The notes below the pieces were generated by a model. The model saw only the letters and a list, made by a program, of their open reading frames with translations. It was not told where the DNA came from and ran no database searches. A stretch of 49,336 nt of DNA from positions 1 to 49,336 of the forward strand of contig JAFPEE010000168.1 of the NCBI GenBank assembly GCA_017389705.1, given 5' to 3'. This DNA comes from Prevotella sp. Its GTDB lineage: Bacteria; Bacteroidota; Bacteroidia; Bacteroidales; Bacteroidaceae. Shown here piece by piece: positions 1 through 49,336 of the stretch (position 1 is the first letter of the stretch; every line of letters starts with the position of its first letter). A program made the position numbers and the translations under genes.

Positions 1-51
1 AAAGATACAAATTATTTCCGATATTTCCCCTATATTCTCGGAAAATAGTTG

Positions 52-59
52 TAAATTTG
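52..59 (+). promoter_or_regulatory. Bacteroidetes -7 box for the cbiJ-cbiD gene
   Basis: TAAATTTG fits the TAnnTTTG consensus. Its last base lies only 4 nt before the ATG at 64, so transcription would begin at or next to the start codon. No clear -33 TTTG is seen at the expected spacing. There is no room for a cobalamin riboswitch between this box and the gene. Confidence 0.5.
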
Positions 60-63
60 CATC

Positions 64-1803
64 ATGATATTGGTATTTGGTGGAACAACAGAAGGTCGCA
101 AGGCTGTGGAGGTGCTGGAGGAAGGCGGCACTACCTACTACTATTCCACCAAGACTGGCGAGCAGGAGGTTATGCTACACAAGGGTGTCCGTATGGACGG
201 GGCACTCGACAAAAAAGGTATGCTGGCGTTCTGCAGAGCGAACGATATCCGTCTGATAGTAGATGCTGCCCATCCCTTTGCGATACAGCTACACCAGACG
301 GTAGCCCAAACGGCCTGCGAGCTCCACATTCCCATCGTACGCTACGAGCGGATTTACCCCGAACGTAATCCCCGGCTTGAATGGATTGATGACTACAGCC
401 AAGTACCTCGCGATATCCATACCTTGCTTGCTACCACAGGGGTGCAGAGCATTACCAAACTAAAATCTCTTGAAGCGCAAGGCGTACAGGTCTTTTACCG
501 TATCCTGCCCCGTGAGTCATCTATAGCATTAGCCAAGAAGCAGGGAGCTACTGATGCTCAGCTTTGTTACTATGAAGGTGACGGCCAGCTTGATACGGAA
601 GCTGACGCCATCCTGTTGAAGGAGAGCGGGCTGTCTGGAGGATTCCAGGAGAAGGTAGCTGCTGCTCTCGAAAAGGGCATGCGCATCATTGTGCTCAAAC
701 GTCCCTCGCTTAAAGACTTTTTTCCTTCCGAAACGGCCAGTTTCGTCGTCGATGGTCCACACGGATTACGCAGAAAGGTAGAACAACTTTTGCCCGAATT
801 CTTTCCCTTGCATAGTGGACTCACGACAGGTACCTGTGCTACAGCAGCAGCGATTGCCGCAACCATACGTCTGCTGAAGAATGAAAAGCCTCATGAGGTT
901 CCCGTATTACTACCCGACGGGGAAACCATTCCCGTTGCTGTAGGCTATGGGGATTATTACGCCTATTGCATCAAGGAGGCTGGCGACGACCCCGACGTAA
1001 CGGATGGCATTGAGGTACGTGCCTACGCAGAGCAGGCTGAAGCGTTTCAGATTCTGGGCGGAGAAGGTGTGGGAACCTTCACGCTTCCAGGTTTCGATTA
1101 TCCTCCGGGCGAGGCAGCTATCAACCGAGGACCTCGTCAAATGATGTGTAGCAATATCAAGGAGAATGTACGGATAACGATTTCCGTTCCTGGCGGCGAA
1201 GAGATTGCCCGTCGTACCTTCAACCCACGTCTGGGTATTGAGGGAGGCATCTCGATTATTGGCATCTCGGGTATAGTGAAACCCTTCAGCGAAGATGCTT
1301 TCATCAGTTCCATCCGCAAGTGTATGGAGGTAGCCAAAGCCAGCGGAGCAGACCGAGTTGTCATCAATAGCGGCGCTAAGAGTGAACGTTTCGTGCGCCA
1401 CCTATACCCCAGCCTTCCCCGTCAGGCTTTCGTAGAGTATGGTAACTATATCGGCGAGACACTCAAAATGGCTGCAGAGCTCAACATTCCACGAATCACA
1501 CTCGGAGTGATGCTGGGTAAGGCTGTCAAGCTGGCTGAAGGACATCTGGACACTCATAGTCGTGTAGCCACCATGAATACAGAATTCATCCGGCAGATGC
1601 TGAAGGAGTCCGGTCTACAAGATGCTACGAGTCACACCTTCACACTTGCTCGTGAACTGTGGAACCTGATTCCGGCAGAGAAGGTAGAAGATTTTGTCCG
1701 AGTGGTCATTCAGCATTGCTACGAGCATTGCAGCCCGCTGTTTCCCAATGGGGAACTGACTATTCTGCTGATTGACGACGACGGAAAAGTACACTCGCTA
1801 TAA
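64..1803 (+). CDS. cbiJD: CbiJ-CbiD fusion: cobalt-precorrin-6A reductase / cobalt-precorrin-5B C1-methyltransferase
   Basis: This 579-residue protein joins two consecutive enzymes of the anaerobic cobalamin pathway. Residues 1 to about 245 are the CbiJ/CobK reductase, with the NADPH-binding GGTTEGR near the N-terminus and DAAHPFA near residue 65. From about residue 250 the CbiD methyltransferase begins, with HSGLTTGTCATAAA, PGGEEIARRTFNPRLGIEGG and GNYIGETLKMAAEL. CbiD methylates C1 and the reductase then acts on the product, so the order in the chain is opposite to the order of the reactions. Fusions of this type are known in Bacteroidetes. The start at 64 gives the reductase its usual N-terminus. 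The 3-prime end overlaps the convergent permease gene by 44 bp. Confidence 0.93.
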   Translation: MILVFGGTTEGRKAVEVLEEGGTTYYYSTKTGEQEVMLHKGVRMDGALDKKGMLAFCRANDIRLIVDAAHPFAIQLHQTVAQTACELHIPIVRYERIYPERNPRLEWIDDYSQVPRDIHTLLATTGVQSITKLKSLEAQGVQVFYRILPRESSIALAKKQGATDAQLCYYEGDGQLDTEADAILLKESGLSGGFQEKVAAALEKGMRIIVLKRPSLKDFFPSETASFVVDGPHGLRRKVEQLLPEFFPLHSGLTTGTCATAAAIAATIRLLKNEKPHEVPVLLPDGETIPVAVGYGDYYAYCIKEAGDDPDVTDGIEVRAYAEQAEAFQILGGEGVGTFTLPGFDYPPGEAAINRGPRQMMCSNIKENVRITISVPGGEEIARRTFNPRLGIEGGISIIGISGIVKPFSEDAFISSIRKCMEVAKASGADRVVINSGAKSERFVRHLYPSLPRQAFVEYGNYIGETLKMAAELNIPRITLGVMLGKAVKLAEGHLDTHSRVATMNTEFIRQMLKESGLQDATSHTFTLARELWNLIPAEKVEDFVRVVIQHCYEHCSPLFPNGELTILLIDDDGKVHSL

Positions 1804-2788
1804 CAGGAGCACCTACGAGGGCTGTGACGCTATTGACGGGTAGCGCACCCTCAAAGCCCGGCATTCGGGCAATGAAGTTGCATACCAATGCCAGAGCAGC
1901 ACCACACAATGCTGTTGCAGGCATCAGCTGTCGATGGTCGCTGGTACGGAATAAGGCACGTGCCAAATGAGGTACCGCAAGTCCTATGAACATGATGGGT
2001 CCGCAGTAGGCAGTAACAATAGCCACCAGCACTCCGGAGCAAATAATAATCTGCATCCTGGCACGGGCGACATTCAATCCCAGATTGGATGCGTAGCGTT
2101 CACCCAACAGGAGGATATTCATGGGCTTGACCAACAGAAAGCTCAAAGGCAGCAGCACACACATTAGCACCACAAAGAGCACCATCTGGTCGCCCGACAC
2201 GCGACTGAACGACCCTAATCCCCAAACGACGAAAGCCTTCACGTCTTCTTCAGGCGACAGAAATTTCAGCACGCCGATAATGGCATTGGCCAAGTAGCCT
2301 ATCATTACACCAATAATCAGCAAGGTCACGTTTCCTTTGACGCGTTGCGATATCCATACTATCAGCATCAGCACAGCCAGCGCACCAACGATGGCCGCAA
2401 TAGAGATGGCGACGTCGCCTAGGTAGCCCAATCGGCTCAACGCTACCCCACCCAACTGTCCTGAGAGCAAGATGACAAAGGCTACGCCCAAGGCAGAGCC
2501 GTTGCTGATACCCAACACCGAAGGCCCCGCCAACGGATTACAGAAGACGGTCTGCATCTGAAGTCCGCTAACGGCTAATCCCGCACCAGCAACAATGGCT
2601 GTCAGCACTTGAGGCAGACGTGAACTCAGGATGATATTGGTCCAGATTTCAGAGTCGCTGCCCATCCCCATCAGGATTCGGCACACCACAGCGACGGGAA
2701 TCGCCACAGTACCAATCAGCAGGTTTACTATCATCAAAACGACAATAGCAAACAAAAGGAATAAGGTCAGCAACAGAAATCGTCTCAT
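1760..2788 (-). CDS. btuC: FecCD/BtuC-family ABC transporter permease
   Basis: A 342-residue, strongly hydrophobic protein of the FecCD permease family, which forms the membrane channel of importers for vitamin B12 and iron chelates. Family features include GLAVSGLQMQTVFCNPLAGP near the N-terminal third and GPIMFIGLAVPHLAR in the C-terminal third. Its start overlaps the stop of the binding-protein gene by 4 bp (ATGA), so the two are translationally coupled. Position in a cobalamin operon makes corrinoid the likely substrate; this is inferred from context, since the fold alone does not separate B12 from siderophores. No ATPase (BtuD) gene is present in the operon. The last 44 bp overlap the end of cbiJD on the other strand. 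Confidence 0.85.
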   Translation of the reverse strand: MRRFLLLTLFLLFAIVVLMIVNLLIGTVAIPVAVVCRILMGMGSDSEIWTNIILSSRLPQVLTAIVAGAGLAVSGLQMQTVFCNPLAGPSVLGISNGSALGVAFVILLSGQLGGVALSRLGYLGDVAISIAAIVGALAVLMLIVWISQRVKGNVTLLIIGVMIGYLANAIIGVLKFLSPEEDVKAFVVWGLGSFSRVSGDQMVLFVVLMCVLLPLSFLLVKPMNILLLGERYASNLGLNVARARMQIIICSGVLVAIVTAYCGPIMFIGLAVPHLARALFRTSDHRQLMPATALCGAALALVCNFIARMPGFEGALPVNSVTALVGAPVIASVLFRRRQSAE

Positions 2789-3906
2789 TTCAATAATTGA
2801 TAGAAGGTAGGCTGATAGTCTTTCTCGACCAGCTCAGGATGGAAGATAGCCACAAAATCCTTCAGCAGGACATCAGGCTTGACAGGTGATATCTCATAAT
2901 AAGGCGTCTGCTTCATATTGCAATAGACCACCTTGCGTTCTTTGAATGCCTTAAACAATTCGTTGCGAGGTTCGCTGGCCTTTAGTGCCTCATAGCTGAA
3001 ATCACCTGCGAAACTATTTAGAATGCGCCAATAGTCGGCATTGGCAGCAAGGGCATACATCTTCTCAAACTCCAGGTTCTCGCCACTGGTCTCCTCATCG
3101 TGAAGCACGTAGTCAGCTCCTGCGTCACGAAATATCTGCGCCAAGTAGTTCTTTCCTCCTACTGCGTGCCAGTTGCCATAGTGCATCTCACCGCTGGTAA
3201 TGGTTGGCAACTCTTCGAAACCTGCTTCCTTTACTTTGTTCTTCAAGACGTTATAGCGTTGTTCGATACCTGCGAAGAGCTCGTTGGCCTCATGTTCCTT
3301 ACCGATGAACATTCCCACGAACTTAATCCATTCAGCCTGTCCCAACGGGTCGAGTTCTTTATAGCCCAAGTGGGGCACCAGCGTGATTCCCGTCTCACGA
3401 ATGGCATCATAGCCACCACGTTTGGAAGGCGAGATGAAGATTACATCAGGATTGGCAGCCAACACCAGCTCCGTATCCACGTTACCCTCCATCCCTATCT
3501 TGACAATGCTGCCGCCTTTGACACGCTGCTTGATATCTTTGTCAAACAGGTTCTTGGTGCCCGTAATACCTTTTATCACGTCGTGTGCCTCCAAGATGGT
3601 GAAGTTCGACAGTTGCAAGGCCGTCATCAGAATGGTGCGCTGTATAGGTACCTGTATCTTCACATAGTCAGCAGGTACTTGAACATCAGCCTGACGCACC
3701 AAAGCCAGATGCGTATCACGACCGACATCGACCAATCTGATATCAGCCGAATCGCGAACCGTGAAGCCTTTGGCGTACTGAACATTTATCGTTACCGAAG
3801 CGGTATCTGCCGTAATGTCTGATGTCTCTGCCTGATGCAAATTGCGTGATCCACAGGCTGTCAGGAATACGACAGCAAGAGAAAGTAGATGTAACTGTTT
3901 CTTCAT
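2785..3906 (-). CDS. btuF: Periplasmic corrinoid/iron-type substrate-binding lipoprotein (BtuF-like)
   Basis: A 373-residue class III substrate-binding protein. The N-terminus is a lipoprotein signal with the lipobox LTAC (Cys at about residue 18), so the protein should be tethered to a membrane facing the periplasm. The middle contains NPDVIFISPSKRGG, the usual pattern of the first lobe of this family, and GGKNYLAQIFRDAGADYV in the second lobe. It should deliver its ligand to the adjacent BtuC-like permease, with which it shares a 4-bp ATGA overlap, and it overlaps the upstream cbiB gene by 4 bp. A corrinoid ligand is inferred from the neighbours. A haem or siderophore ligand cannot be excluded. 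Confidence 0.82.
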   Translation of the reverse strand: MKKQLHLLSLAVVFLTACGSRNLHQAETSDITADTASVTINVQYAKGFTVRDSADIRLVDVGRDTHLALVRQADVQVPADYVKIQVPIQRTILMTALQLSNFTILEAHDVIKGITGTKNLFDKDIKQRVKGGSIVKIGMEGNVDTELVLAANPDVIFISPSKRGGYDAIRETGITLVPHLGYKELDPLGQAEWIKFVGMFIGKEHEANELFAGIEQRYNVLKNKVKEAGFEELPTITSGEMHYGNWHAVGGKNYLAQIFRDAGADYVLHDEETSGENLEFEKMYALAANADYWRILNSFAGDFSYEALKASEPRNELFKAFKERKVVYCNMKQTPYYEISPVKPDVLLKDFVAIFHPELVEKDYQPTFYQLLK

Positions 3907-4835
3907 AGGTGGATATGTGTAAAGTAACGTATGATGACTACCAGTACGACCATCACCACTTCAACCCTTCGGTTAATGCCGACAGCGCGACGCATGTCGT
4001 CTGTAGTCAACGGACGCTCGTTAGTACCAATATAAGGTTTGTCAAACCATTCTCCGAAATAATGGTGCGGTCCACCGAAGCGACAATTGAGGATTCCCGC
4101 CAAGGCAGCCTCAGGGTAACCGCTGTTAGGACTGTCCTGCTCGCGTCCGAACCAGGTGGTGAAGGACAACAAGCTAAAGCGCCACGTCACGAGCAACATC
4201 AGCAAGGCTGTAATGCGTGCCGGCAGGTAGTTGGCTACGTCGTCAATATGAGCAGCACACCATCCAAACTCACGGTAACGCTCCGTACGGTAGCCAATCA
4301 TAGAGTCCAACGTGTTGACCATCTTATAGGCCATCATTCCTGGAACCCCCAGCAACATGTACCAGAACAGCGGGGCTATCACTCCGTCGCTTAGGTTCTC
4401 TGCCAGCGTCTCCAAGGCTGCTGTACGCACTTCCTGCTCATTCAGGCTAGAAGTATCACGCCCCACAATACGGGCCACCTGTGTCCTCCCCTCCTCCAAC
4501 GAACGGTCTACTGCGCGGAACACCTCACAAACCTCACGAATCAACGTTGTTCCCGCCAGACAGTAGAAGACGCAGATGGCTCCTACGGCCATTCCCAGGA
4601 AGACGTTAATGCTGTATAGCCAATCCATCAGGTAGTAGAAGGCAGCAAACACAGCTGCTATCAGAACAATAGCCGTCAACGCGCCCTTCAGCTTGCGGAA
4701 GCGTCCTCTGTTCAGCCACCGCTCAAAGGCTGCTATCAGCTTACCAAACCACACGATGGGGTGCGGCAACCACGAAGGGTCGCCAATGATCAGATCTCCT
4801 ATCCAACCTACAAGTAAGATGAGTATTGCTTTCAT
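3903..4835 (-). CDS. cbiB: CbiB/CobD adenosylcobinamide-phosphate synthase
   Basis: A membrane protein of 310 residues that attaches aminopropanol or its phosphate to adenosylcobyric acid. Family motifs are the N-terminal WIGDLIIGDPSWLPHPIVWFG, the central NLSDGVIAPLFW and VNTLDSMIGYR, and the C-terminal ALAGILNCRFGGPHHYFG. I chose the start at 4835 because it gives the standard CbiB N-terminus and overlaps the stop of the upstream gene as ATGA. A longer frame reaching 4907 would overlap that gene by 76 bp and adds residues unlike the family. It lies in a four-gene operon in which every junction is a 4-bp overlap. Confidence 0.92.
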   Translation of the reverse strand: MKAILILLVGWIGDLIIGDPSWLPHPIVWFGKLIAAFERWLNRGRFRKLKGALTAIVLIAAVFAAFYYLMDWLYSINVFLGMAVGAICVFYCLAGTTLIREVCEVFRAVDRSLEEGRTQVARIVGRDTSSLNEQEVRTAALETLAENLSDGVIAPLFWYMLLGVPGMMAYKMVNTLDSMIGYRTERYREFGWCAAHIDDVANYLPARITALLMLLVTWRFSLLSFTTWFGREQDSPNSGYPEAALAGILNCRFGGPHHYFGEWFDKPYIGTNERPLTTDDMRRAVGINRRVEVVMVVLVVIIRYFTHIHL

Positions 4836-5893
4836 GCCATTAATATCTGTACTATACGCTCTGCCGTACGACCATCCCAACGGTCTGGCAACGAACCATT
4901 TTTCCAACGTCCCGCCATCAGGTCGGCCAAGGCTTCTTGCAAGCGTTCAGCGTCTTCGCCCACCAGCACATTGGTACCTTGCTTGACGGTTTCCTGATGC
5001 TCTGTATAGCTGTTCAGCGTAATGCATGGAACATTGTTGAAGGTTGCCTCTTCTGCCACATTTCCTGAGTCTGTAATGATACCCAGCGCATGAGACGTCA
5101 GGTAGCCGAACTCCAGATAGGATAACGAGGAGAGTGCTACTATTTTCGAAGACTGCGATGTCACTATCTTAAAGGCCTCGTTACGCAACGGAGCAATGAC
5201 GGGCTTATCACCAACCGTTTCTTCTATCACCTGAAGCATGCGCTGCAGGTTCTGCTCGTCAGCCAGCAAGACACGACGATTCAAGGTGAACACCAGGTAA
5301 CTGCCGTCCTCTATCCCTTCCAGGCAACTGGGACGCTGCCAGCGGTCATGGTTAAAACGCAGGGAATCCATCAGGATATTACCCACATTGTATATCTTGC
5401 TCGACTCAGCGCCCTCACGCGTAGCAATACTACTGCTACCGACTCCAGCAGTAAACAATAAATCACTTAAACCGTCTATCACTAAACGATTGATTTCCTT
5501 TGGCATACGAATATCAAAGGAACGCGTTCCTGCTACCAGATGAGCCAGTCGCAAACCACGCTTCTTGGCAACTATTGCAGCAGCCATGGTGGAAGCCAAA
5601 TCGTCTACGACTATCACCGTATCTGTCTCGTGTTGGTTCAGGTATTTCTCAAATTCAGCCATCACCTTACCCGTCAACTCATTCAAGTTTTCGCAGTCAA
5701 CACCCAGAAACACGTCTGGGCGAGGCATCTGCAAATCGCTGAACAAAGAGGCCTCCAGCGTCGGATCGTCTTCCCTACCCGCATATACCAGCTGATAGCT
5801 GATACCCTCGGTACGGTCTATGGCTCGGATGATGGGGGCAACCTTCACAAAGTTCGGTCTTGCTCCCGTAAATATGCATACTTTTTGTTTCAT
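4832..5893 (-). CDS. Divergent WecB-fold protein (UDP-GlcNAc 2-epimerase-like)
   Basis: A 353-residue member of the non-hydrolysing UDP-N-acetylglucosamine 2-epimerase family, recognisable by FTGARPNFVKVAPIIRA at the start, RSFDIRMPKEINR near residue 125 and GNILMDSLRFN near residue 160. Two positions that are catalytic in E. coli WecB look changed: the Glu of HVEAG is Val here (HLVAGTRSFD, about residue 118), and the His of the later HRRE segment is Asn (TLNRR, about residue 204). The Asp near residue 95 and the Glu in PKEINR are kept. It is the first gene of a cobalamin operon and overlaps cbiB by 4 bp. It may therefore have a changed role linked to corrinoid assembly. A longer frame runs to 6079, but M at 5893 starts the family homology. 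Confidence 0.75.
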   Translation of the reverse strand: MKQKVCIFTGARPNFVKVAPIIRAIDRTEGISYQLVYAGREDDPTLEASLFSDLQMPRPDVFLGVDCENLNELTGKVMAEFEKYLNQHETDTVIVVDDLASTMAAAIVAKKRGLRLAHLVAGTRSFDIRMPKEINRLVIDGLSDLLFTAGVGSSSIATREGAESSKIYNVGNILMDSLRFNHDRWQRPSCLEGIEDGSYLVFTLNRRVLLADEQNLQRMLQVIEETVGDKPVIAPLRNEAFKIVTSQSSKIVALSSLSYLEFGYLTSHALGIITDSGNVAEEATFNNVPCITLNSYTEHQETVKQGTNVLVGEDAERLQEALADLMAGRWKNGSLPDRWDGRTAERIVQILMA

Positions 5894-5898
5894 GCTTG

Positions 5899-5906
5899 CA
5901 AAAGTA
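5899..5906 (-). promoter_or_regulatory. -7 box for the WecB-like/cbiB/btuFC operon
   Basis: On the minus strand this reads TACTTTTG, matching TAnnTTTG. Only 5 nt separate it from the ATG at 5893, so the operon mRNA is probably leaderless or nearly so. That leaves no room for a B12 riboswitch in the leader. Confidence 0.55.
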
Positions 5907-6020
5907 CGAATAAGCGAGCAAAAAAACAAGAGAATCTTGATTTTTTTCGGGTGAAAGCACCTTCGCCCAATGTAAGAGCTACAAAGAAAATGGAAAATCT
6001 CGATGAAAAATGAAAAATAA

Positions 6021-7679
<1,659 letters not shown>

Positions 7680-7724
7680 TGTTGGCATAGAATTTGCTAC
7701 AAGCCTCCAAAAAACATTATAGGT

Positions 7725-8318
7725 ATGAAAGAAGAAGAAATAAAGAAGCAGGAAGAGGAGAACATCCTCGACAACGAAGAAAATTCCGAGACTTCTGAGA
7801 ATCCAGAAGCCTCAGAGAATACCGAAAGCTCAGAGAATACCGAAAGCTCAGAGAATTCAGAAGAGAAAGATCCGCTGGAGACAGCCCTCGACGAGATTGA
7901 GCAGCTCAAGGACAAGTACCTGCGCTCCGTAGCAGAGTTCGACAACTATCGCAAGCGTACGCTGAAGGAGAAAGCCGAGCTCATCCTGAACGGTGGCGAG
8001 AAGGCCGTCCAGGCCATCCTGCCCGTCATTGACGATATGGAGCGTGCCTTGGAGAATGGCGAGAAGACCGACGACCCCGCTGTGTTGCGTGAGGGCATGG
8101 AGCTTATCTACCAGAAGTTCATGAAGGCTCTCGAGAGCCTGGGCGTCAAGAAGATTGAGACCGAAGGTGCCGACTTCGACACCGATATGCACGAGGCCGT
8201 GGCAATGGTTCCCGGCATGGGCGACGACAAGAAAGGCAAGGTCATCGACTGCCTGCAGACAGGCTATCAATTGAACGATAAAGTAATCCGCCACGCCAAA
8301 GTGGCAGTAGGACAATAA
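7725..8318 (+). CDS. grpE: GrpE nucleotide exchange factor
   Basis: A 197-residue co-chaperone that releases ADP from DnaK. The first 45 residues are low-complexity, rich in Glu, Asn and Ser. Then comes the long helix around [20 protein letters not shown] and the C-terminal beta domain with [17 protein letters not shown] and [16 protein letters not shown], both typical of GrpE. dnaJ starts 8 bp downstream, so the two form a chaperone operon. dnaK is not in this window. The acidic N-terminal tail contains an exact 18-bp tandem duplication encoding Ser-Glu-Asn-Thr-Glu-Ser. Confidence 0.97.
7812..7847 (+). repeat. 18-bp tandem repeat inside grpE
   Basis: The unit TCAGAGAATACCGAAAGC occurs twice exactly (7812-7829 and 7830-7847), and a third partial copy follows. 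It encodes repeated Ser-Glu-Asn-Thr-Glu-Ser in the disordered N-terminal tail. Because it is a multiple of three, copy-number change would keep the frame. Confidence 0.9.
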
Positions 8319-8326
8319 ACACAAAA

Positions 8327-9481
8327 ATGGCAAAAAGAGACTACTATGAGGTGCTTGGCGTAGACAAGAACGCCACCGAAGACCAGATCAAGAAGGCGTA
8401 CCGTACTATCGCCATCAAGTATCACCCCGACCGCAACCCCGGCAACAAGGAAGCCGAGGAGAAGTTCAAGGAGGCTGCCGAGGCCTACGACGTGCTGCAC
8501 GACCCTCAGAAGCGACAGCAGTATGACACCTTCGGATTCAACGGTCCTGCAGGCTCTGGAGGCTTTGGAGGCTTCAATGCCACCAGCATGAACATGGACG
8601 ACATCTTCTCTATGTTCGGTGACATTTTCGGTGGTCATGCAGGTTTTGGAGGCTTTGGAGGAGGCAGACGTGGTCCTCAGGTACACCGTGGTTCTGACCT
8701 TCGCCTCAAGGTAAGGCTCTCTCTTGACGAGATTTCCCACGGCGTCACCAAGAAGTTCAAGGTACGCAAGGATATTACCTGCTCACATTGTCACGGTACA
8801 GGTGCCGAGGACGGCAGTCCCAGCGAGACCTGTCCTACCTGTCACGGAAGCGGTGTCATTTCCCATACCACGCAGAGCATCTTCGGTATGATGCAGACAC
8901 AGGGTGTCTGTCCTACCTGCGACGGCGAGGGTCACATCATCAAGAACAAGTGCCATCATTGTCACGGCACAGGTGTCGAAAAAGGCGAGGAAGTTGTCGA
9001 AATCAAGATTCCCGCAGGTGTGGCTGAAGGCATGATTATCAATGTCCCAGGCAAGGGTAATGCAGGCCAGCACAAGGGCGTCAACGGTGACATCCAGGTG
9101 TTTGTCGAGGAGGAAGAGAACGATACTTTTATCCGCGATGATAACAATTTGATATACAACCTCTTGTTGGATTTTCCGACAGCAGCACTTGGAGGCGAGG
9201 TGGAGATTCCCACCATTGAGGGAACACGCTTGAAAGTGAAGATGGAACCCGGCACCCAGCCCGGCAAGACACTCCGTCTGCGAGGCAAGGGTCTGCCTGC
9301 TGTTCAAGGCTATGGACGCGGCAATGGCGACCTGGTGGTGAACGTCAGCGTCTACATTCCCAAAGAGCTCTCCCGTGAGGAGAAGGCAGCCATTGAACAG
9401 TTCCGTCAGAGCGACAACTTCAAGGGCGACGCTGCCACCAAGCGTAGCATTTTCCAGAAGTTCAAGAACTATTTCAGCTAA
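8327..9481 (+). CDS. dnaJ: DnaJ co-chaperone (Hsp40)
   Basis: A type I DnaJ of 384 residues that presents clients to DnaK and stimulates its ATPase. Domains in order: the J domain (residues 1-70) with the HPD triad in KYHPDRNPG; a Gly/Phe-rich stretch (about 75-125) with several GFGGF repeats; a zinc domain with four CxxCxGxG-type motifs ([32 protein letters not shown]); and the C-terminal client-binding domain. Length and motif count are complete for the family. Its stop codon abuts the ATG of folC directly with no gap, so folC is probably translated by reinitiation. Confidence 0.98.
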
Positions 9482-10798
9482 ATGACGTACCAAGAGACCT
9501 GCGAATACCTGTATAACCAGATGCCCATGTTCGAGCGACAGGGGGCTTCCGGCTACAAGGAAGGACTGAGCAACACGCTAGCGCTGGATGAGCACTTCGG
9601 ACATCCCCACCGCTCTTTCGCCACCATTCACGTGGCAGGCACCAACGGCAAGGGCAGCGTGTCGCACACACTTGCCTCCATCCTGCAGGAGTGTGGCTAC
9701 AGGGTTGGTCTCTATACTTCACCCCATCTGGTCGATTTCCGTGAGCGCATCCGTGTCAACGGAAAGCCCCTCAGCGAAGACTACGTCGTAGAGTTTGTCG
9801 ACAAGGAGCGCAACTTCTTTGAGCCCCTGCACCCATCCTTCTTCGAGGTTACCACAGCAATGGCCTTCAAGTACTTCCGCGATTTGGAAGTCGACATTGC
9901 CGTCATTGAGGTAGGCCTGGGAGGACGGCTCGACTGCACCAACATCATTACCCCACTCGTCTCCGTCATTACCAACATCAGCTTCGACCATACCCAGTTC
10001 CTGGGCGACACCCTGGCCAAGATTGCCGCTGAGAAGGCCGGTATTATTAAAAGAGGTGTACCGGTGGTCATTGGCGAGAACAACGACGAGACACGCCCTG
10101 TCTTCGAGCAGAAAGCCAAGGAGATGGAGGCTCCTATTGTCTTTGCCGAGGACGCCCCCATGGTCATCAGCGCCGAGATACGCCCCGAGGGAGGTATGCA
10201 CTACCACACCAAGATGTTTGGCGAGCTGGATGGCGACCTGGGTGGCATCTACCAAGCCAAGAACCTGAACACCGTCCTGCATGCTCTCACCGCCTTGTCA
10301 GAACAAGGCTATCTGTTACGCTGTCAGGACCAGTCTGCTGCCGACAAGTGTCTCTACGAGCTGCAGGAAGGCCTGAAGAACGTCATTACCCATACCGGAT
10401 TGCTGGGACGCTGGCAGACCATGAATAAAAGCCCCAAGGTGGTTTGCGACACCGGTCACAACCCAGGCGGCTGGCAATACCTCAGCCAGCAGCTGGCAAT
10501 GGTGGAGTGCCGCCAGATGCACATCGTCTTCGGTATGGTAAGCGACAAAGATGTCAATACCGTCCTTCAGATGCTTCCCAAGGACGCCAAATACTATTTT
10601 ACCCAGGCCCACAGCCCAAGAGCTATCAAAGCAGCCTCTCTGCAGACGCTGGCAGCCAGCTACGGACTGGAGGGAGAAGTCTATTACTCTGTCTATGAGG
10701 CATATACAACGGCTATGAAGCACGCTGCAAAAGACGATTTTGTATTCGTCGGAGGCTCCAGCTACGTCGTCGGCGATTTCCTGAAATCGTGTTTTTAG
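9482..10798 (+). CDS. folC: Bifunctional folylpolyglutamate synthase / dihydrofolate synthase
   Basis: A 438-residue Mur-ligase-type enzyme that adds glutamate to dihydropteroate or to folates, using ATP. The ATP-binding loop is HVAGTNGKGSVSHTLASIL near residue 50. Also seen are LYTSPHLVDFRERIRVNG, the family pattern AVIEVGLGGRLDCTN, and ISFDHTQFLGDTLAKIAAEKAGIIK. The ATG follows the dnaJ stop immediately, so it is the last gene of an apparent abcF-grpE-dnaJ-folC run. Linkage to chaperone genes has no obvious biochemical meaning and probably reflects shared growth-linked expression. Confidence 0.95.
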   Translation: MTYQETCEYLYNQMPMFERQGASGYKEGLSNTLALDEHFGHPHRSFATIHVAGTNGKGSVSHTLASILQECGYRVGLYTSPHLVDFRERIRVNGKPLSEDYVVEFVDKERNFFEPLHPSFFEVTTAMAFKYFRDLEVDIAVIEVGLGGRLDCTNIITPLVSVITNISFDHTQFLGDTLAKIAAEKAGIIKRGVPVVIGENNDETRPVFEQKAKEMEAPIVFAEDAPMVISAEIRPEGGMHYHTKMFGELDGDLGGIYQAKNLNTVLHALTALSEQGYLLRCQDQSAADKCLYELQEGLKNVITHTGLLGRWQTMNKSPKVVCDTGHNPGGWQYLSQQLAMVECRQMHIVFGMVSDKDVNTVLQMLPKDAKYYFTQAHSPRAIKAASLQTLAASYGLEGEVYYSVYEAYTTAMKHAAKDDFVFVGGSSYVVGDFLKSCF

Positions 10799-10862
10799 TT
10801 GTTTTTAACATTCCCTAAACGTTTTTTTAAGCGTTTCTTTCGTCATTCTCGTTTTTTTTCGG

Positions 10863-10870
10863 TTACTTTG
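10863..10870 (+). promoter_or_regulatory. Possible -7 box for the galactose operon
   Basis: TTACTTTG differs from TAnnTTTG at one position (second base T in place of A). It lies 36 nt before the galM ATG, in a T-rich spacer after folC. Its placement makes it a reasonable operon promoter. I saw no operator dyad. Confidence 0.35.
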
Positions 10871-10906
10871 CAAATTAGAATTTCTGTAACTAAAAAACAA
10901 ACGTAT

Positions 10907-11998
10907 ATGGCTAACACAACGGAAACAGCGAATTTGTGCGGTCTGAACCGCAAAGATTTCCAGACAACTGTGAATGGTAAGAAGACGGATCTTTACATTT
11001 TGAAGAACCGTAAGGGTTATGAAGTGGCAATCTCCAACTATGGTGGAGCAATCTGCGCCATCATGGTTCCCGACAAGGACGGCAACGTGGCGAATGTCAT
11101 TCAGGGCCATGCCAACATCCAGCAGCTCACCAGCGGACAGGAGCCCTACCTGTCTACACTCATTGGTCGTTGGGGCAACCGCATTGCCAAGGGTCAGTTC
11201 ACGCTGAACAGCAAGGACTACCAGCTGGCACTCAACGACGGTCCTAACCACCTGCACGGCGGTAACAAGGGCTTCAACTGCAAGGTGTGGGACGCCCGTC
11301 AGATGGGTCCCCGCTGCCTGGCTCTGCACCGCATCTCCTCTTATGGTGAGGAAGGTTATACTGGCGAGCTGGACGTGACGGTAGAGTTCACCTTCACCGA
11401 CCTGAACGAGCTGGTCATCGAGTACCTGGCAACCACCAACAAGAAGACCATTGTCAACCTGACACACCATGCCTTCTTCTCACTGTCTGGTATCGCCGAC
11501 CCCACTCCCACCATCGACGACCAGATTTGCGAGATTAACGCTGACTTCTACCTGCCCACCGACGAGACCGCCATTCCTACCGGCGAGATTCTGAAGGTGG
11601 CTGGCACCCCCTTCGACTTCCGCACCCCGAAGACTTTCGGCAAGGACATCGATGCCGACAACGAACAGATTAAGTTCGGTCATGGTTTCGACCACAACTA
11701 CGTGCTGAATAAGAAGGAAGAGGGCGAACTAAGCTTTGCTGCCCGCGTCACCGACCCCAAGAGCGGCCGTACCCTCGAGTGCTACACCACCGAACCCGGC
11801 ATGCAGCTCTACACGGCCAACTTCGCCTCCGGCTACAAGGGTGTCCAGGGTGCTACCTTCCCACGCAGAAGCGCTGTCTGCCTCGAGACACAGCACTTCC
11901 CCGACACCCCGAACCGTCCGTACTTCCCCTCCGTGATTCTCAATCCCGGACAGCAGTACAAGCAGAAGACGATTTATCGCTTCGGCGTTGTTGAGTAA
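10907..11998 (+). CDS. galM: Aldose 1-epimerase (mutarotase)
   Basis: A 363-residue galactose mutarotase that interconverts alpha and beta sugar anomers before phosphorylation. Family features are VAISNYGGAICAIMVPDKDG, GRWGNRIAKGQF, NDGPNHLHGG with the catalytic His region, VNLTHHAFFSLSG, and GFDHNYVLN. Near the C-terminus, LETQHFPDTPN is also characteristic. I chose ATG 10907; the open frame runs back to 10799 but the extra residues (Phe- and Lys-rich) are translated promoter region. It is the first gene of a galM-transporter-galK operon, an order known from Bacteroides. Confidence 0.95.
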   Translation: MANTTETANLCGLNRKDFQTTVNGKKTDLYILKNRKGYEVAISNYGGAICAIMVPDKDGNVANVIQGHANIQQLTSGQEPYLSTLIGRWGNRIAKGQFTLNSKDYQLALNDGPNHLHGGNKGFNCKVWDARQMGPRCLALHRISSYGEEGYTGELDVTVEFTFTDLNELVIEYLATTNKKTIVNLTHHAFFSLSGIADPTPTIDDQICEINADFYLPTDETAIPTGEILKVAGTPFDFRTPKTFGKDIDADNEQIKFGHGFDHNYVLNKKEEGELSFAARVTDPKSGRTLECYTTEPGMQLYTANFASGYKGVQGATFPRRSAVCLETQHFPDTPNRPYFPSVILNPGQQYKQKTIYRFGVVE

Positions 11999-12025
11999 TC
12001 AAACTACTAATAAGATATTGTATAT

Positions 12026-13336
12026 ATGAGTAATCAAAAACAAAACGGAAGCATCATAGCCATTGTGACTATGATGTTTCTTTACGCCATGATTGCGTTC
12101 GTAACCAATCTGGCTGCGCCTATCGGTGTTGTGATGAAGAACGACCCTGAAGTAGGTGGTTCTAATACCCTGGCTATGCTGGGTAACTTCATGAACTTCT
12201 TTGCCTACCTGTTCATGGGTATCCCTGCTGGTAAGATGCTGACTCGCATCGGCTACAAGAAGACTGCCATGATTGGTGTGCTTGTAGGTTTCATCGGTGT
12301 GCTCATCCAGTTCATCTCTGGTTTCGAGGCTCTCGAGGGCTACACCGACAATATCGTCTACCTGATTGGTGCCTTCGTATCGGGTCTTTCCGTATGTATG
12401 CTCAACACCGTTGTGAACCCCATGCTTAACCTGTTAGGCGGTGGCGGTAACCGCGGTAATCAGCTGAACCTCATTGGTGGAACGCTGAACTCCCTGTCTG
12501 GAACCCTGACACCTATGCTGGTAGGCTCCCTGATTGGCGAGGTTACCAAGACCACCGACTTTGTCGAGATCAACCTTGTGCTCTACATTGCCATGACGGT
12601 ATTCGCTGCCGCATTCTGCGTGCTGGCATTAATTCCCATCAAGGATCCCGAGATTGGACGCGTCACAGCAGAAACCAAGTTCGAGCACTCAGCATGGTCG
12701 TTCCGCCACTGTCTGCTGGGCATTATCGCCATCTTCGTCTATGTAGGCGTTGAGGTAGGTATTCCTGGAACGCTGAACTTCTACATCGCTGACACCTCTG
12801 AGAAGGGTGCTGGTCTGATGGCTAACGCTGCTGCCATCGGTGGTTTTGTGGCTGGTACCTATTGGCTGCTGATGCTGGTGGGCCGTCTGTGCTCCAGCTT
12901 CATCGCCGACAAGGTGTCGTCGAAGACGATGATGGTTGTCACCAACGGTGTAGGCATCGTGCTTATCCTGCTGGCCATCTTCATTCCAAAGACCGTGATG
13001 ACGTCGATGCCGCTGTTCACAGGTTCTTCTTTCGCTATGACAGAAGTGCCCCTTAGCGCCATGCTGCTCGTGCTCTGTGGTCTCTGCACCTCCATCATGT
13101 GGGCCTCTATCTTCAATCTGGCCACCGAGGGTCTGGGCAAGTACACGGCACAGGCTTCCGGTCTCTTCATGATGATGGTGGTTGGCGGTGGTGTATTGCC
13201 ACTCATCCAGAACTTCATTGCCGACAGCGTCGGTTACATGGTGTCATACTTCGTTCCACTGATTGCTATGGCTTACATGTTCTGGTATGCACTCATCGGC
13301 TCGAAGAACGTCAACAAAGACATCCCCATTGAATAA
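12026..13336 (+). CDS. MFS glucose/galactose-type sugar transporter (FucP/GluP family)
   Basis: A 436-residue major facilitator with about twelve hydrophobic segments. The signature between segments 2 and 3 is seen as GIPAGKMLTRIGYKKTAMIGV, and NTVVNPMLNLLGGGGNRGNQLNLIGG matches the FucP/GluP sugar-proton symporters. It sits between galM (27 bp upstream) and galK (40 bp downstream), so galactose or glucose is the likely substrate; this is inferred from context. The protein would be in the inner membrane and feeds the Leloir pathway with the two flanking enzymes. Confidence 0.9.
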   Translation: MSNQKQNGSIIAIVTMMFLYAMIAFVTNLAAPIGVVMKNDPEVGGSNTLAMLGNFMNFFAYLFMGIPAGKMLTRIGYKKTAMIGVLVGFIGVLIQFISGFEALEGYTDNIVYLIGAFVSGLSVCMLNTVVNPMLNLLGGGGNRGNQLNLIGGTLNSLSGTLTPMLVGSLIGEVTKTTDFVEINLVLYIAMTVFAAAFCVLALIPIKDPEIGRVTAETKFEHSAWSFRHCLLGIIAIFVYVGVEVGIPGTLNFYIADTSEKGAGLMANAAAIGGFVAGTYWLLMLVGRLCSSFIADKVSSKTMMVVTNGVGIVLILLAIFIPKTVMTSMPLFTGSSFAMTEVPLSAMLLVLCGLCTSIMWASIFNLATEGLGKYTAQASGLFMMMVVGGGVLPLIQNFIADSVGYMVSYFVPLIAMAYMFWYALIGSKNVNKDIPIE

Positions 13337-13376
13337 ACTATTAAACTCTATAACCTGATTAAAAATTAATACGATT

Positions 13377-14543
13377 ATGATGGAAATTGATTTTGTAAGA
13401 AGCCGCTTCATCAAGCACTTTGATGGCAAGACCGGTAACGTATATGCCTCACCAGGCCGTATTAACCTCATTGGCGAGCACACCGACTACAATGGCGGTT
13501 TCGTGTTCCCCGGTGCAGTAGACAAGGGTGTGATGGCCGAGATGCGAGCCAACGGCACCGAGGATACCGTGATGGCCTATGCCATTGACCTCAAAGACCG
13601 TGTCGACTTCAAGCTCAGCGACCCCAAAGGTCCGAAGGCCTCATGGGCACGCTATATCTACGGTATCGCCCTCGAGATGAAGAAGCTCGGCGTACCCGTC
13701 AAGGGCTTCAACATCGCCTTTGCCGGTGACGTTCCCCTCGGTGCCGGCATGTCTTCAAGTGCCGCTATGGAGAGCTGCTTCGCCTGCGGACTCAACGATA
13801 TCTTCGGCGACAACAAGGTCAGCCAGTGGGATATGGTACTTGCCGGACAGGCTACTGAGCACAACTACTGCGGAGTGAACTGCGGCATTATGGACCAGTT
13901 TGCCTCCGTCTTCGGCAAGTCTGGCTGCCTCATGCGCCTCGACTGCCGCTCACGCGAGTTCGAGTACTTCCCCTTCAAGCCCGACGGCTATCGCCTCGTG
14001 CTGCTCGACAGCGTCGTCAAGCACCAGCTGGCAGGCTCGCCCTACAACGACCGTCGCAACTCCTGCGAGAACGTTGTCAAGCACATCCAGGCCAAGCACC
14101 CCGAGGGTAAGTTCGAGACCCTGCGCGACTGCACCTGGGAACAGCTCGACGAGGTACGTGCCGAGGTTGGCGAGGAAGACTACAAGCGTGCTAAGTTCGT
14201 GCTTGGCGAGAAAGACCGTGTGCTCGGTGTCTGCGACGCGCTCAACGATGGCGACTACGAGAAGGTTGGCGAGCTGATGTACCAGACCCACGAAGGTCTC
14301 TCCAAGGACTACGAGGTCAGCTGCGAAGAGCTCGACTTCCTCAACCAGATTGCCAAGGACAACGGCGTCACAGGCTCACGCATCATGGGCGGCGGCTTCG
14401 GTGGCTGCACCATCAACCTCGTGCGCAACGACCTGTATCGTCAGTTCATTGCCGACGCCAAGAAGCGCTTCAACGAGAAGTACGGCCACGAGCCCAAGGT
14501 CTACGACGTCGTCATCGGCGACGGTTCCCGCAAGCTCTGCTAA
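13377..14543 (+). CDS. galK: Galactokinase
   Basis: A GHMP-family kinase of 388 residues that phosphorylates galactose at C1. The galactokinase signature is SPGRINLIGEHTDYNGG near residue 25, the ATP loop is PLGAGMSSSAAMES near residue 122, and the third GHMP motif is SRIMGGGFGGCTINLV near the C-terminus. Two in-frame ATG codons (13377 and 13380) are adjacent, so the start is uncertain by one residue. It is the last gene of the operon, followed by a strong intrinsic terminator. galT and galE are not in the window. Confidence 0.97.
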   Translation: MMEIDFVRSRFIKHFDGKTGNVYASPGRINLIGEHTDYNGGFVFPGAVDKGVMAEMRANGTEDTVMAYAIDLKDRVDFKLSDPKGPKASWARYIYGIALEMKKLGVPVKGFNIAFAGDVPLGAGMSSSAAMESCFACGLNDIFGDNKVSQWDMVLAGQATEHNYCGVNCGIMDQFASVFGKSGCLMRLDCRSREFEYFPFKPDGYRLVLLDSVVKHQLAGSPYNDRRNSCENVVKHIQAKHPEGKFETLRDCTWEQLDEVRAEVGEEDYKRAKFVLGEKDRVLGVCDALNDGDYEKVGELMYQTHEGLSKDYEVSCEELDFLNQIAKDNGVTGSRIMGGGFGGCTINLVRNDLYRQFIADAKKRFNEKYGHEPKVYDVVIGDGSRKLC

Positions 14544-14566
14544 GGCCCGCAAATCCATATCAAGAC

Positions 14567-14608
14567 ATTCCCGCGACCCGTCTTCCGAGCCGTGGGAATT
14601 CTTTTTTT
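14567..14608 (+). terminator. Intrinsic terminator of the galactose operon
   Basis: A 9-bp stem, ATTCCCGCG pairing with CGTGGGAAT (one G-T pair), is followed by TTCTTTTTTT. It starts 24 nt after the galK stop. Confidence 0.85.
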
Positions 14609-14631
14609 GTGTGAGTGAATAGCAGCGTAAA

Positions 14632-14697
14632 TGTTAAAAAACAGCTCAAAAAGGCACTTAATGTTACTTGTTACCTGTTACTTTGTTACTTTCGCAT
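14632..14697 (+). repeat. Left 66-bp inverted repeat with GTTAC iterons
   Basis: It contains four closely spaced GTTAC words in its inner half (GTTACTT, GTTACCT, GTTACTTT, GTTACTTTCGC) and an A-rich outer half. The other copy is at 16667-16732 in reverse orientation with two mismatches. The inner edge touches a hairpin that follows the minus-strand gene. Confidence 0.95.
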
Positions 14698-14731
14698 GAG
14701 GAGGCCCCAACCCCTGAGGGCTGGAGCCTCC
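14698..14731. terminator. Hairpin after the minus-strand cassette gene
   Basis: AGGAGGC pairs with GCCTCCT, with inner CCC/GGG pairs. It lies directly between the stop of the 162-residue gene and the left inverted repeat. There is no run of T in the minus direction, so it is a weak terminator or an RNA 3-prime-end stem. Confidence 0.45.
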
Positions 14732-14735
14732 TTGT

Positions 14736-15224
14736 TCATACCTCTTTCTTTTCGTCCTTTTGTGGATTATAGATGTCCTCTGGCTTGCAGTTCATGACGA
14801 ACATGCTGTCCATCTTGAACACGGCCTTGGGGAAGATTTTCATCAGGGCCAGCACCAGGCCACGTGCCATCAGACGCTGCGTCGGGGTGGCAGTCCTGAC
14901 GTACTTGCCCTCTGTGCCACGCACAGCCACGCACCCTATCAGTATGCCCTCTGCGTTGTAGCCGGACAACGCCTCGCCTGGGCGCTGCATGAGGATGTCC
15001 GCGATGACCTTGCCCTGTGGGGTTATCAGCAGGTGGAAGCCTGTGTTCTCCACCCAAGGTCTCATCAGTATGACCTTCACCTGGTCTTCGTCTTCAAGGG
15101 TTTGTGTCAGCTGGTCTTCGTCACTGACGGACTTGATGTCTTCGTCGAGGTTTAACGTTGCTGCCATGACGATGATGTATTTGATGTCCCGACGCAAGGC
15201 GGGAATGTGCATACGTTTTGCCAT
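14736..15224 (-). CDS. Hypothetical protein, 162 residues
   Basis: I do not recognise this protein. It is soluble, with an acidic stretch (residues 25-50, DEDQLTQTLEDEDQ) and a lysine-rich, acidic C-terminal tail. The middle contains GFHLLITPQGKVIADILM and EGILIGCVAVRGTEGKYVR, which read like beta strands. Two starts are possible: ATG 15224 (used here, 18 nt after the upstream stop) or ATG 15167. It lies just downstream of the DUF3987-type remnant and inside the 66-bp inverted repeats, so it belongs to the cassette. No family is assigned. Confidence 0.6.
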   Translation of the reverse strand: MAKRMHIPALRRDIKYIIVMAATLNLDEDIKSVSDEDQLTQTLEDEDQVKVILMRPWVENTGFHLLITPQGKVIADILMQRPGEALSGYNAEGILIGCVAVRGTEGKYVRTATPTQRLMARGLVLALMKIFPKAVFKMDSMFVMNCKPEDIYNPQKDEKKEV

Positions 15225-15242
15225 AATACATTACTGTTTTAG

Positions 15243-15710
15243 TTATACGATTACTTTCATGATTTTCTTGTACTGTCCTTGCTTGACACGCTGGATATAG
15301 CTGGCCTTTACCCATCTGCTAAGCAATGTTTTTATTGCTTTTCTTGACGAACCTACTACCTTGACAGCTATCTCGTTGGTGAACTCGTCAGGCAGCTGAC
15401 TGTAGAGCTCGGCATTGCGCGAGGTGCGCTGACGGGGCACGAAGATGCGGTTGGCATTCTCCCACGACTCCTGCAGCATCTGGCCGAAGAAGTAGTCCTG
15501 CCAGTAGATGACAGCGTCGTACATGACGGTAGCCCACTGCAGGTCGTCGTCGGTGACGACAATCTTGTCAAAAGGCTCCGAGCTCCAGTCCTCGCGGCAC
15601 AGACGTGCCACGATGCGGGGTATGGTGAACCACTCGGCATAGAAGACGGCACGTCGGCGCAGGGTGTCCAGCACGGTGTCCGACGATGCCTCCGCCTCGA
15701 AGGAGTGACC
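15243..15710 (-). pseudogene. C-terminal remnant of a VirE/DUF3987-type primase-helicase gene
   Basis: About 155 codons resemble the C-terminus of the intact 837-residue gene at 44986-47499. Matching stretches include DDDLQWATVMYDAVIYWQDY followed by FF against KKDIELALFIAQAQYDFQQY followed by FF, then RTSRNAELYSQLPDEF against RTMQAFTRLPEVF, and a basic end with QGQYKKI against DKGKYRKL. The frame stays open to 15992, but that part covers a hairpin, a promoter and repeats of the divergent HU gene and shows no protein-like character, and no Met occurs near the start of the similarity. I conclude that the primase and helicase parts have been lost. Confidence 0.6.
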
Positions 15711-15745
15711 CCATAACCCACAAAAAACACCGAGTAAAGAACCAG

Positions 15746-15776
15746 CCTCAAACCCCGATGGACAAAGGGTTTGAGG
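15746..15776. other. Perfect 10-bp hairpin in the divergent spacer
   Basis: CCTCAAACCC (15746-15755) pairs exactly with GGGTTTGAGG (15767-15776) around an 11-nt loop. It lies between the 5-prime edge of the remnant and the HU promoter. It could be an operator or a leftover terminator. The rest of 15711-15841 is A-rich with no gene. Confidence 0.6.
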
Positions 15777-15841
15777 GCAGTTTCGAAAAAATAAAAAAGC
15801 GGTTTTTTGCCGAAAACATTGATGGTTTGAGAAAATAGTCG

Positions 15842-15849
15842 TACCTTTG
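15842..15849 (+). promoter_or_regulatory. -7 box for the HU-like gene leader
   Basis: TACCTTTG matches the consensus, and ATTG at 15819-15822 lies 19 bp upstream as a possible -33 element. Transcription from here would give a leader of nearly 200 nt before the HU ATG at 16051. Confidence 0.6.
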
Positions 15850-15903
15850 CCTTGCGATTCGGGGGCAGGCGACTCCAGGCTGGCAGTGCACGGCTGGCTA
15901 GAA

Positions 15904-15997
15904 CCGTCCAAGCGAGGACGGAGCGGAGTTTGTCCGAAGACGAGGCAAAGACAGTCCGAAGACCGGTCATGGACAGTCCGAGACCAGCGCAAAAGCC
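15904..15997 (+). repeat. 22-nt tandem repeats and hairpin in the HU leader
   Basis: GTCCGAAGAC occurs at 15932 and 15954, and GTCCGAGACC at 15976, giving an exact 22-nt period. Just upstream CCGTCC (15904-15909) pairs with GGACGG (15916-15921). The whole stretch lies in the predicted untranslated leader, so it may act as structured RNA or as a phased protein-binding array. Confidence 0.7.
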
Positions 15998-16050
15998 CCC
16001 GGTGGCGCAGCTTTAAAAAATCCTATGTTTAACTTAAAAATCTTACAACA

Positions 16051-16623
16051 ATGGCAGTAAACAGTATTCAGTATCCTATTGACTTCGTCAAGAACAACAA
16101 CCAAACCTCTACGGGCTACGGTAAGTACTACGCCAAGGCTCACAATGCCGAGACGCTGACCAACGAGGGTCTGGTGGACCACATCGTACACCACAACTGC
16201 GCCGTAGGTCGTGAGGCCATCGCAGCCGTGCTGAAGAAGCTGGGCGAGTGTATCCCCGAGCTCGTAGCACAGGGTCAGCCCATCAAGATCGACGGCCTGG
16301 GCATCTTCTACGGCACCGCAGAGAACCAGAAGAACGGTCTCACCAAGGCCCAGCTGCTGGACACGAAGGTGAACCCGCTGGACGTCCTGGCAGGCATCCA
16401 TCTGCGTTTCACTCCCCAGAGTGACTCGCTGAACGACCTGACCTCCAAGTCGTATCTGAAGATGCAGGTAGCGCCTGTGGTGAACCTCATCATGGATCCG
16501 CAGGGCATCGACCTGACGCCTACCGAGACGGACCCCAAAAAGAAGAAGTACGCCACCGCGAAGGCTACTCTTCAGGAGTTCCGCGCAGCTCAGGGCTTCC
16601 CCGAGAACACCCCAAATCCTTAA
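16051..16623 (+). CDS. HU-like DNA-binding protein (extended, Bacteroidetes type)
   Basis: A 190-residue relative of the histone-like HU/IHF family, of the longer kind common in Bacteroidetes. Residues 1-125 hold the HU-like fold: an N-terminal YYAKAHNAETLTNEGLVDHI helix region, GREAIAAVLKKLGECIPELV, then the beta part GQPIKIDGLGIFYG. After about residue 130 there is a family-specific C-terminal extension with a basic PKKKKYATAK patch. It probably binds DNA with little sequence specificity. In Bacteroidetes such genes often sit beside VirE/DUF3987 genes, as here beside a remnant. It has a long repeat-bearing leader and its own terminator. Confidence 0.85.
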   Translation: MAVNSIQYPIDFVKNNNQTSTGYGKYYAKAHNAETLTNEGLVDHIVHHNCAVGREAIAAVLKKLGECIPELVAQGQPIKIDGLGIFYGTAENQKNGLTKAQLLDTKVNPLDVLAGIHLRFTPQSDSLNDLTSKSYLKMQVAPVVNLIMDPQGIDLTPTETDPKKKKYATAKATLQEFRAAQGFPENTPNP

Positions 16624-16634
16624 TTTTAGGTATG

Positions 16635-16666
16635 GCTCCCTGTCCGTTAGGACAGGGGGCTTTTTT
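16635..16666 (+). terminator. Intrinsic terminator of the HU-like gene
   Basis: GCTCCCTGTCC pairs with GGACAGGGGGC around GTTA and is followed by six T. It touches the right 66-bp inverted repeat, mirroring the hairpin at the left end. Confidence 0.9.
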
Positions 16667-16732
16667 ATGCGAAAGTAACAAAGTAACAGGTAACAAGTAA
16701 CATTAAGTGCCTTTTTGAGGCGTTTTTTAACA
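16667..16732 (-). repeat. Right 66-bp inverted repeat with GTTAC iterons
   Basis: This is the reverse complement of 14632-14697 with two mismatches (AG against GC near the outer end). The four GTTAC words and the TGTTAAAAAAC outer end are kept. The stretch GCCTTTTTGAGGCGTTTTTT within it can also form a short stem followed by T on the plus strand. Confidence 0.95.
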
Positions 16733-16756
16733 CTTTCCTTTTGTGTACTGTGTAAA

Positions 16757-16790
16757 AAAGACAGGTTGGCCGTGGGCTCAACCTGTCTTT
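16757..16790. terminator. Bidirectional terminator, mainly for the gyrA-TPR operon
   Basis: AAAGACAGGTT pairs perfectly with AACCTGTCTTT, with an inner GCC/GGC. In the minus direction it is followed by a run of T, and it lies 90 nt after the TPR gene stop. Confidence 0.9.
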
Positions 16791-16809
16791 CTTATTGGGA
16801 TTTTCTTAT

Positions 16810-16911
16810 GATTTACTTGTCAGCTAAAAAGCCTTGACAAGAAGATTTACTTGTCAGCTAAAAAGCCTTGACAAGAAGATTTACTTGTCAGCCTCGGCAG
16901 CCTTGGTCTTG
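16810..16911 (-). repeat. 34-bp tandem duplication at the 3-prime end of the TPR gene
   Basis: A 34-bp unit begins at 16810 and again at 16844, exactly repeated, and a third, diverged copy begins at 16878. The third copy covers the last codons and stop of the TPR gene. Each unit holds CTTGTCA and TGACAAG, which can pair, so the untranslated tail carries two copies of a hairpin as well as two spare stop codons. Confidence 0.85.
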
Positions 16912-18095
16912 GGGTCGTCGGCACCGTAGCGGCCATAGTAAGCCTGGTAGCGGTTGTAGCCCCAGTTGGCCTGTGCCTTGGTGGGATCGAGCTCCTTGGC
17001 CTTGTCAAAGGCAGCGATGGCCTCGTCGTAGAACTTCATGCCGGTAGCATTGTCGGCAGCGTTGGCAGCGAGCACGCTCAGGCAGGCTCCCAGATAGGTC
17101 CAGACAACGGGGTTGTCGGGCTTAGCCTCTGAGGCTTTGCGGAGCCACTTGGCACCTTCCTCGGCGTTGTTGTCGTTGACAGCCATGAGGCCCTTGTTGG
17201 CCAGTGCGGTGAACGAGTTGGGGAACTTAGCGAGGTGGCTGTCGAGGAGTGCTGTCTGTGCAGCCTTGTCCTTCATGCCTTCGTACATTGAGTTCAGACC
17301 GTCGAGCACTACGTCGTTCTCGGGCTCCTGCTCGTACATCTGCTTGAGCTGGTTGACGTATGAGAGTGAGTCCTCGCGGGTCTTCAGCAGGCTGCGCATA
17401 GCGTAGAGCTGGAAGTTGATGGCGTCGGCCTTCTGCTGTGGGTCGCGCTTGGCTACTTCGAAGTACTTGTTGGCGCGCTCAATCTGCTGTGCCTGAAAGG
17501 CATAGCGTCCTGCAAAGAAGGCTACCTGTCCGATGTACTCTTTCTCGGCATTGTGGTCCATAGCAGCGAAGAAGGGCTCTTCTGCTGAGTCAACGAAGGC
17601 GCCCCAGTACTTGAGCACACCAGCGTCGTTACCCTTCTGTGCCTCGCTCTGGCCGATGTTGACCAGGTTGGGACGTACGGTCCAGATGCGTTCTGCGTTC
17701 TTCTCGCTGAACTTGGGGCTGACCTTGCCCTTGGCGTTGGGCAGCTGGTCGTATTTGTTGCACTCGATGGCGTTCTCAATAGCGTCGCAGATGCTGTTGG
17801 CGAGTCCGAGGGTGTCGTAGGGCTTCACCTTGTCGGAGCCCATCTGTGCTGAAAGCTGGTTCTCGGCAATGGTACCGGTCTCGTTGGTCACCTTGGCCAT
17901 AGCCAGGTCAACGAGCTTGTTGTAGGCTTTCGCTTTCTCGGCGTTGTCAGCCAACTGGGCGAGGTTCTGCTTCAGCAGTTGTGCTGCCTCGGCATAGTCC
18001 TTGGATTTCATGATTGCCTTGAGGGCATCGCTGTCACCGGCAAAGGCCGTAGTGCTTGCTACGAACATCATTGCCATCATCATCAACTTTTTCAT
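16881..18095 (-). CDS. Exported tetratricopeptide-repeat protein
   Basis: A 404-residue protein with an N-terminal signal peptide (MKKLMMMAMMFVASTTAFAG). The rest is helical, with TPR-like pairs such as GRYAFQAQQIERANKYFEVA, AKFPNSFTALANKGLMAVND and AKWLRKASEAKPDNPVVWTY. It is probably a periplasmic scaffold for protein contacts; no catalytic motif is seen. I chose ATG 18095 because it starts the signal peptide; an upstream ATG at 18122 would hide it. It follows gyrA by 55 bp in the same direction and shares its terminator. Confidence 0.8.
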   Translation of the reverse strand: MKKLMMMAMMFVASTTAFAGDSDALKAIMKSKDYAEAAQLLKQNLAQLADNAEKAKAYNKLVDLAMAKVTNETGTIAENQLSAQMGSDKVKPYDTLGLANSICDAIENAIECNKYDQLPNAKGKVSPKFSEKNAERIWTVRPNLVNIGQSEAQKGNDAGVLKYWGAFVDSAEEPFFAAMDHNAEKEYIGQVAFFAGRYAFQAQQIERANKYFEVAKRDPQQKADAINFQLYAMRSLLKTREDSLSYVNQLKQMYEQEPENDVVLDGLNSMYEGMKDKAAQTALLDSHLAKFPNSFTALANKGLMAVNDNNAEEGAKWLRKASEAKPDNPVVWTYLGACLSVLAANAADNATGMKFYDEAIAAFDKAKELDPTKAQANWGYNRYQAYYGRYGADDPKTKAAEADK

Positions 18096-18150
18096 AAGCG
18101 TTTCGATTTTGAAATTGAACAATTTTTATTGATTTAAGAATTTAGTTATT

Positions 18151-20703
18151 TTACTCGTTTTCGGGAGTCTCGATCTGCGGGGTATCGTTAGCTTCGTCTG
18201 TAAGCTCCTCATCGACAATCTGTGCCTCCTCGACGACTTCTTCCTCGGCCTGCGAATGCATCACCTTGCAGACGCTGGCGATGGTGTCGTTCTTCTTGGT
18301 GAGGTTGATGAGTCGGACGCCCTGGGTGGCACGGCCCATGACGCGGACGTCGGCCACCTTGAGGCGGATCAGGATGCCTGACTTGTTGATAATCATGAGG
18401 TCGTTCTCGTCGGTGACGACCTTGATGGCTACCAGACGACCTGTCTTCTCGGTGACGGCGAGGGTCTTGACACCCTTGGCACCACGGGCTGTCTTACGAT
18501 AGTCCTCGACCTCGGAGCGCTTGCCGTAGCCGTTTTCTGAGACAACCATGATGGTCTCCACGGTGGGGTCGTTGACGCATACCATGCCTACCACCTCGTC
18601 GTCGCCTCCGTCAAGTCGCATACCGATGACACCTGTCGAGACGCGTCCCATAGAGCGGATGTCGTTCTCGTCGAAGCGTACAGCGCGTCCATTACGGTTA
18701 GCCAGCAACAGCTCGTTATGGCCGTTGGTGAGGCGTACGCCTACCACCTCGTCGCCCTCGTTGATGTTGATGGCGCGGACACCTGCAGCACGTACATTCC
18801 TATACTGGTCGAGGCGGGTCTTCTTGATGATGCCTTGCTTGGTGGCGAAGACGACGTAGTGTGACTTGAGGAACTCGTCGTCGCCGAAGTTCTTGATGCG
18901 CAGCACGGCATTGACGGCATCGTCGGGCTCAATGTTGAGCATGTTCTGAATGGCGCGGCCCTTGGAGTTCTTGTCGCCCTCGGGAATCTCGTAGCACTTC
19001 TGCCAGTAGCAGCGTCCCTTCTGGGTGAAGAAGAGCAGCGTGTTGTGCATGGTGGCGGGATAGATGTACTCGGTGAAGTCGTTGTCGCGGTGACGTGCAG
19101 CCTTGGCGCCTACGCCTCCCCTGCCCTGCTCGTGGAACTCGTCGAGCTTGGTGCGCTTGATGTAGCCCATGTGCGAGATGGTGATGACTACGGGGTCGTC
19201 GGGATAGAAGTCCTCAGCGTTGAACTCGTGGTCGAAGGGGATAATCTCAGTACGACGCTCATCGCCATACTTCTCCTTGACTTCCTGCAGCTCGTCCTTC
19301 ATCACCTGCTTGCAGCGCTCGGGGTTGTTGAGGATTTCCTCAAGGTCGGCAATGAGCTTCATGAGGTCGTCGTACTCCTGGTGCAGCTGGTCGACACGCA
19401 GGCCTGTGAGCTGTGAGAGGCGCATATCGACAATGGCCTTCGACTGCAGCTCGTCCAGCTCGAAGCGGGCCTCCAGGTTGCGCTGGGCGTCGCTGGGCGT
19501 CTTGGAGTTGCGGATGATGTGTACCACCTCGTCGATGTTGTTGACGGCGATGATCAAGCCCTCCAGAATGTGAGCACGCTCCTGAGCCTTGCGCAGGTCG
19601 TACTTGGTACGGCGGATGGTGACGTCGTGACGGTGCTCCACGAAGTACTTGACGCACTCCTTGAGTGAGAGCAGACGGGGACGACCCTTCACCAGGGCGA
19701 TATTATTGACAGAGAACGAGCTCTGCAGGGCTGTCATCTTGAACAGCTTGTTAAGCAGCACGTTGGCATTGGCGTCGCGCTTGCAGTCGACGACAATACG
19801 CATGCCCTGACGACCTGACTCGTCGTTGACGTTGGCCACACCTTCTATCTTGTGCTCATTGGCCAGGTCGGCAATATACTTCACCAGGTCGGCCTTGTTG
19901 ACACCATAGGGAATCTCGGTGACGACAATCTTGTCGTGGGTCTCGGTGCTCTCAATCTCGGCCTTGGCACGCATCACGATACGTCCTCGACCTGTCTCGT
20001 AGGCGTCGCGTACGCCAGCGAGTCCGTAAATATAGGCTCCCGTGGGGAAGTCAGGACCGGGAATGAACTTCATCAGTCCGTCGGTGTCAATGTCGGGATT
20101 GTCAATATAGGCGCAGCAGCCGTCGATGACCTCAGCAAGGTTATGGGTTGGCATATTGGTGGCCATACCTACGGCAATACCGTTACCACCGTTGACCAGC
20201 AGGTTAGGAATCTTGGTAGGCATGACGCTGGGCTCCTGGAGCGAGTCGTCGAAGTTGTTGACCATGTCTACGGTGTCCTTCTCCAGGTCGTCCATGATGT
20301 GCTCGCCCATCTTCGAGAGGCGGCACTCGGTGTAACGCATGGCTGCAGGCGAGTCACCGTCTACAGAACCGAAGTTACCCTGTCCGTCAACCAGCGTGTA
20401 GCGCATGTTCCACTCCTGGGCCATACGCACCAGGGCTCCGTAGACGGAGGAGTCGCCGTGGGGGTGATACTTACCAAGTACCTCACCGACGACGCGGGCG
20501 CACTTCTTATAAGGCTGTGTGGAAACGTTATTGATGCCCATCATGCCGTACAGGATGCGACGATGTACGGGCTTGAAGCCGTCACGCACATCGGGCAGGG
20601 CACGAGCCACGATAACAGACATCGAATAGTCGATGTAGGAGGATTTCATCTCCTCCTCAATGTTGATTTTTACAATTCTGTCGTTGTCAAAAGTTTGATC
20701 CAT
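18151..20703 (-). CDS. gyrA: DNA gyrase subunit A
   Basis: The 850-residue catalytic subunit of gyrase, which cuts and reseals DNA during negative supercoiling. The active tyrosine is in AAMRYTE near residue 125, preceded by [23 protein letters not shown] segment near residue 525 is the GyrA box, marking the C-terminal DNA-wrapping domain and separating it from ParC. The last 45 residues are acidic. The residue equivalent to E. coli Asp87 is Gly. That may simply be the lineage type. A TPR gene follows in the same operon. Confidence 0.97.
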
Positions 20704-20819
20704 CTTTATTATTTACTATTTACGTACTTACAAATTAACTATTCACAAATTTGGTAATTTTGCGTTTAAGGCACTTTTTAAGCCCGCTGACGCGTTTTTA
20801 CCTATTTTATAAAACCGTA

Positions 20820-20827
20820 CAAAGGTA
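20820..20827 (-). promoter_or_regulatory. -7 box for gyrA
   Basis: On the minus strand TACCTTTG matches the consensus and would give a leader of about 110 nt. The spacer 20704-20895 holds nothing else I can name. Confidence 0.55.
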
Positions 20828-20895
20828 CTGCTTTTTAATGAAACAGCGAAATAAATTAAGATTTATTTTAGTTTTATGGCCGAAAGTGGTTCCCT

Positions 20896-21678
20896 TTACT
20901 TGCTCTTCAGGCAGAATTCGTCACGGTCGTCCAATACGCGGAACTTGGAACGCCTGCGCTGCAGCTCCTGCAAGTCGAGTTCGACTGTCAAAGCCTGCAC
21001 CTGGTCAGGACGGCATTGGGCAAGGCATTTGCCATAGCAGTCAATGACGCAGGAGCATCCTTTGTAATGGCTGTAGCGGTCGGCTCCCACACGGTTGACA
21101 CCCACCAGGTAGCACTGGTTCTCTACGGCACGGGCACGCGTCAGCACCTGCCAGGCAGCCTGACGGTTCTCGGGCCAGTTGGCCACGACGATGATGGCGT
21201 CGAACTCATGTCCCTCGCGATAGCGGCTCCATACGGGAAAGCGCAGATCGTAGCACGTAAGCAGCTGCAGACGAAAACCCTCGTAGCTGACAATGGCGGG
21301 CTCGGTGCCTGCCGTGTAGTAACGGTCTTCGTGGCCATAGGTGAAGAGGTGGTGCTTGTCGTAGAAGGACACGCTGTCGGAGCATCCGTCAACGAAGTAG
21401 TGGCGGTTACGGTAGGTGCCATCGGCACAACGGATGGCCAGGCTGCCGCAAAGGGCGCAACGACGACTGCAGGCCTCGTCGTGCATCCACTGGAAAGCCG
21501 CGTTGGAAGCCTCGTCGGCAGCAACGCCCTCAGGCTCGGTGGCAAACCCCGTGCTCCACATCTCAGGCAACACATAAAGGTCGCTGCCCTCATGCTGTGA
21601 GAGCAGGTTGCGGGCCTCGCTGATGTTCGCCTCAGGTTGGGCCCAGCGGATGTCGGTTTGCAAGAGTGTTACCTTCAA
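20896..21678 (-). CDS. Carbon-nitrogen hydrolase (nitrilase superfamily, omega-amidase-like)
   Basis: A 260-residue soluble hydrolase with the complete Glu-Lys-Cys triad of the nitrilase superfamily: Glu in VLPEMWSTGF (about residue 39), Lys in SFYDKHHLF (about 105), and Cys in LLTCYDLRFPVW (about 139). Length and the YDLRFPVWSR segment suggest the YafV-like omega-amidase group, which hydrolyses 2-oxoglutaramate or similar amides. The exact substrate is inferred. Its start overlaps the stop of the upstream lipoprotein gene by 4 bp, so the two are coupled, and it ends an rfbC-lipoprotein-amidase operon. Confidence 0.88.
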   Translation of the reverse strand: MKVTLLQTDIRWAQPEANISEARNLLSQHEGSDLYVLPEMWSTGFATEPEGVAADEASNAAFQWMHDEACSRRCALCGSLAIRCADGTYRNRHYFVDGCSDSVSFYDKHHLFTYGHEDRYYTAGTEPAIVSYEGFRLQLLTCYDLRFPVWSRYREGHEFDAIIVVANWPENRQAAWQVLTRARAVENQCYLVGVNRVGADRYSHYKGCSCVIDCYGKCLAQCRPDQVQALTVELDLQELQRRRSKFRVLDDRDEFCLKSK

Positions 21679-22475
21679 TATTCAAGCACTTGAGTGGTGA
21701 GTTCTCCCTTGAAAGAAACGGTGTGGCCCACCATATAGCACGACGCGTCATCGGGCACACAGACGGAGGAGCGGAAGTGGAAGCCCTGGGAGTCGACTTT
21801 GTCATACTCCATGTTGTTAAGGATGGACTGCGTGAGCACCTGATCTGGCACCTTCTTCTGGTAGAGCGCCTTGCGGAAGTCGCGCGAGAAGAGCTGGGCG
21901 GAACCGTGGAAAATGCTCAGGTGGATGATGTTGTCGTAGTAGACGTTCTCCACGTCCAGGCCATCTTCGTTCAGCGTGTGGCGCAACACCTTGTATTTGG
22001 TGGGATTGATGGCTATATAAATATGGTAGCGTTCATTATTATAAAAGACCACCGTGTCGCGCTTCAGTACCTCGGTGAGCGTCAGTATCTGGGGCTTGGC
22101 CTGCACGAAAAGCTGTCCTAACTCCTGGTCGTCACTCTTGACAAACTTAGAGGTCTCGCCTGAGGGACTCTTGAACCACAACAAGTGCTCGGTCTGCTTC
22201 TCAATATAGTAGCTGCCCGAGGAGCCTATATAAAGCGTGTCGTCGACGACCTTGAAATAGGCAGGCATAGAGGTGGAGTCGGCATAGAAAACGGTGTCGC
22301 CTTTCATCTGGAAGACAGCGGTCTCTGTGTCGGCATCGAGCCAGACACCCTGCAACAGGCGTTTGGCCTCACGGCTCTCCTCGCGTTCGGCAACGGGTTG
22401 CTGCTTCTTCGTACAGCCTACCATGAGGACTGCCAGCAGACAGGAGAGAACAATACGGAATATAGTAGAATACAT
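21675..22475 (-). CDS. Hypothetical lipoprotein, 266 residues
   Basis: A lipoprotein with signal MYSTIFRIVLSCLLAVLMVGC, where the Cys is the expected lipidation site. The mature part has a beta-rich character with GVWLDADTETAVFQMKGDTV, resembling Bacteroidetes lipoproteins of the DUF4738 kind; I am not sure of that assignment. Start 22475 is chosen because it begins the signal; the open frame extends upstream into rfbC without protein-like content. It sits 10 bp after rfbC and overlaps the amidase gene, so it is the middle gene of an operon. Its role is unknown. Confidence 0.75.
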   Translation of the reverse strand: MYSTIFRIVLSCLLAVLMVGCTKKQQPVAEREESREAKRLLQGVWLDADTETAVFQMKGDTVFYADSTSMPAYFKVVDDTLYIGSSGSYYIEKQTEHLLWFKSPSGETSKFVKSDDQELGQLFVQAKPQILTLTEVLKRDTVVFYNNERYHIYIAINPTKYKVLRHTLNEDGLDVENVYYDNIIHLSIFHGSAQLFSRDFRKALYQKKVPDQVLTQSILNNMEYDKVDSQGFHFRSSVCVPDDASCYMVGHTVSFKGELTTQVLEY

Positions 22476-22485
22476 CTTTAAATGA

Positions 22486-23034
22486 TTACTCGAATACATC
22501 GGCGTCACGCAGGAGGGGCTGTTTGAGGTCCTTGTCGCTGGTGAGTACCTGCTGGGGCGCAATGGGCCACTGGATGCCCACGTCGGGGTCGTTCCAACGG
22601 ATGCCTGCCTCGGCCTGAGGGGCATAGACGTTATCGACCTTATAGGTGAAAATGGCCTCGTCGCTCAGCACCAGGAAGCCATGGGCAAAGCCACGGGGTA
22701 TGAAAAACTGGCGCTTGTTCTCGTCGCTCAGCTCTGTCATTACATGTTTTCCGAAGGTTGGACTTGACTTGCGCAGGTCGACAGCAACGTCGAGTACGCG
22801 GCCCTTGATGACACGCACCAGCTTGGCCTGGCTGAACTCGCCTTTCTGGTAGTGAAGCCCACGCAAGACACCATAGCTGGACTTGGACTCGTTATCCTGA
22901 ATGAATTCCACAGGACCGATGTTGGCTTCGAACTCCTGCTTCTTCCAAGCCTCAAAGAAATAACCTCTCGAATCGTTAAATACCCGAGGCTCAATAATAT
23001 ACACACCTTCGATGGTGGTTTTCTTGAATTCCAT
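22486..23034 (-). CDS. rfbC: dTDP-4-dehydrorhamnose 3,5-epimerase
   Basis: A 182-residue cupin-fold epimerase for dTDP-L-rhamnose synthesis. The family pattern is complete: EPRVFNDSRGYFFEAW at the start, SSYGVLRGLHYQ with the active His (about residue 61), FFIPRGFAHGFLVLSD, and FTYKVDNVYAPQAEAGIRWNDP with the active Tyr. The start at 23034 gives MEFKKTTIEGVYIIEPRVF, as usual; a frame to 23085 adds the promoter region. The other rfb genes are not in this window, so it stands apart from a complete rhamnose cluster. Confidence 0.96.
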   Translation of the reverse strand: MEFKKTTIEGVYIIEPRVFNDSRGYFFEAWKKQEFEANIGPVEFIQDNESKSSYGVLRGLHYQKGEFSQAKLVRVIKGRVLDVAVDLRKSSPTFGKHVMTELSDENKRQFFIPRGFAHGFLVLSDEAIFTYKVDNVYAPQAEAGIRWNDPDVGIQWPIAPQQVLTSDKDLKQPLLRDADVFE

Positions 23035-23062
23035 TCTCCCTTTTTTACCTATTTGTTTGGTG

Positions 23063-23070
23063 CAAAGATA
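23063..23070 (-). promoter_or_regulatory. -7 box for the rfbC operon
   Basis: TATCTTTG on the minus strand matches the consensus and leaves a leader of about 25 nt before the rfbC ATG at 23034. Confidence 0.6.
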
Positions 23071-23140
23071 ATAGAATCTGAGCAAAATACCAAATTATTT
23101 TCAGAATTTTAGGAAGTTGAAATTATTTAGTACGCTTTTA

Positions 23141-23172
23141 TTTGTTCATATCAAAATTTTATTATATCTTTG
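23141..23172 (+). promoter_or_regulatory. Complete -33/-7 promoter of the HU-SPOR gene, likely leaderless
   Basis: TTTG at 23141-23144 and TATCTTTG at 23165-23172 are 20 bp apart, a textbook Bacteroidetes promoter. The GTG start at 23177 is only 4 nt after the -7 box, so the mRNA should start at or next to the start codon. Confidence 0.7.
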
Positions 23173-23176
23173 CACC

Positions 23177-24265
23177 GTGATTGAACTCGGAAGACATATC
23201 GAAATACTGTTGTTGGACAACGATTGCGTCATTGTGCCGGAATTCGGTGGCTTTGTGGCTCATCAGGTGGGAGCTCGCTACGACGAGCGCGACCACATGT
23301 GGCTACCACCGACGCGTACGCTGGGCTTCAACCCACAGTTGCGCATCAACGACTCGCTGCTGGTTCAATCGTATGTCAATGCCTACGACATCAGCTATCC
23401 GGAGGCACTACGCCGTATAGAGGAAGAGGTGGAGACCCTGAAGCAAGAGCTGCTGAATGAGGGTAGCTTCACACTTGACGACATTGGTACGCTGACCGTC
23501 AACAGCGAGGGCAACTACCTGTTTGAGCCCTGCGAGGCAGGAATCCTGTCGCCTGAATACTATGGCCTGGGCTGTTGCGCCTTCCCCACCCTGAAGGAGC
23601 AGCGAGAGGCAGCACCTGCAATGGTGGCTACAGTAACAGATCCAGCACCGGCGGCAGAGGAAGAGGAGCCCCAGAGCCCCACCCTGCTGGAGTTTACCGA
23701 TAACGATACGGAAGATGATGACCGCGCCATCCAGATTAAGATGTCTTGGATTCGCAATACAGTGGCTGTTGCCGCTGCCATCATTGCGTTCTTTGTGATG
23801 GTAACGCCCATTGCCAACAGCGACCTTGGAACACGAACCATGAGCCAGTTGCAAAACAACCTGCTCTACAAGCTCATACCTCAAGACACAAATATGATGC
23901 CTGCCACGCCTGTGGTGGACACCATTGCGCAGAAGGTGGTAGCCAAGAGCGAGGAAAAGCCTGCCGAGCCCGTGAAGGCTACGACGGAGGAACCTGTGAA
24001 GATGGCTCCCGCCAAGGTGGCAGAGTCACCCCAGCAACCCTATTGCATCGTGCTGGCCAGCCAGGTGAGAAAGAGCAATGCCGAGGATTACGTGCAGCAA
24101 TTGAAGAAACGTGGTTTCGAGGAAGCAGAGGTCTATATTCACAACAACGTCGTTCGCGTCATCTTCGGAGCCTATGCATCAGAGTCAGAAGCTTACCGAC
24201 AGCTGAACAAGATGGCCAGCCACGAGGAGTTCGGCGATGCATGGGTCTACAAGATTCAAGGTTAA
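23177..24265 (+). CDS. HU-domain / SPOR-domain membrane protein
   Basis: A 362-residue protein with three parts. Residues 1-130 resemble the HU-like domain found in Bacteroidetes SPOR proteins (HIEILLLDNDCVIVPEFGG, TLGFNPQLRINDSLLVQS). A single membrane helix is near residues 191-212 (VAVAAAIIAFFVMVT), and the C-terminal 75 residues form a SPOR domain (PYCIVLASQVRK to AWVYKI), which binds denuded glycan in the cell wall. It may link the nucleoid or a cytoplasmic partner to septal peptidoglycan; this is inferred. The start is GTG at 23177, which gives the family N-terminus VIELGRHIEILLLDND; the upstream ATG at 23117 lies before the promoter. Confidence 0.85.
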   Translation: MIELGRHIEILLLDNDCVIVPEFGGFVAHQVGARYDERDHMWLPPTRTLGFNPQLRINDSLLVQSYVNAYDISYPEALRRIEEEVETLKQELLNEGSFTLDDIGTLTVNSEGNYLFEPCEAGILSPEYYGLGCCAFPTLKEQREAAPAMVATVTDPAPAAEEEEPQSPTLLEFTDNDTEDDDRAIQIKMSWIRNTVAVAAAIIAFFVMVTPIANSDLGTRTMSQLQNNLLYKLIPQDTNMMPATPVVDTIAQKVVAKSEEKPAEPVKATTEEPVKMAPAKVAESPQQPYCIVLASQVRKSNAEDYVQQLKKRGFEEAEVYIHNNVVRVIFGAYASESEAYRQLNKMASHEEFGDAWVYKIQG

Positions 24266-24303
24266 GCATTTTATTTCATCATTAAAAGAATCAAAGGGGG
24301 AAA

Positions 24304-24858
24304 ATGAAGCGTGTAAGATGCCCCAAGTGCGACAACTATATCATCTTTGACGAGACTCGATACGAGGCTGGTCAGTCGCTGGTGTTCAAATGTGACCAGT
24401 GTGGGCGAGAGTTTGGCATTCGCATGGGTGTCTCCAAGCTCCGCGACACCCAGAAGGAGGAAAACGCCAACAGCGAGGAACAGACTGCCAACAGCCAGTG
24501 TGGAAGCATTGTCGTGATAGAGAATGTGTTCCACTACAAGCAGGTCATCCCCCTGAAGATGGGCGACAACGTCATAGGACGTTACCAGAAAGGCAATCCA
24601 GCCAACTGTACCTTTGAGACGGTAGACCCCAGCGTAGACCTGAACCATTGCACGCTGAACGTAAGCCACAACAAGAAAGGCGGCTTGCGTTACACGCTCT
24701 TCGACAACAACAGCAATACAGGGACTTTCGTAGGCGACGTGGAGCTTCAGCCCCGTGAGCGTCGCATCATTGAGGATGGCACCCTCTTTACCCTTGGTGC
24801 CACCAGCATCATCCTACGCGGAGCCAATAGCGAGGAAGATCATTCCCAGCAGGACTAA
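24304..24858 (+). CDS. Zinc-ribbon and FHA-domain protein
   Basis: A 184-residue protein. The N-terminus is a four-Cys zinc ribbon (CPKCDNY and CDQCGREFG, residues 6-37). An FHA domain follows from about residue 75 to 175, with VIGRYQKGN, LNHCTLNVSH and FDNNSNTGTFVGD in the order expected for phosphothreonine binding. FHA domains read Thr phosphorylation, so a Ser/Thr kinase partner is expected. It lies 38 bp after the HU-SPOR gene and is probably cotranscribed. Its last 45 bp overlap the end of the convergent transporter gene. Confidence 0.85.
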   Translation: MKRVRCPKCDNYIIFDETRYEAGQSLVFKCDQCGREFGIRMGVSKLRDTQKEENANSEEQTANSQCGSIVVIENVFHYKQVIPLKMGDNVIGRYQKGNPANCTFETVDPSVDLNHCTLNVSHNKKGGLRYTLFDNNSNTGTFVGDVELQPRERRIIEDGTLFTLGATSIILRGANSEEDHSQQD

Positions 24859-25731
24859 CGCCAGGTCGACGGCTTTGGCCTTGAGGTTCTTCTCGTGGAA
24901 AAAGGCTGCACCAAACAGGAAGCTTACCACCACACTACCCCTTCGTACCATTGACACGATGGAAATCATGGCATCGGGCAGCGACAACGAGTAGAAATAC
25001 ATGAAGTCGGCTGTCGAGAGGAAGATGCTGACGCAGATGATGGACCAATGCCAGTGGAAGGGCGTCGTCTCCTCGCGATGGGGCCACCACACCAGAAACA
25101 ACACCGTCAGCATCATGAAAAACTGATAGATGTTGTACCACGACTGCACCATCATACGATCCAGGCCTACGCCCCCACTCTCGACGGGAGCCATCAGGTA
25201 TTTGTCGTAGAGCCCGCTGATAGCCCCCAGGGCTGCAGCTCCCACTATCATCCATATCCAATGGTCGTGTTTGAAGTCGATACCTTCCTTCTTGCCGCTT
25301 CGACTCAACATTAGGAACGAAACGATGGCCAGCAATACACCTATCCATTGCCACAGGTTCAGACGCTCACCAAAGACAAGCAGGGCTCCAACAAGCACCA
25401 TCACAGGGCGTGTGGCGTTGATGGGTCCCACAATGGTCAGGGGCAGATGCTTCATGCCGAAGTAGCCGAGAATCCAGCTGGACAGCACTATCAGTCCCTT
25501 AAGCAGGATGTACTTGTGCATCTCCCAACCTCCTGAGGCTACGTGGAACATGGAGCCGTCGAGCACATCGGTGTTGGCACTCAATAGGATGAACGGCAGG
25601 AAGATGAGCGACGAGAACAGCGTATTGAGGAAGAGGACAGGAATGACGGCATTCTTGTGCAAAGCCTCTTTCTTAAACGAATCGTAGCAGCCTAAGAGTG
25701 CTGCAGACATAAATGCTAATAGTAACCACAT
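24814..25731 (-). CDS. EamA/DMT-superfamily transporter
   Basis: A 305-residue protein with about ten membrane segments in two repeated halves, as in the drug/metabolite transporter superfamily. Visible features are LPLTIVGPINATRPVMVLVGALLVFGERL in the first half (a typical end-of-repeat segment) and RRGSVVVSFLFGAAFFHEKNLKAKAVDLALVLLG in the second. The substrate is unknown; small polar metabolites or sugars are common for the family. It follows truA by 30 bp on the same strand and overlaps the FHA gene by 45 bp at its 3-prime end. Confidence 0.85.
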   Translation of the reverse strand: MWLLLAFMSAALLGCYDSFKKEALHKNAVIPVLFLNTLFSSLIFLPFILLSANTDVLDGSMFHVASGGWEMHKYILLKGLIVLSSWILGYFGMKHLPLTIVGPINATRPVMVLVGALLVFGERLNLWQWIGVLLAIVSFLMLSRSGKKEGIDFKHDHWIWMIVGAAALGAISGLYDKYLMAPVESGGVGLDRMMVQSWYNIYQFFMMLTVLFLVWWPHREETTPFHWHWSIICVSIFLSTADFMYFYSLSLPDAMISIVSMVRRGSVVVSFLFGAAFFHEKNLKAKAVDLALVLLGMIFLAIGSA

Positions 25732-25761
25732 CCTGAATAATCTTCAATCTTCGTTCTGAAT

Positions 25762-26490
25762 TCAATACTCGACGTTCTCAAGGAACAAGGCCTTGGCAGG
25801 CATAGACTCACCTGCCTGTGTGCGCTTCTTACCCTCTATCACCTTGCGGAAGTCGTCAAGCGACATTCTTCCACGTCCCACCTCGACGAGTGTGCCTACC
25901 ACCGCACGAACCATATTGCGAAGGAAACGGTTAGCCGTTATCTCAAAATACCATGTGGTAGCTGACGTCTGGTGCCATTGGGCGTGTGTCACGTGGCACA
26001 AGGTAGTCTTGACGTCGCTGCCTGCCTTGCAGAAAGCACCAAAGTCCTCATATTCCAGAAGGATGCGCCCTGCCTCATTCATCAACTGATAATCCAGCTG
26101 ATAGTGCAGCTCGAGTGAGAAATGACGGATGAAGGGGTCCTTGCGGGTGTGGACGTAATAGTGATAGGTGCGTGCCACAGCAGAGAAACGTGCATGAAGG
26201 TCAGGCGAGACTGGCTCTATCTGGTAGACTCCAATATCCTGATGCAGCAGCCCGTTGAGCTTGTGTGTCAGCAGTTGGGGGTCGAAAGCAGCCTCCGTGT
26301 CGAAGTGGGCTGCCATACGACGGGCGTGAACACCTGTATCCGTACGTCCTGCCCCGGTAACAGTCACCTCCTCGCGCAACAGCAGCGACAGGCAGCGCTG
26401 CAACTCGCTCTGCACCGTCACCCCATTAGGTTGTACCTGCCACCCGTGATACAGGGTACCATCATAGCTAAACCAGATAAAATATCGCAT
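25762..26490 (-). CDS. truA: tRNA pseudouridine(38-40) synthase
   Basis: A 242-residue enzyme that makes pseudouridine at positions 38-40 of tRNA anticodon arms. The catalytic Asp is in GAGRTDTGVHARRMAAHFD near residue 50. Family features also include YDGTLYHGWQVQPNGVTVQ at the N-terminus and ITANRFLRNMVRAVVGTLVEVGRG near the C-terminus. The start at 26490 gives the usual MRYFIWFSYDG, and the -7 box is only 8 nt away. It is the first gene of a truA-transporter pair. Confidence 0.95.
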   Translation of the reverse strand: MRYFIWFSYDGTLYHGWQVQPNGVTVQSELQRCLSLLLREEVTVTGAGRTDTGVHARRMAAHFDTEAAFDPQLLTHKLNGLLHQDIGVYQIEPVSPDLHARFSAVARTYHYYVHTRKDPFIRHFSLELHYQLDYQLMNEAGRILLEYEDFGAFCKAGSDVKTTLCHVTHAQWHQTSATTWYFEITANRFLRNMVRAVVGTLVEVGRGRMSLDDFRKVIEGKKRTQAGESMPAKALFLENVEY

Positions 26491-26498
26491 AGCGGGTG

Positions 26499-26506
26499 CA
26501 AAAGTA
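26499..26506 (-). promoter_or_regulatory. -7 box for truA
   Basis: On minus the box reads TACTTTTG. It is 8 nt from the truA ATG and 12 bp from the divergent -7 box of the next gene, so the two promoters must share -33 DNA. Confidence 0.6.
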
Positions 26507-26518
26507 CAAAAAAAATCG

Positions 26519-26526
26519 TAACTTTG
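26519..26526 (+). promoter_or_regulatory. -7 box for the EFR1-type gene
   Basis: TAACTTTG lies 4 nt before the ATG at 26531, which predicts a leaderless mRNA. It is back to back with the truA promoter. Confidence 0.6.
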
Positions 26527-26530
26527 CACC

Positions 26531-27289
26531 ATGATTTTCTATTTTTCTGGAACAGGCAACACGAAATGGGTGGCTCAGCAGCTGGCTGAAGCGACAGGTG
26601 AGCAATTGTGCTACATTCCCGACGAGCTGAAGAAGGCGTCACAGGAATACACCCTTGCTGAGGGTGAGCGACTGGGGTTCTGTTTCCCCACCCATGGCTG
26701 GCAACCACCAAAGATAGTGCGCCAATTCATCAGAAATGCGTCCTTCAGCAACGTGGATTACGTCTTTGCCGTCACCACCTGCGGCGACAATATGGGACAC
26801 GCTATGCGTATTCTGAACAAAGAACTGGGCGCGAAGGGTTTCCAGACGCAGTCGATGTTTGCTGTGCTGATGCCTGAGTCGAATGTCTGTTTCTCCTTCC
26901 TGCACCTGGACACCAAAGAACGTGAACGGGAGAAGATAGAGAAGGCACGCAGTACCGTCAAGCGCATCTGCCAGGTGGTGAAAGACCAGCAGAGGGGCGT
27001 GGTGGAGCTGATTCGTGGGGCCATTCCCTATACCTACACCTACGTCATTGGCGGCTACTACAACAAGCACCTGATTACGGACGAGAAGTTCTGGGTAGAC
27101 GAGAATGCCTGTATCCGATGTGGGCTCTGTCAGAAGCTCTGTCCTGTGGACGATATCAAAGAACTGCCGCCACGCTGGAAGCACGACGGCAGCTGTACCA
27201 ATTGTCTGGCTTGCTATCACCATTGTCCCAAGCATGCTATCCACTGGGGAAACATGAAGCGTGGACAATATGTGTTCAGGGAGAAGTGA
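26531..27289 (+). CDS. EFR1-type protein: flavodoxin-like domain with two 4Fe-4S clusters
   Basis: A 252-residue redox protein. Residues 1-150 are flavodoxin-like, with the FMN phosphate loop FSGTGNTKWVA at the very start and a THGWQPP loop. The C-terminal part has two 4Fe-4S motifs, CIRCGLCQKLCP and CTNCLACYHHCP, near residues 197 and 219. This matches the EFR1 family of ferredoxin-flavodoxin fusions in anaerobes, which move electrons; the partner is not evident here. It is convergent with the PLP-homeostasis gene, 7 bp away, with no terminator between. Confidence 0.88.
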   Translation: MIFYFSGTGNTKWVAQQLAEATGEQLCYIPDELKKASQEYTLAEGERLGFCFPTHGWQPPKIVRQFIRNASFSNVDYVFAVTTCGDNMGHAMRILNKELGAKGFQTQSMFAVLMPESNVCFSFLHLDTKEREREKIEKARSTVKRICQVVKDQQRGVVELIRGAIPYTYTYVIGGYYNKHLITDEKFWVDENACIRCGLCQKLCPVDDIKELPPRWKHDGSCTNCLACYHHCPKHAIHWGNMKRGQYVFREK

Positions 27290-27296
27290 CAAGTGA

Positions 27297-27971
27297 CTAA
27301 TAGACGCGAGGGCCGAAGATGGTGGTTCCTACGCGTACCATGGTACTACCTTCCTGAACGGCAATTGGATAGTCGTGGCTCATACCCCAGGAGCGCTCAC
27401 AGAAATAGTCGCAGTCAGCAAAATACTCAGCCTTTACCTCGTCGAAGAGATTGCGCGAGAGGCGGAACTCTGAACGTATCTGATCCTCATCGTCCACATA
27501 CGATGCCATCATCATCAGACCACAGATGCGTACATGCTTCAGCTCGCGCCATTCACCAGAGGCCAGCAACGCACGAAGGGCGTCAGGTGTCAGTCCATAC
27601 TTGGTCTCTTCCTCGGCAATGTGGAGCTCAAGCAACACGTCGATAACACGCTCACACTTAGCAGCTTGCTTGTCAATTTCGCGAAGTAGCTTTAACGAGT
27701 CAACAGCCTCTATCATGGTCACATAAGGAGCAATATACTTGACCTTGTTGGTTTGCAAATGACCAATAAAGTGCCACTGGATATCCTTGGGTAACGTCTC
27801 ATGCTTGCCACGAAGCTCCTGTTCATGACTCTCGCCAAAGATGCGCTGACCTTCCTCGTAAGCAGCCTCAATATACTCGTTGGGATGATACTTACTAATT
27901 GCCACAAGGCGAACACCCTGTGGCAAATTAGCTAATACTTGTCTGAGATTTCCCTTAACGTCGTATTCCAT
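27297..27971 (-). CDS. YggS/PLPBP-family pyridoxal-phosphate homeostasis protein
   Basis: A 224-residue PLP-binding protein that buffers pyridoxal phosphate and affects amino-acid balance; it is not an enzyme in the known cases. The PLP lysine is in VAISKYHPNEYI (about residue 30). RIFGESHEQEL, WHFIGHLQTNK and the phosphate-binding STMVRVGTTIFGPR at the C-terminus are diagnostic. The start could also be ATG 27983, adding four residues. It is the third gene after a pseudokinase and a DUF4494 gene on the minus strand. Confidence 0.93.
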   Translation of the reverse strand: MEYDVKGNLRQVLANLPQGVRLVAISKYHPNEYIEAAYEEGQRIFGESHEQELRGKHETLPKDIQWHFIGHLQTNKVKYIAPYVTMIEAVDSLKLLREIDKQAAKCERVIDVLLELHIAEEETKYGLTPDALRALLASGEWRELKHVRICGLMMMASYVDDEDQIRSEFRLSRNLFDEVKAEYFADCDYFCERSWGMSHDYPIAVQEGSTMVRVGTTIFGPRVY

Positions 27972-27989
27972 GCTATGGACCATTCGCTG

Positions 27990-28466
27990 TTAGCCGTTAG
28001 CTTCTGCTTCAGGCATGTCGTTCTTACCATACTCAAAGACATCCATCAGCGTGGTCTCTGAGACAGAGGCAATGACGTAGTCAACCATAGTGGTTCCCAT
28101 CACGCTCTCAATATTGCCGACAGCTCCCTTCAAGGTGCCTGCCTGAACGAGGTAGTTGACGTTGGAACGCTTCTCCTTCTCAGTCTTCTCGTCAATGGTA
28201 ATGAACTGGAGCTTGGTCTTATACCAACGGTCGGCCATTTCCTCGTCAGAGAAGAAAATCTCCTTATAGGGTGCTATCTTTATATCCTTGATGGTGAACT
28301 CGCCGCTGATGTAAGAGGACATCTCCTCCATGATGCGATTCTCGGCCTCTGTGAACGAGAGGGCGTCAACGACATAGTTCTCACTAACCTTCTTCTGCAA
28401 GCCGTCCTCCATGACTTTCTCGTAGGAAATCTTGCACTCAAACCAAATTGCTGTTCTTGATCTCAT
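27990..28466 (-). CDS. DUF4494-like protein
   Basis: A 158-residue soluble protein unique to Bacteroidetes as far as I know. It begins with WFECKISYEKV and has the pattern YVVDALSFTEAENRIMEEM and SGEFTIKDIKIAPYKEIF, which I recognise as DUF4494. The function is unknown. No membrane segment or catalytic motif is seen. It sits between the pseudokinase gene (29 bp upstream) and the PLP-homeostasis gene (18 bp downstream). Confidence 0.75.
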   Translation of the reverse strand: MRSRTAIWFECKISYEKVMEDGLQKKVSENYVVDALSFTEAENRIMEEMSSYISGEFTIKDIKIAPYKEIFFSDEEMADRWYKTKLQFITIDEKTEKEKRSNVNYLVQAGTLKGAVGNIESVMGTTMVDYVIASVSETTLMDVFEYGKNDMPEAEANG

Positions 28467-28495
28467 TATTCTATTTTGTCTTGTTATTGTTTTGC

Positions 28496-29743
28496 TTATT
28501 TCTGAGGCAACTGGACACCCTGGCTGTTGGTGGCGCCAATGGCCTTCTTCTTCTGATTGGTCACACGCTCTATAATCTCTGTGGCTATCAGCTGGGAGCG
28601 CTCTGGCGACAGGCCTGCCTCTGAACCGATGTTACTCTGGGCCTTCATCAGTTCATCGATGGTAGACTCACTCTCCGCCATAAACTTCTTCTCGCTGTTG
28701 TTCATGTACGACTTGTTATAAATCTTAGAGAGGATGCGGTCGGCCTCCTTCTCATACTTCTTGCGGAATATCTCCTCGGCCTTAGCCTGATAGTCGCGCT
28801 GCTGGGCTTCCTCGTTGATAACCAGCGAGTCACCGTCACTCGTCACACCCAGCTCTGCAGGGTCAAAGCCGTCGTCCAACAGGTCGTCAGTAGCCTGACG
28901 GGGAGCAGGCTTGACAAACTCGACAGGGCTCGACTCAGGGAACATATCGAAATAAAGGGTTATGCACAGGAGTGCCAACACACAGGCGACGGCAAAAGTG
29001 ATGACCGACTTGATTGTGTTGCGACGGGTCTGAACAGCCTTCAGCAAGTCCTCTGGTGTACTGAAACGGTCTTCAGGCGACTCGCTGACAGCTTTCTTTA
29101 GCGCAGACCTGTATTCAAAAGGCAGGTCAGACTTGTCGCACAGGCTCAGCATGAACTTACCTATACTATAGATGTCGCAACGCTCGTCGATAGTACCATT
29201 CTCCAACACCTCAGGAGCTACATACTGGACATCGTCACCATAGAAGCTCTTCAGGTCGCTCATGTTCAGGTAGAACTCACCATGCGACAGCAACATAAGA
29301 CCGTTGTCACCCTTGCGGGCAAAAACTGTCTTGGGCGAGTAGCAGATGTGCTTGATGCCCTGCTTGTGCAGATAAGAAGTCACCTCTACCAACGACGACA
29401 GGACATTGTCTGTAAACCCTTTCTCTGCCACCACGGCAGGATTGTCCAACAGCAATTGCTCGAAGGTCTGGTAGTTGCCTAACTCCAGCTCCAGCTGCTT
29501 CACCTCGCCATCGGACACAATGGGTGTGAAGTGTATCTGACGATGGTTACCCAGTGTTTTGTTTCTCTCACACTCTGCCTCCAATGCCTTGGTGAAGGCG
29601 ATGTTGGAAATCAGTTCAGGATGGATGTCAACCATTCCACGCCACTTGCCGTTCACCTGTTCACGGTAGTATCCGCCTATGGGCAGTAGGCTCTTGCTCT
29701 TTTTGCCGTCGTTTCGGGCAGCCAACAGTTCTTCGTAATTCAT
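28496..29743 (-). CDS. Membrane-anchored Ser/Thr pseudokinase
   Basis: A 415-residue protein. Residues 60-235 show the C-lobe pattern of a eukaryotic-type kinase: YLHKQGIKHI before the catalytic loop, then YVAPEVLENGTIDERCDIYSIG, equivalent to the APE and DxWS region, and an EDRFSTPEDLL end. The catalytic loop is ICYSPKTVF in place of HRDLKPEN (about residue 132), and DFG is replaced by LSHGEF (about 152), so it should not transfer phosphate. A membrane helix follows near residues 248-268, then a charged extracytoplasmic domain of about 145 residues. Start 29743 (MNYEELLAARND) has a promoter 20 nt upstream. It probably acts as a sensor or scaffold. Confidence 0.8.
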   Translation of the reverse strand: MNYEELLAARNDGKKSKSLLPIGGYYREQVNGKWRGMVDIHPELISNIAFTKALEAECERNKTLGNHRQIHFTPIVSDGEVKQLELELGNYQTFEQLLLDNPAVVAEKGFTDNVLSSLVEVTSYLHKQGIKHICYSPKTVFARKGDNGLMLLSHGEFYLNMSDLKSFYGDDVQYVAPEVLENGTIDERCDIYSIGKFMLSLCDKSDLPFEYRSALKKAVSESPEDRFSTPEDLLKAVQTRRNTIKSVITFAVACVLALLCITLYFDMFPESSPVEFVKPAPRQATDDLLDDGFDPAELGVTSDGDSLVINEEAQQRDYQAKAEEIFRKKYEKEADRILSKIYNKSYMNNSEKKFMAESESTIDELMKAQSNIGSEAGLSPERSQLIATEIIERVTNQKKKAIGATNSQGVQLPQK

Positions 29744-29764
29744 ACTTATACCAGTTTGGATGCG

Positions 29765-29772
29765 CAAAAGTA
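29765..29772 (-). promoter_or_regulatory. -7 box for the pseudokinase operon
   Basis: TACTTTTG on minus lies about 20 nt upstream of the ATG at 29743 and serves the pseudokinase, DUF4494 and PLP-homeostasis genes. Confidence 0.55.
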
Positions 29773-29877
29773 CAAAATAAATCATAATTTACGATTCATT
29801 TTTCACTTTATTTTTAGAGCGAAAGCATTTTTTTTACTTTTACCTCTCTCCTTATTAAGAAAAAAAACACATTTTTC

Positions 29878-29908
29878 TTTGTATTTCGCTCAATTTGCAC
29901 TAACTTTG
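29878..29908 (+). promoter_or_regulatory. -33/-7 promoter of the aminotransferase gene
   Basis: TTTG at 29878-29881 and TAACTTTG at 29901-29908, 19 bp apart, give a complete promoter with a leader of about 25 nt before ATG 29938. Confidence 0.65.
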
Positions 29909-29937
29909 CACGCGATTTACGTAAATTAGACAAGACA

Positions 29938-31140
29938 ATGCCGGAAATATCAGTACGTGGACTGGAGATGCCCGAGTCGCCAATCAGGAAACTCGCCCCT
30001 CTGGCTGCCGCAGCAAAAAAACGTGGAACCAAGGTATATCACTTGAATATCGGCCAACCTGACCTGCCTACTCCTAAGGTGGGCTTGGACGCGCTGAAGC
30101 AGATAGACCGCTCCATCCTTGAGTATTCACCCTCGCAGGGCTACCTGAGCTATCGTGAGAAGCTGGTAGACTACTACGCGAAATACAATATCAATGTAAC
30201 AGCAGACGACATCATCATTACCTCTGGCGGTTCTGAGGCTGTGCTCTTTGCCTTCCTCTCGTGCCTCAATCCTGGCGACGAGATTATTGTGCCTGAGCCT
30301 GCCTATGCTAACTACATGGCCTTTGCCATTTCTGCCGGAGCTAAGATTCGCACCATTGCCACCACCATTGAGGAAGGTTTCTCGCTGCCAAAGGTCGAGA
30401 AGTTCGAAGAGCTCATCAATGACCGTACAAGGGCCATCATGATTTGCAACCCCAACAACCCCACAGGCTATCTTTACACCCGTCGTGAGATGAACCAGAT
30501 TCGCGACCTGGTGAAGAAGTACGACCTGTATCTGTTCTCTGACGAGGTTTATCGTGAGTACATCTATACGGGTTCTCCCTATATCTCTGCATGCCATTTG
30601 GAAGGCATCGAGCAGAACGTCATTCTCATTGACTCTGTGTCGAAGCGCTACTCAGAATGTGGTATCCGCATTGGAGCCCTCATTACGAAGAACGCTGAGG
30701 TGCGCAAGGCTGTGATGAAGTTCTGTCAGGCCCGACTCTCCCCTCCCCTCATCGGTCAGATCGTGGCAGAGGCTTCGCTGGACACGCCAGAGGAGTATCT
30801 GCGCGACGTCTATGATGAGTATGTAGAGCGTCGTAAGTGCCTGATTGACGGATTGAATCGTATTCCTGGCGTTTACTCGCCCATCCCCATGGGAGCTTTC
30901 TATACCGTAGCCAAGTTGCCTGTTGACGACGCTGAGAAGTTCTGTCGCTGGTGTCTGGCTGACTTCGAGTATGAGGGCGAGACGGTGATGATGGCTCCTG
31001 CAGCAGGTTTCTACACCACGCCTGGTGCTGGTATTGACCAGGTGCGTATTGCCTACGTGCTGAAGAAGGAAGACCTGGAGCGTGCGCTCTTTGTGCTGCG
31101 CAAAGCTCTTGAGGCCTATCCTGGACGCAAGGAAGAGTAA
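29938..31140 (+). CDS. PLP-dependent class I/II aminotransferase (aspartate-aminotransferase-like)
   Basis: A 400-residue fold-type I aminotransferase. Key segments are LNIGQPDLPTP (substrate carboxylate), ITSGGSEAVLFAF, IMICNPNNPTGYLYTRREM (PLP ring contacts), LFSDEVYREYIY (Asp to pyridine N), and the PLP lysine in SVSKRYSECGIRIGA. It probably interconverts aspartate and oxaloacetate or acts on a related amino acid; specificity cannot be read from sequence. The next gene begins 46 bp downstream on the same strand. Confidence 0.92.
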   Translation: MPEISVRGLEMPESPIRKLAPLAAAAKKRGTKVYHLNIGQPDLPTPKVGLDALKQIDRSILEYSPSQGYLSYREKLVDYYAKYNINVTADDIIITSGGSEAVLFAFLSCLNPGDEIIVPEPAYANYMAFAISAGAKIRTIATTIEEGFSLPKVEKFEELINDRTRAIMICNPNNPTGYLYTRREMNQIRDLVKKYDLYLFSDEVYREYIYTGSPYISACHLEGIEQNVILIDSVSKRYSECGIRIGALITKNAEVRKAVMKFCQARLSPPLIGQIVAEASLDTPEEYLRDVYDEYVERRKCLIDGLNRIPGVYSPIPMGAFYTVAKLPVDDAEKFCRWCLADFEYEGETVMMAPAAGFYTTPGAGIDQVRIAYVLKKEDLERALFVLRKALEAYPGRKEE

Positions 31141-31186
31141 GACAACAAGGTTACCAATTACCATCATTCTAAATTGTCTATTCAGC

Positions 31187-32434
31187 TTGAATCTTCCCCT
31201 ATTCATAGCTCGTCGCATTAATGGCTCTGAGGACCAGCGCCGTGAGGTCAGTCGTCCTGCCATTCGTATTGCCACCATTGGCGTGGCCATAGGTCTGGCT
31301 GTGATGATAGTCACCGTCAGCGTGGTCTTTGGATTCAAGCATACCATTCGCGACAAGGTGGTGGGGTTTGGCAGCCATATCCAGATTCAGAACTGGATGA
31401 CGCAGCAAACGGCCAGTCCTGCTCCCATCAGCTTCAGCGACTCGCTGTATACGTCTATCCAGAAGATGCAGGGTGTGCGCCATGTGGAACGCTTTGCCCT
31501 GACGCAGGGAATCCTCAAGACAGACGCAGACTTCCTGGGTGTAGGTTTCAAGGGCATAGGCTGCGACTACGACGTGAGTTTCCTGGAGAAGAACCTGGTG
31601 GAGGGTGAGATGCCCAAGTTCACCAGCGAGAAGTCTGACTACCCGTTGCTCATCTCCCGTATGATGGCTGACAAGCTGCACCTGAAGGCAGGCGACCGTG
31701 TGTATGCCTACTTCATTGGCAACAATGACGTGCGAGCCCGCAAGTTCACCATCAAGGGCATTTACCAGACCAATATGACGCAGTTCGACCAGACGCTGTG
31801 TTTTACCGACCTGAGTGTCCCCATCAAGCTCAATGGCTGGTTTCCAGACCAATGTAGTGGTGCTGAGATACTGGTGGAGGATTTCGACCGCATAGACGAG
31901 ACGGCACAGCTTATTGTGGAGCATGTGAATCGCAATAAGGACAAGTATGGTGAGATTTACACCTCGCAGACCATTTACGACGCCTACCCTCACGTCTTCT
32001 CCTGGCTCTCACTGCTCGACATCAATGTCTGGATCATCCTGGTCCTGATGGTTGCTGTGGCAGGTTTCACCATGATTAGCGGCTTGCTGATCATTATCCT
32101 TGAACGTACGCAGATGATAGGCATCCTGAAGGCTCTGGGTATGCGCAACCCCATGGTGCGACACACGTTCCTTTGGTTTGCTGTGTTTATCATCGGGCGA
32201 GGACTGCTTTGGGGCAACATCATTGGCATCGGCGTCGTCCTGCTGCAACAGTATACAGGACTCATTCACCTCGACCCTGCCAGCTATTACGTCGACACAG
32301 CACCCATGGAGCTGAACATCCCCATCATCGTAGCTCTTAATGCAGCCACCCTGCTGATTTGTCTGTTTGTGCTCATCGCACCCAGCTTCCTCATCTCACA
32401 CATTCACCCAGCACGCTCCATGCGTTATGAGTAA
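31187..32434 (+). CDS. LolC/LolE-type FtsX-family ABC permease
   Basis: A 415-residue membrane protein with an N-terminal helix (RIATIGVAIGLAVMIVTVSV), a large periplasmic domain (residues 50-270) and three more helices at the C-terminus, the usual MacB/FtsX plan. It resembles the permeases that move lipoproteins toward the outer membrane. I infer a TTG start at 31187 giving LNLPLFIARR, because homologues begin there; the nearest ATG in frame (31082) would overlap the aminotransferase gene by 59 bp. The cognate ATPase is not adjacent. Confidence 0.8.
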   Translation: MNLPLFIARRINGSEDQRREVSRPAIRIATIGVAIGLAVMIVTVSVVFGFKHTIRDKVVGFGSHIQIQNWMTQQTASPAPISFSDSLYTSIQKMQGVRHVERFALTQGILKTDADFLGVGFKGIGCDYDVSFLEKNLVEGEMPKFTSEKSDYPLLISRMMADKLHLKAGDRVYAYFIGNNDVRARKFTIKGIYQTNMTQFDQTLCFTDLSVPIKLNGWFPDQCSGAEILVEDFDRIDETAQLIVEHVNRNKDKYGEIYTSQTIYDAYPHVFSWLSLLDINVWIILVLMVAVAGFTMISGLLIIILERTQMIGILKALGMRNPMVRHTFLWFAVFIIGRGLLWGNIIGIGVVLLQQYTGLIHLDPASYYVDTAPMELNIPIIVALNAATLLICLFVLIAPSFLISHIHPARSMRYE

Positions 32435-32439
32435 CCTGA

Positions 32440-32496
32440 AATCGTATTACGACTGAAGGGCACTCAGTCGTAATGTGAGCACCCTTCAATCGTAAT
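32440..32496. repeat. 22-bp-phased ATTACGA array between lolE-like and trpS
   Basis: ATTACGA at 32446 and its complement TCGTAAT at 32468 and 32490 are spaced exactly 22 bp. The first two pair as an 11-bp perfect stem (ATTACGACTGA / TCAGTCGTAAT) around a 7-nt loop. A 20-bp stretch here (32440-32459) recurs exactly at 49207-49226. It lies between two convergent genes and may also act as a terminator stem, though no T run follows. Confidence 0.85.
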
Positions 32497-32522
32497 GTGA
32501 GCAAGCGTCAGTTACCTGCTTC

Positions 32523-33614
32523 CTACTTGGCACGGAAGCGCTCAGCCTGCGACTGTATCAACTCCTCGTCGTCGAAGTAGTTTATCTGCATGGCCTTGCG
32601 AACCTCATCCATAGTCTGGGCTGCTGTCTCGCGGGCCTTCTCTGTTCCCTTCTTCAGGATATTGTAAATCTCAGGAATGTCCTGCTCAAACTCATGGCGA
32701 CGTACACGGATGGGCTCCAGCATCTCGTTCAGAATCTGGTTCAGGAACTTCTTGCACTTCATGTCGCCCAAGCCACCACGCTGGTAGTGCTCCTTCAGCT
32801 CGTCCAGGTTCTGGTACTCAGGCCAGTAGTTCTGGAAGTCCTCTGGTTTGGAGAAGGCATCAAGATAGGTGAACACGGCATTGCCCTCCACGTGACCAGG
32901 GTCGTTCAGGTTGACGTGTGTGGGGTCGGTATACATGGAGCGTACCTTCTGCCAGACAGTCTCAGCATCGTCAGAGAGGTAGATGCAGTTGCCAAGCGAC
33001 TTGGACATCTTCTCCTTACCGTCAGTTCCTGGCAGACGACGTGCTGTTGCGTTCTCAGGCAGCATGATCTCAGGCTCCACCAGTACAGGTGCGTAAATCT
33101 GGTTGAAGCGACGCACCAGCTCGCGAGTCACCTCCAGCATAGGCTCCTGGTCCTCGCCGGCAGGAACGGTGGTAGCCTTGAAGAGCGTAATGTCTGCAGC
33201 CTGCGATACAGGATAGCAGAAGAAGCCCAGGGGAATGCTCTCACCCTCAAAGCCACGCATCTTCACCTCCGTCTTTACCGTTGGGTTGCGCTGCACACGG
33301 CTCACGCTGACCAGGTTCATCAGATAGGTAGTCAGCTCTGCCAACTCGGTTATCTGGCTCTGGATGAACAGCACGCACTTCTCTGGGTCAAGTCCTGCAG
33401 AGAGGTAGTCGAGTGCCACCTCGATAATGTTCTGACGAATCTTCTCAGGATTGTCAGCATTATCCGTCAAGGCCTGAACATCAGCCATGAACACAAACAT
33501 CTTCTCATAGTCGCCAGCATTCTGCAACTCCACACGACGACGCAGCGAGCCTATATAGTGGCCCAGGTGGAGCTTGCCAGTAGGACGGTCACCCGTCAGT
33601 ATAATCTTTCCCAT
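32523..33614 (-). CDS. trpS: Tryptophanyl-tRNA synthetase
   Basis: A 363-residue class I synthetase that charges tRNA-Trp. The HIGH-type motif is [11 protein letters not shown] near residue 15, and the KMSKS loop is in [11 protein letters not shown] near residue 203. [13 protein letters not shown] at the start is typical of the bacterial enzyme. Length is normal. It lies 23 bp after a lipoprotein gene on the same strand and probably shares its promoter, as no separate -7 box is visible before ATG 33614. Confidence 0.97.
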
Positions 33615-33637
33615 TATTCAATATTGTTTCTTTTGAG

Positions 33638-34204
33638 TTATTTTGTCTTTTCGAGTGACAAGGCATAGTCGCTTCCGTAGAACCTGCCCATGAGTGTCTT
33701 GCCGTCAGGACTCAGCAGGAGCGTATCTTTTGCCTCGTCGTAAGCCAGTATGACTTTATCGCCCTGCAACTGGTAGGTTCCTTCTATCTTCTCTGTCTCG
33801 TCTTCTCCCTCAGCCTTCAGGCGGACATCCATGGTGATATGCTCGTCGTCAACAAAGTTGAGTACAAAGCCAAACACCACCTTATTCTGCAAACTGTCAA
33901 CCTCGTGTTTACCTTCAGCGTACTTCTCCTGCATCTGCTCTTCCAGCTCCTTGTCCAGCTGTGCCAGTTCCTCGTCAGTCAGCTTGCGCTGAGCCTGTTC
34001 TTCCAACTGGGGGATGGCAGCTTGTTTGATACTGTCAACCTGATAGTCTACGGAAGCCTTGAAATCGGCCCACGTACTGTCGGCAAGGGCAGGCATCACG
34101 TTGGGGTTACTAAACTCACTGCCAGCCAGGGTAGGCTTCTCGTTGCACGCACACAGCACAGCGAATGCAGTCATCAGAATTGGGATCATCTTCTTCATAG
34201 TCAT
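33638..34204 (-). CDS. Hypothetical lipoprotein, 188 residues
   Basis: A small exported lipoprotein with signal MKKMIPILMTAFAVLCAC, giving a lipobox Cys near residue 20. A coiled-coil-like, very acidic middle (EEQAQRKLTDEELAQLDKEL) is followed by a C-terminal beta region (KIEGTYQLQGDKVILAYDEA, TLMGRFYGSDYALSL), which resembles a lipocalin-like strand pattern. I do not recognise the family. Either ATG 34204 or 34198 could start it. It is cotranscribed with trpS. Confidence 0.75.
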   Translation of the reverse strand: MTMKKMIPILMTAFAVLCACNEKPTLAGSEFSNPNVMPALADSTWADFKASVDYQVDSIKQAAIPQLEEQAQRKLTDEELAQLDKELEEQMQEKYAEGKHEVDSLQNKVVFGFVLNFVDDEHITMDVRLKAEGEDETEKIEGTYQLQGDKVILAYDEAKDTLLLSPDGKTLMGRFYGSDYALSLEKTK

Positions 34205-34226
34205 TCTCTATTGTTAAAAACGTTTG

Positions 34227-34234
34227 CAAAGGTA
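34227..34234 (-). promoter_or_regulatory. -7 box for the lipoprotein-trpS pair
   Basis: TACCTTTG on the minus strand lies 22 nt upstream of the lipoprotein start at 34204. Confidence 0.55.
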
Positions 34235-34316
34235 CTAAAATTCTTGCAAACAACGGAACTTTTTCCTCGCAAAAGTGCACAAATGACACTTTGAGAACTT
34301 TTGCAAACACTTTTTC

Positions 34317-34347
34317 TTGCATATACGGTAAATATTTCCTAACTTTG
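34317..34347 (+). promoter_or_regulatory. -33/-7 promoter of the NfeD-SPFH pair
   Basis: TTG at 34317-34319 and TAACTTTG at 34340-34347 are spaced 20 bp, leaving a leader of about 55 nt before ATG 34407. Confidence 0.6.
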
Positions 34348-34406
34348 CATCAACAAAAACGATGAATGGATATGAATCACATAATAACATCTAAAAAGGT
34401 ACGAAT

Positions 34407-34859
34407 ATGATTGAGTATTTTCTGCAAAACATGTGGCAGGTATGGGCCGTCATAGCCGTCATCTGCCTGATTCTGGAGCTCATGTCGGGCGATTTCTTCA
34501 TCATCTGCTTTTCCATTGGTGCACTTGGAGCTGCTATTGATGCCGGACTACGTGACAGCAGTATCACAGAACAGATCTTCACCTTCGTAGTCCTGTCCGT
34601 TGTGGCATTGCTGTATGTAAGGCCAGCCGCCAAACGATGGCTGCACAAAGGCGAAGACAAGCGTGTCAGCAATGCCGATGCCCTGTTGGGGCGTACAGGC
34701 AAAGTGACTGAGACTATCAAGGCTGGTGGCAACGGCTATGTGCAGATTGACGGTGACCTGTGGAAAGCTGTCAGCAAAGCCGGCACAGACATTCCTGAGG
34801 GTGAGAGCGTGCGGGTGGTTAGTCGCGAGAGCACCATCATCACCGTGGAACAACTTTAA
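34407..34859 (+). CDS. NfeD-family membrane protein
   Basis: A 150-residue protein with two or three N-terminal membrane helices (VWAVIAVICLILELMSGDFFIICFSIGAL and ITEQIFTFVVLSVVALLYV) and a C-terminal OB-fold domain (GRTGKVTETIKAGGNGYVQIDGDLWKAVS), the pattern of short NfeD proteins. These partner SPFH proteins in membrane microdomains. The SPFH gene follows 35 bp downstream, as usual for the pair. Confidence 0.88.
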   Translation: MIEYFLQNMWQVWAVIAVICLILELMSGDFFIICFSIGALGAAIDAGLRDSSITEQIFTFVVLSVVALLYVRPAAKRWLHKGEDKRVSNADALLGRTGKVTETIKAGGNGYVQIDGDLWKAVSKAGTDIPEGESVRVVSRESTIITVEQL

Positions 34860-34894
34860 GCGCCAAACATTCAACTTTTTAACTTTATAAATTT

Positions 34895-35848
34895 ATGGAC
34901 TTTATGACTTACGTATTAATCGCCATTGTGGTACTGGTCGTCATCTTCGCTAAGATGGCCCTTGTGATTATCCCTCAGTCGGAAACCAAGATTATCGAGC
35001 GTCTGGGACGTTACTATGCCACCCTGAAGCCAGGTATCAACATCATTATCCCCTTCATCGACCGCGCCAAGGAGATTGTGGTACTCACCCGTGGACGCTA
35101 TGCCTACTCCAACAGCATAGACCTGCGCGAACAGGTGTATGACTTCCCTTCGCAGAACGTGATTACCAAGGATAACATCCAGATGGAGATCAACGCCCTG
35201 CTCTACTTCCAGATTGTTGACCCCTTCAAGGCTGTCTATGAGATTTCCAATCTGCCCAACGCCATTGAGAAGCTGACGCAGACCACCCTGCGTAACATCA
35301 TTGGTGAGATGGAGCTGGACGAGACGCTGACCTCTCGTGACACCATCAACACCAAGCTGCGTGCTGTGCTGGACGACGCTACAGACAAGTGGGGTGTCAA
35401 GGTCAACCGTGTAGAGCTGCAGGATATCGTTCCCCCTGCTACCGTGCTCAACGCCATGGAGAAGCAGATGCAGGCTGAGCGTAACAAGCGTGCCCAGATT
35501 CTGACCTCTGAAGGTGAGAAGGCTGCTGAGATTCTGGCCTCTGAGGGTGAGAAGACTGCCATCATAAACCGTGCTGACGCCCAGAAGCAACAAGCCATCC
35601 TGCATGCTGAGGGTGAGGCCCAGGCCCGTATCCGCAAGGCAGAGGCAGAAGCCAAGGCCATTGAGCTTATCACGGAGGCTGTAGGCAAGTCTACCAATCC
35701 TGCCAACTACCTGCTGGCCCAGAAGTATATCCAGATGCTGGAGGAGCTGGCTTCCGGCGACAAGACCAAGACCGTCTACCTGCCCTACGAAGCCACCAAC
35801 CTCATGGGTTCCATCGGAGGCATCAAGGACCTGTTCAAATCAGAGTAA
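34895..35848 (+). CDS. SPFH/band 7 (stomatin-like, QmcA-type) protein
   Basis: A 317-residue protein with one N-terminal membrane helix (YVLIAIVVLVVIFAKMALVII), then the SPFH domain with SETKIIERLGRYYATLKPGINIIIPF and the conserved YDFPSQNVITKDN stretch. An Ala/Glu-rich coiled coil spans about residues 180-260 with repeats of LTSEGEKAAEILASEGEK. It would form membrane-associated oligomers with the NfeD partner encoded upstream. Function in quality control of membrane proteins is inferred from the family. Confidence 0.92.
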   Translation: MDFMTYVLIAIVVLVVIFAKMALVIIPQSETKIIERLGRYYATLKPGINIIIPFIDRAKEIVVLTRGRYAYSNSIDLREQVYDFPSQNVITKDNIQMEINALLYFQIVDPFKAVYEISNLPNAIEKLTQTTLRNIIGEMELDETLTSRDTINTKLRAVLDDATDKWGVKVNRVELQDIVPPATVLNAMEKQMQAERNKRAQILTSEGEKAAEILASEGEKTAIINRADAQKQQAILHAEGEAQARIRKAEAEAKAIELITEAVGKSTNPANYLLAQKYIQMLEELASGDKTKTVYLPYEATNLMGSIGGIKDLFKSE

Positions 35849-35875
35849 ACAAGTAGTCCGACAATTGACAAACCA

Positions 35876-35905
35876 AAAAGAGGAGCATCTGACTGCTCCT
35901 CTTTT
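35876..35905. terminator. Bidirectional terminator between convergent genes
   Basis: A perfect 12-bp stem, AAAAGAGGAGCA with TGCTCCTCTTTT around a 6-nt loop, lies 27 nt after the SPFH stop and 26 nt beyond the kinase stop on the other strand. Confidence 0.95.
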
Positions 35906-35931
35906 CTTATCTCTTCATGCTAAGCATTTTC

Positions 35932-37080
35932 TTACTCGTCCTTCTTGAGTGGAATGGTGAAGCTGAAGGTTGAGCCCTCGCCCTCTACTGACTCCACATA
36001 GGCGTCGCCACCATTCTTACGTGCAAAGTCCTGACAGAGCTGCAGACCCAGACCTGAGCCTTCCTCACCACCAGTACCGTAGGTAGTCTCGCCCTTATGG
36101 AAAATGGTGTCCACACGGTCGGCAGCAATACCCACACCATGGTCGCGAACACAGATGCGTGCAAACTCACCATCACGTTTGTAGAACACGTCAATACCCT
36201 TCCCCTCAGGCGTAAACTTGATGGCATTCGACAGGAAGTTACGAATCACCGTCTTAATCATGTCGTTGTCTGCACGTACTACCAGTTTCTCTTCTGCTGG
36301 CAGATACTGCAGGTCTATCTTCTTCATCTCCGCTATCATCTTGAAGATGTCAACCACACCAGGCACGATGTCGTCCAGGTCAAGGTCCTGATAAACCACA
36401 TTCAGACGACCTGTCTGGCTCTTGGTCCACTTCAGCAGGTTGTCCAGCAGGTCGTGGGTTTCCTCAGACTCACGGTTAGCCTTGTCCAACAAACCAAAAA
36501 TCTCATCCCCCACCACATCAGGCGACACCACGTTCACAGCCAGGTTAAGCACCATACGGATGCTGGCCATTGGTGAGCGCAGGTCGTGTGCAATGACAGA
36601 GTACATCTTGTCGCGGTTATTGATGGTGCGACGCAATTCCTCATTCTGCTGCACAATGATGCGCTTAGCAGCCACCAGCTGAATCTGGTGCATCACACGC
36701 ATCACCAGCTCCTCCTTGTTGAAGGGCTTGGTCAGGAAGTCGTTGGCACCACACTGGAAACCTTTCACCAGGTCGCTGGGGTTGTTCAGGGCTGTCAGGA
36801 AAATGATGGGAATATCGAGTGTCTCAGGATCCTTTTTCAAGATAACGGCAGCATCAAAGCCACTGATGTCTGGCATCATCACGTCTAGCAGAATCAGGTC
36901 AGGTTTCTCTTTCTTGGCCTGCTCTATGCACGAATTACCGTTGTTGGCTGTACAGACTTGGAATTTCTCGTTCGTAAGTAATATCTTGAGCAACAGCACG
37001 TTACTAATAACGTCGTCAACAATCAGGATCTTATAGTCACTTCGGTTTATCTGACTTTCAAAGGATTCGTTTAACTCCAT
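35932..37080 (-). CDS. Soluble response regulator-histidine kinase hybrid
   Basis: A 382-residue signalling protein. The receiver domain comes first (about residues 16-135), with the phospho-accepting Asp in LILLDVMMPDISG and Lys in FLTKPFNKEEL. A HisKA domain follows (IAHDLRSPMASIRMVLNL, His near residue 165), then HATPase_c with the N box NFLSNAIKFTPEG, DHGVGI and GSGLGLQL. There is no membrane segment, so it takes its input from a phosphorelay partner or a cytoplasmic signal. No output regulator lies next to it. Confidence 0.92.
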   Translation of the reverse strand: MELNESFESQINRSDYKILIVDDVISNVLLLKILLTNEKFQVCTANNGNSCIEQAKKEKPDLILLDVMMPDISGFDAAVILKKDPETLDIPIIFLTALNNPSDLVKGFQCGANDFLTKPFNKEELVMRVMHQIQLVAAKRIIVQQNEELRRTINNRDKMYSVIAHDLRSPMASIRMVLNLAVNVVSPDVVGDEIFGLLDKANRESEETHDLLDNLLKWTKSQTGRLNVVYQDLDLDDIVPGVVDIFKMIAEMKKIDLQYLPAEEKLVVRADNDMIKTVIRNFLSNAIKFTPEGKGIDVFYKRDGEFARICVRDHGVGIAADRVDTIFHKGETTYGTGGEEGSGLGLQLCQDFARKNGGDAYVESVEGEGSTFSFTIPLKKDE

Positions 37081-37110
37081 TTTGTTAGAGGTTTGTTGTT
37101 ATTCAGTTTG

Positions 37111-37118
37111 CAAAAGTA
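37111..37118 (-). promoter_or_regulatory. -7 box for the hybrid kinase
   Basis: TACTTTTG on minus lies 30 nt before the ATG at 37080, in the gap after carB. Confidence 0.5.
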
Positions 37119-37157
37119 GCAAATATTTAGCATAACGCCAAATATTTGCTTAACTTT

Positions 37158-40100
37158 TTACTTATATTCGTTCCACGACTTAATGCCAATACCCTCCGTT
37201 CCAACGGTACAGAAAGCATGAATGAAGGCACTTGCCAGTCGGCTGTTGGTGATGAGCGGCACATTGAGGTCAATGGCTGCACGACGTATCTTATAACCAT
37301 TGGTCAACTCATGGGTTGTCAAGTCCTTGGGGATGTTCACCACCATGTCTATCTTGTGCTCATGCAGCAGGTCGAGGGCCTGTGGCTGTCCCTGGTCAGA
37401 GGGCCAGTGAACGAGGGTGTTCTCAATGCCATTGTCAGCCAGATACTTCGACGTGCCACCAGTAGCATAAAGCTCATAGCCATGTTCTACCAGCATACGT
37501 GCAGCGTCCAGCATCTCAGCCTTCTGCTTGGCACCACCTGTCGACAGCAGCACCGTCTTCCTGGGAATCCTGTGACCTACGCTCAGCATTGCCTTCAGCA
37601 GGGCTGTGTCGGTATTGTCGCCAATACATCCCACCTCGCCCGTAGAGGCCATGTCCACACCCAGCACAGGGTCGGCCTTCTGCAGACGGTTGAAGGAGAA
37701 CTGCGACGCCTTGATGCCTACATAGTCAAGGTCGAAGAGGTTCTTCGAGGGTTTCTCCACAGGCAGTCCCAGCATGACCTTGGTGGCCAGCTCAATGAGG
37801 TTCAGCTTCAGCACCTTCGACACAAAGGGGAAGGAGCGCGAGGCACGCAGGTTACACTCAATGACCAGGATGTCATTGTCGCGAGCCATATACTGGATGT
37901 TGAAGGGTCCGTTGATGTGCAGGGCCTTGGCTATCTGACGTGAGATGCGCTTGATGCGGCGTACTGTCTCCACATACAGCTTCTGTGGTGGGAACTGGAT
38001 GGTGGCGTCGCCAGAGTGGACACCAGCGAACTCAATGTGCTCACTGATGGCATAGGCCAGTATCTCACCGTCCCTGGCCACAGCGTCCATCTCTATCTCC
38101 TTGGCATGCTCTATGAACTTCGACACCACTACAGGATGGTCCTCGCTGACGTTTGCTGCCAGCTGCAGGAAACGCTCCAGCTCTTCCTTGTTTGAGCAGA
38201 CATTCATGGCAGCACCACTCAGCACATACGAGGGACGCACCAGCACAGGGAAGCCTACACGCTCCACAAAGCTGTCAATCTCCTCCATGGTGGTCAGCGC
38301 ACTCCACTCAGGCTGGTTGACACCCAGCTCGTTGAGCATCTGCGAGAACTTGGCACGGTCCTCTGCTCCGTCAATATCCTGTGCTGAAGTACCCAGAATG
38401 GGCACCTGCTGCTCGTCCAGATACATGGCCAGGTTGTTAGGAATCTGACCACCCGTCGAGACAATGACACCATGAGGCTGTTCCAGATCGATGATGTCCA
38501 GCACGCGCTCAAAGGTCAGTTCGTCAAAGTACAGACGGTCACACATGTCGTAGTCAGTAGAGACGGTCTCTGGGTTGTAGTTGATCATGACTGAGCGCCA
38601 GCCTTCCTTGCGGATGGTATTCAGCGCCTGCACACCACACCAGTCGAACTCCACGCTGCTACCTATGCGATAGGCACCAGAGCCCAGCACAATGATGCTG
38701 CGCCCGTCGTGCTCATACGCTATGTCACCACTTCCTGTAGTGCTGCTGCCTGCAGAGCCATAGGTCAGATACAGGTAGTTGGTCTGTGCAGGATACTCTG
38801 CCGCCAGGGTATCTATCTGCTTCACCACAGGCAGGATGCCCAGCTGCTTACGACGGTTGCGAACTGTCAGCGATGCCTGGTGCATGCTGGCCGACTTCTG
38901 TTCCAGTCCAAAGGCACGTGCTATCTGGAAGTCGGTGAAGCCATACACCTTGGCCTGCTTCAGCAGCTCAGAGAACTCAGGGGACTCAGAGAAGTCGTTG
39001 AAGTCAGCGTACCCTGCAAACTTCTTCAGCTGCTCGTCAATGTCAATGATATGCTTCAGCTTGTAGAGGAACCACTTGTCTATCTTCGTCAGCTCATGTA
39101 TGCGGTCGATGGTGTACTCAGGCAGGTGCATGGCCTTTGAGATGACAAAGATGCGCTTGTCAGTAGGCTCACGCAGGGCAGCGTCAATGTCTGCAATCCT
39201 CAGCTCCTTGTTCTCCACATAGCCGTGCATGCCCTGCCCTATCATGCGCAGACCTTTCTGGATGGCTTCCTCGAAGTTGCGGCCAATGGCCATCACCTCG
39301 CCCACACTCTTCATGCTGGAGCCCAGCTCCTTATCCACACCATGGAACTTCGACAGGTCCCAGCGCGGAATCTTACACACCACATAGTCCAGCGCAGGCT
39401 CAAAGAAGGCCGAGGTGGTCTTCGTCACTGAGTTCTTGAGCTCAAACAGTCCATAGCCCATTCCCAGCTTGGCAGCGACGAAGGCCAGCGGATAGCCTGT
39501 AGCCTTGGAAGCCAGTGCTGAGGAGCGGCTCAGACGGGCATTGACCTCAATGACACGATAGTCCTCTGACTGAGGGTCGAAGGCATACTGCACGTTACAC
39601 TCGCCCACAATGCCAATGTGACGGATAATCTTGATGGCCAGGGCACGCAGCTTATGGTACTCTGAGTTGGTCAGCGTCTGTGAGGGAGCAATGACTATCG
39701 ACTCACCAGTATGGATGCCCAGGGGGTCGAAGTTCTCCATGTTACAGACGGTGATGCAGTTGTCATAGCGGTCGCGCACCACCTCATACTCTATCTCCTT
39801 CCAGCCCTTCAGCGACTTCTCCACCAGCACCTGGGGCGAGAACGAGAAGGCTTTCTCTGCCAGCTTGTCCAGCTCCTCCTCATTGTCGCAGAAGCCAGAG
39901 CCCAGACCACCCAGGGCATAGGCAGCACGCAGGATGACGGGATAGCCCAGCTCACTGGCAGCCTTACGGGCCTGCTCTATGGTCTCACAGGCCTCGCTCT
40001 TGATGGTCTTGACGTCTATCTCGTTCAGCTTCTCCACAAAGAGCTCACGGTCTTCTGTGTCCATAATGGCCTGCACGGGAGTTCCCAGCACACGCACACC

Positions 40101-40430
40101 ATACTTCTCCAGCACGCCACTCTTATACAGCTCGACACCACAGTTCAGGGCTGTCTGTCCGCCAAAGGCCAGCAGGATGCCGTCAGGGCGTTCCTTCTGG
40201 ATGACCTTCTCTACGAAATAGGGCTGTACGGGCAGGAAGTATATCTCGTCAGCCACACCCTCCGATGTCTGCACCGTGGCAATATTGGGATTGATGAGCA
40301 CCGTCTTGACACCTTCCTCACGCAGGGCTTTCAGGGCCTGACTGCCTGAGTAGTCAAACTCGCCTGCCTCACCTATCTTCAATGCGCCTGAGCCAAGCAA
40401 CAGGACTTTCTTTATATTCTGGTCTTTCAT
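37158..40430 (-). CDS. carB: Carbamoyl-phosphate synthase large subunit
   Basis: The 1090-residue synthetase subunit, which makes carbamoyl phosphate from bicarbonate, ammonia and two ATP for arginine and pyrimidine synthesis. Two ATP-grasp halves are visible: the first begins LLLGSGALKIGEAGEFDYSG with RAAYALGGLGSGFC, the second begins IIVLGSGAYRIGSSVEFDWCG with VRPSYVLSGAAMNV. The C-terminal domain (from about residue 940) is the MGS-type regulatory domain with YATGGTSKYL. The carA stop codon is 1 bp upstream of the start, so both subunits are coupled. Confidence 0.98.
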   Translation of the reverse strand: MKDQNIKKVLLLGSGALKIGEAGEFDYSGSQALKALREEGVKTVLINPNIATVQTSEGVADEIYFLPVQPYFVEKVIQKERPDGILLAFGGQTALNCGVELYKSGVLEKYGVRVLGTPVQAIMDTEDRELFVEKLNEIDVKTIKSEACETIEQARKAASELGYPVILRAAYALGGLGSGFCDNEEELDKLAEKAFSFSPQVLVEKSLKGWKEIEYEVVRDRYDNCITVCNMENFDPLGIHTGESIVIAPSQTLTNSEYHKLRALAIKIIRHIGIVGECNVQYAFDPQSEDYRVIEVNARLSRSSALASKATGYPLAFVAAKLGMGYGLFELKNSVTKTTSAFFEPALDYVVCKIPRWDLSKFHGVDKELGSSMKSVGEVMAIGRNFEEAIQKGLRMIGQGMHGYVENKELRIADIDAALREPTDKRIFVISKAMHLPEYTIDRIHELTKIDKWFLYKLKHIIDIDEQLKKFAGYADFNDFSESPEFSELLKQAKVYGFTDFQIARAFGLEQKSASMHQASLTVRNRRKQLGILPVVKQIDTLAAEYPAQTNYLYLTYGSAGSSTTGSGDIAYEHDGRSIIVLGSGAYRIGSSVEFDWCGVQALNTIRKEGWRSVMINYNPETVSTDYDMCDRLYFDELTFERVLDIIDLEQPHGVIVSTGGQIPNNLAMYLDEQQVPILGTSAQDIDGAEDRAKFSQMLNELGVNQPEWSALTTMEEIDSFVERVGFPVLVRPSYVLSGAAMNVCSNKEELERFLQLAANVSEDHPVVVSKFIEHAKEIEMDAVARDGEILAYAISEHIEFAGVHSGDATIQFPPQKLYVETVRRIKRISRQIAKALHINGPFNIQYMARDNDILVIECNLRASRSFPFVSKVLKLNLIELATKVMLGLPVEKPSKNLFDLDYVGIKASQFSFNRLQKADPVLGVDMASTGEVGCIGDNTDTALLKAMLSVGHRIPRKTVLLSTGGAKQKAEMLDAARMLVEHGYELYATGGTSKYLADNGIENTLVHWPSDQGQPQALDLLHEHKIDMVVNIPKDLTTHELTNGYKIRRAAIDLNVPLITNSRLASAFIHAFCTVGTEGIGIKSWNEYK

Positions 40431-40431
40431 A

Positions 40432-41520
40432 TTACAATGCTTCTATAAAACGGTCAAACATAAATTCCGTATCAACAGGTCCAGAGCAAGCCTCAGGATG
40501 AAACTGTGACGAGAACCAAGGATTGGTCTGGTGACGGATGCCCTCGTTGGAGCCATCGTTCATGTTGACAAACAGCTCACGCCAGTCGCTGCCCATGGTA
40601 GAGGCATCCACAGCATAGCCGTGGTTCTGCGATGTCACATAGCAGCGGTTGGTGCCTACCTCGCGCACTGGCTGGTTGTGGCTGCGGTGTCCGTATTTCA
40701 GTTTGTAGATGGTGGCGCCTGCTGCCTTGCCTAGCAGCTGGTTGCCCATGCAGATGCCACAGATGGGTTTGCGACTCATGGTCATCTGCTTCTTCAGGAT
40801 GTCCACAGCAGCCACACAACGGTCTGGGTCGCCAGGGCCATTGGCCAGGAACAGACCGTCAAACTGCATGTCAGTATAGTCGTAGTTCCAGGGCACTCGG
40901 ATGACCTCTACCCCTCTCCTGACCAGACAGCGTATGATGTTCTGCTTCACGCCACAGTCCACCAGCACCACCTTGCGGCCTGCACCTTCATTATAGCGGA
41001 TGATGTCCTTGCAGCTGACACGCTCTACCCAGTTGATGGCACCGTAGTCCAGTTCCTTTTGTTGCTGTGGCATTGCAACAGACGAAACGCCCTCAAACTC
41101 CAGCCTTCCCATCATGACACCATGCTCTCTGAGCACCTTTGTCAGCGCACGGGTGTCAATGCCTGTCACGCCAGGCACCTGCTCGCGCTTCAGCCAGTCG
41201 CTCAGGCTCTCTACCGCATTCCAGTGGCTGTACTGCTCAGAGTAGTCGCTCACGATGAGTGCAGTAGCATAGATCCTGTCGCTCTCCATAAAGGTTGCCA
41301 GCCCGTTCTCCTCCATGCTGAAGGGAGGCACACCGTAGTTACCCACCAACGGATAGGTCAGCACCATCATCTGCCCTGCATACGAGGGGTCAGTCAGCGA
41401 TTCAGGGTAACCCATCATGGCTGTGTTGAACACAACCTCTCCTGCCACGGGTTTGTCGTACCCGAAGCTCTTTCCTTGAAATGTCGTCCCATCTTGCAGG
41501 ACCAGTGTCACATCTTTCAT
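40432..41520 (-). CDS. carA: Carbamoyl-phosphate synthase small subunit
   Basis: A 362-residue glutaminase subunit that supplies ammonia to CarB. The N-terminal half has GEVVFNTAMMGYPESLTDPSY, typical of CarA. The class I glutaminase domain has its Cys in ICGICMGNQLLG (near residue 254), the oxyanion loop LANGPGDPD, and a late His in SSQFHPEA. The start at 41520 follows a terminator-like hairpin after glmS, so some control of expression between glmS and carAB is possible. Confidence 0.98.
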   Translation of the reverse strand: MKDVTLVLQDGTTFQGKSFGYDKPVAGEVVFNTAMMGYPESLTDPSYAGQMMVLTYPLVGNYGVPPFSMEENGLATFMESDRIYATALIVSDYSEQYSHWNAVESLSDWLKREQVPGVTGIDTRALTKVLREHGVMMGRLEFEGVSSVAMPQQQKELDYGAINWVERVSCKDIIRYNEGAGRKVVLVDCGVKQNIIRCLVRRGVEVIRVPWNYDYTDMQFDGLFLANGPGDPDRCVAAVDILKKQMTMSRKPICGICMGNQLLGKAAGATIYKLKYGHRSHNQPVREVGTNRCYVTSQNHGYAVDASTMGSDWRELFVNMNDGSNEGIRHQTNPWFSSQFHPEACSGPVDTEFMFDRFIEAL

Positions 41521-41537
41521 CTTTTACCATCATTTAT

Positions 41538-41572
41538 AAAAAAGGCGATACGTCCAGATGACGAATCGCCCT
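41538..41572 (-). terminator. Hairpin with T-tract between glmS and carA
   Basis: In the minus direction GGCGATTCGTC pairs with GACGTATCGCC (one mismatch) and is followed by six T. It begins 4 nt after the glmS stop, so it should end most glmS transcripts or set the ratio of glmS to carAB. Confidence 0.8.
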
Positions 41573-41576
41573 TGTT

Positions 41577-43421
41577 CTATTCAACAGTTACCGACTTAGC
41601 CAAGTTTCTCGGCTGGTCAACATCCTTGCCTTTGCAAACAGCCACGTGGTAAGCCAACAGCTGTAGCGGTATGGTGGCCACCAGTGGTTCCAGACACTCC
41701 AGCACGTCGGGCAGCTCTATCACCTCGTCGGCAATCTTGGCTATCGTGTTGTCACCCTTCGACACCAGAGCTATCACCCTACCCTGACGGGCTTTGATCT
41801 CTTGTATGTTCGACAGCACCTTCTCGTACATGGCATTGTGTGTGGCTATGACCACCACCGGCATGTCTGAGTCTATCAGGGCTATGGGACCGTGCTTCAT
41901 CTCTGCGGCAGGATAGCCCTCGGCATGGATATACGATATCTCCTTCAGCTTCAGCGCACCCTCCAGGGCTACAGGATACGAGAATCCACGCCCCAGGTAC
42001 AGGAAGTTGTGCGCATAAGTAAAGGTACGCGCCAGGTCGTGCACACGATCATTCATCTTCAGCACCTCTGTAATCACCTCTGGTATCTGACTCAGCCCCT
42101 TGGTCACCTTCAGGTACTCCTCACGGTCTATGGTACCCTTGGCCTCACCCAGAGCCAGCGCAAACATGGTGAGCACCGTCACCTGACCTGTGAAGGCCTT
42201 GGTCGACGCCACACCAATCTCAGGACCCACATGGATATAGGTACCAGTGTCGGTAGCACGAGGGATGGAGGAGCCTATGGCGTTGCAGATGCCGTAGATG
42301 AAGGCACCCTTCTCCTTGGCCAGCTGGACAGCAGCCAGCGTGTCAGCCGTCTCACCACTCTGCGAGATGGCTATCACCACATCGTCCTTGCCCACCACCG
42401 GGTTCCTGTATCTGAACTCAGAGGCATACTCCACCTCAACAGGTATGCGACACAGCGTCTCTATCATCTGCTTGCCAATGAGTCCTGCATGCCACGACGT
42501 GCCACAAGCCACTATCACTATGCGCTTGGCCTGCAGCAGCTGGCGACGATAGTCTATCAGGGCTGACAGCGTCACATGGTCCCCACCCACATTGATGCGT
42601 CCACGCATGCAGTTGGTCAGACACTCAGGCTGCTCGAAAATCTCCTTCAGCATGAAGTGCGGATAGCCGCCCTTCTCTATCTGTCCCAGGTCAATGTCTA
42701 CCTTCTTCACCGTTAGGTCCTGCTCCTCGCCCAAGATGCTCACCACCTTCAATTCTTCGCCCAGACGGATGACAGCAATGTTGCCGTCCTCCAGGTACAC
42801 CACCTTGTCAGTATATTCAATGATGGGGCTGGCGTCAGAGCCCAGGAAGAACTCATCCTCGCCAATGCCCACCACCAGCGGACTCTGCTTGCGTGCAGCA
42901 ATAATCTGCTGTGGGTCGCGCTTGTCAATGATGGCAATGGCATAGGCGCCAATCACCTGGTACAGGGCCACCTGCACAGCCTCCAGCAACGACAGCTGCT
43001 TCTTCACTATCACGTACTCCACCAGCTGCACCAGCACCTCTGTGTCCGTATCACTCTGGAAGGTGACACCCTTCTCCATCAGACGTGCCTTGATGTCAGC
43101 ATAGTTCTCTATGATGCCGTTGTGGATGATGGCCAGATTCTTCGATTGTGAATAGTGAGGGTGAGCATTCCTCGACGACGGCTCACCATGTGTAGCCCAG
43201 CGCGTATGGGCAATACCCACACAGCCCTTCACATCCTTGTCACTGCAATACTCCGTCAGGTTGTCAACCTTTCCCTTCGTCTTATAGACATTCAGCTGAT
43301 GGTCGCTATTGATAAGAGCCACACCAGCAGAGTCGTAACCACGATACTCCAGCCTCCTAAGGCCCTTAATCAATATGGGGAAAGCGTCCTTCTTTCCTAT
43401 ATAACCTACTATTCCACACAT
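41577..43421 (-). CDS. glmS: Glutamine-fructose-6-phosphate aminotransferase (isomerising)
   Basis: A 614-residue enzyme that makes glucosamine-6-phosphate for the cell wall. Cys2 of the N-terminal glutaminase is present (MCGIVGYIGKKDAF), as are RRLEYRGYDSAG and HTRWATHGEPS. Two SIS sugar-isomerase domains follow (about residues 290-420 and 460-600), with ISQSGETADTLAAVQLAK and the C-terminal LAKSVTVE. Length is full. No glmS ribozyme is apparent in the short space before it. Confidence 0.98.
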   Translation of the reverse strand: MCGIVGYIGKKDAFPILIKGLRRLEYRGYDSAGVALINSDHQLNVYKTKGKVDNLTEYCSDKDVKGCVGIAHTRWATHGEPSSRNAHPHYSQSKNLAIIHNGIIENYADIKARLMEKGVTFQSDTDTEVLVQLVEYVIVKKQLSLLEAVQVALYQVIGAYAIAIIDKRDPQQIIAARKQSPLVVGIGEDEFFLGSDASPIIEYTDKVVYLEDGNIAVIRLGEELKVVSILGEEQDLTVKKVDIDLGQIEKGGYPHFMLKEIFEQPECLTNCMRGRINVGGDHVTLSALIDYRRQLLQAKRIVIVACGTSWHAGLIGKQMIETLCRIPVEVEYASEFRYRNPVVGKDDVVIAISQSGETADTLAAVQLAKEKGAFIYGICNAIGSSIPRATDTGTYIHVGPEIGVASTKAFTGQVTVLTMFALALGEAKGTIDREEYLKVTKGLSQIPEVITEVLKMNDRVHDLARTFTYAHNFLYLGRGFSYPVALEGALKLKEISYIHAEGYPAAEMKHGPIALIDSDMPVVVIATHNAMYEKVLSNIQEIKARQGRVIALVSKGDNTIAKIADEVIELPDVLECLEPLVATIPLQLLAYHVAVCKGKDVDQPRNLAKSVTVE

Positions 43422-43453
43422 CGTTCGTTATGTCTTGTTTCGTTTTCAGCGTG

Positions 43454-43461
43454 CAAAGGTA
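43454..43461 (-). promoter_or_regulatory. -7 box for glmS
   Basis: TACCTTTG on minus is placed 33 nt upstream of the glmS ATG at 43421. Confidence 0.6.
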
Positions 43462-43502
43462 GTGAAAACCGAGCAAAATGCAAAGAAAAAAATGACTTTT
43501 CT

Positions 43503-43534
43503 TTTGGTTTTTCTCTCACTTATTCGTAACTTTG
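43503..43534 (+). promoter_or_regulatory. -33/-7 promoter of the structured RNA and BspA-like gene
   Basis: TTTG at 43503-43506 and TAACTTTG at 43527-43534 are spaced 20 bp. Transcription would start near 43540, about 315 nt before the BspA-like ATG. Confidence 0.7.
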
Positions 43535-43539
43535 TCCGC

Positions 43540-43810
43540 GTAAACAATATTTTAACGGAAGTTGAACCCTCTAAAACTTGAATGCCTATGGGCAAAGTGA
43601 AGATATAACAATAATAGGACATATAGGATTTTGAACATCCACTTTTAGATTCTTGTTCTAGAAAATCGGCAAATTTTCAAAGAATGTTTCAAGAAACTGA
43701 AGTCGGAGTTCACGCCAAACGGCGTGGGCTTTTACTCGTTGAGAAACATAGGTGTTTGCCGATACCTCTAGAACGTAGACGAAGTAATTAGTCCACGTTT
43801 TCTTTTTGTG
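43540..43810 (+). ncRNA. Probable structured RNA (small RNA or attenuator leader)
   Basis: Between a good promoter and a U-rich terminator, this segment folds by eye into a long rod. TTCTAGA (43656) pairs with TCTAGAA (43767), ATCGGCAAA (43665) with TTTGCCGAT (43755), ATGTTTC (43684) with GAAACAT (43743), and CACGCC (43711) with GGCGTG (43721) closing the tip. A small upstream hairpin is TGCC-TATG-GGCA at 43583. The rod is followed by CGTAGAC/GTCCACG and a T-rich tract. I could not assign it to a known family. It may be independent or may control the downstream gene. Confidence 0.55.
43774..43807 (+). terminator. Terminator-like stem ending the structured RNA
   Basis: CGTAGAC pairs with GTCCACG (one mismatch) around a 10-nt loop, followed by TTTTCTTTTT. 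It lies 48 nt before the BspA-like start codon. Confidence 0.55.
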
Positions 43811-43854
43811 CATACTCAAAACTACAATAACAATAACTTAAAACAATTACAACA

Positions 43855-44871
43855 ATGAAAAAACAATTACTCATATTCTTTCTAATGCTACTCCCGATGG
43901 TGGCAAGTGCCTACGAATTTTCAATTGAGAATGCCGATGGTATGACTATCTATTACAACTACATTAAAAACGGAACAGAACTTGAAGTAACGTATCTAAA
44001 TAAAAATTCAATTTACAATAAGTATGCATATTCTGGTTCAGTTGTTATTCCAGAAGAAGTAACGTACATGAACAGGACTAGAAAGGTGACGAGCATTGGT
44101 AACAATGCATTCGAAGGTTGCTCTAGCCTGACTTCCATCACCATTCCCAATAGTGTGACAATCATAGGATTATGCGCGTTTTATGGAATCAATCTTACCT
44201 CTGTTATTTCACAGATAGAGAATCCCTTTAATATATATGACCCTTTTAGCCTAAACACACTTTACAATGCTACGCTCTATGTTCCCAAAGGAACGATAGA
44301 CAAGTATAAGTCGACAGACGGTTGGAAGAGCTTCTTGTTTATTGAAGAGGGCGATGGCAGCGGAAGTGGCGGCGGTGGCTCTACCACTCAGAAATGTGCC
44401 AAGCCCACTATCGGCTACAACAATAGTAAGCTGACATTCAACAGCAGTACGAATGGCGTATCGTACAGCTACAGCATCACAGATACCGATATTAAGAGTG
44501 GATCAGGAAGCGAGGTGCAGCTAGGTGTAACTTACAACATCAGCGTCTATGCCACAAAAGAAGGCTACGAGAACTCAGAGACTGCTACGGCAACACTGTG
44601 TTGGATAGACCAGCAACCTAGAACGGAGGGTATCACTGATGGTATTGCACAGGTTCCTGCCAATGCTGTGATGATTCAGAGCCAAGGTGGTGTGCTGACC
44701 ATACAGGGGGCTGATGATGGTACACCTGTTAATGTATATAGCATGAATGGTACCGAGGCAGGCTCTGCCATCAGCCAGAACGGCCAGGCCATAGTAACCA
44801 CCAACCTCCAGGCAGGCTCAGTCGCCATCGTCAAGATAGGCCAAAAGACTGTCAAGGTCGTGGTGAAATAA
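43855..44871 (+). CDS. BspA-type leucine-rich-repeat surface protein
   Basis: A 338-residue exported protein with signal MKKQLLIFFLMLLPMVASA. It contains only one clear LRR_5 unit (SIGNNAFEGCSSLTSITIPN, near residue 85), plus a degenerate next one, whereas BspA proteins usually have many. A Gly/Ser linker (GDGSGSGGGGS, about residue 165) leads to a beta-sandwich-like segment. The last 80 residues (VNVYSMNGTEAGSA to VKIGQKTVKVVV) resemble the sorting tails of type IX secretion substrates. It is probably a surface protein. Its long leader carries the structured RNA. Confidence 0.8.
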   Translation: MKKQLLIFFLMLLPMVASAYEFSIENADGMTIYYNYIKNGTELEVTYLNKNSIYNKYAYSGSVVIPEEVTYMNRTRKVTSIGNNAFEGCSSLTSITIPNSVTIIGLCAFYGINLTSVISQIENPFNIYDPFSLNTLYNATLYVPKGTIDKYKSTDGWKSFLFIEEGDGSGSGGGGSTTQKCAKPTIGYNNSKLTFNSSTNGVSYSYSITDTDIKSGSGSEVQLGVTYNISVYATKEGYENSETATATLCWIDQQPRTEGITDGIAQVPANAVMIQSQGGVLTIQGADDGTPVNVYSMNGTEAGSAISQNGQAIVTTNLQAGSVAIVKIGQKTVKVVVK

Positions 44872-44890
44872 AACTTAAATACACTAACAC

Positions 44891-44930
44891 AACAAGAGGG
44901 CTCTCCACTGCGGGGAACCCTCTTTGTTGT
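44891..44930 (+). terminator. Terminator of the BspA-like gene
   Basis: AACAAGAGGG pairs with CCCTCTTTGTT around a partly paired loop, 20 nt after the stop codon. The remaining spacer to 44985 holds AAGTGC/GCACTT (44931 and 44956) as a further weak dyad. Confidence 0.7.
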
Positions 44931-44985
44931 AAGTGCTTTGCTAACTAAAACAAATGCACTTTAGAATTTTGCAATTTTGCACACA

Positions 44986-47499
44986 TTATACTAATTTTCG
45001 ATACTTACCCTTGTCCTCTCCTCTGCGTATTTTCTTGATTCTTCCATCGTCCTTAAGGCGCTTGATGCAGCTGTTGACCGAGTTGTTGTTGTCGTAGTCA
45101 AATTCATGCATCACATCACTGCTAGAGAACACCTCTGGCAGACGGGTGAAGGCCTGCATGGTTCTGGACTGAGGCTTTTTGCCATACGACTTGGCAATCT
45201 GCTTCTCATGCTGCTTTTGGCCTAGATCGTAGAAGAAATACTGCTGGAAGTCGTATTGTGCCTGTGCAATGAACAGGGCCAACTCAATGTCCTTCTTGTC
45301 AATATGGAAACCTACACCACACCTGAATTTGTCATTTTTGTCTTGTACCATCTCTCCCCAATGTCTGCTGACAATGAAGGGAAGTGCAAAATTGATACCT
45401 ACCCATGCTGGGCGTTTCAACATCTCCTCCAGAACCTCTGACTGTTCCTCACGGGCTTCGTCCATTTTCCTGGAGGTCCACTGATAGAGGGCTTTGCTCA
45501 GTTCTTCTGTAGGTATTTCACCTATGGTGCGATCCAGCTTGTATGCCCACTCTCGAATCTGCTGCTCCACATTGCTGTCTTCCTGAGTGTACTGCCTGTA
45601 CTCCATCATCTCGTAAAGTGACGGGCCCATGGGTACACAGGCAAAGCGTGTGGTAGTGCCACTATTGTAGGTGCTTTCAGAGGCTATCTTTTCAAAGGCA
45701 TCGTACGTGCCTGTATAGACAGCATTGAAGTGGATGGGGTATTCGCCCACAGGGGAAGAAGATGTTTTCAATAGGGCGCCCCCCATCTCATTTGAAAAGC
45801 TCTTTAACCAAAGAGTCATGAATGCATCCATGTGCGACTTCTTCATCTGACTAAGTGTGTGATTAAGCTCACTGTCAAAAATTGATACATGCAGGGGCCA
45901 CTCCTCACCGTCTATCATCTCCTTGGCATTGAACTCTGCTTCACGAATGGCTGCAGCTGAGGTCTCAGCAGGCAGACAACGATAGATGGATGTTGGTCTG
46001 ACGGTTGAACTCTTGCTGGCACCATTGTTCTGCTCTCGCTCAGCATTGTATGCATTCAAAGCGTCAATCTGAGCCTGGTCATCCTTCTTGATGGGCTCCA
46101 TGAGCAGTTTGTAAAGATCGACTGCAAAACTCTTGCCACTAGCAGGCCTGCCAATTACCATCACGAGTGAATTAATTCTACACTTATGGCCAGGTTTAGG
46201 ATAGAACGAGTACCAGCAGCGGGTCATCAGCGTAGTGCAGAAACCACCGCCGACAAAGAGTGCTGCTATGTAGTGTATGGGCTTGCGTCTGTGGCAGAAG
46301 AGCTTCAGTAATGGGAAATACGCATTGAACTTCCTTATACGCTCTCCCATACGCAAGAGCATCTCCACCTGTTCGTCAGAAGCCTTCTTACTGCCAAGCA
46401 TGACATTGCTGGCATCCAACAGGCTTTTATAGCTTCTGCCGGTCAGTTGCTCAATGGCAGCCACCATGTTTTTAGAAGGACGGACCGTGTAGAAACTTTC
46501 AGACTCACGCTTCTTAAGCAGTTTTTGGGCAGAATCAATCACATCGTCAAGCTCTTTCATCTTTCGTTCTTTTACCACATTCTGCACCCAGTCAAACTGT
46601 AACAGCGCCTTTTTCACCTTATCGGCATCGTTGTCAAGTAAGACTACCAGGTCATTGGCCAGCTTCAGCATGGTTTTGTGGCGCTGACCTTTAGGTGCAC
46701 CGTTGGGAAACATGCAGTTAACGTAGTCAGCCACAGGGTGATTGAACACCATGTAGGTTTCGGCCTCTTCTGACTGAGGCTCGGTGCTGGTAGATGTTGA
46801 GGCCTCGGCTGTGGTCTGGGGAGCGTCAGTACAGGTAGTGAACCAATCAGGCCCTATAGCATCCTCCCATGGGCGATAGTGCTTTTCACCCTTTTTGAAA
46901 TTGGCAGGTAACTTCTCTTCACCACGTTCCTCGCGTTCCCTCATAAGCTGGTATTCAGCCTTACCTTCTTCTACTGTGAGGGGCTCGTCAAAGATGCTGT
47001 CATCAAGGTATAGCAAAACGCTCTCGTCAGCAGGGCCTGTAAACATGACACGCTGCTCGTCGTGGGCATTGCAGTCCATCTCTGTATGAGTAATCAGCGA
47101 AAAACGTATCTGATTCTCCAGAATGGTCAAGCCCAACACTCTACGACAAATGGGATGCAGACCCCAGTTGGCTGATCTTGACAGCTCCAACAAGCCCAGT
47201 TCTTCCTTGTGCTGTAGTATACGCTGGGCAATCTCTTTACACTCCTGCTCGTCACGGCAGTCTATGTCGTGGCTGAATGTAGAGGCAGCAGTGTTGCAGC
47301 CAGCTAAGAGGCCATTGGGCAACTGGTCGTTGTAGTTGAACTGAACCTGCTGCCTTTTGGCAAAGTCATCACCAGAACCGCCCTTCTGGAAGTTATTCCT
47401 ATTCGAAGGTGTGTTTCTGATTCCATAATACTCTTCTCTGTTTGTAATAGGGGTGGCCACCTTGTGGCCCTCCCCATTTTTAGTAATCAAATTAACCAT
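44986..47499 (-). CDS. VirE/BT4734-type primase-like and DUF3987 helicase-like protein
   Basis: An 837-residue protein of the kind common in Bacteroidetes accessory regions. The N-terminal 200 residues resemble the BT4734/VirE_N primase-like domain (GCNTAASTFSHDIDCRDEQE, with the acidic DIDC). The DUF3987 helicase-like part has a Walker A motif, VIGRPASGKSFAVDLY, near residue 448, and FDSELNHTLSQM later. The C-terminus is basic (IKKIRRGEDKGKYRKL), like the remnant at 15243-15710. It may act in replication or mobilisation of accessory DNA. Its ATG overlaps the stop of the small upstream gene by one base (TAATG). Confidence 0.8.
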   Translation of the reverse strand: MVNLITKNGEGHKVATPITNREEYYGIRNTPSNRNNFQKGGSGDDFAKRQQVQFNYNDQLPNGLLAGCNTAASTFSHDIDCRDEQECKEIAQRILQHKEELGLLELSRSANWGLHPICRRVLGLTILENQIRFSLITHTEMDCNAHDEQRVMFTGPADESVLLYLDDSIFDEPLTVEEGKAEYQLMREREERGEEKLPANFKKGEKHYRPWEDAIGPDWFTTCTDAPQTTAEASTSTSTEPQSEEAETYMVFNHPVADYVNCMFPNGAPKGQRHKTMLKLANDLVVLLDNDADKVKKALLQFDWVQNVVKERKMKELDDVIDSAQKLLKKRESESFYTVRPSKNMVAAIEQLTGRSYKSLLDASNVMLGSKKASDEQVEMLLRMGERIRKFNAYFPLLKLFCHRRKPIHYIAALFVGGGFCTTLMTRCWYSFYPKPGHKCRINSLVMVIGRPASGKSFAVDLYKLLMEPIKKDDQAQIDALNAYNAEREQNNGASKSSTVRPTSIYRCLPAETSAAAIREAEFNAKEMIDGEEWPLHVSIFDSELNHTLSQMKKSHMDAFMTLWLKSFSNEMGGALLKTSSSPVGEYPIHFNAVYTGTYDAFEKIASESTYNSGTTTRFACVPMGPSLYEMMEYRQYTQEDSNVEQQIREWAYKLDRTIGEIPTEELSKALYQWTSRKMDEAREEQSEVLEEMLKRPAWVGINFALPFIVSRHWGEMVQDKNDKFRCGVGFHIDKKDIELALFIAQAQYDFQQYFFYDLGQKQHEKQIAKSYGKKPQSRTMQAFTRLPEVFSSSDVMHEFDYDNNNSVNSCIKRLKDDGRIKKIRRGEDKGKYRKLV

Positions 47500-47795
47500 T
47501 AGATACTATCGATTATATCATTTATATCTTTAATGTCAATTACTTCTGCCCCTAAATGTTTGGAGCCATCCGTACAGAATCTGATACTACAAAACACTAC
47601 ATCACCTGCTCTCACTTCTTTATTTGCTATCCAATCCCAGGTTTCCGCAGAAATTACATCTCTCTCTGCTTCCTCAAATTCAGTAGTGCTAAGAGTTAAT
47701 CTACTGTACCATAAACCTGTAGGGTCAGGGACTCCAGCCCCTTTGCGATAGACAGGTTCTGTCTTCTCAATAATTCTAAACAAATTACTATACAT
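47499..47795 (-). CDS. Hypothetical protein, 98 residues
   Basis: A small soluble protein that I do not recognise. It has a beta-rich look with LWYSRLTLSTTEFEEAERD and RAGDVVFCSIRFCTDGSKHLGAEVI. It is coupled to the primase-helicase gene by a TAATG overlap and follows the 101-residue gene after 1 bp, so all three are likely one transcript. A role as an accessory factor for the primase-helicase is possible but only inferred from position. Base composition is AT-rich. Confidence 0.65.
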   Translation of the reverse strand: MYSNLFRIIEKTEPVYRKGAGVPDPTGLWYSRLTLSTTEFEEAERDVISAETWDWIANKEVRAGDVVFCSIRFCTDGSKHLGAEVIDIKDINDIIDSI

Positions 47796-47796
47796 A

Positions 47797-48102
47797 CTAA
47801 TCTTCTTTCTTTGTTATATTACTAAGTTCGGGAATAGTTTCAACAAAGTAGCAATATGCTTTAGGGTGGCAGTGACCACACTTGTTGCATAAGCTGTAAC
47901 GAACCTCAGCCTTTATTATTTGGCCGACATGATAGTTGGCACTAGCATAGGCATCTGCAACTTCTGCGATTATACTTTCGTAGCGGTCTGCATCAAGTTT
48001 TACTAACTCAAGCTCGCGCTCGTCTATTTGACAATCACCATCGTAATACCTAGTTGCCATGTCGCCAACTTTTTTAATTTGAAAAAAAGCAATATTTGCC
48101 AT
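47797..48102 (-). CDS. Hypothetical protein with CxxCxxC motif, 101 residues
   Basis: An unrecognised acidic protein. Near residue 72 it has CNKCGHCHPKAYC, four Cys and two His that could bind zinc. The middle is helical (KLDADRYESIIAEVADAYAS). It is the first gene of the minus operon with the 98-residue gene and the primase-helicase, and has a promoter about 120 nt upstream with a dyad around it. Confidence 0.65.
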   Translation of the reverse strand: MANIAFFQIKKVGDMATRYYDGDCQIDERELELVKLDADRYESIIAEVADAYASANYHVGQIIKAEVRYSLCNKCGHCHPKAYCYFVETIPELSNITKKED

Positions 48103-48200
48103 AATTTTAAAATAAATAAAAAATTAATAATAAATTTATAAAATAATTGCCTCACCATTGGTTATCGGCTGAAAACCATCCTCATCTCCAATACAAAAGA

Positions 48201-48254
48201 GCACCGAAGAATGATTTCCGGTGCAAAGATAGTGCATAATGGGATATCCACTAT
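48201..48254. promoter_or_regulatory. Promoter with two dyads before the primase-helicase operon
   Basis: The -7 box on minus is at 48224-48231 (TATCTTTG). GCACCG (48201) pairs with CGGTGC (48219), and ATAGTG (48229) with CACTAT (48249), the second dyad running from the -7 box to near the -33 position. Both may be operator half-sites. The rest of 48103-48279 is AT-rich with no gene. Confidence 0.45.
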
Positions 48255-48279
48255 GCAAAACCGAATAATCTACCGAATA

Positions 48280-48924
48280 CTAATTGTATAGAGGGTTCAT
48301 CATAGAAACAAATGCATTAGCGATGTTGTTTCTGCGATTTGTTTCATTCAAGGAAAGAGTCCTCCACCTCCATGCTAAGTTATCTCCAAATGTATTTTTC
48401 AAATAAAAATTAATATTGTCAGAATTCCCTATATCTACCTTCAACTTATAGTCCTGCACTATTTTATGGACATATTTTACAAATTCAGTAACGCTTTTGA
48501 ATTTTAACTTTTTACTTCCCATAAACAGATTCTTTTCAATTGCTCTATAAACCCATGCATAGTCATATTGCTGAATGATTCCGTTTCCTCTTCTTTCTGC
48601 TTGAACAGAATTCAAATATATCAGAGCCTTTATGAATCTTTTTTCTGTTTCATCCAAAGGACCAATATCTAATTGACGTTCTTCCCTACCGTCCCATATG
48701 TATTCTTTGTGCATTTCGTGATCAATTATATGTGCGTAGCCACATTGGGGATTTTCTTTATCTTCCGAGTACTCTCTTCTTTTCCTTTCTTTTCGTTTTT
48801 TATCATCATCTTGATCAAGTACATAAGAATAAGAAAAAAAACATTTTCCTATTATAGGTTCACTTACTATTGTTTGATCTTGCGGATGTATTTCCTCTTG
48901 AGACTTTTTACTTAATAATATCAT
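48280..48924 (-). CDS. Hypothetical protein, 214 residues, AT-rich
   Basis: I do not recognise this gene. The protein is soluble, with a highly basic stretch KKRKERKRREYSEDKE near residue 45 and a helical middle (ETEKRFIKALIYLNSVQAERR, FKSVTEFVKYVHKIVQDYKLK). Codons are far richer in A and T than those of the housekeeping genes, which suggests acquisition from elsewhere. It lies upstream of the primase-helicase operon with its own promoter (TACTTTTG on minus at 48951-48958). Confidence 0.65.
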   Translation of the reverse strand: MILLSKKSQEEIHPQDQTIVSEPIIGKCFFSYSYVLDQDDDKKRKERKRREYSEDKENPQCGYAHIIDHEMHKEYIWDGREERQLDIGPLDETEKRFIKALIYLNSVQAERRGNGIIQQYDYAWVYRAIEKNLFMGSKKLKFKSVTEFVKYVHKIVQDYKLKVDIGNSDNINFYLKNTFGDNLAWRWRTLSLNETNRRNNIANAFVSMMNPLYN

Positions 48925-48950
48925 AGCTCATTGTAATTTGGTTATGCCGG

Positions 48951-48958
48951 CAAAAGTA
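48951..48958 (-). promoter_or_regulatory. -7 box for the 214-residue gene
   Basis: On the minus strand TACTTTTG lies 27 nt before the ATG at 48924. The spacer 48959-49190 upstream is AT-rich with several TTTGCAATTTTG-like words but no gene. Confidence 0.5.
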
Positions 48959-49206
48959 ACGGTTTTTAGTCAGAATAACAAACAAAAAATTCCAAAATTG
49001 CATATTGCAAACAATTTTTTTCCAAAACGCCTGATGGTGGAAAAAATGATTAACAAAAAATTACTTCTGTAAAATACTAACAATCAATATATTATATCGA
49101 TATTACAATATTATTCAACAATTACCTTATTATTCTCATTTTGTTTGGAATTTGCAATTTTGAAAGTTTAGTTCTAATACCCTCTACCCCTACCCTGCTG
49201 ACTAGG

Positions 49207-49263
49207 AATCGTATTACGACTGAAGGCAGGTTATATTACGAGTAAGCAGTGTTTATATTACGA
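49207..49263 (+). repeat. Tandem 22-bp ATTACGA array near the right edge
   Basis: TATTACGA occurs at 49212, 49234 and 49256, each exactly 22 bp apart, with variable 14- to 15-bp spacers between. The first unit (AATCGTATTACGACTGAAGG) matches 20 of 20 bases at 32440-32459. The array lies between the AT-rich module and a hairpin at the edge. Confidence 0.85.
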
Positions 49264-49286
49264 GGAAAGGGTGTGCATGTGACACA

Positions 49287-49325
49287 AAAAAAGAGACACA
49301 AGCTCTAATGCCTGTGCCTCCTTTT
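49287..49325. terminator. Imperfect terminator-like hairpin at the right edge
   Basis: AAAAAGAGACACA faces TGTGCCTCCTTTTT with mismatches and A/T flanks on both sides, so it could end transcripts from either side of the window edge. Confidence 0.5.
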
Positions 49326-49336
49326 TCATTTGTCCC

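Follow-up and report, generated by a model that had tools for sequence, protein, structure and literature searches.

Most of the DUF3987 genes surveyed here carry at their 3' ends an array of short tandem repeats, the core of this array nearly always matches that of a second site where one lies kilobases away, and a single residue of a C-terminal helix of the encoded protein covaries with the third base of that core; our comparisons establish this pattern at the level of sequence. The window, that is, the whole stretch of DNA that was analysed (49,336 nucleotides, positions 1 to 49,336 of the forward strand of contig JAFPEE010000168.1, Prevotella sp., assembly GCA_017389705.1), contains at 14632..16732 a small cassette that is most likely an island of this kind, bounded by inverted repeats and deprived of its middle by a deletion. 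The genome from which it stems is a draft of 3.5 Mb in 265 contigs and is 86% complete.

The two 66-bp arms of the cassette (Table 1) are oriented against each other, are identical at 64 of 66 positions, and possess TG...CA outer ends, just as an earlier note on this DNA had described them. A repeat search of the window and the alignment of the arms extend the match to an inverted repeat of 80 nt (14629-14708 versus 16656-16735), of which 73 positions (91%) are identical, and a 36-nt piece of the arm, with up to three mismatches allowed, is found at two places of the window, whereas 100 shuffles contain no match. In each arm, GTAAC units recur at intervals of 7-8 nt, and ATTAAG and a longer tail come after them. 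The succession of gene, hairpin and repeat, likewise reported in the earlier note, is found at either end, and the two hairpins fold with -35.2 and -26.5 kcal/mol.

Table 1. Features of the cassette, with positions counted in the window
Feature	Position	Strand	Basis or detail
Left 66-bp arm, F half-site, inward-facing	14632..14697	+	tail 14632-14662; array GTTAC x4, 14663-14689
Terminator-like hairpin between amidase-like gene and left arm	14699..14732	.	fold
Degenerate N-acetylmuramoyl-L-alanine amidase-like gene, 162 aa	14736..15224	-	profile homology; catalytic motifs lost
DUF3987 helicase gene, C-terminal stub, about 150 aa	15243..15716	-	alignment with full-length DUF3987 proteins
Region between stub and HU gene	15717..16050	.	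94% copy of 15723-16012 at C227
HU-HIG DNA-binding protein, 190 aa	16051..16623	+	PF18291 profile match
Terminator-like hairpin between HU gene and right arm	16634..16662	.	fold
Right 66-bp arm, R half-site	16666..16731	-	array 16675-16701 (GTAAC x4), then ATTAAG, tail to 16731

Three genes lie between the arms; none of them is a transposase, in agreement with the earlier note, and neither an integrase nor att sites were found in the cassette. The gene that had been called HU-like is intact and encodes an HU-HIG protein (PF18291; E 1.1e-13, 51.8 bits against a cut-off of 26.2). Divergently oriented to it is the truncated DUF3987-type gene that had also been proposed, and its product indeed aligns with the C-terminal part of full-length DUF3987 proteins; its closest relatives, mostly of 800-860 aa, are 48-56% identical to it, and 82 of 289 genomes (own included) contain a match at E <=1e-6. 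The remaining gene, hitherto described as encoding an unknown protein, can now be identified as a degenerate amidase. A Pfam scan of the 162-aa protein to E <=1 gave no match, its weak sequence matches are amidase-looking, and it aligns over 80 columns with a profile of five amidase-like proteins at an hhalign probability of 97.2. Three of these five proteins were scanned and all proved to be members of Amidase_2, a family whose catalytic HC, GAH and GHR motifs are replaced in the aligned cassette protein. Decayed material of the same sort occurs elsewhere in the genome: partial amidase-like copies are present at the contig ends C98 and C168, and contig C227 contains a piece consisting of an array, the region preceding the HU gene and a 48-nt HU fragment. 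A central site composed of array, palindrome and array was not found between the stub and the HU gene of the cassette.

Such a central site is present in L386, apparently a complete element of the build seen in the window. This 7.9 kb element is bounded by 77-bp inverted repeats (1767-1841 and 9618-9694; 69 of 77 positions identical), each arm being preceded by a hairpin, and it reads half-site, hairpin, HU-HIG genes, cargo with the central site, DUF3987, hairpin, half-site, where the central site consists of two arrays around an AT palindrome. It encodes two HU-HIG proteins, a Rha/KilAC antirepressor, a nuclease of the PD-(D/E)XK 'transposase' family (PF12784; E 1.9e-75) and a DUF3987 protein of 833 aa whose N-terminus gives a sub-threshold match to the BT4734-like family. 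At L205, the half-sites follow one another as F, R-palindrome-F and R with HU and DUF3987 genes in between; one half-site lies past HU and a hairpin, and the full site, DUF3987 and a further half-site follow. L385 possesses a hairpin, an array and a tail, the last of which resembles that of the window. The earlier note had considered that the cassette might be a unit with a decayed replication gene, and this reading is now well supported, because L386 combines inverted repeats, hairpins, HU and DUF3987 in the same manner and other relatives retain the central site and a full-length DUF3987 gene. Of such an element, the cassette in the window still possesses both ends, the HU gene and the final segment of DUF3987, and the middle is missing; we therefore regard the cassette as the deletion relic of an island.

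A profile search for DUF3987 yielded 82 loci, of which 80 are from genomes (among at least 117 relatives) and two from viral contigs; the loci are mutually related and come mostly from draft genomes of one genus-level group. At 59 of the 82 listed loci, a tandem array is positioned within -80..+200 of the DUF3987 stop codon; the same holds for 75 of the 815 remaining gene ends of these loci, a control set that includes ends adjoining the second site. The full arm pair, in turn, occurs only once in its own genome (two long and three partial matches to the arm; a second full pair was not found), so that the random occurrence of the repeats after many genes, which the earlier note had named as an argument against its reading, is not what the data show. 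The core varies from element to element, the forms recorded being GTAAC, GTCCC, GCCAC, GTGAC, GCTAC, GCAAC, GTTGC, GTCGC and GTTAC. A search for a triple-GTTAC pattern found it in 28 of 100 genomes (own included), a count that proves little by itself because the reversed control also matched many genomes. In other, more distant DUF3987 families the arrays are mostly absent; by eye, four-copy arrays follow the DUF3987 genes of L320 and L323.

Arrays of this build are also present in other Prevotella genomes, frequently as an opposed pair around an AT palindrome, and at 26 of the listed loci such a pair (the full site) is located 3.3-10.7 kb before the DUF3987 stop codon. Of these 26 loci, 25 have the same core in the full site and in the 3' array (2000 permutations gave a mean of 8.6 and a maximum of 16), the core-sharing pair having been taken where a locus has more than one, as applies to L151. 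The longest perfect palindrome between the arrays has a median length of 20 nt across the 26 loci, as compared with a mean of 9.3 and a maximum of 18 in shuffles; at 17 full sites it is longer than in any of the 20 shuffles of that site, and at nine it is not. At 13 of the 26 loci an HU gene is found within 1.5 kb of the full site, always on the same side and strand, with the HU match ending 253-995 bp from it; the cargo ORFs past HU are mostly co-oriented. In most of the other loci surveyed, the central site and the half-site following DUF3987 were the only ones seen, and a lysozyme-like gene usually comes next (within 900 nt after DUF3987 at 67 of the 82 listed loci; 64 DUF5675-like and three muramidase-like). 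A half-site past HU was found at one of 54 loci listed, many of which end sooner. The cargo between the full site and DUF3987 includes restriction enzymes, methylases, antirepressors, toxin-antitoxin genes and one DDE transposase, as judged from a scan of 111 of 134 ORFs for which 25 of 41 Pfam and 25 of 223 PADLOC families were listed, and it varies between loci with similar DUF3987 proteins.

Which part of the locus goes with the identity of the core was assessed from nearest neighbours. Neighbours defined by the DUF3987 C-terminus agree in their core in 34 of 48 cases (permuted maximum 20), whereas those defined by the N-terminus agree in 18 of 48 (permuted maximum 19); the covariation peaks in the very last segment of the DUF3987 protein, with 24 of 35 neighbours in agreement (permuted maximum 16). 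The ORF preceding DUF3987 gave 7 of 18, a value without permutation, and both this ORF and the DUF3987 N-terminus were set aside as readers of the arrays on account of their weaker covariation. Within the C-terminus, the residue X of a helix with the pattern R-X-I-I-x-R-W tracks the third base of the core: Met goes with A, Asn with C, Lys with G, and Thr, Val or Ser with T.

With the rule fixed for both sides, and with 17 of the 82 listed loci giving no call, 64 of 65 callable loci fit it at the 3' array (permuted mean 27.8, maximum 37 in 5000 permutations). The sole counted misfit is L206, whose 'array' is a TTAAAC-like simple repeat. Several of the 17 uncalled loci fit by eye. Among individual loci, L371/L386 (Thr with ATTAC) obeys the rule, L136 (Val with GTATC/GTAAC) is off it, L184 (Gln with ATGAC) as well as L358/L385 (Cys with ATGTC) fall outside its letters, and L180 (Thr with a mixed GTCAC/GTTGC array) is uncallable and shows no clear fit. 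Seven more DUF3987 genes, which may overlap with the 82, comply as well (L050, L056, L051, L042, L028, L036, L038). Of the 26 distant full sites, 25 could be called and all of these agree with the rule, and physical linkage alone hardly explains such agreement at a site kilobases away. Furthermore, all 268 of the 268 pairs of near-identical proteins (>=85% in the helicase region) that differ in the base also differ in the residue, the pairs being non-independent of one another.

Taken together, these data make it probable, in our judgement, that the cassette is the relic of an internally deleted island with half-sites as its arms, that the C-terminal domain of DUF3987 proteins binds the arrays, and that the sites function in replication as an origin. 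In this mechanism, the C-terminal domain would attach to the arrays, and DUF3987, a predicted helicase of mobile-element replication, would open the DNA at the AT-rich centre, so that the array sites probably serve as the origin. The stub of the window has Thr at the reading position, a residue that goes with T, and thus mismatches its own GTAAC arms; another DUF3987 gene of this genome, which is of full length (L042; contig C231), has Met, is linked to GTAAC, and is of the same class as the arms. Any present activity of the arms would therefore be in trans, and we suggest, more tentatively, that they could now be bound only in this way, for instance by the Met-class protein of C231. In the 14 kb read at C231, neither an HU gene nor a second array turned up. 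The presence of sites at both outer ends may point to a role in recombination, in end processing or in connection with the nuclease of L386.

Several observations count against this explanation. Besides the mismatch of the stub, simple descent of the window from such an island is called into question by the 14 closest stub relatives that were examined (48-55% identical), since an iteron array with a tail after DUF3987 is found in L358 only; six of the 14 have merely AT-rich short repeats, and ten have an M15 gene after DUF3987. The nine full sites without a palindrome beyond their shuffles and the presence of HU beside only half of the 26 full sites (13/26) are further points on this side, as are the few loci that depart from the residue-to-base rule, the single half-site past HU among the 54 loci, the general scarcity of arrays in other DUF3987 families, and C231 with neither HU nor a second array.

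It is unlikely, in our view, that DUF3987 uses the arrays as operators to control the transcription of HU and cargo and that they have no part in an origin. The short distance of HU from 13 of the full sites and the common orientation of the cargo ORFs would suit such a role. However, half-sites occur as well behind the DUF3987 gene and, at L205, at L386 and in the window, behind hairpins at gene ends, which makes an operator function odd; moreover, the AT palindrome between the arrays resembles an unwinding site. That the palindromic sites instead serve recombination or hairpin resolution, by which cassettes would be excised, linearised or swapped, strikes us as quite unlikely: the full site does look like two facing ends joined, and the differences in cargo between loci with similar DUF3987 proteins would be accounted for, but the 25 families listed, out of the 41 in Pfam to which the 111 cargo proteins belong, include no integrase or telomerase, and no junction form was seen. 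Coincidence, or gene conversion of terminator-associated repeats, as the source of the pair has very little to recommend it; single tail pieces of the arm do exist at C97 and C98, yet the same build surrounds fuller elements in other species, and the statistics for arrays at DUF3987 ends, for shared cores and for the residue-to-base rule are strong.

A transposon-like nature of the cassette, with the arms as terminal inverted repeats of a non-autonomous copy moved by a transposase encoded elsewhere, appears distinctly improbable to us. It is favoured by the inverted arms with their TG...CA ends, the PF12784 protein of L386, the DDE transposase among the 111 cargo proteins, a weak similarity to a Y1-type transposase close to a copy of HU in G412 and the occurrence of solo array-palindrome-array sites; the match of the arms to the reader class of L042 would likewise fit movement by another system, which the earlier note had also considered. 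Against it stand the covariation of the arrays with DUF3987, the single full pair in the genome, and the outer flanks, which differ from each other and in which the target duplication sought was not found. The solo sites compared in G068 look like element remnants, because they share flanks with an HU-linked site (by eye), and a reading of solo sites as MITEs was rejected on this ground. The search for the 66-bp repeat in related genomes, which the earlier note had recommended, produced matches in four of 60 genomes (own included), and outside the own genome these are only short pieces. A search at the two flanks (galK and TPR, 29 loci each) revealed no empty site. The order TPR-gyrA is conserved in relatives; in none of the 29 relatives compared, some of which have short contigs ending sooner, was galK located within 1.5 kb of TPR, and the regions after galK at 29 loci are variable, without element genes and without a join. 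Plasmid records gave no match to DUF3987, and phage records gave two weak DUF3987 matches, one HU match and none for the amidase-like gene.

Beyond the window, we would give an even chance to the broader proposal that Prevotella-type bacteria harbour a family of replicating islands that are bounded by inverted repeats, lack an integrase, carry restriction-modification and other cargo between HU and DUF3987, and whose helicase recognises its own origin by the C-terminal-helix rule (Met-A, Asn-C, Lys-G, Thr/Val/Ser-T), with deleted islands persisting as satellites that match another DUF3987 protein. If the rule is true, the identity of an origin could be changed by one residue together with matched bases at all sites. 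Dozens of naturally occurring pairs of helicase and site that obey one residue-to-base rule would then offer a rare and directly testable case of the ways in which mobile replicons diversify and reserve their origins for themselves, and DUF3987, so far a domain of unknown function, would acquire both a role and a target on DNA. The recurrent sets of HU, DUF3987 and lysozyme genes in Prevotella would also become easier to account for, and islands whose cargo includes restriction-modification and toxin-antitoxin genes, and in which no integrase is seen, could be traced by a sequence signature.

DUF3987 has been described as a predicted helicase of mobile-element replication, and the BT4734-like proteins as a family of AEPs, in the relevant passages of Kazlauskas et al. 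2018 (PMC5862659); L386, with its DUF3987 protein and the sub-threshold BT4734-like match, resembles such replicons of AEP primase and DUF3987. The word iteron is absent from the main text of that paper, and the passages concerned contain neither such sites nor a reading rule; the expression tables of PMC10434189, the part of that article bearing on the subject, merely name these gene families. As far as the literature was searched, we came upon no recognised description of these sites.

The alpha protein of P4 is a primase-helicase that uses two iteron sites, ori and crr, several kb apart; the DUF3987 islands differ from P4 in the protein family involved, and no P4-type integrase or link to a helper was seen. 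In the origin of the SaPIs, sets of iterons flank an AT-rich stretch. The pertinent sections of PMC7581432 portray SaPI Rep as an initiator helicase that uses its C-terminal domain to read short iterons lying immediately behind its own gene, and the same sections report for SCCmec Cch2 iterons of 5 nt that follow the helicase gene, are bound by the C-terminal domain and constitute a putative origin. The DUF3987 islands may resemble SaPI Rep, as pictured there, in combining a helicase C-terminus with iterons adjoining the gene, the evidence here being covariation; they differ from SaPIs in having DUF3987 in place of Rep, in belonging to Bacteroidota, in the covariation of one residue with one base, in a second, palindromic site 3-11 kb from the gene end, and in that no integrase was seen among the families listed. 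With SCCmec Cch2, again as characterised in those sections, they have in common the 5-nt repeats after the helicase gene, whereas they are set apart by another helicase family, by HU-HIG and lysozyme-like partners, by inverted half-sites at their ends, and in that no Ccr-type recombinase was seen. By analogy, we infer that DUF3987 would work in the manner of SaPI Rep and SCCmec Cch2, a likeness of mechanism for which we claim no common family membership.

In several relatives (loci L096, L099, L102 and L108), sequences resembling the tail of an HU-HIG gene, a smalltalk-like gene or an M15 gene apparently follow the conserved gyrA-TPR gene pair when the loci are inspected by eye, and this recurrence suggests that the place downstream of gyrA-TPR may be a hot spot for islands of the HU/DUF3987 type. 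Directly 3' of the stop codon of the TPR gene flanking the window cassette lies a perfect tandem duplication that copies the last bases of this gene.

The window also carries a second DUF3987 gene, which is of full length; small genes adjoin it, reaching as far as position 48924, and no iteron array was seen 3' of its stop codon.

Coordinates of features in the window and in related loci
Feature	Locus	Position	Strand	Remark
34-nt tandem duplication	window	16810-16877
Second DUF3987 gene	window	44986-47499	(-)	837 aa
Tail-to-tail palindrome	L045 (G000:C97)	6495-6546		3' of antitoxin-like HTH gene
Gene for a PF12784 transposase of the PD-(D/E)XK nuclease family	L386	3349-4416
Y1-type (RAYT-like) transposase match	L233 (G412)	62-1201		weak

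Elsewhere in the own draft genome, copies of the tail of the window arms are joined end to end as a palindrome lacking the array, an arrangement that could be a deleted site. In genome G071 a triple-GTTAC pattern has expanded to 152 matches; neither HU nor DUF3987 was found near the matches that were read (L054, L055, L289-L291). Three contigs of genome G068 (L273, L274, L275) terminate within or next to the AT palindrome of array-palindrome-array sites, and assemblies may therefore under-report such sites.

The apparently complete element of L386 encloses the transposase-family nuclease gene. In G412, the weak Y1-type match adjoins a solo HU gene, whose product is 84% identical to the window HU, and a small smalltalk-like gene.
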